Shown here one piece after another: positions 1 through 64,000 of a stretch of DNA of 64,000 nt. The notes beneath the pieces were generated by a model. It was not told where the DNA came from and ran no database searches. It saw nothing but the letters and a program-made list of their open reading frames with translations. Numbering within the stretch: position 1 is the first letter of the stretch; every line of letters starts with the position of its first letter. A program made the translations under genes and the position numbers. Source of the stretch: Prochlorococcus sp. AG-418-F16 (lineage in GTDB: Bacteria; Cyanobacteriota; Cyanobacteriia; PCC-6307; Cyanobiaceae); the NCBI GenBank assembly GCA_003214235.1, contig QCLW01000002.1, forward strand, positions 1-64,000, written 5' to 3'.

Positions 1-347
1 TTACGAGCAATTATTTGCCATTCCCCGCCCTCAAGAAGTGCAATAGAATTATAAAGATTTGGAAAAAAAGAATCATTTATTATCTCAGCTATCCCGACTG
101 TGATACTAATGTTTCCATATTTTTTATTAATATCTAAGGCTAATTGGTCAAGAATTTGATATTGATTTTCGATTAAATTTTTTTTTAAAAGTAAGTCATT
201 TGCTGGATATCCCCATAATGACAATTCTGGAGTAAGAACAAAGTCCGCAGAAATTGAGCTAGCTTTCGAAGCAATATAAAGTATTTTTTTTGCATTTCCC
301 TTTAAATCTCCAACGACTGGATTAATTTGAGCAAGTAAAAACTTCAT
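1..347 (-). CDS. nadE: Glutamine-dependent NAD+ synthetase, N-terminal part (cut by window edge)
   Basis: Only the first ~115 codons are inside the window. They form the start of a nitrilase-fold glutaminase domain, beginning MKFLLAQINPVVGD, with a PELSLWGYP segment that carries the likely catalytic glutamate. In this family the domain frees ammonia from glutamine for the C-terminal synthetase, which makes NAD+ from deamido-NAD+. The ATG overlaps the TGA of nadD (ATGA), so the two consecutive steps of NAD synthesis are translationally coupled. The synthetase domain lies outside the window and could not be checked. Confidence 0.88.
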   Translation of the reverse strand, partial: MKFLLAQINPVVGDLKGNAKKILYIASKASSISADFVLTPELSLWGYPANDLLLKKNLIENQYQILDQLALDINKKYGNISITVGIAEIINDSFFPNLYNSIALLEGGEWQIIAR

Positions 348-922
348 TCAACTAATTTAGTGGATTCATATAAATTATTCTTCTTAACAAAATCTATTAA
401 TGACGTTGGTAAATTAGAATAATTAAAATTTGATCTGAACTTAGAACTTGAAATGTTTGGGATTTTTATGGTTGAAATCTTAAATTTAACTTTATAAGTT
501 TCTAACATTTGAAGAGTACTTGATTCGACAGGATATCCCTCCCTTAAAATTATAAAAAAACTTACCTCCTTAATAATTTTATCAAAATTTTTCCAGCAGA
601 AAATATCTTTAATTAAATCACTTCCTATAACGAAATCTAAGTTATTAAATTCATAAATTTTTTTACAATTTTTGATTGACTCTATTGCCCATTGGCTACT
701 AACTCTTTGATTAAATAAAATTTTGGGATTATCTAAATCTTTAATCAAAGTTTTTAACAAATTGCTACGAATTGAGAGATCCTCTTTGTGCTTTTTATTG
801 GGGTTATTGCTTACATAACTAATAGTAAAAGCATAAATTTTGGATAATTCTTCAAGTATTTTTTTATGACCGATTGTAGGTGGATCTGCACTAGTTCCAA
901 ATAAAGCAAGACTGTTTTTCAT
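344..922 (-). CDS. nadD: Nicotinate-nucleotide adenylyltransferase
   Basis: A 192-residue protein of usual family length that transfers AMP from ATP to nicotinate mononucleotide, giving deamido-NAD+. The N-terminus has the nucleotidyltransferase signature GTSADPPTIGH (T/HxGH box), and the C-terminal half has the ISSSKFR variant of the ISSTxxR motif. It ends in a 4-base overlap with nadE, which uses its product. Only 2 bases separate it from the GTPase gene upstream, so a CNNM-GTPase-nadD-nadE operon is likely. Confidence 0.9.
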   Translation of the reverse strand: MKNSLALFGTSADPPTIGHKKILEELSKIYAFTISYVSNNPNKKHKEDLSIRSNLLKTLIKDLDNPKILFNQRVSSQWAIESIKNCKKIYEFNNLDFVIGSDLIKDIFCWKNFDKIIKEVSFFIILREGYPVESSTLQMLETYKVKFKISTIKIPNISSSKFRSNFNYSNLPTSLIDFVKKNNLYESTKLVE

Positions 923-924
923 TT

Positions 925-2166
925 TTAAGGCAGAAGACCCAGTAAATTATTATTTAAATTCCTATTTGATAAATAAACATTAATATGTTTAAAAATCTCT
1001 GGTTCTTTTAAAGTTAAATTTTTGATCATAATAGAAGGTTCTACATAAGAAACTTTGCTTCTTATAAATATCTCTCTAGCTGCTAATTTCCCAAGGATTT
1101 TTGTAGAATGAATTGCGATTCCTGCTTGAATAATTGCAATAGGTCCATAGGGTAATAATGATATACCGTTAGTGAAAGGTGCTGTTAATAAAATCGCTTT
1201 CCTAATAAGGTTGAAAGATGTATTGATACCCACTTGAGTAACTCCCAAAAATATATTATTAATAGATATATTTTTTAATATTTTTCTTTTAGATTCACTC
1301 TTCAAATTTAAGCCATAAATCTTACTTAATTCGCTAATTAATGCAGTATCTAGTGCAAAACTACCTGCAATATCGAACAAAATAAAAGGATTAAGAGCTA
1401 CTGCTGATGCCTTTATGGTCGAAAATTTACCAATAGTTGACTGAGCTAATTTTTGCCTTCTTTTTAATCTTTGCTCTTTTATTCGTAGAAACAATTTGTC
1501 AGCCAATTGAAGAGAATTTAATATTAATAATATCTCTCCATATTGATTAATTGTTTTTGTTAAGTAGTTTTTAAGATTGTTTTCATGATTAATAATTATC
1601 GGAATATTTAAATCTTTAGGCAGCTTAAATTTTATATTTTCTATAATTTCTTTTAATTCATTTTCTTTCAAAAGATCGATTTTATTTAAAAGTATAATAA
1701 TTTTTTTTCCATCCTTTATAAAGGAGCTGATTTTGCTTACTTCATTTCTATTTATATCTCCTGCAACTACAAATAAAATAAGATCTGAATGGTTTATACG
1801 AGAATAGATTTTATCGGGAAGTTTAATATTGCAGAAATCAAATCCTGGCGAATCTAGTAACTCTATACTTTTGAGCGTTTGATCTTTAAGGGTCAACTCT
1901 TCCGATTTTATTTCTTTCGTAGAACCGTTAATAATATCTGTTTTGAAGATCTCTTTTTTTAATAAAGAATTTAAAACAGAGGATTTACCTACTCCTGATT
2001 TACCATATGCGCCAATTCTTATTTTTTTGTCTTTGAGCCTAAAAAGTTGTTGATTGAAGGAAATTATATCTCTATTAAAAATACTTTTTTCATATTTAGT
2101 AAGATCTATAGTTTCCCACCAATATTTTAAAAGTAAATAATATTTATTAATTTTCATTTTTTTCAT
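925..2166 (-). CDS. Era/Obg-like GTPase with hydrophobic C-terminal half
   Basis: 413 residues. The G domain shows a P-loop GKSGVGKSS (about residues 55-63), a G3-like DSPG and a G4 NKID. After it come a basic stretch and a hydrophobic region (about residues 240-350) resembling the membrane-associated tails of cyanobacterial GTPases of the DUF697 kind. It may act at the membrane, but the substrate process is unknown. It sits 2-3 bases from its neighbours on both sides, which implies co-transcription with nadD. A second ATG at codon 4 is an equally possible start. Confidence 0.8.
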   Translation of the reverse strand: MKKMKINKYYLLLKYWWETIDLTKYEKSIFNRDIISFNQQLFRLKDKKIRIGAYGKSGVGKSSVLNSLLKKEIFKTDIINGSTKEIKSEELTLKDQTLKSIELLDSPGFDFCNIKLPDKIYSRINHSDLILFVVAGDINRNEVSKISSFIKDGKKIIILLNKIDLLKENELKEIIENIKFKLPKDLNIPIIINHENNLKNYLTKTINQYGEILLILNSLQLADKLFLRIKEQRLKRRQKLAQSTIGKFSTIKASAVALNPFILFDIAGSFALDTALISELSKIYGLNLKSESKRKILKNISINNIFLGVTQVGINTSFNLIRKAILLTAPFTNGISLLPYGPIAIIQAGIAIHSTKILGKLAAREIFIRSKVSYVEPSIMIKNLTLKEPEIFKHINVYLSNRNLNNNLLGLLP

Positions 2167-2169
2167 AAT

Positions 2170-3147
2170 TTATTTTTTCCACCAACCAGCTAATACAGAT
2201 AAAACAGCTTCTGCACCAATAATTCCCACGAACCCCCCAAATTCATCTACTACTACTTTCACTCCTTTATGATTCTTGTCAAATCTTGTTAATAATTGAT
2301 CTGCTTTAATCATTTCGGGAATGTAGTCAACAGGTTCGCATATTTCTGATAATAATTTTTTATTTTCCCCATTAATTAATTTTGCTAACATATTCTCACG
2401 CTTAACCACCCCTTGTATTTTGTCAACTTTATCTCCCAAGATAACCCACCATGGGGAGTTATCTAACATTATAATTTTTGAGATTTCATCAAGATTTGAA
2501 GACCCATCAAGACAAGGTGCTGATACTCTTGGAATCATTAAATCTTTAGCTTTTAAATCATTTAACTGAAAAACCTTAAATATCATTGCTGCTTCATCAG
2601 CTTCTATCAAACCTTTCTGACTTCCAATTTTTGCCATTTGTCTAATTTCTTCTTCATCAGTTGAAATTTCATTTTCAGCAGTAATAACAGGAAATATTCG
2701 CTCTATTAATATTAAGAATGGCCTCATTAAGGTATTTAATATTCTAAGGATTGGAACAGATAGTAACGCTATTTGGGCTGAAAATCTTGTCCCAAGAGCT
2801 TTTGGTAGTACTTCTCCAACCAAAACAACTAGTATATAAAAAACGATTGAAAACAGGGTTAAGCCATAGCTACTATTAATTACCAATGCTCCGTATACAC
2901 CTAAAATAAGACTTCCAATTATGTTAAATCCATTATTAGTAATTGTAATTACAGTTAATGTCCTTCCTAAGTGTTTCCTAAGTTTAAGAAGTTGATTCGC
3001 AGAACTTTTAGGCTTCTGTCTTGAAGCTATTTCTATTATTCTAATTGAATTTACAGCTAAAAAAGCAGCTTCTACTCCCGAACAACATGCTGATCCAATT
3101 AAGATAATAAGAATAAGTAAAATTAAACCGTAAACACTTGGTTCCAT
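2170..3147 (-). CDS. CNNM/CorC-type membrane protein with CBS domains
   Basis: 325 residues. The N-terminal half is a DUF21 (CNNM) membrane domain with about four helices, including the polar helix motif ITNNGFN. The C-terminal half is a CBS pair (DLMIPRVSAP onward). Relatives are Mg2+/Co2+ efflux or homeostasis proteins, often misnamed hemolysins. It lacks the extra CorC/HlyC domain of longer homologues. It is the first gene of the minus-strand operon running to nadE and is divergent from pepP, with promoters in the 74-base gap 3148-3221. Confidence 0.82.
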   Translation of the reverse strand: MEPSVYGLILLILIILIGSACCSGVEAAFLAVNSIRIIEIASRQKPKSSANQLLKLRKHLGRTLTVITITNNGFNIIGSLILGVYGALVINSSYGLTLFSIVFYILVVLVGEVLPKALGTRFSAQIALLSVPILRILNTLMRPFLILIERIFPVITAENEISTDEEEIRQMAKIGSQKGLIEADEAAMIFKVFQLNDLKAKDLMIPRVSAPCLDGSSNLDEISKIIMLDNSPWWVILGDKVDKIQGVVKRENMLAKLINGENKKLLSEICEPVDYIPEMIKADQLLTRFDKNHKGVKVVVDEFGGFVGIIGAEAVLSVLAGWWKK

Positions 3148-3221
3148 TAAAATAGATTAGATACTAAATCTGTTTTAATTCATTCTTCCATTTTTTTTAT
3201 AAACACGCCAATACGCAATTT

Positions 3222-4547
3222 ATGTTTAAATCTAACAATAAAGTTTTTGAAGAAAGAAGAGAAATTTTCTTAGATAAATTAAATGGAAAAGCTGCTATTA
3301 TCCCAGGGGCTAATCTTGTTAAACATCATGCTGATTGCGAATATCCTTTTAGACAAGATAGTAATTTTTGGTATCTAACTGGTTTTGATGAGCCGGATGC
3401 AATCGCTCTTTTCTTATCTAATAAGCCAAAGGGAGAAAGGTTTATTTTGTTTGTTTCTCCTAAAGATGTTATCAGCGAAGTTTGGCATGGCTTTAGATGG
3501 GGATTAGAAGGGGCCGAAAAAGAGTTTAAGGCTGATAAGGCTCACTCAATAAATGAACTAAGAGATTTACTTCCAGGTTACATAGATGGTTCTGATGAAA
3601 TCGTTTTTTCAATTGGTAAGCATCCATTAATTGAAAAAATAGTACTAGAGATATTTTCACAAAAACTTGAAAATCGCTCAAGATTGGGTATTGGTGCAAA
3701 TTCTATAAAATCTCCAGAAATTTATTTAAATGAGATGAGATTAATTAAAAGTGAATTTGAAATTAATAGAATGAGAGAGGCTGTACAAATTTCAGCAGAA
3801 GCTCATGAACTAGTTAGAGAATCTCTCTCATCTAAGAAAAATGAAAGACAAATTCAGGGTCTTCTCGAGGGATTCTTTTTGGAAAAAGGGGCGAGAGGAC
3901 CTGCTTATAATTCTATTGTTGCTTCAGGAGATAATGCATGTATCTTGCATTACACTTCAAATAACTCACCCTTGAAAAGGGGAGATTTGTTGTTGGTAGA
4001 TGCTGGCTGCTCATTAAGTGATTATTACAATGGAGACATAACTCGAACTATTCCAATCGGCGGGAAATTTTCTGAAGAGCAAAAAGTTATCTATGAAATT
4101 GTATTGATTGCCCAGAAAACTGCAATTAAAAGTGCCGTAACTGGATCTAATTCTAGTACTGTTCATAATGTCGCTTTAACAATTCTTATAGAGGGATTAA
4201 AAGAAATTGGATTATTGTCGGGAAGTACTGATGAGATAATTGAGAATCAATCATATAAACATCTTTACATGCATAGAACTGGACATTGGCTCGGCTTAGA
4301 TGTTCATGATGTTGGTGCATACAGAATGGGAGACTATGAAGTCCCATTACAGAATGGAATGATTCTTACGGTAGAACCAGGTATTTACATAAGTGATAGG
4401 ATCCCAGTCCCTGAAGGACAACCTAACATTGATGAGAAATGGAAAGGCATTGGGATAAGAATTGAAGATGATGTTTTGGTCAAAAATACAAATCCAGAAG
4501 TTTTAAGTATTGCTGCACTTAAAGAAATTTCGGATTTAGAATTTTAA
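3222..4547 (+). CDS. pepP: Xaa-Pro aminopeptidase (M24B)
   Basis: 441 residues, usual for PepP, which removes N-terminal residues before proline. An AMP_N domain (RQDSNFWYLTGF) precedes a pita-bread metallopeptidase domain. The dimetal ligands are visible in order: Asp in DAGCS, Asp in GDITRT, His in HRTGHWLG, Glu in TVEPGIY and Glu in IRIEDDV. It is cytoplasmic, with no signal peptide. It starts 74 bases from the divergent CNNM gene. Confidence 0.93.
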   Translation: MFKSNNKVFEERREIFLDKLNGKAAIIPGANLVKHHADCEYPFRQDSNFWYLTGFDEPDAIALFLSNKPKGERFILFVSPKDVISEVWHGFRWGLEGAEKEFKADKAHSINELRDLLPGYIDGSDEIVFSIGKHPLIEKIVLEIFSQKLENRSRLGIGANSIKSPEIYLNEMRLIKSEFEINRMREAVQISAEAHELVRESLSSKKNERQIQGLLEGFFLEKGARGPAYNSIVASGDNACILHYTSNNSPLKRGDLLLVDAGCSLSDYYNGDITRTIPIGGKFSEEQKVIYEIVLIAQKTAIKSAVTGSNSSTVHNVALTILIEGLKEIGLLSGSTDEIIENQSYKHLYMHRTGHWLGLDVHDVGAYRMGDYEVPLQNGMILTVEPGIYISDRIPVPEGQPNIDEKWKGIGIRIEDDVLVKNTNPEVLSIAALKEISDLEF

Positions 4548-4601
4548 AATTTGACTTATCTAGTTAATAGATTTATTTTTTATAGAGGTTAAAGTTCAAA
4601 A

Positions 4602-4760
4602 ATGAATAAGTCAGATTCATATGATTCGAAACTCTCTCAAGCGAGAGGCTTGGCTAGTCAGCTAGGAATGTTCGCAGAAGAAAACGATATCCCTAAAGAT
4701 CTTTGGGACTCATTGGAAGCTACAATTTACGATTTTTATAAAGTTTCTCATGATAGATAA
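4602..4760 (+). CDS. Conserved small hypothetical protein (52 aa)
   Basis: ATG to TAA, 52 codons, starting MNKSDSYDSKLSQARG, preceded by an AG-rich stretch (AGAGG, about 14 bases upstream). The protein is acidic and helical (FAEENDIPKDLWDSLEATI) without membrane segments. It lies between pepP and psrp-3 on the same strand. Function is not recognised. Coding is supported by the composition and the clean intergenic fit. Confidence 0.65.
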   Translation: MNKSDSYDSKLSQARGLASQLGMFAEENDIPKDLWDSLEATIYDFYKVSHDR

Positions 4761-4866
4761 AAATTCTGTTTAGAAAGTATCAATAACTAAAATCAAGAAA
4801 TTTTGATTAAACCAATCAAAATGTGACCATAAACTGATAAATTATTTATTGAACATAAATAAGTGA

Positions 4867-5343
4867 ATGACCTCATCAGATAAGTTAAATCAAAATTCAA
4901 CAGAAAAAAAAGAAAAAAACAGTGATGCCCCAAAATCTAAAAATTCTTCTCCTAATTCAGGAATGATGGGTGCTTCAGCTGTATTGGCAGCCGCCACAAT
5001 TGATGAAGATGGAGTCCCTACTGGTTATACCCCTAAACCTGACGAAGGAAGATTCATCATTAAAGTATTATGGTTACCTGATAATGTTGCTTTAGCTGTT
5101 GATCAAATAGTAGGGGGAGGACCAAGTCCACTCACTGCTTATTATTTTTGGCCAAGAGATGATGCTTGGGAAAAGTTAAAAAGTGAACTAGAGAATAAAG
5201 GTTGGATTACAGATAATGAAAGAGTTGAAATATTAAATAAAGCTACAGAAGTAATAAATTATTGGCAAGAAGAGGGTAAAACAAAAAAATTAGAAGAAGC
5301 CAAGTTAAAGTTTCCTGAAGTAACTTTTTGTGGAACTGCTTAA
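4867..5343 (+). CDS. Probable 30S ribosomal protein PSRP-3 (Ycf65)
   Basis: 158 residues. A low-complexity Ser/Asn/Lys-rich N-terminus (about 40 residues) leads into the PSRP-3/Ycf65 domain: [34 protein letters not shown] and [11 protein letters not shown]. This protein of the small ribosomal subunit is shared by cyanobacteria and plastids. It is convergent with atpC, with only 3 bases between the two stops and no room for a separate terminator. Confidence 0.85.
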
Positions 5344-5346
5344 AAA

Positions 5347-5751
5347 TTATTCCTTTGCAGCTTGAATTCTAGCCTCGGCCTTCGAAATCTCATTAAGGGC
5401 TTTTATTTTCTCAGGACTTTTTTCATTTCCAGATAATTTACTAACTGCTAATTTAGCTTCTTTAAGATCTTGTTCAGCATTTTCTACATTAATTTCAGAT
5501 CCAATTTCTGCATTGTTTACTAAAACTATTACTTCATCTGATTCAATTTCAGCGAAGCCCCCCATTAAAGCTATTGATTTCCATTGAGAATTCATTCTTA
5601 GCCTTAAAACGCCAATATCTATAGCTGTAACCAAAGAAATATGTCCTGGAAGTACACCAAGTTGACCTGTAGTACTAGGAAGGATTACTTCTTCAGCTTC
5701 GCCTTGATAAACATTTTTATTAGGAGCTAAAACTTTGAGAGAAATTGCCAT
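5347..5751 (-). CDS. atpC: ATP synthase F1 epsilon subunit
   Basis: 134 residues, usual length. The N-terminal beta-sandwich carries the family's [14 protein letters not shown] signature, and the C-terminal part is a helical hairpin rich in Glu, Lys and Ala. Epsilon couples rotation in the thylakoid ATP synthase and restrains ATP hydrolysis. It lies 40 bases after atpB on the same strand, the atpB-atpC operon typical of cyanobacteria, apart from the main atp cluster. Confidence 0.95.
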
Positions 5752-5791
5752 TAATTTAAATTCATTGAAGGTTAAATATATAAATAGATAT

Positions 5792-7471
<1,680 letters not shown>

Positions 7472-7783
7472 ATGGCAGCTGTTTCACTTACAGTCTCTAC
7501 AGTAAAACCACTGGGAGATAGAATATTTATTAAAGTTTCCGCATCTGAGGAAAAAACTGCTGGGGGCATTCTTTTGCCTGATGCAGCTAAAGAAAAACCA
7601 CAGGTGGGAGAAGTTGCTCAGGTAGGTCCTGGGAAACTCAATGAAGATGGTTCTCGACAAACTCCAGAAGTGAGTATTGGCGATAAAGTCCTATACAGCA
7701 AATATGCTGGAACAGACATTAAATTGGGAGGAGATGAATATGTCTTGCTCTCAGAAAAGGATATTTTAGCTGTAGTAAGCTAA
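7472..7783 (+). CDS. groS: Co-chaperonin GroES
   Basis: 103 residues. The family core LGDRIFIKV, the mobile-loop segment [19 protein letters not shown] and [11 protein letters not shown] are clear. It caps GroEL during ATP-driven folding. It lies 52 bases upstream of groL as a normal groESL operon and is divergent from atpB. Confidence 0.97.
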
Positions 7784-7832
7784 AGTATTTGTTTCAAAAA
7801 TTATTAAAACTTATTACTAAATTGCTGCCTAA

Positions 7833-9473
<1,641 letters not shown>

Positions 9474-9500
9474 CTAAAAAATAGTTAATAAATTAACTTT

Positions 9501-9535
9501 AAAAAAAGGGATCATTTTAAATGATCCCTTTTTTT
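9501..9535. terminator. Bidirectional intrinsic terminator between groL and secG
   Basis: A near-perfect hairpin, AAAAAAAGGGATCATTT with its complement AAATGATCCCTTTTTTT. It has a T-tract on either strand, so it can end both the groESL and the gpmI-secG transcripts, which converge here. Confidence 0.9.
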
Positions 9536-9544
9536 ATACAAACT

Positions 9545-9772
9545 TTATGAAATCCAGCCAGCGCTAAGAATAATTGCAAGAGATAAAAATATAACTAAAA
9601 AAGTCCAGGTTATTTTGTTGAGAGATGCTTCTGCACTACTTGCACTATTGAACATTGAGCTTCCACTGGCAGCTATTCCTCCCATTCCATCACCCTTGGG
9701 ACTATGAAGTAAAACTAAAAGTATCAGAAGAACTCCAGAAAATACCCAAATCCAATTAAAAATTTGAATCAT
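9545..9772 (-). CDS. secG: Protein translocase subunit SecG
   Basis: 75 residues with two membrane helices joined by the SecG loop (LHSPKGDGMGGIAASGSSMF). It is an accessory subunit of the SecYEG channel in the plasma/thylakoid membrane. It sits just downstream of gpmI on the same strand, 22 bases away. Confidence 0.93.
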   Translation of the reverse strand: MIQIFNWIWVFSGVLLILLVLLHSPKGDGMGGIAASGSSMFNSASSAEASLNKITWTFLVIFLSLAIILSAGWIS

Positions 9773-9794
9773 TGATTAAAAGCTTGTATGAACT

Positions 9795-11417
9795 TTAGAC
9801 GTGTTGAACGACTTTATTATAACCTTTTAACTCGATTCCTTTGATTAGAGATTTTCCTGTCATTTCTTTTGGAATTGGCAAATTTAATAACTGTAATAAA
9901 GTTGGAGCAATATCTGCTAGGCCAGCATTATCCCTTAAATCAATCTCATTACCCATATTCGGGATTTTTCTTTTTTCACCCTCAACAAAAATTAATGGAA
10001 CTTTATTTATAGTGTGAGCCGTCCATGCTTCTCCTGCAGGCCCTTTCATTACCTCTGCATTACCATGATCAGCTGTTATGAGAATGCTTCCACCCATTTC
10101 TCCAGTAGCATTAACTATTTGTCCTATACATTTATCTACTGTTTCTATAGCTTTAATTGTTGCATTCATATTGCCTGTATGGCCCACCATATCAGGATTA
10201 GCAAAGTTGATTACAACAAAAGCATAGTTTCCACTTTTAATGGCTTTAGAGCAACTATTTGTTAATTCTTCCGCAGACATTTCTGGTTCCATATCATAAG
10301 TTGCGACTCTTGGAGATGGAATTAAATGTCTCTCTTCTCCGGGTAAAGGAATTTCTACTCCTCCATTAAAAAAATATGTTACGTGAGGGTATTTTTCTGT
10401 TTCTGCTGTTCTGTATTGTTTGAGTCCGTTTTCGGAAACTATTTGGCCGATAAAATTATTTAGAGATTCAGGAGGAAATGCAACTTTAACAGGGAAGTTT
10501 ATGTCATATTGTGTAAAAGTAACTAAATCTAGATTTGGCAAAATTTTTCTTTCAAAATCTGAGAATTTTTTGAATGAAAGGGATTTAATTATTTGTCTTG
10601 ATCTGTCTGGACGGAAGTTAAAGCAGATCAAACTATCCCCATCTTTAAGATAGTTGTGAGATGTTCGTATGGGCTCTATAAATTCATCAGTTATGTTCTT
10701 GTCATAACTTTTTTTTATGTAATCTTGAGGAGAAATATTTGTCACTTTAACATCTGGATCAGTCAAATTAGCATATGCTTTCTCTGTTCTGTCCCATAAA
10801 AGATTTCTATCCATTATCCAGTATCTTCCGCATATAGAGGCTATCTCACCGGTATTGAATTTTTTTATGCATGATTCTATTTGATTAAGATATTTAGGGG
10901 CGCTTTTTGCGGGAGTATCTCTTCCATCAGTAATAATGTGTATCGCTACTTTTTTGATTTCATTATCAGATGCCCATTTTATTAAACCTAATAAATGATC
11001 AATGTGACTATGTACTCCTCCATCAGAACATAATCCGGCGATATGCAAAGTAGAATTGTTCTTTTTTAATGATTCAGCCATCTCCTTTAACTCATTAACT
11101 CTACCTAACTGATTATTTTTGACAACATTTGAAATTCTTACAAGTTCTTGTTGGATTATTCTTCCCGAACCAATGGTAAGATGACCTACTTCTGAATTAC
11201 CCATTTGACCATCTGGGAGGCCAACATCAGATCCACTAGCACTTATTAGTGTGTGAGGATACGCATGCCACAACGAATCCATTATTGGTGTACTCGCACT
11301 TTTTATAGCATTATCGACTTTATCTTCTCGATATCCCCATCCATCTAGTATCGCAAGAACTACAGGGCTCTGCGGAACATTTAATCTATTTATATTTTTG
11401 CTTCTAATCTTTGACAT
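9795..11417 (-). CDS. gpmI: 2,3-bisphosphoglycerate-independent phosphoglycerate mutase
   Basis: 540 residues. Alkaline-phosphatase-fold enzyme interconverting 3- and 2-phosphoglycerate. Visible are the metal site AILDGWGYR, the phosphoserine segment [28 protein letters not shown], and the second metal site ITADHGNAE. It precedes secG, a pairing I believe is common in marine picocyanobacteria. The start [12 protein letters not shown] is the first ATG of the frame. Confidence 0.95.
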
Positions 11418-11554
11418 ATTTAGATCAAATTAATTGTTAAGTGATCCAACATTAAATTTAGCTTTAAACGCTACTCTTTAACAATTTATATTTAACATAG
11501 TTAGCTTTTGCTAATTTATGAAAATATTGAACGAATTTTATTTATTGATAAATT

Positions 11555-12091
11555 ATGTCTAATAAAACACAAAGGATTGTAATACTTAATGAAGTAGAGC
11601 TTAGAAAAACCCTTTCTCGTTTAACTTCCGAAATTATTGAAAAAGTAAAAAACCTGGACAACCTTCTTTTGGTTGGTATTCCTACTAGAGGAATTGATCT
11701 TGCGGAAGTTTTAGAAAAAGAATTATTCTTTAAGACAGGTTTAAAAATAAAAAAAGGGATAATTGATCCAACTTTTTATAGAGATGATCAAAATAGAGTT
11801 GGAACTCGCCTAATAAAAGCAACTGATATTCCAACTCCTATCGAGAAAGAAGAAATTCTTTTAATAGATGATGTAATTTACACAGGGAGAACGATTAGAG
11901 CTGCAATGGATGCTTTATATTCATGGGGCAGACCTCAAAGAGTAATGTTGTTAGTAATGGTAGATCGAGGTCATAGAGAATTACCTATTCACCCAGATTT
12001 TTGCGGTAAGAAAGTTCCAACTCGTAAAAATGAAAGTATTAGTTTACGTCTAAATAATGTTGACAATGAAGAAGGAGTTTTTCTTGAGTAG
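11555..12091 (+). CDS. pyrR: PyrR: pyrimidine regulatory protein / uracil phosphoribosyltransferase
   Basis: 178 residues. The PRPP-binding loop is ILLIDDVIYTGRTIRAAMDA, and the uracil-site region GIPTRGIDLAE is also clear. In Bacillus PyrR binds pyr mRNA to control attenuation and has UPRT activity. No pyr genes lie beside it here, so a lone role, perhaps only as UPRT, is likely (inference). It is convergent with the Hsp70-like gene across 7 bases. Confidence 0.9.
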   Translation: MSNKTQRIVILNEVELRKTLSRLTSEIIEKVKNLDNLLLVGIPTRGIDLAEVLEKELFFKTGLKIKKGIIDPTFYRDDQNRVGTRLIKATDIPTPIEKEEILLIDDVIYTGRTIRAAMDALYSWGRPQRVMLLVMVDRGHRELPIHPDFCGKKVPTRKNESISLRLNNVDNEEGVFLE

Positions 12092-12098
12092 TTTTAGT

Positions 12099-13688
12099 TC
12101 AGAAAAGGTTTCCTAAATTATATTCTCCTAGAAATTCATCTTTAATGTCAAAACATTTAACTAATAAATCAGCTTTTTTAGTAATTTTGAAGAAAAGTAT
12201 TAAGTTGTCTTCTCCAATATTAGATTTATTTTTTAGATAGATTTTGAGTGGTTTTTTGTCCCATTTAATAATTTTTTCTTCACTTTGAACCTCTGATAAT
12301 TTTGGTAATCCATTTTCGAAAATCACATCATATTCTCTTTCTTTTTTTGTTTCTCCAATAATAATTTCAAATATTTTCTGACTATTTTTACTTGCTTGAA
12401 GGATAAGTTTAAGTGGGTTTTCAGTTGGCCATGTTTGACCTTTGTAAAAAATAGGATGCCAGAAGAGTTTTTGTTCTCTTCTATTAAATAATCTTATAGA
12501 TATTCCTTTGTTTAATATGTCTTTAATTTTTACCCCTGGGGTCATTCCTAAAGCTCCTAACGCTATTGATTCAATAGGAGGTGGGGACTTTATTTCAATT
12601 TTTGGAATCTTTTCTCTAATCCATTCTTTTATTAATGGTATTTGAGAACCTCCTCCAACCAAAATAATGGCACTTAAGTCATCTACTGTGCAAAATTTCC
12701 CTCTCGCTTCATTTAATAAATCTTTAAGTAAGGAGTTAAGGTGATTGAGAAGATTATTCTCAATAATAATTTTCTCAAATATTTCTTTACTTAGGTAAAA
12801 TTCTTTTTCTTGATATTCCTCAATTAAAAATTTTGTGGGATATTTCTTTTCATATTTGATTTCAGATGAGCTGAGTTTACATTTTATTTCTTCTGCCTTT
12901 AAAAGATTAATTGCATATTTATTCTTTTTAATAAAGTAATCAATAATCCATTGATCAATATCTTTACCACCAATTTTTGAACCTGCTTTACTGATTATTT
13001 CGGCGCATCTTATTTTTTGTTTTGAAATTGAGCTGACATCATTTCCTTTAAATTTTAAAAGTTCTGCTATTGGGCTAGATTTCCCTTCTCCTCCTTCTAA
13101 TTTGACTATATTCATATCGATTGTGCTTCCTCCAATATCTAATGTCATAATTTTGGAGCCAAATGGTACATTAATCCCTAAACTTGCAGCAGTAGGCTCA
13201 TCGACTAGTGCTATTTCATCTACAGATAAATCCACGCAAAGGTTAACTAACCAATCTCTATAACCCTTGTATGTATTAATCGGAGCGGTTAAAACAAGTC
13301 TCTTGATTTTATATTTTTGAGGAATGCTTGCCCACAAAAATTTAAAAAATTTTTCGCCACATTCATTAGGGGTTAAGATATTTTTTGAGTTAATTTTTTC
13401 ATTAGGATTTCCTATTAATCTTTTAAAATTTGAATGAAAAAACAAATCCGAATTATAGGTATCCCTCATCTCCATAGCACTAATCCCAATCTTCAAAATT
13501 TTTGAATGTTCCTCAAACCAAACTGCTGTAGGGACAACTCCTGCAGATGATGTAATATTTGGTATTTTAACTAAAACAGAATTTGTATCTTTTTGATCTT
13601 GAAAAGCTATTACAGTATTAGTATTCCCTAAATCAATAGCAAGCGTTCCAGATAAATTTTCTTCCATATTAAATTTTTTATGAATCAA
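12099..13688 (-). CDS. Hsp70-family ATPase, divergent
   Basis: 529 residues. The actin-like ATPase core shows phosphate-1 GTLAIDLGNTNTVIAF, phosphate-2 MTLDIGGSTIDM and adenosine motif IILVGGGSQIPLI. The remaining ~150 residues are a short, divergent beta-rich substrate-binding region with no lid. It is shorter than DnaK (~630 aa) and not one of the canonical DnaK paralogues. A likely specialised chaperone; clients unknown. Confidence 0.85.
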   Translation of the reverse strand: MIHKKFNMEENLSGTLAIDLGNTNTVIAFQDQKDTNSVLVKIPNITSSAGVVPTAVWFEEHSKILKIGISAMEMRDTYNSDLFFHSNFKRLIGNPNEKINSKNILTPNECGEKFFKFLWASIPQKYKIKRLVLTAPINTYKGYRDWLVNLCVDLSVDEIALVDEPTAASLGINVPFGSKIMTLDIGGSTIDMNIVKLEGGEGKSSPIAELLKFKGNDVSSISKQKIRCAEIISKAGSKIGGKDIDQWIIDYFIKKNKYAINLLKAEEIKCKLSSSEIKYEKKYPTKFLIEEYQEKEFYLSKEIFEKIIIENNLLNHLNSLLKDLLNEARGKFCTVDDLSAIILVGGGSQIPLIKEWIREKIPKIEIKSPPPIESIALGALGMTPGVKIKDILNKGISIRLFNRREQKLFWHPIFYKGQTWPTENPLKLILQASKNSQKIFEIIIGETKKEREYDVIFENGLPKLSEVQSEEKIIKWDKKPLKIYLKNKSNIGEDNLILFFKITKKADLLVKCFDIKDEFLGEYNLGNLF

Positions 13689-13764
13689 TTAAGTTCTTTT
13701 TGTGATTTATGTTTTGAATTGCTCCAATAAATTGTAAAATATATTTATAGTACAAAATTCTTTA

Positions 13765-14001
13765 ATGAACATAACAAACAATACTGGAGTAGATTCTAAT
13801 GATCTTGCAAAACGAGGTGAGAGTTTAATAAGAAAATCAACTAATAGATATTTAACTACAGTGAGAATTGCTTTTAGAGCAAAACAAAGGCGTTTTGATG
13901 ATTTTGATGGACTATTAGAGGAGTCAACTATTAAACCTGTTCAAAGGTCAATTATTGAACTAAGCGATGAACAAGACCAACCAGATTTACTTCCTGGTTA
14001 A
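13765..14001 (+). CDS. rpoZ: RNA polymerase omega subunit
   Basis: 78 residues. The N-terminal half matches cyanobacterial omega: [20 protein letters not shown] and [15 protein letters not shown], with an acidic tail. Omega helps assemble the beta' subunit of RNA polymerase. It is followed 2 bases later by the DUF1818 gene. Confidence 0.9.
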
Positions 14002-14003
14002 TT

Positions 14004-14375
14004 TTGGTAAAAGACCTAAAAAGATGGAGATTGCTAAGAGATTTTAAAAAAGGCAAATTTTGTTTTTTGATTGGTGTTGATAATTGGTCAATTGAGTTAC
14101 AAAAAAGTGAATTTGATTCACTTTATTTTTTACTTCTAAGAATTTATGAACAATTATTTGATATTAAGAATGAATTAATGGATGAGGAGTCTATTTCTTT
14201 AGAATTAGAAAAACTGCCTTGGTATATTGAGTTAGAGGGCAAAAAAAATGAATGGAGTTTAAGATTTGTTTTTGAAAGTCAAGACCAAACTAGATCTTTC
14301 GAAATGTATTGGCCGATACCAATAGCGCAAAATTTATTTTATGAAATAAAAAACATGTGGGAATCAATGGATTAA
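14004..14375 (+). CDS. DUF1818 family protein
   Basis: 123 residues starting from TTG directly after rpoZ. WRLLRDFKKGKFCFLIG, the ELQKSEFDSLYFLL region and a Trp-rich C-terminus (EMYWPIP) match the cyanobacterial DUF1818 family. The role is unknown. Tight spacing makes it co-transcribed with rpoZ. No alternative ATG is available near the start. Confidence 0.78.
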   Translation: MVKDLKRWRLLRDFKKGKFCFLIGVDNWSIELQKSEFDSLYFLLLRIYEQLFDIKNELMDEESISLELEKLPWYIELEGKKNEWSLRFVFESQDQTRSFEMYWPIPIAQNLFYEIKNMWESMD

Positions 14376-14438
14376 AAGATAAATTAAATTGGAAATTTTG
14401 GAAAATATTTCCCCGTGCAAAAAAAAATTTTTCACAAC

Positions 14439-14491
14439 TTTTCCACAGCTATTTTAAAAAAAATATTTAATTACCTAAAGCATGTGGAAAA
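14439..14491. promoter_or_regulatory. Inverted pair of DnaA-box-like sites in gene-free stretch 14376-14687
   Basis: TTTTCCACA at 14439-14447 and its inverse TGTGGAAAA at 14483-14491, with an AT-rich spacer. TTTTCCACA is the DnaA box used by cyanobacteria. No dnaA or dnaN lies in this window, so these may regulate transcription or titrate DnaA rather than mark the origin. Nothing else convincing is seen in this 312-base gap. Confidence 0.4.
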
Positions 14492-14687
14492 CTTCTGATT
14501 TTATATATTTCTTCATATTTTAGTAAGATTTATTTTTCAAATATTAATTTCCATGAACCCTCCTTTTATGACTGAATTCTCATTATTCTATTGCCTGAGA
14601 CTAATTCTTATTAGTACTTGTTGACGATTTAGTTTTTTTGAAGAAAACTGGTTCTTGTAGATTTAAATTCAACCAAATTTTTTGAAT

Positions 14688-14939
14688 ATGAAAGAGTTAA
14701 ATTATGATGAGAATCCAATAGTGTTAAATCAGAAAGATGAAGTAATTAGTTTTAAATGTGAGCTTCAAGAAAATCTTCAAAAGGCTATGAAAGAATTTGT
14801 TGAGGAACATCCTAACTGGGATCAATACAGGATACTACAAGCTGCTATTGCAGGCTTTTTGATGCAAAAAGGATTTCAAAATAGAGATTTAACGAGACTT
14901 TATATTGGAAATATGTTTTCAATGAATTTCAGGAACTAA
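14688..14939 (+). CDS. DUF2811 family protein
   Basis: 83 residues from the ATG at 14688; an in-frame TTG two codons earlier is also possible. The segment ELQENLQKAMKEFVEEHPNW and the helix AAIAGFLMQKGFQNRDLTRL match the small cyanobacterial DUF2811 family. Soluble, function unknown. Convergent with the EVE gene, 7 bases apart. Confidence 0.75.
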   Translation: MKELNYDENPIVLNQKDEVISFKCELQENLQKAMKEFVEEHPNWDQYRILQAAIAGFLMQKGFQNRDLTRLYIGNMFSMNFRN

Positions 14940-14946
14940 GAATTTT

Positions 14947-15405
14947 TTATATTTTTTCTAGTAGTATTTTTGCTATATCATTTCGGATAGGTAGTATAGA
15001 TAACCTATTTCCTTTTTTTACAACCAATAACTCATCCTCACTAAATAAAATCTTTAATTCATTTAAACTTAGAATCTTATTTGACTTAGATATATATTTT
15101 ACTTTTACACAATCCCATCTAGGATTATTAGTTTTCGATTTTGGATCAAAATACTTTGAATCTTTATCAAATTGTGTAGGATCAACAATATTTAGATCTA
15201 CAATCTCCATGAGTCCAACAATACCTGGGGGTTTGCAGTTTGAATGATAGAAAAAAACTTTATCCCCCTTATTCATCTTTCTCATGAAATTTCGAGCTTG
15301 ATAATTTCTTATACCATCCCATAATGTAACTCCATCATTTTTTAAACAATCTATGCTGTAAGCATAAGGTTCACTTTTCATTAGCCAAAACTTTTCTTCA
15401 GTCAT
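14947..15405 (-). CDS. EVE-domain protein
   Basis: 152 residues from the ATG at 15405. The EVE fold signature is clear: FWLMKSEPYAYSID, LWDGIRNYQARNF, and GDKVFFYHSNCKPPGIVG. EVE proteins relate to YTH/PUA readers and bind modified bases or nucleotides. A longer frame opens at 15453, but those 16 codons fall in the leader that varies most between the dispersed copies of this region, so MTEEKFWLMKSE is the better start. This gene is the apparent parent of the repeats at 17-28 kb. Confidence 0.82.
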   Translation of the reverse strand: MTEEKFWLMKSEPYAYSIDCLKNDGVTLWDGIRNYQARNFMRKMNKGDKVFFYHSNCKPPGIVGLMEIVDLNIVDPTQFDKDSKYFDPKSKTNNPRWDCVKVKYISKSNKILSLNELKILFSEDELLVVKKGNRLSILPIRNDIAKILLEKI

Positions 15406-15530
15406 ATCAAGGGATCTCGGCGATTTTTGAAGCTTGGATGAGATGTTATCCAAACTTTTTTGGGTATAAATTTATTATCCATCAAAGTTTCTATTTAGGA
15501 AAGTGATGGGTGGTATGGGGTCATCTCCGT
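15370..15530 (-). repeat. Repeat copy A: native promoter, leader and first codons of the EVE gene
   Basis: Read on the minus strand it holds an ACCCCATACCACCCATCAC block, an imperfect TTCCTAAATAGRAA palindrome, a GGATAAT -10-like sequence, a leader hairpin (ATCCAA/TTGGAT arms at about 15434-15453), then CCCTTGATATGACTGAAG. Here the frame runs on into EVE. The same block order recurs at 17046, 17843, 20604, 24421 and, in part, elsewhere. Being attached to a full gene, this is the likely source copy. Confidence 0.75.
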
Positions 15531-15644
15531 TGGTATCGATCTTTATAAACTAACTAAGAGAATCTGAATCTCTTCTTTTAAGTATTTTATACGTTGTTTT
15601 TATTTGAGATTCTGATTTGAATTAGAAAAGCTATAGATATTCCT

Positions 15645-15752
15645 ATGGAAAAATCATTTGTAAATTTCATTTATTGGATCTTAGTAAAGTCAGCTGAAAG
15701 TTACTATGGCGATGCAACGAAAACAGAAGTACCATACACTCCTTATTTTTAA
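15645..15752 (+). CDS. Small hypothetical protein (35 aa)
   Basis: ATG to TAA, MEKSFVNFIYWILVKSAESY onward. One short amphipathic or membrane-proximal helix followed by a polar tail ending in TPYF. It lies between the EVE gene and the first hli cluster. Function unknown; no clear ribosome site, so coding is tentative. Confidence 0.4.
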   Translation: MEKSFVNFIYWILVKSAESYYGDATKTEVPYTPYF

Positions 15753-15862
15753 ATCCAAAGCAGTTTGTCCCTAATTATAAAAAATATTTTACATAGATCT
15801 ATACATTTATGTAGCATAACTGTTTATGGCTACTTCTATAACCTCGAATTTGAGTAAATTTC

Positions 15863-15890
15863 TTTACATTAGTTAATACTTATGTTATAT
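15863..15890 (+). promoter_or_regulatory. hli-type promoter, copy 1
   Basis: TTTACA (15863-15868), 16 bases ending ATG, then TTATAT (15885-15890), an extended -10 form 28 bases upstream of the hli start. The same hexamers with exactly 16 bases between them precede hli genes at 26585(-), 50819(-) and 49658(+). Confidence 0.7.
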
Positions 15891-15917
15891 TTCTTTACAT
15901 AATATATTTTTTTAATT

Positions 15918-16025
15918 ATGACTCCAGAGGCAGAAAGATTTAATGGTTGGGCGGCAATGCTCGGCTTCGTAGCAGCTGTTGGTTCCTACGTAACAACTGG
16001 TCAAATTATTCCAGGTATTTTTTAA
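15918..16025 (+). CDS. hli: High-light-inducible protein (35 aa)
   Basis: MTPEAERFNGWAAMLGFVAA, then VTTGQIIPGIF. One chlorophyll-binding-type helix with the ERFNGWAAMLGF motif (E and N/R ligand positions) of the Hli/CAB superfamily. These thylakoid proteins bind chlorophyll and carotenoid and protect photosystems. First gene of cluster copy 1. Unlike the other copies (PGWF end, overlapping the next hli), this one ends PGIF and is 113 bases from the next gene. Confidence 0.93.
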   Translation: MTPEAERFNGWAAMLGFVAAVGSYVTTGQIIPGIF

Positions 16026-16138
16026 TTAGCCCATTAGCAAGTTTTTTGATTTTAATAGTCTCATTAACTGCTAGATTCCTCGCTTATTTAACTAAATAAT
16101 TTCAAAAAGAAAATTTAATTTTTTTAAAACAAAATCAA

Positions 16139-16285
16139 ATGAAAAACTCAAAAACAAACTCAAAAACAATTGAAAAGGAAAAAGTAGTTGCAGAAACTAT
16201 CAACGGTAGATTCGCAATGCTTGGTCTTATGGCTGCTATTGGTGCATATCTAACTACTGGACAAATTATTCCAGGTTTTGTTTAA
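16139..16285 (+). CDS. hli: High-light-inducible protein (48 aa)
   Basis: A charged Lys/Thr-rich N-terminus (about 20 residues) precedes the Hli helix AETINGRFAMLGLMAAIGAY and TTGQIIPGFV. Close paralogue of the genes at 26338(-) and 50572(-). Second gene of cluster copy 1. Confidence 0.93.
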   Translation: MKNSKTNSKTIEKEKVVAETINGRFAMLGLMAAIGAYLTTGQIIPGFV

Positions 16286-16318
16286 CCAAAAACTTAAAAC
16301 CAATTAACTACAAATCAA

Positions 16319-16447
16319 ATGGAAAAATCACAACCTAACTATTGGCAAAATGCTGAAATAACTAATGGAAGGATGGCAATGATGGGCTTCTTCGCATTAG
16401 TAGTAAACTACGTTCTTTTTGGCTGGATCATTCCAGGTATTTTTTAA
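16319..16447 (+). CDS. hli: High-light-inducible protein (42 aa)
   Basis: MEKSQPNYWQNAEITNGRMA then MMGFFALVVNY and GWIIPGIF. A divergent Hli type with N-x-E-x-x-NGRMAMMGF at the ligand-bearing helix. Near twin at 25781(-). It is 34 bases after the 48-aa hli. Confidence 0.92.
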   Translation: MEKSQPNYWQNAEITNGRMAMMGFFALVVNYVLFGWIIPGIF

Positions 16448-16448
16448 G

Positions 16449-16538
16449 ATGAACATAGACATTTTCTTAATCTCTTTCTTTATATATCTTTTAGTGCCAG
16501 TGGTAATGATAGCTAAAGGAAAAAAAGCAATTAACTAA
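16449..16538 (+). CDS. Single-helix microprotein (29 aa), hli-cluster partner
   Basis: MNIDIFLISFFIYLLVPVVM then IAKGKKAIN: one membrane helix with a basic end. It starts 1 base after the preceding hli stop, and a near-identical gene sits in the same position in cluster copy 2 (25690-25779). That conserved pairing supports it as a real gene despite its size; possibly a partner of the Hli proteins. Confidence 0.75.
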   Translation: MNIDIFLISFFIYLLVPVVMIAKGKKAIN

Positions 16539-16542
16539 AAAA

Positions 16543-16722
16543 ATGAATTTAGGAATTCTCTTTCTCAAAGTTAATACTACTGGAGTAATAACTTTATCTG
16601 ATTTGGATTGGATTACAAATCATCAATCAGAATTTTCAAGGTTAGATATGGCACTTGTTTTGAAAATTGGTCGACTTATGGATGAAGGAATAATAGAACT
16701 TGATTGTAGATTGCCAGTATAA
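16543..16722 (+). CDS. Conserved 59-aa protein of the hli cluster
   Basis: Soluble small protein (MNLGILFLKVNTTGVITLSD, then RLDMALVLKIGRLMDEG). Its paralogue at 25503-25682 differs at a handful of residues, showing protein-level conservation. It is the last gene before the terminator in both cluster copies. Fold looks like a small winged-helix (inference only). Confidence 0.75.
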   Translation: MNLGILFLKVNTTGVITLSDLDWITNHQSEFSRLDMALVLKIGRLMDEGIIELDCRLPV

Positions 16723-16742
16723 ATATTTAAAAAATTAAATCG

Positions 16743-16811
16743 TTATGAGAGCTTGCTTTTAGGGATATAGGCAAGCTTTTTTTGTTTTCTATCTTTGATG
16801 AGTGTGTTCAT
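16743..16811 (-). pseudogene. Truncated cassette gene starting MNTLI, with leader 16812-16860
   Basis: Minus-strand ATG with the first five codons (MNTLI) of the gene at 23242-23505, after which similarity ends and the frame runs into the hli terminator. Upstream is a leader of the kind seen at other cassette genes: TTGATAGTCGATCTAAACT, hairpin GGGCAACTAGCCC, T7, then the start. It looks like a cassette start cut off by a rearrangement. Confidence 0.5.
16750..16784 (+). terminator. Intrinsic terminator of hli cluster 1, AGGGATA loop
   Basis: AGCTTGC...GCAAGCT stem around TTTTAGGGATATAG, then a run of eight T. The same loop heptamer AGGGATA (or its near form) recurs in terminators at 25445, 49333 and 51070. 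Confidence 0.88.
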
Positions 16812-16907
16812 TAAAAAAACGGGCTAGTTGCCCCTTAGTTTAGATCGACTATCAATCAAAAAAAGTTAGAACGATAATTATTAGCTATTAATAAATAAAG
16901 GATATTA

Positions 16908-17069
16908 ATGAACCTAAAAATCAATATAAATTTTTTAGAAAAATATTTAGCTTTTTTAGTAAATGATTTTGAATATAAAAGGATTAATGAAAAATTAAAA
17001 GAATATGATTTAATGGCAGACGTTGACGATCAAAGATTTCATCATTTTAGATCGACTTTCAATCGCTAG
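16908..17069 (+). CDS. Possible small protein (53 aa) ending inside repeat B
   Basis: MNLKININFLEKYLAFLVND onward, charged and helical. The last ~8 codons and the stop lie in the dispersed repeat, so the end may be accidental. No known family. A competing minus-strand start (MMKSLIV) lies in the same repeat. Confidence 0.35.
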   Translation: MNLKININFLEKYLAFLVNDFEYKRINEKLKEYDLMADVDDQRFHHFRSTFNR

Positions 17070-17286
17070 AAGTTTGAATAAAGTTTGAATAAAAAATTAC
17101 GATTCTTTGAGATCCCAGTAATAGCTAGACGGGCTCACTTTTCATTAGCCAAAAATTTTCTTCAGTCATATCAAGGGATTTGGAGGAATTTATCTGCTAG
17201 AATTTTGCTAGAATCAGAATTTTTTTATATGTTTATTATCCATTAAAGTTCCTATTTAGGAAAGTGATGGGTGGTATGGGGTCATT
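17046..17286 (-). repeat. Repeat copy B (EVE-type expression module)
   Basis: Minus-strand order: conserved promoter block (17286 inward) with perfect palindrome TTCCTAAATAGGAA; a leader replaced by an 11-bp tandem pair TGCTAGAATTT/TGCTAGAATCA (17195-17216, plus-strand reading); mini-ORF MTEENFWLMKSEPV with TAG (17125-17169); GATCTCAAAGAATC block; 11-bp tandem pair AGTTTGAATAA x2 (17071-17092); and TTGAAAGTCGATCTAAAAT. Confidence 0.8.
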
Positions 17287-17362
17287 CGACCTTGAATGTA
17301 TCTATATATTCGACCTCATAAATTTCTGCCATAATATTTGAGCTGACTAATTTAATAGATAA

Positions 17363-17512
17363 CTATTTGCCTACCTTTACGTATTCAAGGTTGTAGATAT
17401 ATCTTTCACCATCATCATTACCATCATCGTCATCATCGCTAAAAGATGAAATTAAAACGTACACTCCAGTAAGTCCTAAAATCATTGAAAGATAGAGTAT
17501 TGGGTCGGTCAT
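17363..17512 (-). CDS. Single-helix acidic-tract microprotein (49 aa)
   Basis: MTDPILYLSMILGLTGVYVL membrane helix, then SFSDDDDDGNDDGERYIYN. Same plan as proteins at 26156(-), 58966(-) and 60292(+): one helix, an Asp tract, then G-rich and aliphatic residues. It lies downstream of repeat copy C on the same strand. Function unknown. Confidence 0.6.
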   Translation of the reverse strand: MTDPILYLSMILGLTGVYVLISSFSDDDDDGNDDGERYIYNLEYVKVGK

Positions 17513-17842
17513 ATTTATTCCTTGTTTAAAGATTATGGTTGATTTCTACAGCTTCCGCGGCAGTCTCATGACAACCATGTAGATACTCTAGGAAGTCTTA
17601 ATTATTCACTGAGTATTTATACGTACCTACTCCCGAACCTAATCGTTCCTTAACCCGTACAAAGTTTATATCACAAATCTAATAACTCTAATTAATAATT
17701 TTTTCTACTTTAAAATCATCTTTCTTTGCACCTTAGTTAATACTCGTAATCTCTTTTGATTGTTTTCTTTGGGCTTATTCTGCTAGTCACTTGCTAGCCA
17801 CTGAAATTATCAACTCTTTAAAACCCCTGCAATAACTCAAGG
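17513..17842. other. Gene-free stretch between acidic microprotein and repeat C
   Basis: No convincing reading frame on either strand. A GAGTA...TACTC inverted repeat near 17620 overlaps a TATAAATACT sequence on the minus strand, which could be the promoter of the 17363-17512 gene. Confidence 0.3.
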
Positions 17843-18000
17843 CTTACTTTTCATTAGCCAAAACTTTTCTTCAGTCATACCAAGAGAACTCAGCGATCTT
17901 TAAGGCTTGGAGGACGTGTTATCCAAGCTTTTTTGGGTATAAATTCATTATCCATCAAAGTCTCTAATTAGGGAAGTTATGGTATGGGTGGTATGGGTTA
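17843..18000 (-). repeat. Repeat copy C (EVE-type promoter and mini-ORF)
   Basis: Keeps the native-type leader with hairpin GCTTGGA...TCCAAGC and a mini-ORF MTEEKFWLMKSKP ending TGA (17837-17878). The palindrome is altered to CTAATTAG and the GGTATGGGT block is partly duplicated. The 11-bp tandem and TTGACAG blocks are missing. Lies upstream of the 17363-17512 gene. Confidence 0.75.
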
Positions 18001-18150
18001 TTTAATGACTCCGCTTTAAGGGTTCTCTGAAGGTCTACAGCTGTCTTCTTTTCTGAGGCTTCCTTCTTTTCCCTTCCTTATCTCAAGTAGTTAATCTCAT
18101 TCATACTAGTCGTTTTTAAGGAGGTTACATTTTTTTTAACTTCTTGTTTT

Positions 18151-18564
18151 TTAATTAAAGGGAGAGGTGTTATTAGTAGGAGCTATTAATAGGATTTCAA
18201 AGACAATTCCAGTTAAAGCTATTGGTAAAACCCAGATACCTATAAATCTATGATCGAAAAATCTTAAATGATCATTACCTTTAAAAACATTTTTTAAGGA
18301 AGTATATAGAGTTTCTGGGTGGTTATAAGAAGGACCTGTTTTTGATGGTGAATAAGGTTTTATAAAAGCGGATGATGCAGAGAACTTTGAAATTTTATTT
18401 ATAAAAAAAATAGGCAAAACCCAAACAGCGAAAAATCTACCTCCTAACCACTGTCTTGCGTTAGGTAGAGTGTAATCTTTGATCGATTTATTCTCTGGCA
18501 TTCCAGATTCTAAATCCTTATAAATATTTTCTAAACTCTTTTCTTTGCTTGAGTTACTTGTCAT
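18151..18564 (-). CDS. Two-helix membrane protein, unknown (137 aa)
   Basis: Polar N-terminus (~38 residues), then two hydrophobic segments that resemble each other: RFFAVWVLPIFF (about residue 43) and RFIGIWVLPIALTGI (about 105), each opened by Arg-Phe. This looks like an internal duplication. No family recognised. Adjacent minus-strand genes encode PsbY/PsbF-like proteins, so a thylakoid role is possible (inference). Confidence 0.7.
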   Translation of the reverse strand: MTSNSSKEKSLENIYKDLESGMPENKSIKDYTLPNARQWLGGRFFAVWVLPIFFINKISKFSASSAFIKPYSPSKTGPSYNHPETLYTSLKNVFKGNDHLRFFDHRFIGIWVLPIALTGIVFEILLIAPTNNTSPFN

Positions 18565-19040
18565 TAAAATTCCTAATGGGTCAATATTCTATTGATTTAA
18601 ATTTTGATTAAAAATATTCCTAACTACTAAAATAACTAAAACGTAGTTAAGAATATTTTCTTTGGCTAGGTTCATAAAGACGGAATTTTATACCGTTGCA
18701 GATTCGCCAAATATCTACATATTATTTATATATAAAAAACTCTTTTTTTAAAAGTAAATAATATACATAAGCATGAATAATTTTTTAATAATTAAAGTTT
18801 TTTAAAAAGGGAATTTAGTTTAATATTTGAGTTTCTTTAAAAATTATTTAAACCTCATTTTCTAAGATTGCGAAAAAGAAAATGAGGTCAAAGGGAGGTT
18901 CTCATTTCAAACCGCATTGATCAAAGCTAGCGGATAGTAGATTGCCCTAATATCTACTAATAAATTTATATAATGAGGGATCAAATAAAGGAAGACTAAT
19001 TTTATACAAATAAGTGTCTAATATTTTATTAAATAATTAC
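18565..19040. other. 476-base gap with an inverted repeat
   Basis: Contains an 11-bp perfect inverted repeat, ACCTCATTTTC (18852-18862) and GAAAATGAGGT (18878-18888), lacking a T-tract. Two stretches ending in AATATCTAC (near 18710 and 18950) resemble each other and may be duplicated promoter regions for the minus-strand genes. No frame looks coding. Confidence 0.35.
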
Positions 19041-19139
19041 TTAGCATAATGCAATTAATGCGCTAACTAAATTCATTGAAAGATGAAAAAAAGCATAAAG
19101 AGAAACTGCAAAAAATAAATACTGTTCTATTGGAATCAT
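19041..19139 (-). CDS. Single-helix microprotein (32 aa)
   Basis: MIPIEQYLFFAVSLYAFFHL then SMNLVSALIALC. Nearly all membrane helix, with a central His. It lies in line with the PsbY/PsbF-like genes on the same strand, so possibly another small photosystem-associated subunit. Too short to assign. Confidence 0.5.
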   Translation of the reverse strand: MIPIEQYLFFAVSLYAFFHLSMNLVSALIALC

Positions 19140-19172
19140 GACAAGGTTTTAATTAAGAGCAAAAAAAAATGA

Positions 19173-19358
19173 TTAATTTTTTGTTAAAAAGATATTTTCT
19201 AAAAAATAACTTTGTTCTATTGATTCATTTTTAAGAGTCATTTTTTTTTGCAAATTATTATCTGGAGAATTAAAAGCACCCCATCTTTTTAGCCAAAATA
19301 ATGTATAAAAAAATGCGATTATAAAAGGTGATCCAACAATTAAAAATCTTATATCCAT
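19173..19358 (-). CDS. PsbY-like small membrane protein (61 aa)
   Basis: The first ~30 residues (MDIRFLIVGSPFIIAFFYTL, FWLKRWGAF) parallel the N-terminal half of the next gene upstream and resemble PsbY. The PsbF-like half is absent and replaced by a polar tail. Either a truncated paralogue or a specialised single-helix protein. 13 bases downstream of the fusion gene, so probably one transcript. Confidence 0.6.
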   Translation of the reverse strand: MDIRFLIVGSPFIIAFFYTLFWLKRWGAFNSPDNNLQKKMTLKNESIEQSYFLENIFLTKN

Positions 19359-19371
19359 TTAAATTTCCAAA

Positions 19372-19668
19372 TTAAAAAGATTTAAACTGCATCGCCAAAA
19401 TTGCTCCCAAGAAGAAAACCGTTGGAATCCCCAGGGCATTAACAGCCGCAGTTCTGACTGTAAAAACTGGATATCCTTCTGATGGTCTTCCTGTGTTAGG
19501 AACAACCGCTGAATCTTCCCAAACTTGATAGTTTTTAAAAGGAGCTACTCCTCTTTTGGGTAAACCTAATGGTGTCAATCTAAATACATCCCATTTCCCT
19601 AACCAAAATAATGTAAAAATCCATGCAAATATTATTGGTGCAATTACTAATAAAACTCTTAAGTCCAT
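19372..19668 (-). CDS. PsbY-like/PsbF-like fusion protein lacking the heme histidine
   Basis: 98 residues. Residues 1-30 ([18 protein letters not shown]) resemble PsbY. Residues ~68-97 match cytochrome b559 beta (PsbF): [27 protein letters not shown] and QF. In PsbF the run reads TVRWxAVH, where His ligates the b559 heme; here Trp is Thr and His is Asn. True PsbF is ~45 aa, so this is a two-helix fusion unlikely to bind heme in the normal way. It may modify or help assemble photosystem II (inference). Confidence 0.72.
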
Positions 19669-19886
19669 TTGTGTAGTGATTATAAATTTGATTATTATTT
19701 TGTCTCTTAAACTTAAATAAATTATTAAATCATTAACTTATATTTAAAAAAAAGCTCTTAAAAACACTGATTCTAATCATTAGTAACATCAGGAAATGAT
19801 TAATTTATTTAAGTAAAGTATATTTTTTGAATTTAGAGATTTGGATATTTTTTGTGATGTAGATTTTTAGTTAATTATAAAAAAAT

Positions 19887-20255
19887 ATGGAGACTTTTAA
19901 ATTCTTACTTTTTGGATTTGCAGGAGTTAGTGTAGTTTTTTGGGTGGCAATAATAGCTTTATGGCATGCATACATGTTTCCAAGATTCTTCAATGAAGAT
20001 AAAGGTTTAAATTCAGTAATTAATGAAGAAATTAGTTTTTCGAAGAACCCCATCTTAGGTAATCTAGTGAAGAGCAATAATTTCAGAAATAGAGATAAGT
20101 ATTCAATGAAAAGTTTAGTCATAGCAGACTTTTCATCCCCAAGTAATGATTTCAAACTTAATAAACTCTATACAACAGTAATGATTGGAGTTTCTTTTGC
20201 TAGTTTTATTTTTCTCACTTATGGATTAAGCAGTTCAATAACAAAGGTAAGTTAA
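19887..20255 (+). CDS. Two-helix membrane protein, unknown (122 aa)
   Basis: A membrane helix near residues 5-28 (GFAGVSVVFWVAIIALWHAY) and another near 93-115 flank a polar loop of ~60 residues. No family recognised. It is divergent from the PsbY/PsbF-like genes, with 218 bases between, and the next small gene starts right after its stop. Confidence 0.65.
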   Translation: METFKFLLFGFAGVSVVFWVAIIALWHAYMFPRFFNEDKGLNSVINEEISFSKNPILGNLVKSNNFRNRDKYSMKSLVIADFSSPSNDFKLNKLYTTVMIGVSFASFIFLTYGLSSSITKVS

Positions 20256-20339
20256 ATGGAATCTATATATTTAATTGTTTTTATTACTTGCTTTGTTTAT
20301 TTAATTTTTGACTCATTCAAAAATATAAATATTAAATAG
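20256..20339 (+). CDS. Single-helix microprotein (27 aa)
   Basis: The ATG follows the preceding TAA with no gap, which suggests coupling. MESIYLIVFITCFVYLIFDS, then a basic end. Membrane helix only. Confidence 0.45.
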   Translation: MESIYLIVFITCFVYLIFDSFKNINIK

Positions 20340-20343
20340 ATTA

Positions 20344-20469
20344 CTAATGTTTTTTATCAGCGAATAAAAATTTTCTTCTTATGTAAAAGAATACTAATGT
20401 AGTCATTATCATTACAGGTGGATGTAATGATATTGAATTTAAATAATCGTAGTAGCTAAAGTTAGCCAT
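20344..20469 (-). CDS. Single-helix microprotein (41 aa)
   Basis: MANFSYYDYLNSISLHPPVM, then a helix (IMTTLVFFYI) and a basic end RRKFLFADKKH. Convergent with the previous microprotein; downstream on the minus strand of repeat copy D, which may supply its promoter. Layout recalls small photosystem subunits, but no family match is certain. Confidence 0.5.
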   Translation of the reverse strand: MANFSYYDYLNSISLHPPVMIMTTLVFFYIRRKFLFADKKH

Positions 20470-20603
20470 AAATTTTGTCCGTAATTAATGAAACTATATA
20501 ACAGACTTAAATAATTAACTGACTTATATAAATCATATGAAAGTATAAATTGAGAGTGGCAATTGTAAATACATCTTGCTCCTTATTTTTTTTAAATTTC
20601 TTT

Positions 20604-20836
20604 TAAAAGTGTGAATAAAGTGTGAATAGAAAATTGCGAATCCTTGAGATCCGTGTAATAGCTAGTCGCGCTCACTTTTCATTAGCCAGTAATTTATCTC
20701 AGTCATATCAAGGGATTAGGAGAATATTGCAAATCGTGAATGAATCGTGAATGTAATATAAGATTTGCCTTTATAAAATCATTATCCATTAAAGCTCCTA
20801 TTTAGGAAAGTGATGGGTGGTATGGGGTTATCTCCG
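20604..20836 (-). repeat. Repeat copy D (EVE-type expression module)
   Basis: Conserved outer block with TCCTAAATAGGA; leader replaced by a perfect 11-bp tandem AATCGTGAATG x2 (20732-20753, plus-strand reading); mini-ORF MTEINYWLMKSERD with TAG (20662-20706); GGATCTCAAGGATTC; tandem AGTGTGAATAA/AGTGTGAATAG (20609-20630). The TTGACAG block is lost. It reads toward the gene at 20344-20469. Confidence 0.8.
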
Positions 20837-20915
20837 TAAGTGTTCACCTATGTAAACCCCAAGAGACATTTTTTATTTTTTTTCGGAATTTTTTAGAGGT
20901 TTTAAATTATCACAA

Positions 20916-21197
20916 TTAATAAGAGTTTTGTACCCAATCAGAAACTTCTATTGTTGAAATCTTAACTCCATGAGTAGCTATCCAAGAGCCATTCTTTTCA
21001 AAGAACTTTTGCATATTCCCTTCGGGACCTTGATGTATGACAATAACTTTTTGAGGATCTTTCTTGCTTTGACCTCTATAAAGCGGCTTAATATCAAATT
21101 GAGAAAGTCTTTTACATGAATCCTCGCTATCAAAAAATACTAACCATTCATTAAACTAGACCTCAATTTTATATGTGAGAACTGTAGTTATATCCAT
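20916..21197 (-). pseudogene. DUF3764 paralogue with one in-frame stop
   Basis: 94 codons, the same length as the intact gene at 37696-37980, with matching segments (PLYRGQSKKDPQKVIVIHQ). Codon 14 is TAG (21156-21158), otherwise the frame is intact. A recent nonsense mutation is likeliest; readthrough or a sequencing error would also fit. Confidence 0.7.
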
Positions 21198-21232
21198 TAG
21201 ATATAATTAATTAAGTTAATACATTTTTTTAT

Positions 21233-21263
21233 ATTACTAGTAATTTTATAAAAAACTAGTAAT
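21233..21263. promoter_or_regulatory. Palindromic operator candidate upstream of the RHH gene
   Basis: ATTACTAGTAAT (21233-21244) is a perfect 12-bp palindrome, followed by a second ACTAGTAAT (21255-21263) 19 bp on. The same palindrome precedes the porin at 22058-22069. RHH repressors bind such tandem short palindromes and often control their own genes, so autoregulation is a fair inference. Confidence 0.5.
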
Positions 21264-21354
21264 AATTTCTCCTTTATAATATATATTTAGTTAATTAGTT
21301 AAGCTCTTAATTTCTAAAAATAACACTTAGAATTGGTTTAATTACATATTAAGT

Positions 21355-21879
21355 TTGTCTAAGAGGACTCAATTAAATATAAATATTGACGAATACTTGC
21401 TAAAGGAATTAAAGCAACTTGCGTTGTCAAAGAATCTGGCTTTAAGCGTTTTTATAAGAAATTCTTTAAGGAATATAGTTTCTGGTAAAAGAGATGAAAC
21501 TTTATCTTTAAAAAATCAACCTTTTACAGAAAAGCAGGCATTAAATTGTACTAGTTTTATGAAGGCAATATTTCAAAAGATGCGTGTAAAAAAAATATTT
21601 AAAAATGATATAGATGCTTTTAACAGCCTTTTATCTCATATAGAACTTTCTAAGCAATGGAATGATATTTATACAATGCGCTTGAAAGAAGTTTTGCTTG
21701 ATGTCTCGTCTACTCCTTTTACAGCAGAAGAATTAAATGACATGACTAAGGATAGGGAATGTGAATGCCCAATATATTTTGGATTAAAAGAATGGACTGG
21801 TTGTGTTGAGTATCCTACTCAAGATTTGATTTGTAACTTAGGTAGCTCGCTAATTTTACTTATAGAAAATCAATTTTAA
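21355..21879 (+). CDS. Ribbon-helix-helix DNA-binding protein
   Basis: 174 residues from TTG. Residues 1-45 show an RHH pattern: beta strand TQLNINID, helix EYLLKELKQLALSKN, turn, helix LSVFIRNSLRNIVSG. The remaining ~130 residues are unfamiliar, with a Cys-containing part (DRECECPIYFG). Longer than simple CopG/Arc proteins. Likely regulates itself and the adjacent porin through the ATTACTAGTAAT sites (inference). Confidence 0.7.
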   Translation: MSKRTQLNINIDEYLLKELKQLALSKNLALSVFIRNSLRNIVSGKRDETLSLKNQPFTEKQALNCTSFMKAIFQKMRVKKIFKNDIDAFNSLLSHIELSKQWNDIYTMRLKEVLLDVSSTPFTAEELNDMTKDRECECPIYFGLKEWTGCVEYPTQDLICNLGSSLILLIENQF

Positions 21880-22050
21880 AGGTTTTTTACTAGAAGTATT
21901 AATAGATGATATATCCCAAAATAAATGTATTTTTCTTAATTAGTTAGACAATAAATAGACAATATTTATACCAAGCTATATAAATTAAGTAATACTAGAT
22001 ATCAAATAAAATATAATCCAATATGTAAATCGTCTATTTAGGGCATTAAC

Positions 22051-22069
22051 CTAGTAAATTACTAGTAAT
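22051..22069. promoter_or_regulatory. Operator candidate upstream of the porin gene
   Basis: CTAGTAA (22051-22057) joined to palindrome ATTACTAGTAAT (22058-22069), repeat spacing 11 bp, ending 33 bases before the preferred start of the porin. It matches the pair at 21233-21263 and links the two genes in regulation. Confidence 0.5.
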
Positions 22070-22102
22070 ATAAGATTGAAAAAATATAGTGTGAGGCTAT
22101 TT

Positions 22103-22702
22103 GTGAAATCTATTAAAAAGTTATTTGCTGCAACCGTTGCAGGGTTATCTTTAGTTTGCTCTCCTTTATTTGCAGATGATTACTCTTCAAAAGGATCATA
22201 TATAACTGGAAGTATTGGAGGTAGTGCAATAGGAGATATTGATGTATCTGGAGTGAATTCAGATATTGAGTTTGAAACAGGTTTAGGACTTGATTTGGGG
22301 TATGGATATGACTTTGGTAAAACTCGTATCGAAGGGACTTGGGTTAGAGGGCAATCTGATAAGACTTCTTGGCTTGGATACACTGTTCAATCTGATACGA
22401 CAATTGATTCTATTATGGGTTCAATTTATTACGATTTTCGCGAAGACAAAAAATGGAGTCCGTTTATTGGAGCATCTTTAGGAACAACTAATGTTGACTT
22501 TGATGGGGCTTCTGATTCAGGGTTTTCTTATGGGTTTGGTTATGGTGTAAGTTATAGAACATCTGATACCGTAGAAGTTTTCGTTAAAGGTCAAACAACT
22601 GTCATCCCAGAACTTACATTCGCTACAGTTAATAACTCAACAGTTACCATAGAAAACGGAAACTATACAAATGGAACAATCGGATTAAGAGTGAGATTCT
22701 AA
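22103..22702 (+). CDS. Outer-membrane beta-barrel protein
   Basis: 199 residues from the GTG at 22103, chosen because a GAGG ribosome site precedes it and it gives a normal signal peptide (MKSIKKLFAATVAGLSLVCS, cut after LFADD). A TTG at 22076 would add nine residues. The mature part alternates Gly and aromatic residues in strands (GSYITGSIGGSAIGDIDVSG, YYDFREDKKWSPFIGASLG) and ends in phenylalanine (GLRVRF), as in OmpA-like 8-strand barrels. Confidence 0.75.
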   Translation: MKSIKKLFAATVAGLSLVCSPLFADDYSSKGSYITGSIGGSAIGDIDVSGVNSDIEFETGLGLDLGYGYDFGKTRIEGTWVRGQSDKTSWLGYTVQSDTTIDSIMGSIYYDFREDKKWSPFIGASLGTTNVDFDGASDSGFSYGFGYGVSYRTSDTVEVFVKGQTTVIPELTFATVNNSTVTIENGNYTNGTIGLRVRF

Positions 22703-22720
22703 TTTTTATAAAAAATTAAT

Positions 22721-22750
22721 AAAAAAGTAGTCTTTAATGGCTACTTTTTT
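22721..22750 (+). terminator. Intrinsic terminator of the porin gene
   Basis: AAAAAAGTAG, 10-base loop, CTACTTTTTT: a perfect 10-bp stem 19 bases after the stop, with a T-tract. Confidence 0.85.
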
Positions 22751-22767
22751 GTGCGAAATTTATTTTA

Positions 22768-22846
22768 AGAGTTTGAATAGAGTTTGAATAAAAAATTAGG
22801 ATTCCTTGAAATCCCAGTTATAACTAGACGGGCTCACTTTTCATTT
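22768..22846 (-). repeat. Repeat copy E (inner half only)
   Basis: Holds the tandem pair AGTTTGAATAG/AGTTTGAATAA (22770-22791), the TTGAAATCCCAG block and the end of the mini-ORF (ATGAAAAGTGAGCCCGTC, then TAG). The promoter half is missing; it stops 5 bases from the end of the thioredoxin-like gene. Confidence 0.7.
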
Positions 22847-22850
22847 GTTT

Positions 22851-23240
22851 TTAGTACTTAAATCCAGTTAATTCAGATAACTCCTTTAATGTTTGTACTC
22901 CAATAATTATTTTTCCATTAATTTCCCAAGATGGAAATCCTTCTATTTTTTTATTAATACATAATTGTGTTTGACTATTTTTACCATCACTAGCACACTC
23001 AACAACATTAAGTTCTTTATAAGCCTCCTTACCAAAAAGTTCACTTTGATCAAGGCAATTTGGACACCAATATGCTGAATATTTGACTACTCCATTATCT
23101 TTAAGATACTTTGCAAGTTCGATAGATTCTTTTGTACTCTCTGTAGTAACTATTAGCTCTTTAGGACCTTTTAAATGTTCACCATTAACAGCAGTAAGTA
23201 AAGCGAGAGCAGCTAGTAGTGGGAGAAGTAAGCGTTTCAT
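22851..23240 (-). CDS. Exported thioredoxin-like protein with CPNC motif
   Basis: 129 residues from the ATG at 23240 (a longer frame to 23309 overlaps the upstream gene). Signal peptide MKRLLLPLLAALALLTAVNG; redox motif YWCPNCLDQ (about residue 54); further Cys pairs; cis-Pro region EGFPSWEING. Resembles the thioredoxin-like domain attached to cyanobacterial VKOR. Probably a lumenal or periplasmic thiol protein. 1 base after the upstream gene. Confidence 0.72.
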   Translation of the reverse strand: MKRLLLPLLAALALLTAVNGEHLKGPKELIVTTESTKESIELAKYLKDNGVVKYSAYWCPNCLDQSELFGKEAYKELNVVECASDGKNSQTQLCINKKIEGFPSWEINGKIIIGVQTLKELSELTGFKY

Positions 23241-23241
23241 A

Positions 23242-23505
23242 TTATCCAACAAGCTCAATTGCATATACGGTATCCTTACAATTATTTTTTTTATCCCATT
23301 CCTTTGCAAAAGGCGATTCCATTTCTGCTCCTAATTTTTCTAAGTCAGTACAGTTCATTAATAAATGAGATTTGTGGTCATTGACTTTCACAAACTCATA
23401 ATCAGTCACAAACTCTTTGCACATTTTTTCAAGAAATAATGTAGTTACATCATTTTTAAATTCTTCAAATGTACAGCTAAAAGTAGAAATTATAAGAGTG
23501 TTCAT
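23242..23505 (-). CDS. Unknown 87-aa protein, possible alpha+beta barrel
   Basis: MNTLIISTFSCTFEEFKNDV onward; length and start (short strand, then a helix) recall the DUF3764-like small barrels, but the match is weak. Its TAA lies 1 base before the ATG of the thioredoxin-like gene, so the two form an operon. A broken start of a similar gene (MNTLI) is found at 16811. Confidence 0.6.
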   Translation of the reverse strand: MNTLIISTFSCTFEEFKNDVTTLFLEKMCKEFVTDYEFVKVNDHKSHLLMNCTDLEKLGAEMESPFAKEWDKKNNCKDTVYAIELVG

Positions 23506-23590
23506 AATAAAGAGGCTAATTAACAGGCATGATAGTGAATATTTCTAATCCAATCAATAATCTATTAATGACTATTGATTTAGTTATTCG

Positions 23591-23740
23591 ATAACTTTCA
23601 ATCACTAAAAAGTTCGAATGAGGTTCGAATGGAATTTTTTATAAAAAATAAAACCCTTGCTATGACTAGCTAAATGCATCATGTACTTTTTTCATTAGCC
23701 AGTAGCTAGGTTCCTGTTTTGGTATGGGATCTCGGCGAAA
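23591..23740 (-). repeat. Repeat copy F (degenerate)
   Basis: Tandem pair AGTTCGAATGA/GGTTCGAATGG (23611-23632), TTGAAAGTTATCG in place of TTGACAGTCGATC, a TAGCTACTGGCTAATG remnant of the mini-ORF and GAGATCCCATACC. The outer promoter block is gone. Lies upstream of the operon at 22851-23505. Confidence 0.6.
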
Positions 23741-23759
23741 ATATAGGTTTGAATAAAGT

Positions 23760-24392
23760 TTAGGAGTTCGCTAATCGCGAAATATAGGTTTCAAGATTAC
23801 CTGCATTTATCCAACCGGTTGCGATAGTTTTAAAATCAGTATTATTGACTCTCCCGCGATGAATATGAGAAATTCCTGCGGGAAAGATAATAAGTTTTCC
23901 TCTTTCAGCTTCTTCATGATGCTGCTGCCAACGAAATTCAGTTCCCCCAGAAGTGACATTATTACAATAAAGAATCCAAGCTAATACTCGGTGTACAGGT
24001 TCTGTAGATTCATTACTAATAGTCCAATCGCAATGCCATTTCTTAAACCCTTCTCCAGGAGCATAACGTTGTAAATTAAATATTGGGTTAACAAATAAAG
24101 ATTGTTCTGGACAACATTCCTTCACTAGTGGCCGATCTTCTAGATATTTTTTTAGTGCAGCATTAACTCCTCTAATTATAACTTCAGAGATTGCAAAGGC
24201 TTCTGGATCTGAACGATCTATAGAAACAAGACTAATATCAGTGGAAACTTTGTAAGGATCAGAATTCAAAGAGATGCTTTGACCAAAAGCTATACCATTA
24301 GTATGTAAGTCTTTACGGCGATCAAAAAAAGAAATAACACCATCAGCTACCGCCTCGAATCCTGAATTTTTATATTTCCCAATTAGTTCCAT
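23760..24392 (-). CDS. 2-oxoglutarate/Fe(II) dioxygenase-like protein
   Basis: 210 residues. Double-stranded beta-helix signature: WHCDWT (HxD iron ligands, about residue 120), GGTEFRW, then SHIHRG (distal His) and TDFKTIATGW where the family places the 2-oxoglutarate-binding basic residue. Resembles PKHD-type/prolyl-4-hydroxylase proteins; substrate unknown. Expression probably comes from repeat G, whose leader abuts the ATG. Confidence 0.75.
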   Translation of the reverse strand: MELIGKYKNSGFEAVADGVISFFDRRKDLHTNGIAFGQSISLNSDPYKVSTDISLVSIDRSDPEAFAISEVIIRGVNAALKKYLEDRPLVKECCPEQSLFVNPIFNLQRYAPGEGFKKWHCDWTISNESTEPVHRVLAWILYCNNVTSGGTEFRWQQHHEEAERGKLIIFPAGISHIHRGRVNNTDFKTIATGWINAGNLETYISRLANS

Positions 24393-24436
24393 AAAAAAAG
24401 AGGGTTTTGCCTCTCCATGTTAAATCTACTGTCAAT
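24393..24436 (-). promoter_or_regulatory. Cassette leader with terminator-like hairpin at the start codon
   Basis: Minus strand: TTGACAGTAGATTTAACAT, then AGAGGCAAAACCCTCT and seven T, then ATG. The hairpin plus T-tract is an intrinsic-terminator shape placed where a ribosome site should be; no Shine-Dalgarno sequence is present. Versions occur at 16812, 28039, 37981, 41301 and 43903. Confidence 0.55.
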
Positions 24437-24665
24437 CGCTAAAAGTGTGAATAAAGTGTGAATAGAAAATTGCGAATCCTTGAGATCCAAGTAATAGCTA
24501 GACGGCTGTACTTTTCATTAGCTAGTAGTTAGGTTCATTCATATCAAGGGATCTTAGCGAATTTTAAAGCTTGGAACAGATGTTGTTCAAACTTTTTTGG
24601 GTATAAATTTATTATCCATGAAAGTTCCTATTTAGGAAAGTGATGGGTGGTATGGGGTTATCTCC
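24421..24665 (-). repeat. Repeat copy G (most complete)
   Basis: All blocks are present: ACCCCATACCACCCATCAC, palindrome TTCCTAAATAGGAA, native-type leader hairpin with changed arms (TTGGAAC/GTTCAA), mini-ORF shortened by a stop (MNEPNY), GGATCTCAAGGATTC, tandem AGTGTGAATAA/AGTGTGAATAG (24444-24465) and TTGACAGTAGATTT. It runs straight into the leader of the dioxygenase gene. Confidence 0.82.
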
Positions 24666-24708
24666 TTTCCGCGTGAATATGTAAACCCCAAGATAGATTT
24701 TTTAATTT

Positions 24709-24933
24709 CTAACAACAAGAACAATCTTTATCAGACTTAGATTCTGGATGAATGGAAGTTAGTGCATCTGCGATATCTCTCAACATATCAGCAACATATT
24801 CTGGAGGACATCCAAATCTATTGACGTACGAAACACTTTGTTTTGCCATTTCTGTATAAGCAGGCAAGATTAAGTTGTCTAGCTGGTCTTTGTTTGGCTG
24901 CCATTTTAATTGGCAATTATCTGACATTTGCAA
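24709..24933 (-). CDS. Small soluble protein with Cys-rich tail (74 aa)
   Basis: MQMSDNCQLKWQPNK then a helical part with GCPPEYVADMLRDIADAL, a pattern shared with the 41-aa gene at 40761 (PPQKMAEVLREYADRLDG). Ends DKDCSCC, a possible metal site. The third codon (MSDNC) could be the true start. Function unknown. Confidence 0.6.
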   Translation of the reverse strand: MQMSDNCQLKWQPNKDQLDNLILPAYTEMAKQSVSYVNRFGCPPEYVADMLRDIADALTSIHPESKSDKDCSCC

Positions 24934-25119
24934 GCAATAAGTATTTTTAATTTAATGGCTTCTAAATAAATAACAATAAGTCTGTTAGGTAAACAAAAAC
25001 GAACTAGTTTTTCCTTTTCTTGATTTGACTGATAATCAAGATTAAAGATGTAAATAAATTAGCTTTAAAATATTTCCAAAGATATTTAATACTAAACTTC
25101 ATTGATTAATGAATTAATT

Positions 25120-25332
25120 ATGAAACACTTTATTTCTTTTATTCCTTTTCTTTGTATGTCAATTCTTCCATTAAGTTGTTCTAATAAACCTATTGAAAAA
25201 GAAATGAAAATGCCAATGCTATTTGATACAAAGGAACAGGCTGAAAAAGAAGCTTATAAGTTTGGGTGTGAGGGAGCCCATCAAATGGGAGATAAATGGA
25301 TGCCGTGCAGTATGCATAAACATAACCATTAG
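25120..25332 (+). CDS. DUF3721 protein, probable lipoprotein
   Basis: 70 residues from the ATG at 25120 (a TTG six codons earlier is less likely). A signal sequence ends in a lipobox-like PLSC, followed by the DUF3721 core MLFDTKEQAEKEAYKFGCEG and AHQMGDKWMPC. Short His-rich tail (MHKHNH). Cyanobacterial family of unknown role; conserved Cys and His suggest metal or redox contact. Confidence 0.75.
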   Translation: MKHFISFIPFLCMSILPLSCSNKPIEKEMKMPMLFDTKEQAEKEAYKFGCEGAHQMGDKWMPCSMHKHNH

Positions 25333-25444
25333 AAAGGAGCAAATTTCCTCTTATTTTTGAAAACTTTCAATAACAACGTCCTATACAAACAATTTACCCG
25401 AAGCTCAAGCTGCTTATGGATAAAAGGTTTTCTAATCTGCATTA

Positions 25445-25480
25445 GAAAAGTGCTTGCCAGTATCCCTATCGGCAAACACT
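25445..25480 (-). terminator. Terminator of hli cluster 2, AGGGATA loop
   Basis: Minus strand: GTGTTTGCC-GATAGGGATACT-GGCAAGCAC then TTTTCT. Stem arms at 25450-25458 and 25471-25479. Counterpart of the terminator at 16750, with the stem diverged but the loop kept. Confidence 0.8.
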
Positions 25481-25502
25481 CATGACGATTTTTTGTAAAA
25501 AA

Positions 25503-25682
25503 TTATGCTGGTAATCTACAATCCACTTCTATTATTCCTTCGTCCATAAGGCGACCAATTTTCAAAACTAGTGCCATATCTAATCTTGAGAAATCTGACT
25601 GGTGATTTGTAATCCAATCCAACTCAGATAAAGTTATTACTCCAGAAGTATTAACTTTGAGGAATAGTAATCCTAGGTTCAT
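25503..25682 (-). CDS. Conserved 59-aa protein of hli cluster 2
   Basis: Paralogue of 16543-16722; the substitutions are mostly conservative (for example I to L, D to E). Last gene before the terminator in both clusters, hence probably functional. Confidence 0.75.
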   Translation of the reverse strand: MNLGLLFLKVNTSGVITLSELDWITNHQSDFSRLDMALVLKIGRLMDEGIIEVDCRLPA

Positions 25683-25689
25683 TTTGATG

Positions 25690-25779
25690 TTAATTAGTTA
25701 CTTTTTTCCCTTTAGCTATCATTACCACTGGCACTAATAGATATGTAAAGAAGGAGATTAAGAAAAGGTCTACATTCAT
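25690..25779 (-). CDS. Single-helix microprotein (29 aa), hli cluster 2
   Basis: MNVDLFLISFFTYLLVPVVM then IAKGKKVTN; differs from its twin at 16449-16538 at five residues. It starts 1 base after the upstream hli stop, as in cluster 1. Confidence 0.75.
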   Translation of the reverse strand: MNVDLFLISFFTYLLVPVVMIAKGKKVTN

Positions 25780-25780
25780 T

Positions 25781-25909
25781 TTAAAAAAAACCTGGGATGA
25801 TCCAGCCAAAAAGACTGTAGTTTACTACTAATGCGAAGAAGCCCATCATTGCCATTCTTCCATTGGTTCTCTCGGCATTTTGCCAATAAGTTGGTTTTGA
25901 GTTTTCCAT
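25781..25909 (-). CDS. hli: High-light-inducible protein (42 aa), cluster 2
   Basis: MENSKPTYWQNAERTNGRMA, MMGFFALVVNY, GWIIPGFF. Twin of 16319-16447. Single Hli helix, thylakoid photoprotection. Confidence 0.92.
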   Translation of the reverse strand: MENSKPTYWQNAERTNGRMAMMGFFALVVNYSLFGWIIPGFF

Positions 25910-25944
25910 TTTTTAACTATTCGTTAATAAGAGTGATTAAATTT

Positions 25945-26031
25945 TTATAGTGCGTAAGCAATCCTTGGTGTTATCCCAGTAGTTATTATTGCAATGCCAA
26001 ATAGTGATATGGCAATTAGATATATTTTCAT
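25945..26031 (-). CDS. Possible exported microprotein (28 aa)
   Basis: MKIYLIAISLFGIAIITTGI then TPRIAYAL: a basic start and a helix, resembling a bare signal peptide. Found only in cluster 2, in the segment absent from cluster 1. Weak coding evidence. Confidence 0.4.
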   Translation of the reverse strand: MKIYLIAISLFGIAIITTGITPRIAYAL

Positions 26032-26038
26032 AAGAGTC

Positions 26039-26140
26039 CTACTTTCCTGCTGTAAAACCCACAGTAAGAAAGAAACCAAACTCTAAAAGGTCTTTAGCAT
26101 TTGAAGGGACTGAGTTGAATAAAGATGAGATGAAAATCAT
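26039..26140 (-). CDS. Possible microprotein (33 aa)
   Basis: MIFISSLFNSVPSNAKDLLE then FGFFLTVGFTAGK: two short hydrophobic stretches. Same strand and spacing as the other cluster-2 inserts. Unknown; weak evidence. Confidence 0.4.
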   Translation of the reverse strand: MIFISSLFNSVPSNAKDLLEFGFFLTVGFTAGK

Positions 26141-26155
26141 TTTAATATATATCCT

Positions 26156-26338
26156 CTAAGCCCCTTGGGGAACGTAGTTATATATCGGGGAGATTAATCC
26201 ACCACCATCATCATCGTCATCATCGTCATTCCATGGCAAATCACTCAACATTAATGCACTAACAATAAATACTGTTATGACTGGCATAAAAGGAAAAAGT
26301 ATTGTGTTAATCCAAGTGTTAATTTCTGCCTCAAGCAT
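26156..26338 (-). CDS. Single-helix acidic-tract microprotein (60 aa)
   Basis: Helix LFPFMPVITVFIVSALML (about residues 14-31), then NDDDDDDDGGGLISPIYNY. Belongs to the Asp-tract family of four in this window. Its ATG overlaps the TAA of the upstream hli (TAATG), so it is translated with Hli proteins; it is missing from cluster 1. Confidence 0.65.
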   Translation of the reverse strand: MLEAEINTWINTILFPFMPVITVFIVSALMLSDLPWNDDDDDDDGGGLISPIYNYVPQGA

Positions 26339-26478
26339 TACACAAAGCCAGGAATAATTTGACCTGTTGTTAGATAAGCACCAACAAGAGCAATAAAGCC
26401 CATCATTGCAAATCTGCCGTTAAGCTTCTCAGCTATAACCTTTTCTTTCTCAACTGTTTTTGTTTTTGTGTTTGTCAT
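26338..26478 (-). CDS. hli: High-light-inducible protein (46 aa), cluster 2
   Basis: MTNTKTKTVEKEKVIAEKLN then GRFAMMGFIALVGAYLTTGQ and IIPGFV. The longer frame to 26556 only extends through the upstream hli in another phase. Its ATG overlaps the stop of the 35-aa hli by one base. Confidence 0.93.
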   Translation of the reverse strand: MTNTKTKTVEKEKVIAEKLNGRFAMMGFIALVGAYLTTGQIIPGFV

Positions 26479-26585
26479 TAGAACCAACCAGGAATAATCT
26501 GACCAGTTGTTACGTATGCGCCAACAGCCGCAACGAAACCGAGCATTGCTGCCCAACCGTTAAATCTTTCTGCTTCAGGGGTCAT
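26478..26585 (-). CDS. hli: High-light-inducible protein (35 aa), cluster 2
   Basis: MTPEAERFNGWAAMLGFVAA, VGAYVTTGQIIPGWF. Identical in protein to 50712-50819 and close to 15918-16025. First gene of cluster 2, 28 bases after its -10 element. Confidence 0.94.
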   Translation of the reverse strand: MTPEAERFNGWAAMLGFVAAVGAYVTTGQIIPGWF

Positions 26586-26612
26586 TTTTATAAAAGTAAT
26601 TTATATTAACTA

Positions 26613-26640
26613 ATGTAACATTAATATTAATGAATGTAAA
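26613..26640 (-). promoter_or_regulatory. hli-type promoter, copy 2
   Basis: Minus strand TTTACA (26640-26635), 16 bases ending ATG, TTACAT (26618-26613). Same geometry as at 15863. Confidence 0.7.
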
Positions 26641-26880
26641 GAAATTGGTCTAATTTTCTATTTACTTAAGCTAATCTATACATATCTGTAGCATATCTGT
26701 ACTTTGTCAACTAAATTACTGTTGATATTGTTATCAAGCTGCTTCTGTAGCAAATATCCTGCTGTTCTCTCTCCAGTATCTACATCCCTTAATGAGATGA
26801 TCAACTTGAGTAATAAGCTTTTGATGATACGGACAAGTAAGGATGGTGATACAAGAACTTGTCTTCCCGTTTGGTACTCA

Positions 26881-27177
26881 TTAATGATTTACACTCCCGT
26901 CCATGATTGTGATATTTGTATCGATTGAGTTGGCCCAGCGTAACTTGCTTATTTCCTGATATTCAGAACTGTTGTAAGCATCAATTGCAGCTTTCTTTGA
27001 TGGGAACTCAATAATTACAGATAATTTTCCACCTTTCCCTTCAACAGTTTGACCATCTAGATCCTTTGCAAATACAGACCCACCTACTGACTCGATCCAA
27101 GGTTGAAATGCTTTAACATATTTAGCAAACGCAGGATTCGTTACTGTGGTAGTGACGAGCCAAAATCCTTTAGACAT
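26881..27177 (-). CDS. DUF1330 family protein
   Basis: 98 residues. Ferredoxin-like small dimeric fold expected: strand GFWLVTTTVTN, helix AFAKYVKAFQPWIESVGG, KLSVIIEFPSKKAAIDAYNS and EYQEISKLR, all DUF1330 landmarks. Function unknown. A copy with one internal stop lies at 40239-40535. Confidence 0.8.
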   Translation of the reverse strand: MSKGFWLVTTTVTNPAFAKYVKAFQPWIESVGGSVFAKDLDGQTVEGKGGKLSVIIEFPSKKAAIDAYNSSEYQEISKLRWANSIDTNITIMDGSVNH

Positions 27178-27248
27178 TAAGATAAAAATAAATTCTTAGG
27201 ACTTTAACATGAAAGCGCAAACAGCTAGTATTTAAAGCATTACTAGCT

Positions 27249-27644
27249 TCATCTGTTGTCTTTATATAATCCGTAAATACATAAAAGAGGATTAACTATC
27301 AAAACAAACCAAAAAGGAGGAGGAGGTCCACCATCGACAATTGTTCCAGCATTAAAAGAATTGAATAGAGCCACTGCTAAAAAACAAAACATTAAAACTA
27401 ATTCACCAGATAAAACTTTTCTTAAAGAGGCTTTATCTTTTATAGAACTACAAATAATCAATAAACATCCAATTCCTAAATTACTAGCTGCTACAACATC
27501 AGCGGTACCTCTAACAAGAAGCAATGTTTCAGTTGAAGCTTTGCCTGCAATAGTTTCTACAGAAAAAATTAGTAGGAAAATAATTAATAATCCCAATAGA
27601 ATATGAAGTGCCCCATTAGTTTTTAAAATATTTTTTAACTTCAT
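27249..27644 (-). CDS. Four-helix membrane protein, unknown (131 aa)
   Basis: Four hydrophobic segments (about residues 11-31, 44-66, 78-98, 107-127) and a proline run GGPPPPFWF before the last. No family named with confidence; overall size recalls DUF4345-type proteins. Its start lies just below the leader and module of repeat H. Confidence 0.65.
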   Translation of the reverse strand: MKLKNILKTNGALHILLGLLIIFLLIFSVETIAGKASTETLLLVRGTADVVAASNLGIGCLLIICSSIKDKASLRKVLSGELVLMFCFLAVALFNSFNAGTIVDGGPPPPFWFVLIVNPLLCIYGLYKDNR

Positions 27645-27667
27645 ATAAAATCAGCTAGTTGTCCTTT

Positions 27668-27812
27668 ATTTTAGATCGACTGTCAATCGTTAAAAGTTTG
27701 ATTAAAGTTTGAGTAAAAAATTACGATTGATTGAGATCCCATTAATAGCTAGACGCGCTCAATTTTCATTAGCCAAAACTTTTCTTCATTCATATCAAGG
27801 GGGTTGGATGCG
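27668..27812 (-). repeat. Repeat copy H (inner half with mini-ORF)
   Basis: TTGACAGTCGATCTAAAAT (27671-27689 on the minus strand), tandem AGTTTGATTAA/AGTTTGAGTAA (27695-27716), GGGATCTCAATCAATC block, mini-ORF MNEEKFWLMKIERV with TAG (27749-27793), CCCCTTGATATG. The promoter half is missing. It reads into the 27249-27644 gene. Confidence 0.78.
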
Positions 27813-27855
27813 GGCTTCTATAGCTGGACGGCAGATCCCTTATTTTTTGTAGAAT

Positions 27856-28038
27856 CTATTGTTGCTGTTGCTTCTCTTGTGTCTTCTTAATTCTTTCGTA
27901 TTCAACGTGTAGAACACCTAAACGCCAAGCATCTTTCAATCCTTTTACACCACCCATTAGTAGCTTTGCATCAGCAGGAGAATGTGACTTCATGTTCAAG
28001 AAATCTTTTTGCCAAGATTTGTCATCCCATTTAGTCAT
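27856..28038 (-). CDS. Small soluble protein (60 aa)
   Basis: MTKWDDKSWQKDFLNMKSHS onward, helical, Gln-rich tail (EKQQQQ). No membrane segment and no known family. Downstream of a cassette leader (28039-28087). Confidence 0.6.
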   Translation of the reverse strand: MTKWDDKSWQKDFLNMKSHSPADAKLLMGGVKGLKDAWRLGVLHVEYERIKKTQEKQQQQ

Positions 28039-28087
28039 AAAAAAATAGGGGTCTTATCCTCTCGAGTATAGATCGACTGTCAATCAG
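28039..28087 (-). promoter_or_regulatory. Cassette leader of the 60-aa gene
   Basis: Minus strand: GATTGACAGTCGATCTATAC then a weak hairpin (AGGATAAGACCCCT), TTTTTTT and the ATG. Same plan as at 24393, without the tandem repeats or mini-ORF. Confidence 0.5.
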
Positions 28088-28093
28088 GTTGAT

Positions 28094-28519
28094 TTATTCT
28101 TCAGGATTCAAAGTAGGTATACCTTCTGCTGAAGCAACAGCAACCCACATAACTGCCGAAGAATTACCACTATTAGCCATTGTATGAGCGGGAGTATTTG
28201 CTGAGAGAACAAATGAATCTCCTTCCTTAAAGGTTTTACTAAAACCTGTCTTTTCTGCAAGCGTTAATTCACCACTTTCAATATGACCTAGTAAAGGTAC
28301 AGGATGAGAATGCATTGGTATAGTTGCTCCATTTTTAACTTCTACTCGAATCAAACGCATTTCAGCTTTCCCTTTTGGATAATTAAAATTATCATCATCA
28401 ATATTTTCTGAAGAGGTGAAGATTTCTTCTACATCAACAGGAGATTCCGCAGCTATAGAAATGCTTGGGTTGATAAGCATTAATGAAAAAGCTAATGCTA
28501 TGAATAAATTCTTGATCAT
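28094..28519 (-). CDS. Exported cupin-domain protein
   Basis: 141 residues. Signal peptide MIKNLFIALAFSLMLINPSI. The cupin core has GATIPMHSHPVPLLGHIESG (metal-binding His pair) and a second motif GDSFVLSANTPAHTMAN. Single-domain RmlC-fold protein in the periplasm or lumen; ligand unknown. Confidence 0.8.
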   Translation of the reverse strand: MIKNLFIALAFSLMLINPSISIAAESPVDVEEIFTSSENIDDDNFNYPKGKAEMRLIRVEVKNGATIPMHSHPVPLLGHIESGELTLAEKTGFSKTFKEGDSFVLSANTPAHTMANSGNSSAVMWVAVASAEGIPTLNPEE

Positions 28520-28640
28520 GCATTTGAATTTCTAGAAAATTATTTAGACTTATAATATTTATTTTTTAAATATCTGTCAGTACTTCATTTAACTTTTTTT
28601 TAATTGGCTTTCAATCGAAAAAGTTCGAATAGAATTTTTT

Positions 28641-29531
28641 TTAATTAATATACTTAAAATGCTTTATTAAGTTCCAGGCCTCATTTGCTTTGTCCGCGTA
28701 CTGAAAAATAGACAAATCATTCTCTCCAATTAAACCCATATCAGAAAGGAATTGAAAATTAATTACCTTCTCCCAGTAACTTCTGCCAAATAAAATTATT
28801 GGAATATTCTTCTTCATCCCAGTCTGTCTTAGTGTTAATAATTCAAATAATTCATCTAAAGTTCCAAATCCTCCAGGAAAAAAAACAGCAGCAGCAGATC
28901 TCATGACAAAATGAAATTTCCTCATTGCAAAATAATTAAATTTAAAACATAATCCCGGTGTAATAAAAGAATTAGGGTGTTGCTCATTGGGCAGGCTTAT
29001 ATTTAACCCAATCGATTTACATCCAGCATCAAACGCTCCTCTATTAGCTGCTTCCATAATCCCGGGTCCACCGCCAGTAACTATTACATGAGAATGAGGA
29101 TTTTTCGTTTTGCTATCCAGCGAGATTAATTTAGATAATTCTCTTGCTTCAGAATAATAATGTGAGAGAGAGTGCAAATTTTTTAATCTCTGAATATTTA
29201 TTTTTGTAGATTTAGGATTACTTGAAAGAAGTTTTTCTGCATCATCTAGCCTTCTTTTGGATGTTATTTCTTCTGAAATGTGCACTCCTCCAAAGACAAT
29301 AACGGTTGAAATTATATTTTCTTTTTCAATAACCTGCTCAGGCTTTGTAATCTCAAGGAGCATCCTCACCCCTCTCATTTCATCAGTATTCAATAATTCA
29401 ATATCTTCGTGAGCAAGTTTATAAGTACTAGATTTTAAAATTGCTTCTAAATTACTAGCAACTAATTCAACCTCGTTACTTCTTTCTTGTTCAAAATCAC
29501 ATTTAAACCTGTCATTCATATTGTTCTCCAT
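28641..29531 (-). CDS. LOG-family (TIGR00730-like) Rossmann protein
   Basis: 296 residues. Signature GGGPGIMEAANRGA and PGGFGTLDE. Members are cytokinin-type ribosyl-5'-monophosphate phosphoribohydrolases, often labelled lysine decarboxylase in error. About 90 extra N-terminal residues compared with minimal LOG proteins. Neighbour of the PhoH-like gene, a pair that looks like conserved rather than island DNA. Confidence 0.85.
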   Translation of the reverse strand: MENNMNDRFKCDFEQERSNEVELVASNLEAILKSSTYKLAHEDIELLNTDEMRGVRMLLEITKPEQVIEKENIISTVIVFGGVHISEEITSKRRLDDAEKLLSSNPKSTKINIQRLKNLHSLSHYYSEARELSKLISLDSKTKNPHSHVIVTGGGPGIMEAANRGAFDAGCKSIGLNISLPNEQHPNSFITPGLCFKFNYFAMRKFHFVMRSAAAVFFPGGFGTLDELFELLTLRQTGMKKNIPIILFGRSYWEKVINFQFLSDMGLIGENDLSIFQYADKANEAWNLIKHFKYIN

Positions 29532-29567
29532 TTTGTTATTTTCTGTATAAATATTTTAAGCATTTTT

Positions 29568-30959
29568 CTATAAAAGATCAGCCGCTAATTCTGCTAAATC
29601 ACTTCTTTCTCCTTGAGATAAAGTTATGTGTCCAATTATTTTTTGACCATGCAATTTTTTGGCTAACCAAGTCAATCCGTTACTATCAGAATCAAGATAT
29701 GGATGATCTATTTGGTTTGGATCTCCTGTAAAAACAATTTTTGTTCCTTCTCCAGCTCTCGTAACGATAGTTTTTACTTCTAAAGGTGTTAAATTTTGGG
29801 CTTCATCAATAAGAATAAATTGATGTGGTATTGATCTCCCTCTAATGTAGTTTATTGCCTCTACTTCTAAGAGACCCATGCCTCTCAAGTCTTCCCATGA
29901 ATTTTTAGAGTTAATATCTCTTTCTTTTTGATTAACTCTTGCTCCATTTTTATTTGAATTTGGACTTGTCAAATAATCTAAATTATCAATTATTGGCTTC
30001 ATCCAAGGAGCTAATTTTTCATCAAGACTACCTGGGAGATAGCCTAATTCTTTGCCCAAAGGTATTGGTGGTCTAGATACTAATAATCTTTCGTATAAAT
30101 TTTCGTCTGCAACTTGATGTAATCCTACTGCCAAAGCAAGTAAAGTTTTACCTGTCCCAGCTTTGCCTAAAAGACTTACTAATTGAACTTTTGGATCTAG
30201 GAGTAAATCTAAAGCAAAACTTTGTTCAAGATTCTTAGGTTTTACTTTGCCTAAATTTGATCTTCTTAAAAAATTTAGACCTACTAACTTTTTCTCAGAT
30301 CGATCAAATCTTGTTAAGTAAGTATGATTCTCTTTTAAATTATCTCGCAAGATTACACCCTCATTACTCACTAAAGGTGTTTCAAATTTTGATTTAATAT
30401 CTCTTAAATAAATAAACCCATCTTTTTGAACTTTATTTATCTCATCTGAATTTGAACTTATTTCCCTAAAACCCTTATCTAAATTATCTAAAGAAACCTT
30501 ATCTTTAGTAAAATCTTCAGCTTTAAGACCAACAGCATCTGCTTTAATTCTTAAATTTGTATCTTTTGAAATAAGTACGACTTGAGAACAGTCTGATAAG
30601 ATTTTGGTATTTTTTTCTTCAAGAGCGACAGCTAAAATCTTATTATCCCCACTACTGTCACTAAGCTCTGAGGGTAATCTATCAGTAGTCTCTTTTCTGC
30701 AAAATGCAACTTTTATTGTCCCCTCAGATTTATTATTAATTTTTACGCCCGATGATAGATTACCTTTTTCTCGAAGACTATCTAATAATCTTGAAACTCT
30801 TCTAGCATTACGTCCCTTCTCGCCAGGATCTCGTTTGAATCTATCAACCTCTTCAACTACCTGAATTGGAATTACAACATTTTCATTGGCAAAATGAAGA
30901 GGTGACTCGGGATCATGTAATAAAACATTTGTATCAAGAACAATAACTCTTTTTTTCAT
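29568..30959 (-). CDS. PIN domain-PhoH-like ATPase
   Basis: 463 residues. N-terminal PIN nuclease domain (VIVLDTNVLLHDPESPLHF, then acidic positions near 110-140) and C-terminal PhoH P-loop domain (GKAGTGKTLLALAVG, Walker B ILIDEAQNLTPLE, FTGDPNQID). PhoH2-type enzymes unwind and cut RNA. Usual length for the fused form. Confidence 0.88.
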   Translation of the reverse strand: MKKRVIVLDTNVLLHDPESPLHFANENVVIPIQVVEEVDRFKRDPGEKGRNARRVSRLLDSLREKGNLSSGVKINNKSEGTIKVAFCRKETTDRLPSELSDSSGDNKILAVALEEKNTKILSDCSQVVLISKDTNLRIKADAVGLKAEDFTKDKVSLDNLDKGFREISSNSDEINKVQKDGFIYLRDIKSKFETPLVSNEGVILRDNLKENHTYLTRFDRSEKKLVGLNFLRRSNLGKVKPKNLEQSFALDLLLDPKVQLVSLLGKAGTGKTLLALAVGLHQVADENLYERLLVSRPPIPLGKELGYLPGSLDEKLAPWMKPIIDNLDYLTSPNSNKNGARVNQKERDINSKNSWEDLRGMGLLEVEAINYIRGRSIPHQFILIDEAQNLTPLEVKTIVTRAGEGTKIVFTGDPNQIDHPYLDSDSNGLTWLAKKLHGQKIIGHITLSQGERSDLAELAADLL

Positions 30960-31008
30960 GATTAAGGTCCTCTTTAAATTAAGTGTTAAGTGAGTTTGAG
31001 TTTTAACA

Positions 31009-31527
31009 TCAATTTGAATTTGCAGTTTTTTTAACTAAAGGATTAAACATTAATCTTTTGATTTGATCATTTTCCCAAATCCAATAAACGGGAGGACTTT
31101 TTCTAGCCTCAATAAGGCTTAATTTGTTTAGTTTTTGAGGGATAAATTCTTTTTTTGGATCAAAAAATTTATCTCTGATAGGTTGATTTAAAACAATGCT
31201 CCCCTCTTTTCCCGAGATTGACCTGTGATAAGTTCCAGTAGGGATTTCGAGTGCTCCCATAGATCTTTTTAAATAAATCACATGATGTGGCTCGTCCCAA
31301 GTTGGATTTATCAAAATAAATTTCCGCTCACCAGTAATAACTAAATTGTGATCAATTTGATGATTATGCACATAGTACTGTTCATACTCAAATTCATCTG
31401 GAGGGGATATAGCCTCTCCTGAATGTATAACTACATCACAACCATTAGTTGACTCTATGCCTGCATCAAAGAAAGTTACTTTGGGAGTTTCTCTGAAAAT
31501 AGTTTTAGGGCAGAATTTTAATTTCAT
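31009..31527 (-). CDS. Conserved protein with cupin-like features (172 aa)
   Basis: The segment YYVHNHQIDHNLVITGE, later EIPTGTYHRSISG, resembles a cupin beta-barrel with several His, but the match is loose. No signal peptide. Follows the PhoH gene on the same strand. Function unknown. Confidence 0.6.
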   Translation of the reverse strand: MKLKFCPKTIFRETPKVTFFDAGIESTNGCDVVIHSGEAISPPDEFEYEQYYVHNHQIDHNLVITGERKFILINPTWDEPHHVIYLKRSMGALEIPTGTYHRSISGKEGSIVLNQPIRDKFFDPKKEFIPQKLNKLSLIEARKSPPVYWIWENDQIKRLMFNPLVKKTANSN

Positions 31528-31600
31528 GATTCAACCTCTCTGCTAGTGGATTAACAAATACGACTAGAATTAATTTCAAAAAAAAAATTATTTTTGATAC

Positions 31601-31747
31601 TTAGTCGCAACAAACTAAACAATCTTCCTCAGATGGATAATCTATACAACTTTGTTTTTGAGTCTTTTCTAAAGTTTGCATTTTCCTGATGTAATCAAGA
31701 TCTTGCAAATCTTTTTTAGGAACAGTGAATTGCGTTTGTAGTTTCAT
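31601..31747 (-). CDS. Cys-ended microprotein (48 aa)
   Basis: MKLQTQFTVPKKDLQDLDYI onward, ending EEDCLVCCD. Strong ribosome site GGAGG 7 bases before the ATG. Its start resembles the 53-aa gene at 31952 (MKLTTPF). Unknown function; the terminal cysteines could bind metal. Confidence 0.62.
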   Translation of the reverse strand: MKLQTQFTVPKKDLQDLDYIRKMQTLEKTQKQSCIDYPSEEDCLVCCD

Positions 31748-31759
31748 TTTGCCCTCCTA

Positions 31760-31861
31760 CTAATATTGTTTTTTATAGCTATTCCAAGTTTGATTCAACC
31801 TTAATCCAAGATATGCAATTAAGATAGTCCAAAAAAGAATCTCTAAACTCAAATTAGTCAT
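31760..31861 (-). CDS. Single-helix microprotein of the MTNLxLE family (33 aa)
   Basis: MTNLSLEILFWTILIAYLGL then RLNQTWNSYKKQY. Paralogues at 32402(+) and 50270(-) share the start, helix and length, so it is a genuine small family. Preceded by AAAGGAGGAAAAG. Lies 12 bases upstream of the Cys-ended gene, probably one transcript. Confidence 0.68.
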   Translation of the reverse strand: MTNLSLEILFWTILIAYLGLRLNQTWNSYKKQY

Positions 31862-31951
31862 CTACTTTTCCTCCTTTTTTACTGACTGAGCTTTAGTACC
31901 GATTAAATATAAAAATCAAGCGTAAAAATACTTAAAAAGATCCCATATTAA

Positions 31952-32113
31952 TTACAATAAATTTTTGAAATGATTTTTAGTAGGATTCGCTATGCATTCT
32001 TGATCCAAATATTTTTTTAAGTCTTTTGTGGGTAATTGATAATTGAAGTCATGCATTCTCAATATGTCTGAAGTTGCATTTCTGAGAGCTGTGAACGGAG
32101 TAGTAAGTTTCAT
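31952..32113 (-). CDS. Small soluble protein (53 aa)
   Basis: MKLTTPFTALRNATSDILRM onward; ribosome site AAAGGAGG 4-5 bases before the ATG. Basic helical tail. Similar opening to 31601-31747. Unknown. Confidence 0.6.
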   Translation of the reverse strand: MKLTTPFTALRNATSDILRMHDFNYQLPTKDLKKYLDQECIANPTKNHFKNLL

Positions 32114-32299
32114 AAAACCTCCTTTATCTCTACTTCTTAATTATCCTCCTTTAAACTTGAAATTAATAGAGTATTATTACCCGAGTATAAATGCATTGTG
32201 GTTGTCACTACTATCTTTCCTCATTCAATAGGAGTAGGAATAATTTAGGAGTCAAAAGTACTTCATCGACTTTGCGGATAGTGAGGTGCATACGACTCG

Positions 32300-32330
32300 A
32301 AGAGGGCAAAAAAATGCCCTCTTATTTTTT
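32300..32330 (+). terminator. Intrinsic terminator without an obvious gene
   Basis: AAGAGGGCA, A-rich loop, TGCCCTCTT, ATTTTTT. No convincing plus-strand gene precedes it, so it may end a small RNA that starts near TATAAAT at 32183; this is inference. Confidence 0.6.
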
Positions 32331-32401
32331 AGGTATTACCACTATTGATTTTTATATGTAAGAGATAGTAAATAATTATTAGCGCAAAGGAGGTTATCCA
32401 A

Positions 32402-32563
32402 ATGACCAACCTAGGATTAGATCTTCTTATATTGACCGTTTTATTAATTTATTTTGGCGTTTTTATAACACAAAATTTTTATCAAAAAGGAATGAGAACT
32501 CATCTAAGCAAAAATATTTTTTGCTTTAAATCACAAAGTAATCCCTATTGCATAAATGAGTAG
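32402..32563 (+). CDS. Membrane microprotein of the MTNLxLE family (53 aa)
   Basis: MTNLGLDLLILTVLLIYFGV helix, then a basic, Cys-containing tail (FCFKSQSNPYCINE). Strong ribosome site AAAGGAGG. Family member with the longest tail. Confidence 0.68.
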   Translation: MTNLGLDLLILTVLLIYFGVFITQNFYQKGMRTHLSKNIFCFKSQSNPYCINE

Positions 32564-32598
32564 TAGTGGATTAATAGTTTCAATAAAGGAGCTTAATT

Positions 32599-32673
32599 AT
32601 GTCTTTCGTAAATTCTTATAAACATATGATAAAGAATGCTTTTATACCTTTTATTGATACCAAGTCGTCATAA
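32599..32673 (+). CDS. Microprotein (24 aa)
   Basis: MSFVNSYKHMIKNAFIPFID then TKSS. Ribosome site AAAGGAGC before the ATG. Amphipathic; unknown. Confidence 0.45.
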   Translation: MSFVNSYKHMIKNAFIPFIDTKSS

Positions 32674-32703
32674 AAGAAGTTAATTGATAAAAAACTAGAG
32701 TGT

Positions 32704-32790
32704 ATGCAATTTGGTATATGCGACTATAGACCTGAACAAGTAGAAGAAGTTCCCTTTTTTTTTACTAAATTAAAGTATCAATTTCATTAA
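32704..32790 (+). CDS. Possible microprotein (28 aa)
   Basis: MQFGICDYRPEQVEEVPFFF onward. No ribosome site; supported only by an open frame in the gap before the next hli. Confidence 0.3.
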   Translation: MQFGICDYRPEQVEEVPFFFTKLKYQFH

Positions 32791-32890
32791 TAGATTTACA
32801 TTAATCAGATTCAAATTGAAATCAAATATCTTCTATATTCGTGAAAATCCATTAAATATTTATCTCTTAAAGATAAAAATTTGGTAGGAA

Positions 32891-32926
32891 AAACTACATC
32901 ATTTGAAAATTCGAATGATGTAGTTT
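32891..32926. promoter_or_regulatory. Strong 13-bp inverted repeat upstream of an hli gene
   Basis: AAACTACATCATT and AATGATGTAGTTT are perfect arms around a 10-base loop, 27 bases before the hli start. There is no long T-tract, so it is either a weak terminator of the upstream genes or a leader structure or operator for the hli gene. Confidence 0.55.
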
Positions 32927-32953
32927 ATAGATATCAAATACAATTTACTCATT

Positions 32954-33082
32954 ATGGAATTCGCTAAAAAATTTATGACCGAAAAAGCTGAAAAGCTTAA
33001 CGGTAAAGCAGCAATGCTTGGGATGTTTGCTCTTGTGGGGGCATACTATTTTACTGGTCAAATTGTGCCAGGTATTTTCTAA
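32954..33082 (+). CDS. hli: High-light-inducible protein (42 aa), single
   Basis: MEFAKKFMTEKAEKLNGKAA then MLGMFALVGAYYFTGQIVPG and IF. Hli helix with EKLNGKAAMLG, Lys replacing the usual Arg after NG. Stands alone, lacks the TTTACA-N16-TTAYWT promoter, and is followed by its own terminator. Confidence 0.9.
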   Translation: MEFAKKFMTEKAEKLNGKAAMLGMFALVGAYYFTGQIVPGIF

Positions 33083-33108
33083 TAAAATCTCGTTTTGAAT
33101 TTTTATTT

Positions 33109-33132
33109 GGGGCTTGATAAGCCCCTTTTTTA
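33109..33132 (+). terminator. Intrinsic terminator of the single hli gene
   Basis: GGGGCTTGATAAGCCCC followed by TTTTTTATTTT, 27 bases after the stop. Confidence 0.88.
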
Positions 33133-33138
33133 TTTTAT

Positions 33139-33290
33139 TTTAACTCGCAAAATCGTGAACATTTTTTATAGGTTTTTGAAATTCATTAATATAACTTCTG
33201 GTAAATGGTTCGTTAGCCATTAGTTAGTTCTGTTATATCAGTGGTTCTTAGTATATTATGAGGTTTGGATGAGGTGTGGACGTCGTTTAT
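33139..33290 (-). repeat. Very degenerate copy of the EVE-type module
   Basis: Scattered matches only: AATCGTGAAC (single unit of the D-type tandem), GCTAATGGC/CTAACTAATGGC mini-ORF remnant, TATATCA, GGTTTGGATGAGGTGTGGA leader-hairpin remnant. Called by order of the pieces rather than identity. Confidence 0.35.
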
Positions 33291-33358
33291 TTTATTTATA
33301 AATTAGATATAGGCAAGATTAGTTTTTTGTATTTAAATAAATTAAAAACTGAACACTT

Positions 33359-33757
33359 TTGAAATTGTATAAATTTTTAAAAAGAAATTATCAGCAAATA
33401 CTTAGATTTTTTGTATCCGGAGTGATTGCATCAGGTTTTAATTTTATATCTTATTGGGCCTTATATCTGATTTTTAAAAATTTATTATTTGCTTCTATAT
33501 CTGGTTATTGCATAGGAATATTAGTTTCTTTTATTTTTGCAAAATCATGGATTTTCAAAAATAGTTCTACTCAACCTTTAGTAAAATCTTTTTCTTTTTT
33601 TTGCTTAATCTATTTTTTCGGAGGAATAGAAATGTCATTAGTAATTGTATTTCTTAATAGATTAATAGATAACTATAAAATTGCTTGGTTATTTGGAGCC
33701 TTGATTGGATCGCTAAATAATTACTTAGGATCTAAATACTTTACATTTAAGAAATGA
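33359..33757 (+). CDS. GtrA-family membrane protein
   Basis: 132 residues from TTG, four membrane helices; FFVSGVIASGFNFISYWAL and the ending NNYLGSKYFTFKK match GtrA. Relatives are thought to move undecaprenyl-phosphate-linked sugars across the membrane. Convergent with two glycosyltransferase genes, suggesting a shared surface-glycan pathway. Confidence 0.85.
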   Translation: MKLYKFLKRNYQQILRFFVSGVIASGFNFISYWALYLIFKNLLFASISGYCIGILVSFIFAKSWIFKNSSTQPLVKSFSFFCLIYFFGGIEMSLVIVFLNRLIDNYKIAWLFGALIGSLNNYLGSKYFTFKK

Positions 33758-33855
33758 TTTCATTTCACAAATAAATTATTTTTGAAAATCAACTTCTTTA
33801 AACAAATATAGAGAAATTGAAAAACTTTCTTTAACAACAAATAATCAAGACATAA

Positions 33856-34971
33856 TTAAATATCTGAAACTAAATAAATGAGACATACTTTGAGAAGTTT
33901 CAAGCCATCAATCCACCTTGATATATTTGGAGCACCTGATTTTCTGGCGTAGTACCTAACTGGATAATTAAGTATTTTTATGTTGTTATTAGCGGCTTCA
34001 AAGATGATTGTAAAATCACCAAATGGATCAGATTTTGAATCCCAACTTCCATTTTTCTTCATAAGATTAAAAAACTTTCTTGAAAATACTTTTGTTCCAC
34101 AAAGAGAATCAGATACTTGCTTATTAATAAGGATTGATATCAATATTGCAAAACATCTATTGCCAATATAATTTGCCCATCGCATTGCATTTTTTTCCAT
34201 GGGAAAAGTTGTACGAGAGCAATTAATTAGTATGTTTTCATTTTTTTTTGACTCCATTATTGCTGCGATACTATCGTCAATATCTACGGTAAAGTCACTA
34301 TCTACTATCGCAAGTGTTCCCCCTGAAGAAATATTGCAGCCCTCAACAACTGCATTCTTCTTGCCTTTACCACTTTGTTTTAAAAGGAAAATTTTTAAAT
34401 AATTAGAGAAATCTGCTTTTAAATCTTCTAGCATAGTGTAAGTATTATCCCTGCTATTACCTTCGACAAAAATAATTTCAAGGTTACTAGACATTTCTTT
34501 GAATTTATTTAGTGCTTGTATTAAAAGTTCCTTATTGCCTTCTTCATTTCTAGCAGGAATAATTATCGAAATTAATTGCTCAGAATTATTTTCAATATAT
34601 CTATAAAAAGATATCTCAAGTTCATAAGCTAAATGTTTGATTATTGGTAATTTACGAAAAATATTTTTTAATGTTTGGGGGAATATTTGTGTTGGTAAAG
34701 GAGTTAATTTTTTTGCTTTCCATCTTATGGACCTATAGTTATAAATTTCTGCTAAAGATTCGATATCACATAATGTAATTCTTGGTCTATTTGTGGTCTT
34801 TTTAAAAATTCTGGAATCTAATCTTAACCATCTTGTAAATGGTTCCCAAGTGTTACCTCTTACTTTTATGGAAATAAATTTGTTTTTATCTTTGAATAAT
34901 TCGTGGAGTTGATTATTTGTTAAATTCCAAGTTTTAAAAGACTTCATTAAACTATATAGTTTATAAAACAA
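33856..34971 (-). CDS. Family 2 glycosyltransferase
   Basis: 371 residues. About 130 N-terminal residues of unclear nature precede a GT-A domain: SIIIPARNEEGN, EIIFVEGNSRDNT, and the metal-binding AIVDSDFTVDID (DxD). Membrane-proximal C-terminus (LKLLKVCLIYLVSDI). Similar to polyprenyl-phosphate sugar transferases that work with GtrA proteins. 17 bases after the larger transferase gene. Confidence 0.85.
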   Translation of the reverse strand: MFYKLYSLMKSFKTWNLTNNQLHELFKDKNKFISIKVRGNTWEPFTRWLRLDSRIFKKTTNRPRITLCDIESLAEIYNYRSIRWKAKKLTPLPTQIFPQTLKNIFRKLPIIKHLAYELEISFYRYIENNSEQLISIIIPARNEEGNKELLIQALNKFKEMSSNLEIIFVEGNSRDNTYTMLEDLKADFSNYLKIFLLKQSGKGKKNAVVEGCNISSGGTLAIVDSDFTVDIDDSIAAIMESKKNENILINCSRTTFPMEKNAMRWANYIGNRCFAILISILINKQVSDSLCGTKVFSRKFFNLMKKNGSWDSKSDPFGDFTIIFEAANNNIKILNYPVRYYARKSGAPNISRWIDGLKLLKVCLIYLVSDI

Positions 34972-34988
34972 ATCATATTATAGGTAAA

Positions 34989-36542
34989 TCATCTTCTTAA
35001 TATCAATCTCCAGGGTTTTAAATTATTATGTTTATATAAAATCTCGTAAGGGTTATCTTTAATACTCTTATCTAAAGTTTCGCTAGACCAAGCTAATTCT
35101 CCTGGGTTTAACTCATCAATACTATTTACACCTTCTCCAAGATTAGGAGTTAATATAGAAATCCTGATGATTTTTGAATGTGAATCTGTGTTACTTAGCC
35201 CACTTTTATCAATTTTAATAGTTTGATTTTTGACAATATCGAGAGATGAAACGTATTCCATAGTTTCTCTTAATTCTCTTGATCTATCAGTGAATAATCC
35301 TGATCCTAGGAGAAATGAAGTAAGTAGATAAGGACCAATTATAAGAATTATTAAAACATTTTTGAAATTATTTTTCTTCTCTATAAATGACCAACTTAAT
35401 CCAAACAAAATCAATCCTATAAACAGATATGTATTTTCCTTAAAGTTAAGACTAGTGATGTTCTTAAAGAAAAAATAGTATAAGCAAGCTATAGAAATTA
35501 AAAATAGTGGAATTATTTTTGAAGTTATAAAAATAAAAATTGACTTATAACGTTTAGAGTTAAATAAATATTTGATACCTAAAAAACTATTTAGAGTCAA
35601 TATTGAGGAGATTTGTAGAGGGTAGTATGGGGTTTTTGTAGAAAAAAGGCTAATTGTAAGTATGAAAGTTAAAGGGAAAAAAGTTAGGATAAATTTCTGA
35701 TCTTTATTTTCTGATCTATGAAAAATTATTCCAATTATTGAGAAAATACTCCATGGCAAGAATGTTATTGGGATGTTCCAAAAATAATAATAGAAAGGAT
35801 TGGAAAAGTTATTTTTATTTGAGAGATTTGTGAATTTCTCAAATAAATGAAAAATAATATTCTGATTTAAATATGGGTCTATAGATATAGTCCAAATTAA
35901 ATAAGGAATAAACCCTATTATTAATCCCAACCAGAAAAATTTTGTTAGGAAAAAGTTTTTTTTGATAAATAAATATGGCAATAAAGATATTAGAGGTGCA
36001 GCAACTAGAAAAGTTTTCATCATAAAAGCTAAACCAATCCAAATTCCAAAAAGTAAAATATAGAATTTGTTATTCCGACTTTTAATTTTTGCTAGTGAAA
36101 ATATCCCAATAGTTACTAAACTGGAAAAAATAATATCCTGAGTAGCCAAGTGGGAATAATCAAACCACAAATAAGTAGTTGAAAGTATGAGAGGAGATAC
36201 AAATGCATATTTTTTATCAATTAATTCTTCATGTAATTTATAAGTTATAAATAACATTACTATTGCAGCAATAGTTGTTGGTAAATATGCCCAAAATATA
36301 TTTCTTCCAAAGATATCTTGAGATTTTGCAATTAAAAACTGCAATCCTATAGTTCTATCCAATGTATAGTTGTCAAACCACAAAGGTATAGTCCAATTAC
36401 CCTTATCTAGGATCCACCTTGCTTGAAGTGCGTAAAATCCCTCGTCATAAGCTATGTAACTTCTTTTGCCAAAATAAAAAATTATAGGAATAAAAATAAA
36501 TAGTTTTAAAAAAAATTTGAATTTTAAGATTATATTGATCAT
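34989..36542 (-). CDS. GT39/GT83-like (ArnT/PMT-type) membrane glycosyltransferase
   Basis: 517 residues with about 10-12 membrane helices. The first lumenal loop has the acidic catalytic pattern of the GT-C fold (YIAYDEGFYALQARWILDKG), and a C-terminal soluble tail follows. Uses polyprenyl-phosphate sugars to decorate lipids or proteins. First gene of the minus-strand pair. Confidence 0.82.
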   Translation of the reverse strand: MINIILKFKFFLKLFIFIPIIFYFGKRSYIAYDEGFYALQARWILDKGNWTIPLWFDNYTLDRTIGLQFLIAKSQDIFGRNIFWAYLPTTIAAIVMLFITYKLHEELIDKKYAFVSPLILSTTYLWFDYSHLATQDIIFSSLVTIGIFSLAKIKSRNNKFYILLFGIWIGLAFMMKTFLVAAPLISLLPYLFIKKNFFLTKFFWLGLIIGFIPYLIWTISIDPYLNQNIIFHLFEKFTNLSNKNNFSNPFYYYFWNIPITFLPWSIFSIIGIIFHRSENKDQKFILTFFPLTFILTISLFSTKTPYYPLQISSILTLNSFLGIKYLFNSKRYKSIFIFITSKIIPLFLISIACLYYFFFKNITSLNFKENTYLFIGLILFGLSWSFIEKKNNFKNVLIILIIGPYLLTSFLLGSGLFTDRSRELRETMEYVSSLDIVKNQTIKIDKSGLSNTDSHSKIIRISILTPNLGEGVNSIDELNPGELAWSSETLDKSIKDNPYEILYKHNNLKPWRLILRR

Positions 36543-36699
36543 TTATTTTAAAATCACATTAATTATTTCGTTAATTTTACTTGAATTGATCCTCTTTAGG
36601 ATATTCAACGTTTCTCTTCCTAGTCCTCATATTTATTATTGGGCTTCGATAATTACTGGACTTATAGTTTGTTTCCTAAGTCTTCTTATAGTTCAATAG
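36517..36699 (+). CDS. Possible small membrane protein (60 aa)
   Basis: Two hydrophobic segments (MNFKIILIIYFKITLIISLI and WASIITGLIVCFLSLLIV). It overlaps the start of the divergent glycosyltransferase by 26 bases, and much of the hydrophobicity could come from AT-richness. Tentative. Confidence 0.35.
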   Translation: MNFKIILIIYFKITLIISLILLELILFRIFNVSLPSPHIYYWASIITGLIVCFLSLLIVQ

Positions 36700-37214
36700 A
36701 CTGAGCTTATAATATTCCCTTAGTTCTTTAGTTTCTAATATTGTTTTATCCAATTCACGATATTAAAAAATAGTTCCAAATGCTGCAAATTGGATAAAAG
36801 AACTGCTCTAATTAAATAAAGTTTGGTTAACTTCTTAGGATCTGAAGTTATTCTCCATCAAATTATCTATTTATTATAGTAAGAAGTGGCACTAGCAATT
36901 TTTTATTGGAAAAGAGCTTGTAAGTTTTTTTGCTTCTTTAATGATTAAGGCTTTAATAACTAATACTATTGCTAGATTTAGTTAAATAAATAATTAGATT
37001 TAAAACATAATTAGGCGGCAATTTTAATTTCTTCAAAATTTACAAATCCATTCCTTGAGTTAAATTAAATCTTTGAGCTTCCATAAAGAAAAGAAGATTC
37101 TCATCTTATTATTCTTCGTAGACTGTTAATTATTAAAATGGTATGAAGGTGTTGAATTAAAAACTAAGTATTTTCTTTAAATAATAAAAATCTAGTATTA
37201 AGTTATTAATTTAC
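36700..37214. other. 515-base gene-free stretch
   Basis: AT-rich, no credible frame. GAGCTTGTAAG followed by seven T near 36913 looks like half of the AGGGATA-type terminator stem, hinting at a deleted hli-type cluster. Confidence 0.3.
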
Positions 37215-37361
37215 ATGATTATGGAAATAACTTTAAGAAAAGAAACTTTATTAGGTTTAGAAACTTACGATGTTCTAGGTTTTAATTCCGAAGAGGAACT
37301 TGAAATAGAGATCTCAAAACTTATTAAAATTAGACCTGAATTTGAAAATAATTTAAATTAA
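37215..37361 (+). CDS. Small acidic protein (48 aa)
   Basis: MIMEITLRKETLLGLETYDV then EEELEIEISKLIKIRPEFE. Soluble helix-rich, unknown; ATG at the third codon equally likely. Coding is supported by composition. Confidence 0.5.
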   Translation: MIMEITLRKETLLGLETYDVLGFNSEEELEIEISKLIKIRPEFENNLN

Positions 37362-37398
37362 ACTTATAGAGTTTCAAATAGTACGCGTTTCATTCCCT

Positions 37399-37695
37399 TT
37401 ATTCGCTTTCCATTATATTAGCAGAATTAGAACAGACGTTAACGCTAAACCACTCCATAGCAGACCAAGTACTTGCTTGGTAAGTGCCAGCAGCAATGCT
37501 TACAAAACAATCATTTTCATACCAACTTCGATAACGGGGTTTTACTCCAGTTCCTTTTAATCGATTTTCTAAACCTTTTCCATATTTTTGGATAACAATA
37601 TTTATGGCTTGATACTCGATTGCTCTGTGCCTTTCATCAGCAAAAGATTCGAAAGGTATTAAAAAAAAGAGGGATGCAAATGCTAAGAGTTTCAT
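37399..37695 (-). CDS. Exported small protein (98 aa)
   Basis: Signal peptide MKLLAFASLFFLIPFESFAD, then a compact domain with two cysteines (NDCFVSIAAG, VNVCSNS) that could form a disulfide. Starts directly after the DUF3764 stop with no gap, so the two are coupled. Unknown family. Confidence 0.65.
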   Translation of the reverse strand: MKLLAFASLFFLIPFESFADERHRAIEYQAINIVIQKYGKGLENRLKGTGVKPRYRSWYENDCFVSIAAGTYQASTWSAMEWFSVNVCSNSANIMESE

Positions 37696-37980
37696 TTAGT
37701 CTGAGACCCAACTTGTGATTTTTGTTGTGCTATATATATGACCTCCCGCTTCGATGTTCTTTATTGTTTCTGGATCTGAAAATACATGCTTAGCTAAACC
37801 TTCTTCAGCTTGATGAATAACAATAACTTCTTTAGGATCAATTAAACTTTTGCCGCGATAGATAGGATTTAGACCTACTTTTTTATGAAAAGCATCTATC
37901 TCAGGACTATCAAAGATTTTTACCCACTCTTCAAATTTATTTGAAAGTTTAAAGGTGAAAACAGTAGTTTCAATATTCAT
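37696..37980 (-). CDS. DUF3764 family protein
   Basis: 94 residues: MNIETTVFTFKLSNKFEEWV, PIYRGKSLIDPKEVIVIHQA. Picocyanobacterial family, probably a small alpha+beta barrel dimer; role unknown. First gene of a two-gene cassette. A nonsense-mutated paralogue lies at 20916-21197. Confidence 0.8.
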   Translation of the reverse strand: MNIETTVFTFKLSNKFEEWVKIFDSPEIDAFHKKVGLNPIYRGKSLIDPKEVIVIHQAEEGLAKHVFSDPETIKNIEAGGHIYSTTKITSWVSD

Positions 37981-38027
37981 AAAAAAAAGTAGCTAATTGC
38001 TCCTCATTTTAGATCGACTGTCAATCA
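37981..38027 (-). promoter_or_regulatory. Cassette leader of the DUF3764 gene
   Basis: Minus strand: TTGACAGTCGATCTAAAAT, GAGGAGCAATTAGCTAC (short AGC/GCT hairpin), eight T, ATG. The consensus form of the shared leader. Confidence 0.55.
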
Positions 38028-38035
38028 ATATCAGA

Positions 38036-38170
38036 CTACATCATCTGGTAGCGATCGAATTTATTTTTTAACTTTGCTGCTTTATGAATTAGTCCACCAG
38101 CTTCTTTTCTTTAAGTAGCTTCTTGCGCCTCGCGCATTAAGTCAGCATATTTGTGGTTTAGTTTTTTCAT
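38036..38170 (-). pseudogene. Small gene with one in-frame stop (44 codons)
   Basis: MKKLNHKYADLMREAQEAT, stop, RKEAGGLIHKAAKLKNKFD. The frame after TAA (codon 20) keeps a clear coding pattern to the final TAG. Probably a young pseudogene; unknown helical family. Confidence 0.5.
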
Positions 38171-38371
38171 TAGTTTATTTGTTTATTGTCATAGACAAAG
38201 GCTTAATAAGTGATTTTCTTTCTTTTCGTTTTCTCGATTGGACATAGCACACAACTTATTTATTAGAAAGTGTTTGAATCTTGAAGTTTGTATTCTTTTT
38301 AAGAGGTTCTTTAGCTTGGTCAATATTGCTATCTATTTTCTATACCTGAGATTTAAGATTTATAACATGAA

Positions 38372-38527
38372 TTACAAAATAAATTCTTTAGAAATTATTC
38401 GCAACTGATTTATATTAAGGTTGTTTAAGTAGTTAGTTGTATTAAATTTGTTCTCATAAGATTCTAGATCCTTGATCTCAAAAATCATACTATTTGATAT
38501 TAGATCAATTAAATGTTCTTTATCCAT
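38372..38527 (-). CDS. MDKxHLI family small protein (51 aa)
   Basis: MDKEHLIDLISNSMIFEIKD onward, ending QLRIISKEFIL. The paralogue at 56536-56691 has the same length and the same first and last segments with a variable middle, good evidence of coding. Function unknown. Confidence 0.65.
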   Translation of the reverse strand: MDKEHLIDLISNSMIFEIKDLESYENKFNTTNYLNNLNINQLRIISKEFIL

Positions 38528-38637
38528 ACTTAATTTATAAGTCTTATTTAAAGTTAATTACAAATAGGTCTTTAATTCAACATATAAGTATTAATACTTA
38601 AAAACAAAAGGTTTTGGCAATTTTTTAATTATTTTGT

Positions 38638-38856
38638 TCAGATTTCCCGAGTATTTTGATTTGATAAATTCCTATTTGAAGAATGAAATCTAAGTTGATT
38701 TCTAAAATTCGCATCTATCCAATAGTGATCTTCGTAAAATGAAAAAACAGACATAGCTACGCCAGCTGTTAGTAGCCCCCCCATAATCAAAATAAGATAT
38801 ATAAGGTAATCTGAAGGAACCCAATTACTAGTTCCAAAAATAATTAAAGAAGTCAC
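38638..38856 (-). CDS. Single-helix protein (72 aa)
   Basis: Helix YLIYLILIMGGLLTAGVAMS (about residues 17-40) followed by a polar Asn/Arg-rich tail. Unknown. Confidence 0.55.
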   Translation of the reverse strand: MTSLIIFGTSNWVPSDYLIYLILIMGGLLTAGVAMSVFSFYEDHYWIDANFRNQLRFHSSNRNLSNQNTREI

Positions 38857-38982
38857 AATGTTTAGAAAGATTAGATTTTTATATAACTATTTTCACTAAG
38901 TAAAATAATTTTTACTACCTGAAAGAAATACCCAATTTATAAGAACTTAGAATATTGATTTTTCATTTAACTATTAATCATA

Positions 38983-39534
38983 ATGGCATTGATGATTATG
39001 TTTCTTTATTTACGTATAATATCAATGAAATTATTATTTAAGTTTTTGGTTGATTTATCTAAGCTTGAAAATCTTTCACCTTTATATTCTTATTGGAATT
39101 CAGAACAAAATGATCGCGATGAAAGTAATAGGTTATTAATTGCTAATAAAGATAGTCCGGCTTTATATCTGTTTGAGAAAGAACCTTATAAGTGGGAGAT
39201 ATTATTTCAAAGCATTATAAGAGAAATAATAAACGGAGATTTATCTGCATTGAAAGGCTTACAAGTGCTTTTAAGTAGTCTTTCTCTTGAAGTAAGAAAA
39301 AAAGTTTTAAAGGACTTACTGGTAAATAAAATTATTAATCAGGATTGTTTTGTAAAACTTAACAAGCCAATTGATATGTACTCAGAAACAAAAAGTAATT
39401 TATTTAGATTTCTAAGAATCTTATTGGCTATTTTTACAAATCCTTATGGTATTGAATTAAGAAGAAAAAAAAATCATATTTATGAGAAAACTGGTTTTTT
39501 ATTTAACTATTTAAAGAATTTATATTGCAAATAA
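38983..39534 (+). CDS. Hypothetical protein (183 aa)
   Basis: Possible start at the inner ATG 39025 (MKLLFKFLVD). Helical, with PLYSYWNSEQNDRDES and EIINGDLSALKGLQVLLSSL. No membrane segment in the core; no family recognised. Confidence 0.6.
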   Translation: MALMIMFLYLRIISMKLLFKFLVDLSKLENLSPLYSYWNSEQNDRDESNRLLIANKDSPALYLFEKEPYKWEILFQSIIREIINGDLSALKGLQVLLSSLSLEVRKKVLKDLLVNKIINQDCFVKLNKPIDMYSETKSNLFRFLRILLAIFTNPYGIELRRKKNHIYEKTGFLFNYLKNLYCK

Positions 39535-39610
39535 ATATTTGTATCAGATACTTAAACTTATTTGTAAGAATTGATATTTTTAGAAGATCTTTATTTAATT
39601 AAAATTTATC

Positions 39611-39745
39611 ATGGCTAAAAAAGAAGGAAATGAACTTGCTACGGTTAAGGTTTATTTAAATACCAGTATAATTGCTACCTTATTAGGAGTTGGCTTTTTA
39701 TCATCAACATTGATTTTTGGTGTACTTTTTATAGCTCTAAAATAG
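39611..39745 (+). CDS. Single-helix microprotein (44 aa)
   Basis: MAKKEGNELATVKVYLNTSI then a Gly/Leu-rich helix. Charged N-terminus and one membrane helix. Unknown. Confidence 0.55.
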   Translation: MAKKEGNELATVKVYLNTSIIATLLGVGFLSSTLIFGVLFIALK

Positions 39746-39876
39746 AAAACTAAATTAGTTTGTTTTAGTAAGAATATATCGACTTTTAATTATTAAATAA
39801 GTAATTAGTACATTGCATTATCCAGAACTTTCATACTATCTTCTTTATCAGTTTTGAATATAATGATTAAAATCAA

Positions 39877-40221
39877 TTGGATAATAACGAAAACAAAAAA
39901 GATCAGCTACTTAAACTAACCGTCAGAATATTAAGGCAAGAAGCAAAGAAATTATTGATCCCTTTGTATAGTCGAAAAAACAAAGCATTATTGGTTGACT
40001 TAATACTTAAATATCAAAAGAAAGCTTTAATTGAAAACCAAATTAATAATGATAGAGAATTATATGTTGATAAAAATTGTAAAGATAATTCAGAAGTTTC
40101 GAAAAATATAATTTCTGATGAAGATTCAAAATTGAAAAGATTATTATCTAAGTCATTCCCAGATAAAAAAATAACCGTAACAGATAATAAAGATGGATCT
40201 CAAACAATTCTCATAAACTAA
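39877..40221 (+). CDS. Small protein with Rho-N/SAP-like N-terminus (114 aa)
   Basis: Starts from TTG. LTVRILRQEAKKLLIPLYSR then NKALLVDLILKYQ resembles the helix-extended-loop-helix of Rho N-terminal/SAP domains (nucleic-acid binding). The rest is charged and linker-like, ending in a short strand-rich DNKDGSQTILIN. Family call is weak. Confidence 0.5.
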   Translation: MDNNENKKDQLLKLTVRILRQEAKKLLIPLYSRKNKALLVDLILKYQKKALIENQINNDRELYVDKNCKDNSEVSKNIISDEDSKLKRLLSKSFPDKKITVTDNKDGSQTILIN

Positions 40222-40240
40222 TTTTTATAAAATTAGTTTT
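40215..40240. terminator. Bidirectional terminator-like hairpin
   Basis: AAACTAATTT and AAATTAGTTT arms (40215-40224, 40230-40239) overlap the stop regions of the plus-strand 114-aa gene and the minus-strand DUF1330 pseudogene. Confidence 0.6.
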
Positions 40241-40535
40241 AACGAGTCACACCACCAACAATGATTGTGATATTTGTATCGGTATAGTTAGCCCATCTTA
40301 ACTTGCTTAGTTTCTGATATGCAGAACTATTGAAAGCATCAATAGCAGCTTGCTTTGATGTGAACTCAATAATTACTGATAATTTTCCACCCTTTCCTTC
40401 TACAGTTTGATCATCTAGATCTTTTGCAAAAACAGAACCATCTACTGAATCTATCCAAGGTTGAAATGCTTAAATATATTTAGCAAAAGATGGATTTGTA
40501 ACTGTAGTAGTGACGAGCCAAAATCCTTTAGACAT
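40239..40535 (-). pseudogene. DUF1330 paralogue with one in-frame stop
   Basis: Same 99-codon frame as 26881-27177 and closely similar, including GFWLVTTTVTNP and KGGKLSVIIEF. Codon 22 is TAA where the intact copy has a Lys codon one substitution away. No frameshift, so inactivation is recent, or the stop is tolerated. Confidence 0.75.
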
Positions 40536-40709
40536 TAAATTAAAAATAAATTCTCAGGACTCTAACATTAAAAAGTGGTGCAAGTAGTAAGCGTTTTTTC
40601 TTTCATTACCGCCTAAATACATAAATGAGGATTTGGGTAGTTTTTAAGTTTTTATCGATCGATAGTAAGCTTATGAAAAATTTGGATAAAGTTTTAGAAA
40701 ATTATGATA

Positions 40710-40742
40710 CTTTATATTCTTTATATTCTTTATATTCTTTAT
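40710..40742. repeat. 9-bp tandem repeat
   Basis: CTTTATATT three times plus a partial fourth unit. Lies 19 bases beyond the stop of the minus-strand 41-aa gene; length likely varies by slippage. Confidence 0.85.
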
Positions 40743-40760
40743 CAGATATCCCAGTATTCC

Positions 40761-40886
40761 TCATCCATCTAATCTATCTGCGTATTCTCTTAAAACCTCA
40801 GCCATCTTTTGAGGTGGAATTTCTTGTTGATATTCTCTACATAACTCAAAAAATTTATCCAAGAAATCTTTCATTGAAGAGGACAT
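40761..40886 (-). CDS. Small acidic protein (41 aa)
   Basis: MSSSMKDFLDKFFELCREYQ then PPQKMAEVLREYADRLDG. The C-terminal pattern also appears in the 74-aa gene at 24709. Soluble, unknown. Confidence 0.58.
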   Translation of the reverse strand: MSSSMKDFLDKFFELCREYQQEIPPQKMAEVLREYADRLDG

Positions 40887-40988
40887 AAAAATTAAATCAG
40901 CGATTAATTTTAAAAGTAATGTAAGCAAACTGATCAAGCAATAAAAGACTCAGTATTCCATATTGAATTCCTATGCCATAAATATACT

Positions 40989-41156
40989 TCATTTATTTAT
41001 AAAGATATAATTGGAATATAAATAAACTAAGAAAAATCCAATAGCAATAGTACTTCCATAAATAAGAAAGTTCCAAATTTTAAATAATTTAATTTTCTTC
41101 AATTCTTGTTCTTCTTTAAAGTAATCATTTACTTTCTTTTTCGTTTCTCGCAGCAT
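40989..41156 (-). CDS. Single-helix protein (55 aa)
   Basis: MLRETKKKVNDYFKEEQELK (charged helix), then a membrane helix IYGSTIAIGFFLVYLYS. Overlaps the upstream gene by 32 bases, implying coupling. Confidence 0.58.
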   Translation of the reverse strand: MLRETKKKVNDYFKEEQELKKIKLFKIWNFLIYGSTIAIGFFLVYLYSNYIFINK

Positions 41157-41241
41157 TACTTTTAGCTCTTAATACCAAAGTTATTGTAAGGGCAGCAGTA
41201 AGTATCACAGCATCAATTATTAGGTGTGGCGAGATATTCAT
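41125..41241 (-). CDS. Single-helix protein (38 aa)
   Basis: MNISPHLIIDAVILTAALTI then a basic tail. Its ATG overlaps the stop of the 19-aa frame (TGATG) and its own end overlaps the 55-aa gene: a nested micro-operon. Confidence 0.5.
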   Translation of the reverse strand: MNISPHLIIDAVILTAALTITLVLRAKSNAARNEKESK

Positions 41242-41300
41242 CAGCTGATAAGAAAAATAAGAAGAGTCATTATCTTTTCAGCAATAAATCTATTAACCAT
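41241..41300 (-). CDS. Leader-linked tiny ORF (19 aa), with cassette leader 41301-41350
   Basis: MVNRFIAEKIMTLLIFLIS. Directly preceded (41301-41350) by the cassette leader: TTGAAAGTCGTTCTAAAATT, strong hairpin GAGGGATAAACTCCCTC and six T. Could be a leader peptide for the two genes below it. Confidence 0.4.
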   Translation of the reverse strand: MVNRFIAEKIMTLLIFLIS

Positions 41301-41368
41301 TTAAAAAAGAGGGAGTTTATCCCTCTAATTTTAGAACGACTTTCAATTAAAACAATAAATCCGGGAAA

Positions 41369-41393
41369 AGGGGTCAAAAATGACCCCCTCTTG
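41369..41393 (-). terminator. Terminator-like hairpin
   Basis: Minus strand GGGGTCATTTTTGACCCC then TTTT. It lies downstream of the gene at 41479-41688 and upstream of the 41301 leader, separating the two. Confidence 0.65.
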
Positions 41394-41478
41394 GTGAAAC
41401 TCTTCCAAAGAAACACCATTAAAATTTTACTCTGAAAGATGCAAAGTTAAACAAATTAACAAAAGCAAAATTAAAAAT

Positions 41479-41688
41479 TTAAGCGGCCTTTTTAAAAGGG
41501 TTCATATTCCTTAAAAAGTAATTACTTTTGTAGGAGCTCATTTTTCTATATCTTTGATTTATCTCCAGGATATATTTTCTGGCTTTTTTGTCACTTTCTA
41601 TTTTCTGTTTTCGAAGACGTAAAGCCCTTAAATCTTCTATTGACATGAGGCCGTCATCTAGGTTGGAATTAAAATGATTAAATTGCAT
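41479..41688 (-). CDS. Small basic protein (69 aa)
   Basis: MQFNHFNSNLDDGLMSIEDL, then a Lys/Arg-rich helix (RALRLRKQKIESDKKARKY). Soluble, possibly nucleic-acid binding by charge only. Unknown family. Confidence 0.6.
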   Translation of the reverse strand: MQFNHFNSNLDDGLMSIEDLRALRLRKQKIESDKKARKYILEINQRYRKMSSYKSNYFLRNMNPFKKAA

Positions 41689-42711
41689 CAGTTTAAGAAA
41701 TTAAGTATCCTCTTTAAGTGTCAGATTAACAACCTCATTTTTATTTGCAATAGATATAAATAATCAATTGAACTTAAATAAGTTATTCAATATTTAGTAA
41801 GCTATTAATTTAAATATTAAAACCTGCAAATAAATAACTTCTTCTAATCAAGAAAAACTTTTGATTGAATTAGATGGAACTTCTACTGATATCGATGATA
41901 CGCCGTAATGTGATTCGGCTGATCTTATTAGTAACCAGTAAAAAAAATTAACTAAAATTTTCTCCACGAGGATTTAGCAACTAATCCAAATAACCTCATA
42001 AATTTTGTAATAGCAATATACAAAATAAATTTATCAAGCAATCAAGATATTTATCTCAAAAAAGCATAGATTAATATTAATTTAGAAAAAATTTACACCC
42101 TCAGTCTTTAGTAGGTAGCGGACTAAATCCTTTTGATAGTATTGGACTTTAGCCCGATTTATTTTTTAGCAAAAGAAAAATGTCACTGCAAGGGAGCTAG
42201 ATCACAAATACAATTCTTTATTTTTAAGAAGCCTTTAAGAGTTAATTAGAGCAAGATTATCTAATTATATGAAGTTGTTATTTATTCTATGAGGATGTTA
42301 ACAGACTTTTGTAATATCTATGATTCATTTTTTTTAGGGTAATCTTAGTTATCTGTGCTTTATCCTTTTTAGGGAGTTTATGAGTAAGAATTCAACTATA
42401 AATTGAAGCATGGCTTGCCTTAAGGGTTGACAGCTAAGTATAAATACTTTATAAATAGAGTGTAACAAATTCTACAAAATCGTCCGATCTACCATCTGAT
42501 AGACCGCAGTATGACTCAAGCCATAGGACGGGGACTTGAGCAAGTTCAGGAGCTGCATCATGGTAAACATGTATTTCAATGGAAAGTCTTTCGTATATTG
42601 TAGAAAACAAGAAGAAAAGGCAATAAATCTTATTTATAGAGGATCTAGATACTTAAAATAAGATGTCTAAATTTTTTTAGATATCTAATGAAAATTTATT
42701 TAAGAGGTGCT
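41689..42711. other. 1-kb stretch of gene debris
   Basis: No intact gene. A minus-strand frame at 42449-42610 reads protein-like (APELAQVPVLWLES, CGLSDGRSDDFVEF) with higher GC than its surroundings but has no start. A second fragment near 41870-41945 (minus, AESHYGVSS) may be related. Looks like decayed insertions. Confidence 0.4.
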
Positions 42712-42825
42712 ATGAAATTTATTACTTCTCCTTTTGCCATACTAGACAAGAGAATGAACGTATTAAATTACCAAAAAAGAAATCTTATACATGAGGTTTT
42801 TTGTAGAATAGAAAGAGATAATTAA
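42712..42825 (+). CDS. Small basic protein (37 aa)
   Basis: MKFITSPFAILDKRMNVLNY onward. AAGAGGTGC precedes the ATG. Soluble, unknown. Confidence 0.42.
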   Translation: MKFITSPFAILDKRMNVLNYQKRNLIHEVFCRIERDN

Positions 42826-43222
42826 CTCACTCTTAATAAATCTATCCAATCAGTCTTTGAATATTTGTGGTCTATATAAATTGGCACACCAAAATTCTTG
42901 CTATTAATTAATTTAGAGATTTTTATTACTTAAGCCTTTAGACGTATTTCTAATAAATATGTGTTTTGTTATTATTGCTTTTTTATCAGAATAGAAATTA
43001 TACTTAAAAAATATTAGCTAATTTTATTACTCATTAAATTATTTTTTTAAAAAGTTTTGGAATTTATTGAAGTTATTTTTAACTGAGTATTTATCCATAA
43101 CTTATAAGAAAAACTTATGGAGAAGATATTTTTTGCCTATTTAAAAAGTTATTTATTCGTATATTTCGTAACGAGAAACTAAATTAGAAAAGACTAATTT
43201 GAAATTATATTTTTTAAAGTTT
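42826..43222. other. 397-base gene-free stretch
   Basis: Very AT-rich; no frame, repeat or terminator that I can support. Confidence 0.3.
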
Positions 43223-43275
43223 ATGCAACCTATTTCTGAAGAACTTTACAAAAAAATAGTTGAGAGTTCTAAAAA

Positions 43276-43350
43276 ATGAGTAAGATACTAATTGCTTTTT
43301 TAGCTTTAGATATAGGTGTTAGTCTTTCTAAAGTGTACATTTTTACTTGA
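43276..43350 (+). CDS. Tiny ORF (24 aa) coupled to an 18-aa ORF (43223-43279)
   Basis: MSKILIAFLALDIGVSLSKV onward; its ATG overlaps the TGA of an 18-codon frame (MQPISEELYKKIVESSKK). The overlap is the only argument for coding. Confidence 0.28.
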   Translation: MSKILIAFLALDIGVSLSKVYIFT

Positions 43351-43390
43351 AAATTAAATTATTTAGCAAAAAAGAACTAATTATTTTTTT

Positions 43391-43525
43391 TAAATATAAG
43401 AAATAAATATTAGGTATTCGTTATTTTTTTTCATTTTATTTTATAAAATAAATAATTAAACCAAAAAAAGAGCTACCTACAAGAAGTATTACCATTAATA
43501 GGGATATTAACTTTGCTAATCCCAT
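43391..43525 (-). CDS. Single-helix microprotein (44 aa)
   Basis: MGLAKLISLLMVILLVGSSF, continuing GLIIYFI and a polar tail. The start overlaps the last 10 bases of the NTF2-like gene on the same strand, consistent with coupling. Confidence 0.5.
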
Positions 43526-43902
43526 AAAGATAAATCTGAATTTCCTGTAGATCTTTGCATCCAATAAATTTTCCAAACATTATCCACTTTTTTAAAAATA
43601 GAAGTAACTGTTGGCAAGTCATCATTAGGTTCCCCTTTATAGGTGAATTTTGAACCTAGTGTGAAAATGCACATTACTATATTTTCACTTAAAAATTCGA
43701 ATCGATGAATTTTGGTAATTTCCGCCTTTTCTTGAACTACATCCCCAGAAATCATTTGTTTAAATCCCTCTGCATCTATGGGATTACCACTTGGTCTTAT
43801 GAATAAAAAATCTGGAGATGCATTGTTAACAAAAAATGAAGCCATTCTTTTTGGGTTAGCAAACTCATTTAATAATGAAATTATTTTTTCTTTATCATTC
43901 AT
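43516..43902 (-). CDS. NTF2-like (SnoaL/DUF4440-type) protein
   Basis: 128 residues. Cone-shaped alpha+beta fold pattern: N-terminal helices (EKIISLLNEFANPKRMASFF), DFLFIRPSG, then long strands TVTSIFKKVDNVWKIYWMQR. Role unknown; family includes small-molecule enzymes and binding proteins. Preceded by a diverged cassette leader (TTCTAAAATTG, GGAATAGTATATCC, T-rich). Confidence 0.7.
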   Translation of the reverse strand: MNDKEKIISLLNEFANPKRMASFFVNNASPDFLFIRPSGNPIDAEGFKQMISGDVVQEKAEITKIHRFEFLSENIVMCIFTLGSKFTYKGEPNDDLPTVTSIFKKVDNVWKIYWMQRSTGNSDLSLWD

Positions 43903-44020
43903 AAAGAAATAGGGGATATACTATTCCTTCAATTTTAGAACTACTATTTCAAATGTACAAATAGTAACAGACGTAATTTAAAGAAAATTCGTTAGAATAG
44001 TTAAATTAAATAGATTTGTA

Positions 44021-44152
44021 ATGGAAACTATAGTGAATTCATTAAACAAGTTATTACCTGTTGGCAAAAAGGTCAAAAAATATTTGCCTTTCTTTATAGG
44101 ATTTAAATTACTTACATTTACTGGCTTTCTTACTTATATAATGAATCGCTAA
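44021..44152 (+). CDS. Single-helix microprotein (43 aa)
   Basis: METIVNSLNKLLPVGKKVKK (amphipathic, basic) then a helix LPFFIGFKLLTFTGFL. Unknown. Confidence 0.5.
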   Translation: METIVNSLNKLLPVGKKVKKYLPFFIGFKLLTFTGFLTYIMNR

Positions 44153-44195
44153 ATGATATTAACTTCACAATAAAATTTAATTAAATAAAGATCTA

Positions 44196-44390
44196 GTGAA
44201 TAAAGAAGAACGAATAAAACAATTTAAGGCTATGTCTAGTATTGAAAGACAAGAATTGATCTTAATGAAGATGAAAGCGATGGGCATAGAAGTAGGGAGC
44301 GGAATTCCTAATAAAAAATATGATAGTAAAGAGGTTTTTGAATTAATTCATATTGCAAATTCCTTCCCAGAATTAAGGGAGAAAAAATAA
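44196..44390 (+). CDS. Small soluble protein (64 aa)
   Basis: GTG start. MNKEERIKQFKAMSSIERQE, a helical pair, then KYDSKEVFELIHIANSFPEL. No known family. Confidence 0.58.
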   Translation: MNKEERIKQFKAMSSIERQELILMKMKAMGIEVGSGIPNKKYDSKEVFELIHIANSFPELREKK

Positions 44391-44405
44391 AAAAAATATT
44401 TAGGT

Positions 44406-44697
44406 TTATTTAATTAAGGTATTTATATCGGTTCCCTCAAGGCAGTAATAATTAATCCACCTATCAATCCAAGATTCATAAGCACCGCTCTTTGATGGAA
44501 AGGGAACATATGAAATATTATTGTTGTTGGAATAAGAAAAAGGAATAAAAAAAAATGAACCAATCTTTTGATTTCCTCCAAAGATAAAAAATCCAGAGCC
44601 CAAGATAAGGCATATAATTGCTCCTACTAGGAGTACAGATGCAATTTGATCAGGAATTCCTTTTGATGAAATATATTCAACTGTTTTTTAAACCCAT
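44406..44697 (-). pseudogene. Membrane-protein gene with a homopolymer frameshift
   Basis: ATG at 44697 opens MGLKNS and stops at once. Removing one base from the A6 run (44684-44689) joins it to an ~90-residue frame: EYISSKGIPDQIASVLLVGA, a membrane segment, GSFFFIPFSYS and a Trp-rich end. Could be a pseudogene, slippage-dependent gene or sequencing error. Confidence 0.5.
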
Positions 44698-45001
44698 TTA
44701 TTTTGCCTGGTATGGCTGAGATGAATATTGAAGAAATTGCTATTCTTGAAAAAAAATCTAAGAAGTATTTGATACTTTTATTTTTGAAAATTGAATTTTT
44801 CATAATTTTACTATAAGAAAAAATTTTATTTGATAAATAAATACTTAATTAGTTATTAAAAATTTTAGATTTTCCTCAAAAAGGTTGAGCTTAAATTAAT
44901 AGAAGTATTTTTAATTAATGTGAATCTTTAATAGAGAATTAAGAGTACTTTCTAAGGTGTATATTTATTTTCATGCAATAATAGATTTAACTTGAATTAA
45001 A

Positions 45002-45478
45002 ATGTTTAAGAATTTACTTTTAACTTTTTTTTTATTTCTTAGTTCTTTAATAACTATTTATCCTTCAAAAAAAGAAAATACTAATTTAATTGATTATTGT
45101 TATTCTCTTGAAAAGATACTTTATAGAAATTCAGTAGAAAAAAGTAAAAATGTTTCAAAGAAGTATAAGACTTTTGCGAAAGATATTACTTTGTTTAGTA
45201 CAAAAAAAACTAAAGGTGCCTTAGTTAATAAGATGATTAATCAATACAAAACTTCCAAAAAATATTTTATTATTACTGTTGTGCCTAATAAGTTGTATTG
45301 TTTGGCAGGATATTGGATTGAGGAGGTAAATCCTGGAACCTTTCAATCTATTTTCTATGAGAAAAGCAAACAAAGAATTAATCAATATAAGGACATGAAA
45401 AAAGAGGTCAATGATTTAATTAAAGATATTAATTCAGAATATAAATCTATAAAAAAAGATATTAATGATCTTTTTTAG
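45002..45478 (+). CDS. Exported protein, unknown (158 aa)
   Basis: Signal peptide or N-terminal anchor MFKNLLLTFFLFLSSLITIY, then a Lys-rich domain with YFIITVVPNKLYCLAGYWIE and a helical, coiled-coil-like end. No family recognised. Convergent with the next gene, 4 bases apart. Confidence 0.6.
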   Translation: MFKNLLLTFFLFLSSLITIYPSKKENTNLIDYCYSLEKILYRNSVEKSKNVSKKYKTFAKDITLFSTKKTKGALVNKMINQYKTSKKYFIITVVPNKLYCLAGYWIEEVNPGTFQSIFYEKSKQRINQYKDMKKEVNDLIKDINSEYKSIKKDINDLF

Positions 45479-45482
45479 AAAA

Positions 45483-45932
45483 TTAAAAATTTTTTTCTAG
45501 TATTAATGATTCATTTGTTATTTTTGATTCATTTTTTCTAGAGTGTGAAATAAAAAATAATAGAAATACAAAAATGAATAGAAAGCTAAAAATTGATAAA
45601 GAATAAATTAATTTTTTTGCGATATTAAATTTAAGTTTGCTTTTGGTAAGTTTTTCTAAGAACCGAAATTTCTTATTTGATAATAAAGTATATTTTTCTG
45701 AAGTTTTTTTAAGAAAATTATTAGTAATTAGTTCTTTTTTATTTACTTTTATTTCTGATTTAAAGTTATTTTCAGAGCCCCCAATTTTGTAATTGGATTG
45801 CTCATAAAAAAAATCATGTATATTTGAAATAGACTTTATTTTTTTATTTTTAACATCAAGTTTGGTTTTTTCTAAATCGTCATCAAACCATTCGTCATAG
45901 ACTATAAAGTTGGGTTTGGCAAAATAAGACAA
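45483..45932 (-). CDS. C-terminally anchored protein, unknown (149 aa)
   Basis: About 105 polar residues (YFAKPNFIVYDEWFDDDLEK at the N-terminus), then one strong helix (LIYSLSIFSFLFIFVFLLFF) near the end. Tail-anchored layout. Unknown. Confidence 0.58.
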   Translation of the reverse strand: MSYFAKPNFIVYDEWFDDDLEKTKLDVKNKKIKSISNIHDFFYEQSNYKIGGSENNFKSEIKVNKKELITNNFLKKTSEKYTLLSNKKFRFLEKLTKSKLKFNIAKKLIYSLSIFSFLFIFVFLLFFISHSRKNESKITNESLILEKNF

Positions 45933-46634
45933 AATTATATTATAAAAAAGTACAATAAAAAGATAAATTAAATAAAAAGAAAGAAGTTATTATTGTTGGT
46001 AAATTTTATAAATCATGTTTATAAATCATCATTAATTGTCAATGCCTTATTTAAGGTAATTTTACAAAATTAAAAGCTTATAGTAATTTCATTAGTTTTA
46101 GTTTTTTAGTTAGTTTCTGGATAATTGATCATTTGGACTTTCATTTGTGACCATAGGAATAATCTTTATTTTTAGAAATAATATTCCAACATTCTTTACA
46201 AGAAAAAATCCATTCCGTATGAATTATAGATTCCACCCTGTAATGAATTTTATCTGGCTTATGACACAATTAACATTTTTTCATTCATTGGAAATCTTGC
46301 TAAAGAAATTTCAGAAAAGAATAATCTTAATTTAATATCATTCACGAATAGTTTTTTATCTTGTCTTCATAAATATGCACTCCACATATTCTTTAGCAAA
46401 GCGGAGGTCATCATGTTAAGTGAAAATATTGTTAATTGATTAATAATAAAAGTCTAATTTTTACTAATTATAATTTTGTAGGTACTTTTATTACTTTAAT
46501 AAAATTTGTTGAAATACTTTATTTAGCTTTAATTAAATAAAAAATATCATTATACATTTAAATTAGAACTTTAAAAAGAAACTCGCGGATATTAAATAAT
46601 TAACTTTAGTATAAATTTTGTTGATTTTAATTTT
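45933..46634. other. 702-base gap with weak frames
   Basis: A 62-codon plus-strand frame (46147-46335) has no ribosome site and looks accidental. No repeat or terminator stands out. Probably debris. Confidence 0.3.
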
Positions 46635-46778
46635 ATGAACATTTATCTATTCTGGACATTATTTTTAGCCCTATGGGCAATTGTCCCCTTAATGATTATT
46701 AAGGGAAGATCAGATGATGAGCCCAAAAATCAGACTTCACCAAAAGTTAAAGCAAAGAAAAAAGGTTGGTTTAATTAA
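46635..46778 (+). CDS. Single-helix microprotein (47 aa)
   Basis: MNIYLFWTLFLALWAIVPLM helix, then GRSDDEPKNQ and a basic end (KAKKKGWFN). Unknown; good coding pattern. Confidence 0.6.
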   Translation: MNIYLFWTLFLALWAIVPLMIIKGRSDDEPKNQTSPKVKAKKKGWFN

Positions 46779-46864
46779 GGAAATCTCTGCTTTAAAGAAA
46801 AATGATTTGCAAGGTAAATCTAGCTAATTTAAATTAAAGTCTCAGCAGAACTTATTTATTAAAA

Positions 46865-47449
46865 GTGCAAACATCAGAAAAAAAATTTCTTTATTTGGTT
46901 GTTCTTGGAGGCAGAGCAAATAAAGCTAATATTGAGTTACATGATGTGAGGTGGGTGGTAGGTTCTGAAATTGAGGATACATACGATACTTTAAGAAAGG
47001 ATTGGTTTGGGTCTCTTAAAGGTTTGCATATTGATAGTTATAAAAAAATAAAATATATAGATGGCCATAAGATAAATTTAAAAAATTCTGTAAATTATAA
47101 AAATAAAAAAAAGCAATTAATTAATATATCCAAGCATCAAAAAAATTTATGGTTTGTCAATATTGGAGGCTACGATCCAAGCTCTATGCAAGAAAAACAT
47201 GAGTTTGGATTAGTTATAGCTTCGAATAAATTAGATGCAAAAAATAGAGCTAAATCTAAATGGCTTATTGGCTGTGAAAAAAAGCATAAAGATGATATTG
47301 CTTATCTAGATATGTTATTTAGTTGTGATGATTGTGAAATAATAAAAAAAATAGATAATTGGGAAATAGAATTAATCCCAGATAATAATTATTTTGAAGA
47401 AAATAATCATCCTGATTGGTATGGATATCAAAAAATAGATGGGAAATAA
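46865..47449 (+). CDS. DUF1543 family protein
   Basis: 194 residues from GTG. FLYLVVLGGRANKANIELHD then VRWVVGSEIEDTYDTL and WFGSLKGLHIDSY are the DUF1543 signature; a second, similar half follows (LWFVNIGGYDPSSMQEKHEF). So the protein seems to be two related repeats. Function unknown. Confidence 0.82.
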   Translation: MQTSEKKFLYLVVLGGRANKANIELHDVRWVVGSEIEDTYDTLRKDWFGSLKGLHIDSYKKIKYIDGHKINLKNSVNYKNKKKQLINISKHQKNLWFVNIGGYDPSSMQEKHEFGLVIASNKLDAKNRAKSKWLIGCEKKHKDDIAYLDMLFSCDDCEIIKKIDNWEIELIPDNNYFEENNHPDWYGYQKIDGK

Positions 47450-47495
47450 AATAAATTTGCTAAATAATTATATTCTTATTTATGTTCTTAAAATA

Positions 47496-48701
47496 TTAAA
47501 ATGAACTCGATTTTCTAAATAAATAAATCCCGCCTCCTAGAGAAATTAAGACAGGTAACCATGCAGCAAAAATTGGAGGTAAAATACCTTTTACTCCGAA
47601 TGAACTAAATATAAATGACAGTACATAATAAATTAATATAAGAATCACGCTCAATCCAAATCCCTGACTTTTTGAAGATCTTAAATTAGATTTAGATCCC
47701 AGACTGCTTCCTATTAAACCAAATACCAAGCATGCAAAAGGTAGAGTAAATTTTTCTTGAATGCGGACTTTAATTCTTCTTACCTCCTTCAAGTTGCCAG
47801 TTTTTTTATAAATCTTTTCTGCTTTTATAGCCTGCTTTAACGTCATTTCAGTGGCATCTTTCGGAACTTTTGCTAGCTCCATAGGCCCTTCCACAAATGG
47901 ATATGTGTATTGTTTAAATTGAATATTTGTAGTTTCTCCGCTTGGAGCAATTGAGACAATACTCCCTTCATTAAATATCCAAGAAGAGTTTTTTTTGTCA
48001 AATCTTCCAGTCTTTGCCTTTAATATTTGTTGAAAATCTTCTCTGGAAAAATCTAATACTGTTACACCCTCCATAATGTTGTTTTCATACCATGAAGCAT
48101 AAAATATATGAGTAAGAAAAGTATTAATTTTTGTTGGTTTTTTATTTGATGCATTTATCCTAGATCCATATCTTGAAAACATAATATTATCTTTCCCTTG
48201 TTCGCCGCTAAAAGAACTTCCTATTCCCGCTCTTAATGTCGTTTCTGCCATTTTATTACTTGCAGGAACTAAATTATCGTTAAAGTAGAAAGTTAATCCT
48301 GTCATAAATATTGAAAGAGCAATAGCTGGAGAAATAATTCTTGAAGTTTTTATACCCAAAGATTTCAATGCCAGTAATTCAGAATTGCTTGATAATTTCC
48401 CATAGGCTAATAATGTCGAAAGTAAAACTGCCATAGGGAATGATAAGACTAAAAAACTGGGTAAACTAAAAAAAAGAACTTTTAAAGCTAAAAATAAAGG
48501 CAAACCAAATTCAACAATTTTCCTTATCAGATCGAACATTACCCCAACAGATAATGAAATAACAGTAAAAGCAGAAATTGCAAATATCATTGGAGGTATA
48601 ATTTGACCTAATAACCATCTATCTATTAAAGGTATTGAATACCAAGGAGTAATTATTTTATTAATAGTTTTTTTAATTAGTAATTGATTTAAAAGTTTCA
48701 A
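47496..48701 (-). CDS. LptF/LptG-family (YjgP/YjgQ) permease
   Basis: 401 residues. Three N-terminal helices (LLGQIIPPMIFAISAFTVIS onward), a ~190-residue periplasmic beta domain, three C-terminal helices (PFACLVFGLIGSSLGSKSNL). Transmembrane part of the lipopolysaccharide exporter LptB2FG; cyanobacteria often have a single such gene. Convergent with DUF1543. Confidence 0.88.
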   Translation of the reverse strand: MKLLNQLLIKKTINKIITPWYSIPLIDRWLLGQIIPPMIFAISAFTVISLSVGVMFDLIRKIVEFGLPLFLALKVLFFSLPSFLVLSFPMAVLLSTLLAYGKLSSNSELLALKSLGIKTSRIISPAIALSIFMTGLTFYFNDNLVPASNKMAETTLRAGIGSSFSGEQGKDNIMFSRYGSRINASNKKPTKINTFLTHIFYASWYENNIMEGVTVLDFSREDFQQILKAKTGRFDKKNSSWIFNEGSIVSIAPSGETTNIQFKQYTYPFVEGPMELAKVPKDATEMTLKQAIKAEKIYKKTGNLKEVRRIKVRIQEKFTLPFACLVFGLIGSSLGSKSNLRSSKSQGFGLSVILILIYYVLSFIFSSFGVKGILPPIFAAWLPVLISLGGGIYLFRKSSSF

Positions 48702-48774
48702 AAGGATTTTATTTAATTTATACGTACTATTCTTGCATTATAAAATATCAATGTTTTAGAAACCAATATCAACG

Positions 48775-48963
48775 TTGGATAAGAAGAATATTTTTTTACT
48801 ACTTGCAGTAAAACAAAAAATTTGGTTTCTTAAAAGAAAGATGAAAGGCATGAAAAATAAAAAATTTATAAACGAATGTAAATGCTTACACTGCCAACAA
48901 AAATTAGAACAAATTAATAATTCTAGATTATTTTGGGATAAATTAATTTTAAGAAACAAGTAA
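48775..48963 (+). CDS. Possible small basic protein with CxxC (62 or 40 aa)
   Basis: TTG start gives 62 residues; the ATG at 48841 gives 40. Core KKFINECKCLHCQQKLEQ has a CxCxxC cluster that could bind zinc. Divergent from the permease gene. Weak evidence. Confidence 0.38.
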   Translation: MDKKNIFLLLAVKQKIWFLKRKMKGMKNKKFINECKCLHCQQKLEQINNSRLFWDKLILRNK

Positions 48964-49096
48964 ACCTATTGTCTTTTATAAGCCCTCTAAAATTTAAAAA
49001 TAATATTAAACTAGATATTTTGAAAAATCTATTATTTATAGATAAAAAATAAATTTGTTCGATCTCTTGTATTAATCATCTTTTATATTAATGTAA

Positions 49097-49198
49097 TTAC
49101 TTAACCTTTTGATTTTTTTTGTAGATCATATTTTCTCGATTTAAAAGAAAAAGGATAATAAAAATACAAGAAGGAATGAGAATAAAATCTAAAGACAT
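49097..49198 (-). CDS. Single-helix microprotein, MSLxxIL type (33 aa)
   Basis: MSLDFILIPSCIFIILFLLN then a basic tail. Shares start and layout with 53763-53894 (MSLESILM). Unknown. Confidence 0.45.
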   Translation of the reverse strand: MSLDFILIPSCIFIILFLLNRENMIYKKNQKVK

Positions 49199-49606
49199 AC
49201 ATTTTGTTTGATCTATTTTCTATTTAGCAAATAAATAAATTTTTGACATTAGTTTCACCTCTTTAGGATTTTACTCAATAGGTAAAAGATTATTTAGTTA
49301 TTTAGTTTATTTGCTTTCTTTTAAAATTGAAAGAGCTTGCAAGTATCCCACAGGCAAGCTCATGACGACCTAGTTAAATTCAAACGTTCTGAAGTTAACC
49401 AGCTAAGCACTTCCTAAATGCTAATTATATTTTAATAAGTAAAATTACTTACTGTGAGTATAAATGCTTATTTTAGGTAATTCATCCAAAAAAAAATGGT
49501 TAAGAGAAGCAATTTAATTAAATTCTGTTCAAGCAGTCAATTTATAGACAAAAATGTTACATATTGATTAATAAGTGCTTCCTAATTAATATTTTTGACC
49601 TTTTGG
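49199..49606. other. Gap with an orphan AGGGATA-type terminator
   Basis: No gene. Apart from the hairpin at 49333-49365, no coding signal; a GAGTATAAATGC segment near 49457 resembles one at 32178 and could be a -10 element. Confidence 0.3.
49333..49365 (-). terminator. Orphan terminator of the hli-cluster type
   Basis: Minus strand GAGCTTGC-CTGTGGGATACTT-GCAAGCTC then TTTC; preceded by TCGTCATGAGC as in cluster 2. No gene lies above it on that strand, so it is probably what is left of a deleted cluster. Confidence 0.65.
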
Positions 49607-49634
49607 TTTACATAAATTAATATTTATGTTACTT
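49607..49634 (+). promoter_or_regulatory. hli-type promoter, copy 4
   Basis: TTTACA (49607-49612), 16 bases ending ATG, TTACTT (49629-49634), 24 bases before the hli start. Confidence 0.68.
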
Positions 49635-49657
49635 TAATTAACAATTAAGATTTATAA

Positions 49658-49864
49658 ATGTCAAATTCAGGAGTTACAACAGAATCAGGTGGCAGACAAA
49701 ATATGTTCCCATCCGAAACTAGACCTTATATTGATGAATCTGTTTCTTACGATGGGTATCCTCAAAATGCAGAAAAAGTAAACGGTAGATGGGCTATGAT
49801 TGGTTTCGTTGCACTAATAGGTGCTTATGTTACGACTGGAAACATAATACCAGGAATTTTTTAA
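49658..49864 (+). CDS. hli: High-light-inducible protein with long N-terminus (68 aa)
   Basis: About 35 polar residues (MSNSGVTTESGGRQNMFPSE onward) precede the Hli helix AEKVNGRWAMIGFVALIGAY and TTGNIIPGIF. The extended N-terminus is distinct from the short multicopy Hli proteins. Own hli-type promoter. Confidence 0.93.
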   Translation: MSNSGVTTESGGRQNMFPSETRPYIDESVSYDGYPQNAEKVNGRWAMIGFVALIGAYVTTGNIIPGIF

Positions 49865-49968
49865 TAACTTTTTTATTGATTTTATAAACTCTTCCTCTTA
49901 AAAGTAGAAAATAATTATTTCATAGCTATTCAATTAAAAATAAATTTAATGAACTGAAAAATCATATT

Positions 49969-50121
49969 GTGGAAATTCAATTCAATTTTGAAAATAAAAA
50001 AAACCAAATAAAAGTTATTACATTAAGACTAAAAATTACTCCAATAAATAAATATGCAAATTTTTTGCCAATGAATGCTGTCTCAGGTTCAAGCTTTACT
50101 CTCATGAAATCCATAAATTAA
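49969..50121 (+). CDS. Possible small protein (50 aa)
   Basis: GTG start; basic N-terminal half (FNFENKKNQIKVITLRLKI) and a polar end. The frame is open about 50 bases further up without a start. Weak evidence. The rest of 49865-50269 holds nothing I can support. Confidence 0.3.
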   Translation: MEIQFNFENKKNQIKVITLRLKITPINKYANFLPMNAVSGSSFTLMKSIN

Positions 50122-50269
50122 CTACGTTAATTTAGCATGATTTATAAAATAAATTTAAGTTTTACAGAATAATAGCGATGTAATTAGCTGTGTTCTCTTT
50201 TGTTATTTTTCTACTTAAATTTAATAATTCTGCATTTTTCGTTAAGCTTAGTTTTGGAAATTTCTTTTT

Positions 50270-50371
50270 TTAATATTGCTGTTTATAACCTTTCTTTATT
50301 TGAGTTAGTCTTGTACCAATGTAAATTAGTAAAATTATCCAAAAAATTATTTCCAAACCTAGGTTCATCAT
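50270..50371 (-). CDS. Single-helix microprotein of the MTNLxLE family (33 aa)
   Basis: MMNLGLEIIFWIILLIYIGT then RLTQIKKGYKQQY. Same length, helix and QQY/KQY ending as 31760-31861, which supports it over the overlapping plus-strand frame at 50200-50442. Confidence 0.65.
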   Translation of the reverse strand: MMNLGLEIIFWIILLIYIGTRLTQIKKGYKQQY

Positions 50372-50514
50372 TTAATTTAACTCAAATCAATAAATTCAAT
50401 TTAACTCCCATCTTAGTTTTTGGGTTAGAGTTTTTATACTGATTTTTGTATATTATTTATAAATAATATAAGAATATTCAAACTGAACTAACTCTGAAAA
50501 TTAAATATATATTA

Positions 50515-50546
50515 TAAAAAAACCTAATTTAAAAATAAATTAGGTT
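50515..50546 (-). terminator. Terminator of the third hli locus
   Basis: Perfect 10-bp arms AACCTAATTT/AAATTAGGTT (50521-50530, 50537-50546), then TTTTTTT on the minus strand. Lies 26 bases past the hli stop. Confidence 0.82.
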
Positions 50547-50571
50547 CTTTAAATAAATTTAAATTGTTTCC

Positions 50572-50712
50572 TTAAATAAAACCTGGAATTATTTGACCAG
50601 TTGTTAAATAAGCTCCGATTAAAGCTATGAAACCTAACATAGCAAATCTCCCATTTAGCTTTTCAGCTACGATTTTTTCTTTTTCTACGATCTTTGATTC
50701 ATTATTTTTCAT
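50572..50712 (-). CDS. hli: High-light-inducible protein (46 aa), third locus
   Basis: MKNNESKIVEKEKIVAEKLN then GRFAMLGFIALIGAYLTTGQ, IIPGFI. Paralogue of 16139 and 26338; starts on the overlapping TAATG of the 35-aa hli. Confidence 0.93.
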   Translation of the reverse strand: MKNNESKIVEKEKIVAEKLNGRFAMLGFIALIGAYLTTGQIIPGFI

Positions 50713-50819
50713 TAGAACCAACCTGGAATAATTTGGCCTGTTGTTACATAAGCACCAACTGCTGCGACGAAACCTAACATTGCTGCCCAGCCGTTAAAAC
50801 GTTCTGCTTCTGGGGTCAT
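50712..50819 (-). CDS. hli: High-light-inducible protein (35 aa), third locus
   Basis: Protein identical to 26478-26585 (MTPEAERFNGWAAMLGFVAA, ending IIPGWF). The DNA differs mainly at third codon positions, so identity reflects selection on the protein rather than a very recent copy. Confidence 0.94.
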   Translation of the reverse strand: MTPEAERFNGWAAMLGFVAAVGAYVTTGQIIPGWF

Positions 50820-50843
50820 TGTGTTTAAATTAATTGTTAACAA

Positions 50844-50871
50844 ATATAACATATTTGTTTATTTATGTAAA
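50844..50871 (-). promoter_or_regulatory. hli-type promoter, copy 3
   Basis: Minus strand TTTACA (50871-50866), 16 bases ending ATG, TTATAT (50849-50844), 24 bases before the hli start. Confidence 0.7.
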
Positions 50872-51069
50872 GAAAATTATATAAAAAATACTTAAAAAGT
50901 CCTAATAATACAAGATATGTGACGAAAATGTATCGGAATATACTGTTTTGGCGAGATGATTTTGTGTATTTATTCTTTGAATTTTAAATAAAAAAAATAT
51001 AAACTAGAGGCTTTTTCTTTTAAGGAGTAAATCCTCATTTAGTGGCAATTGTAATTAATATATAAATAT

Positions 51070-51105
51070 GAGTCAGCTAGTAGGGATACAGGCTGACTCT
51101 TTTTA
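51070..51105 (+). terminator. Terminator with AGGGATA loop, no gene before it
   Basis: GAGTCAGC-TAGTAGGGATACAG-GCTGACTC then TTTTT. Stem differs wholly from the hli-cluster terminators but the loop core is the same. The preceding 180 bases hold no reading frame, so it might end a small RNA. Confidence 0.7.
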
Positions 51106-51186
51106 GTAAGAATTCTTTGTTTTTTAGAAAAAGTAGTTTTTAGAAGCAAAATAATTGCTATTAATACATTAGATATAAAAAGACTA

Positions 51187-51351
51187 ATGTCATTTTCTAC
51201 TTATTACATGCATTTGATTTTTGCAAGAATTCCTTCTCTAATAACTTCAGATTTAATACTTTATTTCTTGCCGGGTCTTACAATTTTAATATTATTCTTT
51301 AGCCTTAAAATAATGTTTTTTAAGACTCCGAAATTGAGAAAAGTTAAATAA
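51187..51351 (+). CDS. Single-helix protein (54 aa)
   Basis: MSFSTYYMHLIFARIPSLIT, then helix LILYFLPGLTILILFFSL and a basic end (KTPKLRKVK). Unknown. Confidence 0.55.
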   Translation: MSFSTYYMHLIFARIPSLITSDLILYFLPGLTILILFFSLKIMFFKTPKLRKVK

Positions 51352-51401
51352 AGAGGATTTTAGAATAATTATTTTTACTATATTCCCCAAGTCCGTTTGT
51401 T

Positions 51402-52022
51402 TTGGATAATAGACTTTTCTTTTCCGCGACTAAAAGAAATAGAGCCTGCATTGGTGATGTACTGTCCAAAATTATAAAAAAAAATGGTTCAATATTGGAA
51501 ATTGGAAGTGGTAGTGGTGAGCATGGAGTTTTTTTTCAAAAACGCTTTCCTGAAATAATTTGGCAAACAAGTGATCCAGATTTATTAAATAGAAAAAGTA
51601 TAAGTTCTTGGATTGAGTATGAAGAATTAAATAAGAAAATGCCCCAACCTCTTGCTCTTGATGTAGAAAAAATTCCCTGGAAAATCTCACTGAATTTAGA
51701 AAATTCCTTGCAAGGTATAGTTTCTATAAATATGATTCATGTAGCACAATGGACTTCTACTATAGCTCTATTTAGGGAGTCAGGAAAATTACTTAAGAAG
51801 GGACAATTCTTGATATTATATGGGCCATTTAAAATTGGTAATAAGCATACAAGTCAAAGTAATTATTTTTTTGATAATTCAATAAAACTAAAAAATGATC
51901 TTTGGGGTATTAGAAATCTTGACGACGTTAGTTATGAAGGTGAAAAAAATAATTTTCTTCAAGAAAATATTATTAGTATGCCGGTAAACAATTTTTTAAT
52001 AATTTACAGAAAAGTTTCTTAA
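51402..52022 (+). CDS. DUF938 SAM-dependent methyltransferase-like protein
   Basis: 206 residues from TTG. SAM-binding motif ILEIGSGSGEHGVFFQKRFP, then WQTSDPD (acidic ribose contact) and GIVSINMIHVAQW, the DUF938 signature. Substrate unknown. About the usual length. Confidence 0.85.
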   Translation: MDNRLFFSATKRNRACIGDVLSKIIKKNGSILEIGSGSGEHGVFFQKRFPEIIWQTSDPDLLNRKSISSWIEYEELNKKMPQPLALDVEKIPWKISLNLENSLQGIVSINMIHVAQWTSTIALFRESGKLLKKGQFLILYGPFKIGNKHTSQSNYFFDNSIKLKNDLWGIRNLDDVSYEGEKNNFLQENIISMPVNNFLIIYRKVS

Positions 52023-52068
52023 AAAGTGCAATTAAAATATTAATAATAAAAGAGCATTTTATAATTAA

Positions 52069-52230
52069 TTAACCTGTGAGTTTTCTGCTCCATTCTTTAT
52101 GCTTTTCATCTAAATCTGAAATTTTTTCTCCTAAACTCAACTGTCTTTCTAATAATTCCACTTTTGTAAGAGTTATTTTTTCTGAATAAAATTTTATAGG
52201 CTGATTACCATGCAAATTGTCTCCGCTCAT
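52069..52230 (-). CDS. Small coiled-coil protein (53 aa)
   Basis: MSGDNLHGNQPIKFYSEKIT then a charged heptad-like stretch (KVELLERQLSLGEKISDLDE). Soluble, unknown. Confidence 0.55.
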   Translation of the reverse strand: MSGDNLHGNQPIKFYSEKITLTKVELLERQLSLGEKISDLDEKHKEWSRKLTG

Positions 52231-52340
52231 AATGATTTTGCCAAACAATTAACTATTTAAGATGAAAAATATAATAATCCTAATTATTTAATATTATTTT
52301 CAGATTTGAGTAAATTAATGTGATAAAAAAAATTATTTGT

Positions 52341-53507
52341 TTATCTTCTTTTATTGTATGTAGATTGCCAGATATATCTCCCTTCTTTGCTATCTGACTT
52401 AACGGCAACGCAATTGCAAGCAATGTTCCAAATGGCTTTGGGTATGGGATCAGGATTAAAAAGATACGCTTTTTTAAAAGTTTTTTTTATCAAGATAGTA
52501 GCCTTTTTAGCATGATAATGAGGAATCGTTGGACAGACGTGATGAACGACATGGCTCGAACCTATATTATGATGAAGAAAATTAAGGATTTTCCCGTAAG
52601 GCCTATCAATAGATAGAAATGCTCCTCTCATAAAAGAAAATTCCGTATTTGAAAGATGAGGCACATCTGAATCTGTATGATGAAGCCATGTATATACTAC
52701 TAACCAACTATTAACTACTAATAAAGGACCAATATATATTGCAATTACTGGAAATAATCCATACTTAAAAACAAATAAAGAAATACTCAATAATGTTAAA
52801 GCTACACCAATATCTGATATCCAAACTTTCTTAGTCCATATTGATGGCCATAATGCTTGGGAAAATGGTTTGATTGGCCAGAAATGATTTGAAGTTCCAT
52901 ATTTAACCCCCCCTGTACTCCCTGTAAGTAAATAAGCAGGCCAGCCAAATATTAGATGCAAAACAAGTTGAAGAATTCCGTAATTTTTCTTACCTATTGA
53001 ATTTGAAAAATGCAATTCTTTTTCTCCTCCAACCTTCTCTGTAACTCCATTCCCCTCAATGACTAAAGGAACGTGAGTTTCACCATTGGTTACATTATTT
53101 GTGAATCGATGATGCACTGCATGAGAACGCTGCCAAGAAAAATAAGGAACTAGTAGTAATGAATGCAGTAAATATCCAGTTATAGTTTCCAAAGTCTTGT
53201 TTTTAGAGAATGCTCCATGTCCACATTCATGGGCAATAACCCAGAATCCCATCGCAGTGGTACCTGATAGTAATGAGTAAATGATCCAAATTGGGATCAT
53301 TTTTGTTGTAAATGGAATAGATAATCCTATTGCAACTACCAATGATTGAATTAATGCTGATTGTAAAAGATACCTTAAAGAAGTTTTGGTATTGCACTTT
53401 AAATAGTGATCTGGGATAACATCCTGAAATTCCTTTATGCTTGGAATATCTTTTTTCTCTATTGCAAGCGCTTGGCCTTTAAGACCTGAAAATTTTATAT
53501 TACTCAA
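52341..53507 (-). CDS. Membrane fatty acid desaturase (delta-12/DesA type)
   Basis: 388 residues. Three His boxes of acyl-lipid desaturases: HECGHGAF, HAVHHRFTN and SSHVVHHVCPTIPHYH, with paired hydrophobic spans between. Introduces double bases-long-chain unsaturation (double bonds) in membrane lipids using ferredoxin electrons; the DesA-like spacing favours delta-12. Regiospecificity is not provable here. Confidence 0.87.
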   Translation of the reverse strand: MSNIKFSGLKGQALAIEKKDIPSIKEFQDVIPDHYLKCNTKTSLRYLLQSALIQSLVVAIGLSIPFTTKMIPIWIIYSLLSGTTAMGFWVIAHECGHGAFSKNKTLETITGYLLHSLLLVPYFSWQRSHAVHHRFTNNVTNGETHVPLVIEGNGVTEKVGGEKELHFSNSIGKKNYGILQLVLHLIFGWPAYLLTGSTGGVKYGTSNHFWPIKPFSQALWPSIWTKKVWISDIGVALTLLSISLFVFKYGLFPVIAIYIGPLLVVNSWLVVYTWLHHTDSDVPHLSNTEFSFMRGAFLSIDRPYGKILNFLHHNIGSSHVVHHVCPTIPHYHAKKATILIKKTFKKAYLFNPDPIPKAIWNIACNCVAVKSDSKEGRYIWQSTYNKRR

Positions 53508-53762
53508 ATTTTTGTTAGGTAAGAATTTAGTTAAATAAAAATTAATTTACATATTCTATTATCTATCACAGCATCTTTTTATGGAAATAATTTATAGTTT
53601 GTCTTTGTAAATAGAATTTATAAAAGCCAAATATTATCTGCATTAAAATTAATTTGAGCAGCACTTTTTTGACTTTATTCTTTTATCCAAAGCTCTTATT
53701 TTATCCATAAAAAAAAGTTTTTTACAAGGCGTGTTTTTCTTATTCCTCGAAGCTTATTTAAT

Positions 53763-53894
53763 TTAAAGACCCCTTATATACCTCTTTGATAGAGCTGATT
53801 GTTTACGAGGTTTTACTAAAATAGGTAAAATAATTACTCCTACAGTGAAAAGGCAGATTGGCGCTACTACCATCAATATAGATTCTAAAGACAT
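53763..53894 (-). CDS. Single-helix microprotein, MSLxxIL type (43 aa)
   Basis: MSLESILMVVAPICLFTVGV then a basic tail (VKPRKQSALSKRY). Layout like 49097-49198. Confidence 0.55.
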   Translation of the reverse strand: MSLESILMVVAPICLFTVGVIILPILVKPRKQSALSKRYIRGL

Positions 53895-54098
53895 GAAATA
53901 ATTTTGAATTTATTAATAAATAGCAGGATTTTTTTTTAAAGTCATCCGTATTTATATCTATTAGTGAGATTTGCTTCAAAAAATCTATATAATATTTTGT
54001 TAAGCAAAAAAGAAAAAAAGATTAAAAAAATCAATTTTTTCATAAATTTATCCTAATTAATTACACAAGTAGATTACCTATAAGGAGTGGTTTCTTTC

Positions 54099-54248
54099 AT
54101 GGATGAAGAAAAAAAATGGATGCTAATGACCTATTATTGTCCGACTCATGGCAATTCAGGTATAGTAAAACAGATTGAAACAACAAAAAAAGAAATTAGT
54201 AAAACAATTTTGAAAAAAGGTAGGACTTCAAAAATTAATTATTCATAA
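54099..54248 (+). CDS. Small basic protein (49 aa)
   Basis: MDEEKKWMLMTYYCPTHGNS, then a Lys-rich helix. Ribosome site AAGGAG 11 bases before the ATG. Unknown. Confidence 0.58.
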   Translation: MDEEKKWMLMTYYCPTHGNSGIVKQIETTKKEISKTILKKGRTSKINYS

Positions 54249-54547
54249 TTATAGTTAAAGGTCTGAAAAAAAAAGATTATTAATCTTAATTAAATATCTT
54301 CAAAAGTAAAGTATTTTTATCGTGCAACAATCACATTAACTGCCTTTTAATAAGCATAATTAATAATTCATAAGAAAGGGAATTTTGAAATCTCATCTTA
54401 CTTAATGTATTTTTAAATACATTTAAATAGAAATTATTTTTTATTTTGAAATTAATAACATAAATAATTATTTTTAGATATTTGGTTTGAATTTATTTAG
54501 GTAATTAATGATTTACTGATTTTTAAAAGTTTTAGTATTGATAATCT

Positions 54548-54700
54548 TTAAACTTGATCATAATCGCAGGTCAATTCGCATTGATTAAGATCACTGGATG
54601 ATATATTTTCTAAAATTCTTAACATATCAACTTCCGAAAGCTCTCCATTAGCGTTCCACTTTAAAGTTGTTTTCCTTTGTGGAATATTTTTTTTATTCAT
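54548..54700 (-). CDS. Small protein with CX3C end (50 aa)
   Basis: MNKKNIPQRKTTLKWNANGE, helix LSEVDMLRILENI, end QCELTCDYDQV. Ribosome site GGGAGGG lies inside the previous gene, which it overlaps by 8 bases. Unknown; shares a CX3C motif with that gene. Confidence 0.6.
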   Translation of the reverse strand: MNKKNIPQRKTTLKWNANGELSEVDMLRILENISSSDLNQCELTCDYDQV

Positions 54701-54851
54701 TTTGATTCCCTCCCTTTAAATGAATTTCCACACAACGAGTAATACATTCTTGATGACCATCGATAATACTGCATTCTGTAATACATTCAAAATATGAATT
54801 AATAGAATCTATTTCTGTATTCTGGTTAGTAGAAAAAACTGAATCATTCAT
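54693..54851 (-). CDS. Twin-CX3C small protein (52 aa)
   Basis: Polar start (MNDSVFSTNQNTEIDS), then ECITECSIIDGHQECITRC: two CX3C motifs eight residues apart, a helix-hairpin-helix likely held by disulfides or a metal. Overlaps the next gene, so the two are coupled. Unknown family. Confidence 0.62.
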   Translation of the reverse strand: MNDSVFSTNQNTEIDSINSYFECITECSIIDGHQECITRCVEIHLKGGNQNE

Positions 54852-55184
54852 GAATTTGATAGATTTATTTGGAATAGAGATATAGCATGAAATTGTGGCT
54901 AAAAATTTACTTTATTAAGTGAATTAGAAAAAAATAAGTATTATTTACTAAATAAGAATTCCACTATTTTTACTTTAAGAAAGGGAGAAATATTCTTTAT
55001 GAAATATTGTAAATAATAATTTTGATTAGTTGAATTAAGTTTTTCTAACTTAAATTTATTAAAATCTTTAATTTCTTATATATTTAGATTTTAATAAAAC
55101 AAGCTTTAAAAAATCAGCATAAAGACTGATTTACTTTTGAATAATTTAGTTAGATGATAATAAAGTACACCTTTAGGTTTTCAA
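54852..55184. other. 333-base gene-free stretch
   Basis: AT-rich intergenic DNA between divergent small genes; must hold both promoters. No clear hexamers, repeats or frames. Confidence 0.3.
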
Positions 55185-55337
55185 ATGAAATTAGTAATTA
55201 ATTGGCTTTCGAAAATGTTAGAGAGTATGGCAAATGCTTTTATGCATCCTCTAAAGAATGATTTGCCCCCATCTATTGGAACACATGCATATAGTAGTAT
55301 TCCTCTTAAGAGGAAATTCAGAAGAAGGTTTAATTAG
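55185..55337 (+). CDS. Small basic protein (50 aa)
   Basis: Amphipathic start MKLVINWLSKMLESMANAFM, then a polar, Arg-rich end (KRKFRRRFN). Possibly membrane-surface bound. Convergent with the desaturase gene, 3 bases apart. Unknown. Confidence 0.58.
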   Translation: MKLVINWLSKMLESMANAFMHPLKNDLPPSIGTHAYSSIPLKRKFRRRFN

Positions 55338-55340
55338 GTA

Positions 55341-56447
55341 TTAACCTATTTGGATTAAATTTTCATTCTGACTATCCCAAATAATATATTTGAAGCAGTT
55401 TGGAAAATCACTTAATTTTAAGAATTTTGATTGCTGAAGCAAATGAATATTAGCTTTATGACAAGCTCTTAAGTTGTAATTTGGTATTCTTTCAGAGAGA
55501 TGATGAATGCTGTGGAAGGAGATGTCTGCTAAAAACCAATTTAGCCAATTAGGGATATCTAAATTACTACTACCCAGAATAGCTCCATCGACAATATTCC
55601 AATTTTTTGTATTTTTAGCATATGCATTTTTATAGTTATGTTGGACGAAAAAAACACATATTAAAATGGCTGCTGATAGGGTTAAAACTATCGAATAAAA
55701 TGATAAGAAAAAAACTAACCCAAACCATTTGCACATAAAAATCCAACCTATTATTACTACTATGTTATTTATTATTAATTCAAATAGTTCACTAAAATTA
55801 TCTCCATAATCAGAAAAAGGTGGCTTAACTCTTGAATTAATACATATAAGTTTAGAAATCTCTCTGTTATTTATTTTGATAAAAGTCTCTTCCAATATAT
55901 CTTTAGTGAAATTAAAAATAATAATAATTAGTCCTAATCTAGGTTTTAAAACTAAGTAATAAAAGCCACCAGGGAAAAGCATTATCCAATTTCGACTTAA
56001 TTTATAAAATATTTGTTCTCTTTTTGAAAGAGAATTATAATCTTCAAGACTTAAAACATCTATCGGCCCCTTGTAAATTTCCCAATTCCCATTATTTCTA
56101 TGATGAAATGCATGATCAATTGACCATGATTTCTGTGGAATACCATTTACCAAACCAAGTAAAAATCCAAAAAAGTGGTTTAATTTACGTTGAGTAAAAA
56201 GAGAATTATGACCGCAATCATGCATTAATGAGAATGTTCTAGAAGAGAATAGCGTTAGAAGACAAATAATAGGTATTAATAAGAATCCTTTTATTAATAA
56301 TGAAAAAGGATGATTTATTATTTGATAAACAATTAACCAAATAGAAATTATTGGGATTATGGTAGAAATAATTTGATAGAAAGCTCTAAAATTATCTCTT
56401 TTAAGAAATGGCTTGATTAAAAAATCACTTCTATTTACTTCGAGCAT
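55341..56447 (-). CDS. Second membrane fatty acid desaturase-like protein
   Basis: 368 residues. His boxes HDCGHNSLF, HAFHHRNNG and SFHSIHHL with hydrophobic spans, so the diiron site is intact. It diverges from the 52341 enzyme in every box (HDCGH against HECGH), pointing to another substrate or position; the family also includes carotenoid ketolases. Lies among microproteins, so may be island-borne. Confidence 0.83.
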   Translation of the reverse strand: MLEVNRSDFLIKPFLKRDNFRAFYQIISTIIPIISIWLIVYQIINHPFSLLIKGFLLIPIICLLTLFSSRTFSLMHDCGHNSLFTQRKLNHFFGFLLGLVNGIPQKSWSIDHAFHHRNNGNWEIYKGPIDVLSLEDYNSLSKREQIFYKLSRNWIMLFPGGFYYLVLKPRLGLIIIIFNFTKDILEETFIKINNREISKLICINSRVKPPFSDYGDNFSELFELIINNIVVIIGWIFMCKWFGLVFFLSFYSIVLTLSAAILICVFFVQHNYKNAYAKNTKNWNIVDGAILGSSNLDIPNWLNWFLADISFHSIHHLSERIPNYNLRACHKANIHLLQQSKFLKLSDFPNCFKYIIWDSQNENLIQIG

Positions 56448-56535
56448 CTTTCCCTATTTTTAATGAAGATAACAAATTTTTAAAAGTATTGATTATTAGC
56501 TAAATAAAAAAAAAATATTTATACATTTTATCCTA

Positions 56536-56691
56536 CTAAAGAATAAATTCTTTAGACATGGTTCTCAATTGATCGAGATTTAATCTCTCTAAGTAATTCT
56601 TAAAATCACTAAGATTGTTAGTTGATTCCGAATCGTCTCTCTCGTAAAGAAGGCTATTAGAAATTAACTCAATAAGATGATCTTTATCCAT
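56536..56691 (-). CDS. MDKxHLI family small protein (51 aa)
   Basis: MDKDHLIELISNSLLYERDD onward, ending RTMSKEFIL. Paralogue of 38372-38527. Ribosome site AAGGAG 2-4 bases before the ATG. Confidence 0.68.
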   Translation of the reverse strand: MDKDHLIELISNSLLYERDDSESTNNLSDFKNYLERLNLDQLRTMSKEFIL

Positions 56692-56806
56692 AACTCCTTA
56701 TAGACCATAATTACTGTTTAAAAAATTAAGGTCTTGAATTCGAGATTATTAACCCATTTTTAAAAAAGTTATTTTTAAGAAATTATTATGATTTGAATTT
56801 TAAATT

Positions 56807-57025
56807 TCATAAATTTTTTAAATCTTGTTCTATCTTTTCTAATCTATCATTTAATTCTTGCTGTTCTTTAATTAAGGCTTTTTTCTTTGTTGAAAGCTCT
56901 TTGTTCAAAGGTGAATTAAAATATTTTTGATATGCTATAAAAAAAACTGCTATTGCTACAGTAATACCAAGAGCACCAATAATTAAAATTGGAGAGGTAG
57001 GAAAATCATAAAATGGGATAGACAA
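56807..57025 (-). CDS. Membrane-anchored coiled-coil protein (72 aa)
   Basis: N-terminal helix ILIIGALGITVAIAVFFIA, then about 35 residues of Lys/Glu-rich coiled coil (STKKKALIKEQQELNDRLEK). Unknown. Confidence 0.62.
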   Translation of the reverse strand: MSIPFYDFPTSPILIIGALGITVAIAVFFIAYQKYFNSPLNKELSTKKKALIKEQQELNDRLEKIEQDLKNL

Positions 57026-57237
57026 TGTTCTTTATTAAAATTCAAGTTTAGCTATCTCTAACACAAAAAATGGGTAATAAATACTTATTATCGAAGAAAT
57101 TTTATAAGTAATTATTTTATCTATTATGCAAATATAAAATTTAAAGTTTATCTTTTATTGAATTTATAAAAATGAGTAATTGTACAGCTGTCAAAGAATG
57201 AATTACTAATAATGATTAAATTAGTAAAAATTTTTTC

Positions 57238-57555
57238 ATGAAGAAATTTATAAATAAAAAATATAATAAACATGAACCATGGTTTAAATGGTTAACAAGA
57301 GAACTTAATTCTTGTGAGGCGTTTCAGGATTTCGACTCAGGTAAAAATCCAGAAGATGTTGCAGAGGATTTTATCTCTAATAATAGTATTGCTATTTCAG
57401 AAGTTTTTGAGGATTTTGACGAAGAAGATAAACATACACTCGATCATTTTCTTAAATTAACAGAATGCGAATGGCATGTGTTTAGAATTCTTGAAAAGAA
57501 ATTAGCGTTAAGAAACAAAATAAGATTTGTAGACTTTAGAAACAAAAAAAAGTAA
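57238..57555 (+). CDS. Soluble acidic protein (105 aa)
   Basis: Trp-rich basic start (NKHEPWFKWLTRELNSCEAF), acidic middle (SEVFEDFDEEDKHTLDHFLK), basic tail. No family recognised. Confidence 0.6.
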   Translation: MKKFINKKYNKHEPWFKWLTRELNSCEAFQDFDSGKNPEDVAEDFISNNSIAISEVFEDFDEEDKHTLDHFLKLTECEWHVFRILEKKLALRNKIRFVDFRNKKK

Positions 57556-57792
57556 AGAGTTAAATTAAATAGACTTAAAGTATAAATATTTTTTAAGTGC
57601 TGAATAATGAACTTAATTTATATTTCTTTCATCAGATTTAGAATAAATACTACAGAAAAATGAAGAACTTAGTTCATATCTTTTTCTTTTTAATATTAAA
57701 AAGGGCATAAAAATATCAAGAAAAAATTTTTTGTAAAGTAAATTCACTTCATCGAAAAGAGATTTAGATTATCTTGGTGAATTTATTAATAT

Positions 57793-58128
57793 CTAGATAA
57801 ATTTATTTTTACCATTACCTTTCTTACCAAATCCTAACCAGAAAAACCATAAAATCCATCCTAAAACGGGTATTAAATTTATAAAGATCCATTTCCAATC
57901 CTTTCCAAAATCTTTAATTCTCCTTATATCAATTGCTATTTGAGGAATAATGCAAACAATTCCATACACATTAAACCCAAAAGTTCTTAAAAATATTGGG
58001 ATAGTTAGAAAAGAAATTATTAGATTCGCTAATTGAACAAACCACCAGTCTGATCTCGTAGTGAATCCTTTGAAGTCTGTAGCTTTAATCCAAAACTCTT
58101 GATATGCATTTAAAAAATTTTTAAGCAT
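57793..58128 (-). CDS. DUF805 family membrane protein
   Basis: 111 residues, about three helices. RSDWWFVQLANLIISF, IAIDIRRIKDFGKDWKWIFI and the ending LGWILWFFWLGFGKKG match DUF805 (YhaH-like). Role unknown. Confidence 0.83.
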   Translation of the reverse strand: MLKNFLNAYQEFWIKATDFKGFTTRSDWWFVQLANLIISFLTIPIFLRTFGFNVYGIVCIIPQIAIDIRRIKDFGKDWKWIFINLIPVLGWILWFFWLGFGKKGNGKNKFI

Positions 58129-58192
58129 AAATTAAAATTAAAAACTCTACAACATAAATTTAATCTTCAATTTATGAGAGGTTATTTATTTA

Positions 58193-58357
58193 CTAAATAG
58201 GATCAAATAAATCCATATCATTTTTATCTTGTTTTGAAAGCGATTTTTGATTTGGTAATGAGCAGAATCCGTCTTTACAAATCATGTTTTCTTTCACAAA
58301 ATTTGTAGTTTCTGAGCATGTATTTTTGTTTTGGTTATTTGAAGATTCTTTTAGCAT
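58193..58357 (-). CDS. Small soluble protein with cysteines (54 aa)
   Basis: MLKESSNNQNKNTCSETTNF, then ENMICKDGFCSLPNQ (CX4C). Asn/Lys-rich. Unknown. Confidence 0.5.
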   Translation of the reverse strand: MLKESSNNQNKNTCSETTNFVKENMICKDGFCSLPNQKSLSKQDKNDMDLFDPI

Positions 58358-58435
58358 TTATATAGAAAAATTAGAGACAATATTAAATTATTAACTAAAT
58401 TTATTTTGATAGGCAACAAAATTAATATTAATTAC

Positions 58436-58531
58436 TTATTTTTTTTGATTTGGTAAGTCTCTCCAAAACAGTGCCATAACGTAAATGAATAAGAATATAG
58501 AACAAATATAAAGTAAAGAATTGAGATGCAT
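58436..58531 (-). CDS. Single-helix microprotein (31 aa)
   Basis: MHLNSLLYICSIFLFIYVMA then LFWRDLPNQKK. One membrane helix and a basic end. Confidence 0.48.
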   Translation of the reverse strand: MHLNSLLYICSIFLFIYVMALFWRDLPNQKK

Positions 58532-58776
58532 TTTTATTTATGACAGTAAATATAAATAGTAAAGACCCTTACTATAGAAGAAATAACTATAAATTAAGAA
58601 TTGTTTAATTTTGCAATTTTACAGATTCTAATATTTTTTTAAGTGTTTTATAATTCCTTACAGTTAACATGATTTTAAAACGTTATTTCGTCGGAATATA
58701 TATTTAAGTTAGTAAAACTTATACAGTCTAGATATGAATAATCCTAATCAAAAACTTTTAAATATCTTTTAGATTT

Positions 58777-58917
58777 TTATTTTAAATCTTTATTTATTGC
58801 TTTAAGACCTTTTCTACCTTCTTTAAGGAGTCTTAAGAAAATCCAGGATAGAGAGGAGACAATGAAAACGGTTAGTGAAATCATTGAAATAAAGGTAGTA
58901 TCGATATGGTTGAACAT
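58777..58917 (-). CDS. Single-helix protein (46 aa)
   Basis: MFNHIDTTFISMISLTVFIV then SSLSWIFLRLLKEGRKGLKA: one helix and a basic amphipathic tail. Unknown. Confidence 0.52.
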   Translation of the reverse strand: MFNHIDTTFISMISLTVFIVSSLSWIFLRLLKEGRKGLKAINKDLK

Positions 58918-58965
58918 TCTATTAATATTTTTTCGAATATAAGGTTCTAAATATCCAATTAAAAT

Positions 58966-59148
58966 TTAAACTTTAGACCTTGAGTAAGCAGGTATTAGCA
59001 TTCCACCATCTTGATCGTCATTGTTGTCATCATCAAATCCACCACCTAGAAGTAATTCGATAATTACAATTATAGCTATTGGATAAAAACACCAAAGTAT
59101 AGCTGTTAGAGGACTTATTGAAGAAGACGCTGTGTACAAATCTGTCAT
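58966..59148 (-). CDS. Single-helix acidic-tract microprotein (60 aa)
   Basis: Helix ILWCFYPIAIIVIIELLL (about residues 17-34), then GGGFDDDNNDDQDGGMLIPA and a basic end YSRSKV. The DQDGG-x-LI segment is shared with the 60292 gene. Confidence 0.65.
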   Translation of the reverse strand: MTDLYTASSSISPLTAILWCFYPIAIIVIIELLLGGGFDDDNNDDQDGGMLIPAYSRSKV

Positions 59149-59441
59149 TTACAGATATTAATCAAAAGAAACGTGAATCGTGGATCATTTGGGAAGTAGT
59201 TTTCTTGATTTTTATAAATATTCTTTATAATATATTTTCTGTCGTAAGAATTACTCATAGGAATATATTTCTATTTTTTATACTGAATTATTTATTGAAA
59301 TGATAATTTGTTTCTATCTACTAGGTACTGTTAAAAAACAATAATGACATAATGAATCGTCAAAATGTTATTTTTTATACTTAATAATAATTGTATAATT
59401 TTGATTCAAAAACTAATATTTAATTTGATTTTATAAATTCT

Positions 59442-59558
59442 ATGTTTTCTTTCTCATTTGATCCTTTGGCTGCAATATTTGGTATATCTGGAATTGTAGG
59501 ATTCTTTTTTTATGTTTCTGCTGCCAAGGGAACTTCAAGTATTAATACTAAACCTTAA
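59442..59558 (+). CDS. Single-helix microprotein (38 aa)
   Basis: MFSFSFDPLAAIFGISGIVG, GFFFYVSAAKG, polar tail. Good hydrophobic pattern with Gly; unknown. Confidence 0.55.
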   Translation: MFSFSFDPLAAIFGISGIVGFFFYVSAAKGTSSINTKP

Positions 59559-59628
59559 AAGGAATTTAAACTTATTCATTCAGAAAATTAATTGAGAGTT
59601 TAATTTTAATACTAGAAGGGCTTGTTTT

Positions 59629-59802
59629 TTATTGCTTATTCCATTGCCTAGAAATAAATTCAAGAAAATTTTCTAGGTCCTCTTCAGGACAGTTTGTTTG
59701 TTTTTGTAGATTAATACAAATTTGCTTAATATTTTCGTAAGCTTCTTTTACTGATTCGTTTTTCTCGATAACCTCAAAATATTCTTGATCAGTAAAAGGC
59801 AT
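59629..59802 (-). CDS. Small acidic helical protein (57 aa)
   Basis: MPFTDQEYFEVIEKNESVKE, then IKQICINLQKQTNCPEEDLE. Soluble. Unknown. Confidence 0.6.
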   Translation of the reverse strand: MPFTDQEYFEVIEKNESVKEAYENIKQICINLQKQTNCPEEDLENFLEFISRQWNKQ

Positions 59803-59939
59803 AATATTAGTCCCCCTTTTTGAAAATGATGTATTAAGTGTATTTTATCTACATTGACTTAATAATAAAACAAGAAAAAATTTTTTTCTTACATTTAGAT
59901 GCCCAACCTATAGTGTTTTTTAATACTCATGGTTACCTA

Positions 59940-60170
59940 TCACTCGCAGTAAAGCCCAGAAGGAAACTCAACTAAATCTCCAGCTTTAATTACATAAATG
60001 TTACCTTTTTTTCTACTTATAGTCGCTTGGCCTTCGATTATTAAGAAAATTTCCTTATCATCGTAATTCTATTTAAATTTGCTTGGCTCACATTCCCAAA
60101 TAGGCCAATTTTTTATTACATAATGAGTTATTACGCTTGCACTACAAGGAAAAGTAATTATAACTTTCAC
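59940..60170 (-). pseudogene. Cupin_3 (DUF861-type) pseudogene with Trp codons turned to stops
   Basis: From GTG at 60170: WPIWECEPSKF, a TAG where the family has Trp, then YDDKEIFLIIEGQATI, IKAGDLVEFPSGLYCE and TGA where Trp is again expected. Both stops are one G-to-A change from TGG. The cupin core is otherwise readable. Confidence 0.7.
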
Positions 60171-60291
60171 GAAATAGTTTGGATATATTTCCCTTTTCTT
60201 TTTAAATAAATGAAATTTTTATTTTCGAGAATGTGTATTTGTTTACTGTCTTTTAATTTTTTTCGTTTATTATTAAAAAAATTTTAAATTT

Positions 60292-60426
60292 ATGGATGAG
60301 CTTTCTGTTTTGTCAATCTCTTTATCTATAGCTTCTCTTGGGATATTTTTTTTATTTTTTGTTTCAAATGATGATGATGACCAAGATGGAGGTAAGTTGA
60401 TTAAATCAGTCCAAAGAATCAATTGA
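60292..60426 (+). CDS. Single-helix acidic-tract microprotein (44 aa)
   Basis: Helix SLSIASLGIFFLFFV, then SNDDDDQDGGKLIKSVQRIN. Fourth member of the Asp-tract family, here on the plus strand. Confidence 0.62.
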   Translation: MDELSVLSISLSIASLGIFFLFFVSNDDDDQDGGKLIKSVQRIN

Positions 60427-60428
60427 TT

Positions 60429-60545
60429 TCAAGTAAATAAAACGTTAAATAGAGATTTATAACCTATAAAGCCTGCATATATGCAACTTAGAAAAATAAC
60501 ATAAACTTCAAGACTACCAAGTTTTTTTTTCTTTAAAATTTTCAT
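60429..60545 (-). CDS. Single-helix microprotein (38 aa)
   Basis: Basic start MKILKKKKLG, then helix VYVIFLSCIYAGFIGY. Convergent with the acidic-tract gene, 2 bases apart. Confidence 0.48.
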   Translation of the reverse strand: MKILKKKKLGSLEVYVIFLSCIYAGFIGYKSLFNVLFT

Positions 60546-60622
60546 TTTTTTGAGTATTTATAGGATAATTTTATTTAATGTCATTTCCATTAACATGAGT
60601 ATTTATTACATTAACTCCAAGA

Positions 60623-61495
60623 TTAAAGAATTATTAATGTCAAGCCAAAAAATAAAAAACAAGTAAAAAATATTATATTTTTTGTAATTTCTCTTTCCTC
60701 ATTTTTAGCAAATAATAAAGAAATAACTGGAGATGTACTTAATAAAGCCCATCCTATTCCTATGGGAAGAGTTTTAAATACAATTTGTTGTAGCAATATT
60801 CCTAAATTGGTTCCAAGAAGTATTGAAAGCAAAAATCTTTTCTGTTGATTTTTCTCTAAATTATTTAAGAAAAAATTAATCTTAAATCTTTTTAAAGTAA
60901 TCAAAAAAATTATTGCACCTAATAATCTAATCTCAGTTGTCAGGAAAGGAGATAAATTACTTTGAAGGAAAACCATCCTTGAAAAAAGACCTCCTAAAAC
61001 AGCGCATAAAACTGATAAAAAAGGAAATGCAAAAATTTTAAAGTTATTTTTTTCTGATAAAGGGGAGTTTGCCTCTTTAAAATCATTACCTTTTTTGAGA
61101 ATTATGAAAAGCGAAATTGATACTATGATTATTCCAAACCAAGATTTGGGTGTTAAATTTTCATTAATAAAAATTTCTCCCGATAAAGCAGCTATTAAAG
61201 GAGAAAGAGTTTCTGCAGATAGAGTTTTTCTTGTGCCAATTGTTTGTAATGACTTTAGGTAGAAGGTATCACCTAAACCAATACCTATTATTCCGCTAAA
61301 TAATAGTATAACTATGTATTTCAATTCAGTTGCAGAACTGAGATTGATGAAAGCAGGAATAAAAACTATAAAAGCTATTATATTTTTTATTAAATTGATA
61401 TCTATTGATTTATATTTTTGAGTTTGCGCTCGCCAAATAAAGCATGCATAAGTCCAAGATGTAGCAGCTCCAAAAGCAGAAAGGATTCCAATCAA
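60623..61495 (-). CDS. EamA-family (DMT) transporter
   Basis: 290 residues with about ten helices in two EamA repeats; GLGDTFYLKSLQTIGTRKT and LSAETLSPLIAALSGEIFIN mark the first repeat. A metabolite or amino acid exporter by family; substrate unknown. Confidence 0.83.
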   Translation of the reverse strand: MIGILSAFGAATSWTYACFIWRAQTQKYKSIDINLIKNIIAFIVFIPAFINLSSATELKYIVILLFSGIIGIGLGDTFYLKSLQTIGTRKTLSAETLSPLIAALSGEIFINENLTPKSWFGIIIVSISLFIILKKGNDFKEANSPLSEKNNFKIFAFPFLSVLCAVLGGLFSRMVFLQSNLSPFLTTEIRLLGAIIFLITLKRFKINFFLNNLEKNQQKRFLLSILLGTNLGILLQQIVFKTLPIGIGWALLSTSPVISLLFAKNEEREITKNIIFFTCFLFFGLTLIIL

Positions 61496-61517
61496 AACTA
61501 ATAATTTTTAGAAAATT

Positions 61518-61616
61518 TTATTTTATAAATTGAGAAAATGCTAAAAAAAATACATAAAAAAGAATCAAGATCCCTGGCAAGTACTGAATTAAAGATTTTA
61601 AATTATTTGTTTTCAT
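61518..61616 (-). CDS. Single-helix microprotein (32 aa)
   Basis: MKTNNLKSLIQYLPGILILF then VFFLAFSQFIK. Lies between two minus-strand genes. Unknown. Confidence 0.48.
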   Translation of the reverse strand: MKTNNLKSLIQYLPGILILFYVFFLAFSQFIK

Positions 61617-61639
61617 ATTTAGTCTAAAAATAATCTATT

Positions 61640-61876
61640 TTAAGCTTTTTTTTTCCTAATAGGGTATAAACTTTCTAATTTTTTTCTTCTTTGAACTTTT
61701 GCATTAATTCTTTCATCTTTTTCTTTTTTCTTGATCTCATCATTTATCTTATTTTGCCTGTATCCAAACCAAAGTAAAACCCAAATAATAGAGGTAATTA
61801 AAAGAAGAGCGGTGTATTGGCCAGTCATAGGAAAGCTGGCCTCAGAATATTTAACGTAAGAAAATATTTGACTCAT
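61640..61876 (-). CDS. Single-helix protein with basic coiled tail (78 aa)
   Basis: Helix YTALLLITSIIWVLLWFGYR (about residues 21-40), then a highly charged helix (KINDEIKKKEKDERINAKVQ). Unknown; likely conserved in picocyanobacteria (inference). Confidence 0.6.
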   Translation of the reverse strand: MSQIFSYVKYSEASFPMTGQYTALLLITSIIWVLLWFGYRQNKINDEIKKKEKDERINAKVQRRKKLESLYPIRKKKA

Positions 61877-62048
61877 TTAATTAAAATAGAGCATAAAAAT
61901 AACGACTGCGTTGATTTTTTTAAAAAATTCAAGACATTAGTTAATTGAAGCTATTTATTATGGATTTAATTATGTTTTTTATATATTTTTAATAGTTTTT
62001 CGAATAATTTTTCTTGGTATCTCCTTGCTATTATTAGATTAGGAAATA

Positions 62049-63311
62049 TTGCAGTATAAGTTTTTGGAACCTTTTGATTTGGCAGTTGTAGGAGGAGGTG
62101 CTGCTGGTTTCATGACGGCAATAACTGCTGCTGAAAATGGAGTCAAAAGAATAATAATTTTAGAAGGGACTTCAAAACTTATGGAGAAAATAAGGATTAG
62201 TGGAGGTGGAAGATGTAACGTTACTAATGCAACATGGATTCCAACTGAACTAGTTGAGAATTATCCCAGAGGTGGTATTCAGCTATTAGAATCATTTAAT
62301 CGTTTTGCTTCAGGAGATGTATTTGATTGGTTTGAGAAAAAAGGTTTGAAATTAAAAATTGAAGAAGATCTAAGAGTATTCCCGGTGTCAAATTCTTCTT
62401 CAGATGTTATTGATTGCTTGAGAAAAAGTGCTTTATCAAAAAATGTAGAGATATTAACCAAATGTTATGTGAAGGAAATTTTAAAAACTCCAGATAATAT
62501 ATTTAAGATTTTTAGTCTTAAAGAAGAAACGGTAATTACAAAAAATATTATTCTTTCTACTGGGGGTCACCCCAGCGGGTATAAGTTGGCTCAAAATCTT
62601 GGCCACAGTATTGTTAAACCAGTACCATCACTTTTTACTTTTTCTACAAAAGAACCAAATTTAGATGAATGTAGTGGCGTATCGATAAAAGGTATCGATA
62701 TTGAAATTAAATTAAATAACAAGATCTTTCAAAATAGAGGCGATTTACTTATTACTCATTGGGGTTTTAGTGGACCAGCGGTGTTAAAACTTTCATCAAT
62801 TGCAGCAAGGGAACTTTTTAGCCATAAATATAAATTCAATCTAATCATTAAATGGTCAGTTTTAAGTTATGAGGAGTTGAAAGAAAAAATTAATTTTTTA
62901 AGATTAAATAAAGGTAAGATGAATTTAATAAATAATAGACCGGTTTCATTATTAACAAAAAGATTATGGATTTTTTTATTAAATAAAATAGGCATCGATA
63001 AAGAGAAAAAGTGGGCTGATTTAATGGCATATGAAAGAGACAAAATGATAAATACTCTTATGCGGGATAAATATTTAATTTCGGGCAAAGGACCATTTGG
63101 AGAAGAATTTGTTACTTCTGGAGGCGTAAAAATTAATGAAGTTAATTTTAAAACTATGGAGAGCTTAATTTGCCCAGGATTATTTTTTGCTGGAGAAGTT
63201 TTAGATGTTGATGGGATTACAGGTGGATTTAATTTTCAACATTGTTGGACAAGTGGATGGATCGCTGGGATGGCAGTCTCAAAGTTAAACCATAAAGTAA
63301 CAAATCAATAA
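62049..63311 (+). CDS. HI0933-family FAD-dependent oxidoreductase
   Basis: 420 residues from TTG. Dinucleotide-binding LAVVGGGAAGFMTAITAAEN, then ISGGGRCNVTNA and a C-terminal GEVLDVDGITGGFNFQHCW, all HI0933/YhiN signatures. Cytosolic flavoprotein of uncertain substrate. Usual length. Confidence 0.88.
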   Translation: MQYKFLEPFDLAVVGGGAAGFMTAITAAENGVKRIIILEGTSKLMEKIRISGGGRCNVTNATWIPTELVENYPRGGIQLLESFNRFASGDVFDWFEKKGLKLKIEEDLRVFPVSNSSSDVIDCLRKSALSKNVEILTKCYVKEILKTPDNIFKIFSLKEETVITKNIILSTGGHPSGYKLAQNLGHSIVKPVPSLFTFSTKEPNLDECSGVSIKGIDIEIKLNNKIFQNRGDLLITHWGFSGPAVLKLSSIAARELFSHKYKFNLIIKWSVLSYEELKEKINFLRLNKGKMNLINNRPVSLLTKRLWIFLLNKIGIDKEKKWADLMAYERDKMINTLMRDKYLISGKGPFGEEFVTSGGVKINEVNFKTMESLICPGLFFAGEVLDVDGITGGFNFQHCWTSGWIAGMAVSKLNHKVTNQ

Positions 63312-63399
63312 GTTTATCTTTTTTTTATTAAGTATTAGACGGAAAAAGTTTTTTGAACAAACTTTAATTTTAAAGTTTTAATTATATTGGTGAAGATTA

Positions 63400-64000
63400 A
63401 TGCGGAATCTTGTATCAAAAAAAGAAGAAGAGGAAAGAAGATTAAAAGCTCTAGCAGAATATAGGATTTTGGGAACCAAGCCAGAATCATGTTATGACGA
63501 TATTACAAAAATTGCGTCTACAACTTGTAATGTGCCTATTTCTTTAATGACTTTGGTTGACAAAGATAGACAATGGTTTAAGTCCAAAGTTGGACTTCAA
63601 ATATCAGAAACTAGAAGAGATTGGTCTTTTTGTACCCATGCAATAAAAGAAGATAGTCCACTAATTATTCATGATGCTTACCAAGATCATAGATTTATAA
63701 ATAATCCATTGGTAACAGGAGATCCAAAGATTCGTTTCTATGCAGGTTTTCCTCTTAAAAATAGTGATGGTAATAAACTTGGAACTCTTTGTGTAATTGA
63801 CAGAAAGCCAGGAAATCTAACTACGCAACAATTTAATATTATGGAATTATTATCCAAGCAAATAGTTTCATTTTTAGAACTTAGAAAAAAGTCATTAAAC
63901 TTGCTAGATGCATTGTCTAATTTGCATAAACAGGAAGGTATTTTATCTGTATGTTCATATTGCAGAGAAGTAAAAAATAAAGAGGGCGATTGGATGCATT
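63400..64000 (+). CDS. GAF-domain protein (cut by window edge)
   Basis: First 200 residues only. A GAF domain spans about residues 25-170 (PISLMTLVDKDRQWFKSKVG, AGFPLKNSDGNKLGTLCVID), followed by a helix and CSYCREVKNKEGDW, as seen between sensor domains and output modules. The output domain is beyond the window, so sensor-kinase or cyclase identity is open. Confidence 0.82.
   Translation, partial: MRNLVSKKEEEERRLKALAEYRILGTKPESCYDDITKIASTTCNVPISLMTLVDKDRQWFKSKVGLQISETRRDWSFCTHAIKEDSPLIIHDAYQDHRFINNPLVTGDPKIRFYAGFPLKNSDGNKLGTLCVIDRKPGNLTTQQFNIMELLSKQIVSFLELRKKSLNLLDALSNLHKQEGILSVCSYCREVKNKEGDWMH

Follow-up and report, generated by a model that had tools for sequence, protein, structure and literature searches.

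The 174-amino-acid RHH protein encoded within the window, the whole 64,000-nucleotide stretch of Prochlorococcus DNA that was analysed, is probably (at a probability of about 0.7) a dedicated local repressor of the Arc/CopG kind, the dimers of which would occupy paired CTAG sites and block both flanking promoters until a signal acting on the C-terminal domain releases them. One promoter belongs to a divergent DUF3764 gene and the other to a gene for an outer-membrane channel, and the regulator most likely controls both, as judged from the DNA and its relatives. The module comprises the following features.

20578..20880, plus strand: copy of a dispersed island repeat (~300 nt), left border of the module
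20916..21197, minus strand: DUF3764 gene in divergent orientation to the RHH gene; codon 14 is an in-frame TAG
21231..21244, minus strand: predicted main operator of the DUF3764 promoter, ATTACTAGTAAT at 21233–21244 running into a −10-like TAATAT (21231–21236, minus strand)
21252..21263, no strand assigned: auxiliary site AAAACTAGTAAT; read towards DUF3764, its CTAG comes 19 bp before the main site
21337..21342, plus strand: putative −10 element of the RHH gene, reading TTTAAT here and TATAAT in the closest orthologue
21355..21879, plus strand: RHH regulator, 174 aa, TTG start; RHH domain ~1–45, helical C-terminal domain ~58–174
22051..22054, no strand assigned: auxiliary CTAG in the porin promoter, 11 bp before the main site
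22058..22071, plus strand: predicted main operator of the porin promoter, ATTACTAGTAAT at 22058–22069 running into a −10-like TAATAT (22066–22071)
22103..22702, plus strand: outer-membrane β-barrel protein (porin), 199 aa, GTG start (ATG in L091), signal peptide, PF13505
22740..22845, plus strand: incomplete copy of the island repeat, bounding the module on the right

The 12-bp palindrome ATTACTAGTAAT is present in exact copies at 21233–21244 and 22058–22069, and each copy has a second CTAG core beside it: at 21256 on the left, 19 bp from the core at 21237, and at 22051 on the right, 11 bp from the core at 22062. An earlier note on this DNA had described this arrangement, and it proved exact at both places. 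In the assembly of the same genome (1,169,063 bases, 72% complete), the 12-mer has these two copies only, which answers the note's concern that it might be equally dense genome-wide; at this completeness, additional targets may be missed. The 10-mer TTACTAGTAA occurs four times in this genome: twice at the module, once within a coding gene and once 5′ of a TolC-family gene. Across 200 genomes of the genus, the 12-mer was found at about 70 places, the pattern TTACTAGTAA-N8-12-CTAGTAA at two, both adjoining an RHH gene, and the pattern CTAGTAA-N0-6-TACTAGTAA at six, four of which precede a gene adjoining an RHH gene; the other two are strays with different spacings in a single genome. Loose AT-rich matches are common (21 with at most two mismatches to ATTACTAGTAAT in the window, against 10.4 expected), so the case is carried by the exact copies and their conservation.

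RHH orthologues with 68–87% identity from O11 (L091), A04 (L092/L003), E21 (L093/L004), G107 (L005/L137), G15 (L094/L135) and G109 (L006/L136) were compared. The relatives are Prochlorococcus single-cell genomes, and the close set comprises seven loci with 14 promoters, one on the DUF3764 side and one on the channel side of each. The motif TACTAGTWAYAT (TACTAGT[A/T]A[C/T]AT) was found in 13 of the 14, compared with a mean of 0.01 and a maximum of 1 in dinucleotide shuffles of the same promoters, and a CTAG pair 8–20 bp apart was found in 12 (shuffles: mean 0.23, maximum 3); because the seven loci are related by descent, these counts are not independent. Aligned on the palindrome, the promoters share the order auxiliary CTAG (where present), spacer and TACTAGT[A/T]A[C/T]AT. 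The exceptions are the DUF3764 side of L093, in which AAAT replaces AYAT; the DUF3764 side of L091, which is without a recognisable second site; and L006, in which the second site is degenerate (TAATAGTAA). In MAFFT alignments of the divergent intergenic regions, no other invariant block is as long as the motif, and the DNA around it is poorly conserved. Conservation of the sites upstream of orthologues, a check that the earlier note had proposed, was thus borne out, and the ATTACTAGTAAT sites are, by this comparison, a conserved operator. That they are chance palindromes in AT-rich DNA, where 12-mers are frequent once two mismatches are allowed, has a negligible probability in view of the two exact genome copies, the near-confinement of paired forms to RHH loci and counts far above those in shuffles; conservation in the orthologues rules this candidate out.

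The final six bases of the motif read TAAYAT in most promoters, and their resemblance to a −10 box gives the motif a direction. This direction, to DUF3764 on one side and to the channel on the other, is kept in all seven loci, and the main site overlaps a −10-like hexamer in 14 of 14 promoters. By its asymmetry, the right site is directed to the porin, and the left site, which lies within the intergenic region common to the RHH gene and the divergent DUF3764 gene, is directed to DUF3764 and not to the RHH gene. The suggestion that the palindrome stands before both the RHH gene and the porin therefore holds for the porin, but on the left the conserved asymmetry points the other way. The associated proposal that the regulator controls itself and the adjacent outer-membrane protein survives in part: the sites are conserved beside orthologues and follow the RHH gene, not the porin, but the left one is assigned to DUF3764. 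Autoregulation is possible, with the likely −10 of the RHH gene situated ~75 bp beyond the left site. This −10-like element (TTTAAT/TATAAT) lies immediately before the TTG start, which is at the same place in all seven close loci, suggesting a nearly leaderless, weakly translated RHH message.

The association of the sites with the RHH gene was read from loci that contain the porin without the regulator. The window porin matches OMP_b-brl (PF13505) with E = 8e-12 and 46.1 bits, above the curated cut-off of 28.7. The G037 genome, where no RHH gene was detected, encodes an 86% identical orthologue of this porin with a different signal peptide and with no CTAG in the 170 bp upstream; other porin homologues in RHH-less settings are also without upstream CTAG. 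These observations indicate that the operators go with the regulator and not with the porin. They also bear on the possibility that the sites are bound by a different protein, either a TrpR-like repressor that reads CTAG or some global factor, and that the RHH gene is a passenger. Tandem CTAG cores are a hallmark of the E. coli trp operator, and the left site is not directed to the RHH gene. The likeness is an analogy of DNA only; TrpR is a helix-turn-helix protein and the neighbour here is an RHH protein. The sites, however, accompany the RHH gene and are missing where the porin stands without it, the types of array follow RHH subfamilies, and almost all paired sites in 200 genomes lie at RHH-bearing loci, which makes a different binding protein rather unlikely.

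The assignment of the neighbouring gene to the RHH regulators, made in the earlier note from the letters alone, is supported by structure comparison. In an AlphaFold model, residues 1–45 align with CopG, Arc, PutA and NikR (Z ~6, Foldseek probability up to 0.99), consistent with the N-terminal β-α-α fold of ~45 residues that defines the RHH superfamily; the strand is without a DSSP assignment in the monomer model. The repeated short palindromic operator is likewise a feature of the RHH (MetJ/Arc/CopG) superfamily. In RHH proteins, alternating polar residues of the strand read DNA, and Q6 and N8 are invariant in 17 family members. The C-terminal domain of ~115 residues is modelled as helices only (pLDDT 93) and contains, across the family, invariant Trp102, Trp147, Asn64 and Asn128 and a nearly invariant Cys136. 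Searches of Pfam, NCBIfam and the PDB returned no family or solved-structure match for this domain; the best VIA-align Z, 4.0, was to helix-turn-helix controller proteins and is within noise.

These features place the protein beside the Arc, CopG and MetJ repressors, with which it shares the N-terminal domain, tandem short palindromic sites and local control of neighbours (reviewed for CopG and Arc in PMC4803016). It differs from them in the helical C-terminal domain, which is without a match in the searches, in CTAG cores with subfamily-specific spacing and in putative targets that are outer-membrane channels. NikR, a metal-dependent RHH regulator (H. pylori: PMC5385501), similarly joins an RHH domain to a larger C-terminal domain. 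The C-terminal domain in this protein is predicted to be all-helical, in contrast to the α/β, metal-binding ACT domain that NikR carries. The modelled domain is likely a sensor, and the RHH protein belongs to a new-looking family; no relevant paper joining Prochlorococcus, RHH and porin was found in the open-access literature.

What we infer is binding at the sites by the RHH protein, a repressing rather than an activating effect, cooperativity that depends on spacing, and a ligand; the sites themselves, their conservation and direction, the RHH linkage and the channel exchange described below were established by sequence. In the mechanism we propose, RHH dimers would bind CTAG-centred sites pairwise, occupying the high-affinity palindrome TTACTAGTAA over the −10 box and, upstream of it, an auxiliary CTAG at a distance of 11 bp (one turn) or 19–20 bp (about two turns). 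Binding of RHH dimers to adjacent sites is an established mode, reviewed for CopG, Arc and the omega protein (PMC4803016). That the main site shares bases with the −10 box points to a steric mode of repression, in which dimers on the DNA would obstruct RNA polymerase before DUF3764 and the channel gene, and probably before a TolC-family gene too. Release would follow a signal sensed by the helical C-terminal domain, in which Cys and Trp residues are conserved; the conserved Cys65, Cys138 and Cys160 could bind a metal, and given these cysteines the first candidate is a metal or redox signal. Activation or nucleoid-type binding may occur instead of repression. Some RHH proteins, AmrZ among them, both activate and repress (PMC3325190), and several porin promoters have extra CTAGs further upstream, so a protein that binds these sites chiefly as an activator or dual switch has some chance of being the right description; we consider it doubtful, given that the main site lies over a −10-like hexamer in every promoter of the close set, a position that is normally repressive. 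The operators offer short, testable handles for finding the signal behind cell-surface control in a very abundant phototroph.

The third operator-like site in this genome is the copy of TTACTAGTAA 60–70 bp upstream of the TolC/OEP-family gene (PF02321, E = 1e-32; G000:C21:1-1840, L244). It was picked by the palindrome alone, and neither its second half, TAGTAAT at a distance of 11 bp, nor the gene type was selected for. The site deviates from the strict TACTAGTWAYAT form, and its leader is like that of the exporter in G109. The gene is divergent from a PpiC-like gene and lies beside ychF-hlyD-polA; the same neighbourhood in G109 is without the tolC insertion at this place. By these features, the TolC-family gene is a possible further target of the RHH protein. 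A wider regulon is not claimed, because in RHH-bearing genomes TACTAGTWAYAT outside the module is about as frequent as its reversed control, and of 14 such places 11 fall within coding genes.

The DUF3764 gene is intact in the orthologous loci that were read, and the homologue in L091 matches PF12594 with E = 4e-34. In the window, the frame is otherwise well preserved, and the TAG reflects either real decay or a single-cell amplification error. This gene and the regulator could be imagined as a type II toxin–antitoxin operon in which DUF3764 is the partner of an RHH antitoxin, and the RHH protein does show weak matches to CopG_antitoxin and HicB-like profiles, all below the cut-off. Type II antitoxins, however, have an adjacent toxin gene, usually in one operon, whereas the neighbours here are a porin gene and a DUF3764 gene that is divergent to the RHH gene, broken in this genome while the RHH gene is kept, and absent beside more distant RHH relatives. 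A toxin–antitoxin pair is thus very improbable.

The operator that precedes the small porin in the window precedes other channels elsewhere: Som-like porins of 413–429 aa (NF033921, E about 1e-11) or Wza-like polysaccharide exporters of 577–578 aa (PF02563, E = 3e-22). The channels in L092, L093 and L151 resemble NF033921; the Som-like members score below its cut-off and match it only from profile position ~83 onward. The leader ATAGTGTGAGGCTATTT is common to the small-OMP and Som-porin versions, indicating that the change took place near the start codon, and in a tree of the RHH proteins the small-OMP pair is nested within the Som-porin group. To judge from these comparisons, the module forms one unit of the flexible island, with an operator and leader that stay while the channel gene is exchanged. 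In G077 (L151 9290–9750), an RHH remnant (the last ~25 codons), an operator and a truncated channel gene form debris behind an intact Som-like porin, which has a degenerate operator of its own.

Both borders of the module carry copies of an intergenic repeat of ~300 nt, and channel exchange by recombination between such repeats is plausible. Further copies in the window lie at 15371, 17067–17285, 17842–18001, 24440–24708 and 27690–27801, all in the same orientation. Of 41 genomes of the genus, 36 contain the repeat, which clusters in islands at one or a few places per genome and there parts small gene groups like cassette borders. It had no Rfam match at the gathering threshold, and no description of it was found in the open-access literature. 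Prochlorococcus has few regulators and keeps its surface diversity in genomic islands; a regulator family that travels with interchangeable channels, if confirmed, would mean that newly acquired channels bring their own switch.

More distant RHH relatives also adjoin outer-membrane or secretion genes. In a 53%-identical subfamily (G066, G243 and G045), the RHH gene diverges from one for a ShlB/FhaC-type transporter (PF03865), and CTAG recurs every 16 bp; in a 201-aa subfamily (G100), it lies ahead of an RTX-like gene, with a CTAG pair at 16 bp; and a relative in G146 is found among type I secretion genes. Members of a 205-aa subfamily come after a His/Met-rich Som-like porin, the promoter of which contains three CTAGs with 9-bp spacing in nearly all such loci; in 265 genomes, this triple pattern occurs at 13 places, nine of which are His-rich porin promoters. 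The island repeat borders these 205-aa modules in the same orientation. The strand reads (K)RTQLNINI or QLNI in all members of the family. We tentatively suggest, at somewhat less than even odds, that the family, with its new helical sensor domain, is specialised in outer-membrane conduits (porins, TolC, Wza, ShlB and type I secretion); that paralogues in one cell, which share a near-identical strand (KRTQLNINID) and the CTAG core, might be kept apart by spacing (9, 11/19–20 and 16 bp); and that the operator and leader might form a fixed dock for channels swapped by island-repeat recombination. Separation by spacing would be a clean case of one recognition strand serving several regulatory circuits.

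The earlier note had further proposed a switch for surface exposure, for example to phage. Phages often use outer-membrane proteins as receptors, and strains have exchanged the channel gene, so an RHH protein that senses infection or phase-varies and hides the porin can be conceived. No relative of the RHH gene was found in viral contigs or phage records, on which basis a phage origin of the gene is rejected as well; no PADLOC match supports a role in defence, and nothing was found that ties expression to phage. Channels as unlike as TolC, Wza and ShlB favour a role in transport or secretion, and we regard the phage proposal as improbable.

Several minor features accompany these loci. In L138, L154 and L096, a conserved 45-aa RHH-like ORF (MDKHNL...EDELI.KL) lies between the RHH and ShlB genes, divergent to the RHH gene, with CTAG-N4-CTAG upstream. 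In L143–L150, divergent His-rich DUF3721 proteins are encoded beside the His/Met-rich porin, with which they may form a metal-uptake unit controlled by the RHH protein, and the window encodes a DUF3721-like protein (FDTKEQAEKEAYKFGCEGAHQMGDKWMPC) at 25102–25332 (plus strand), a few kilobases from the module. Elsewhere in the window, Rfam gathering matches identify a glutamine-II riboswitch at 42478–42540 (plus strand) and the sRNA Yfr20 at 49334–49423 (minus strand).
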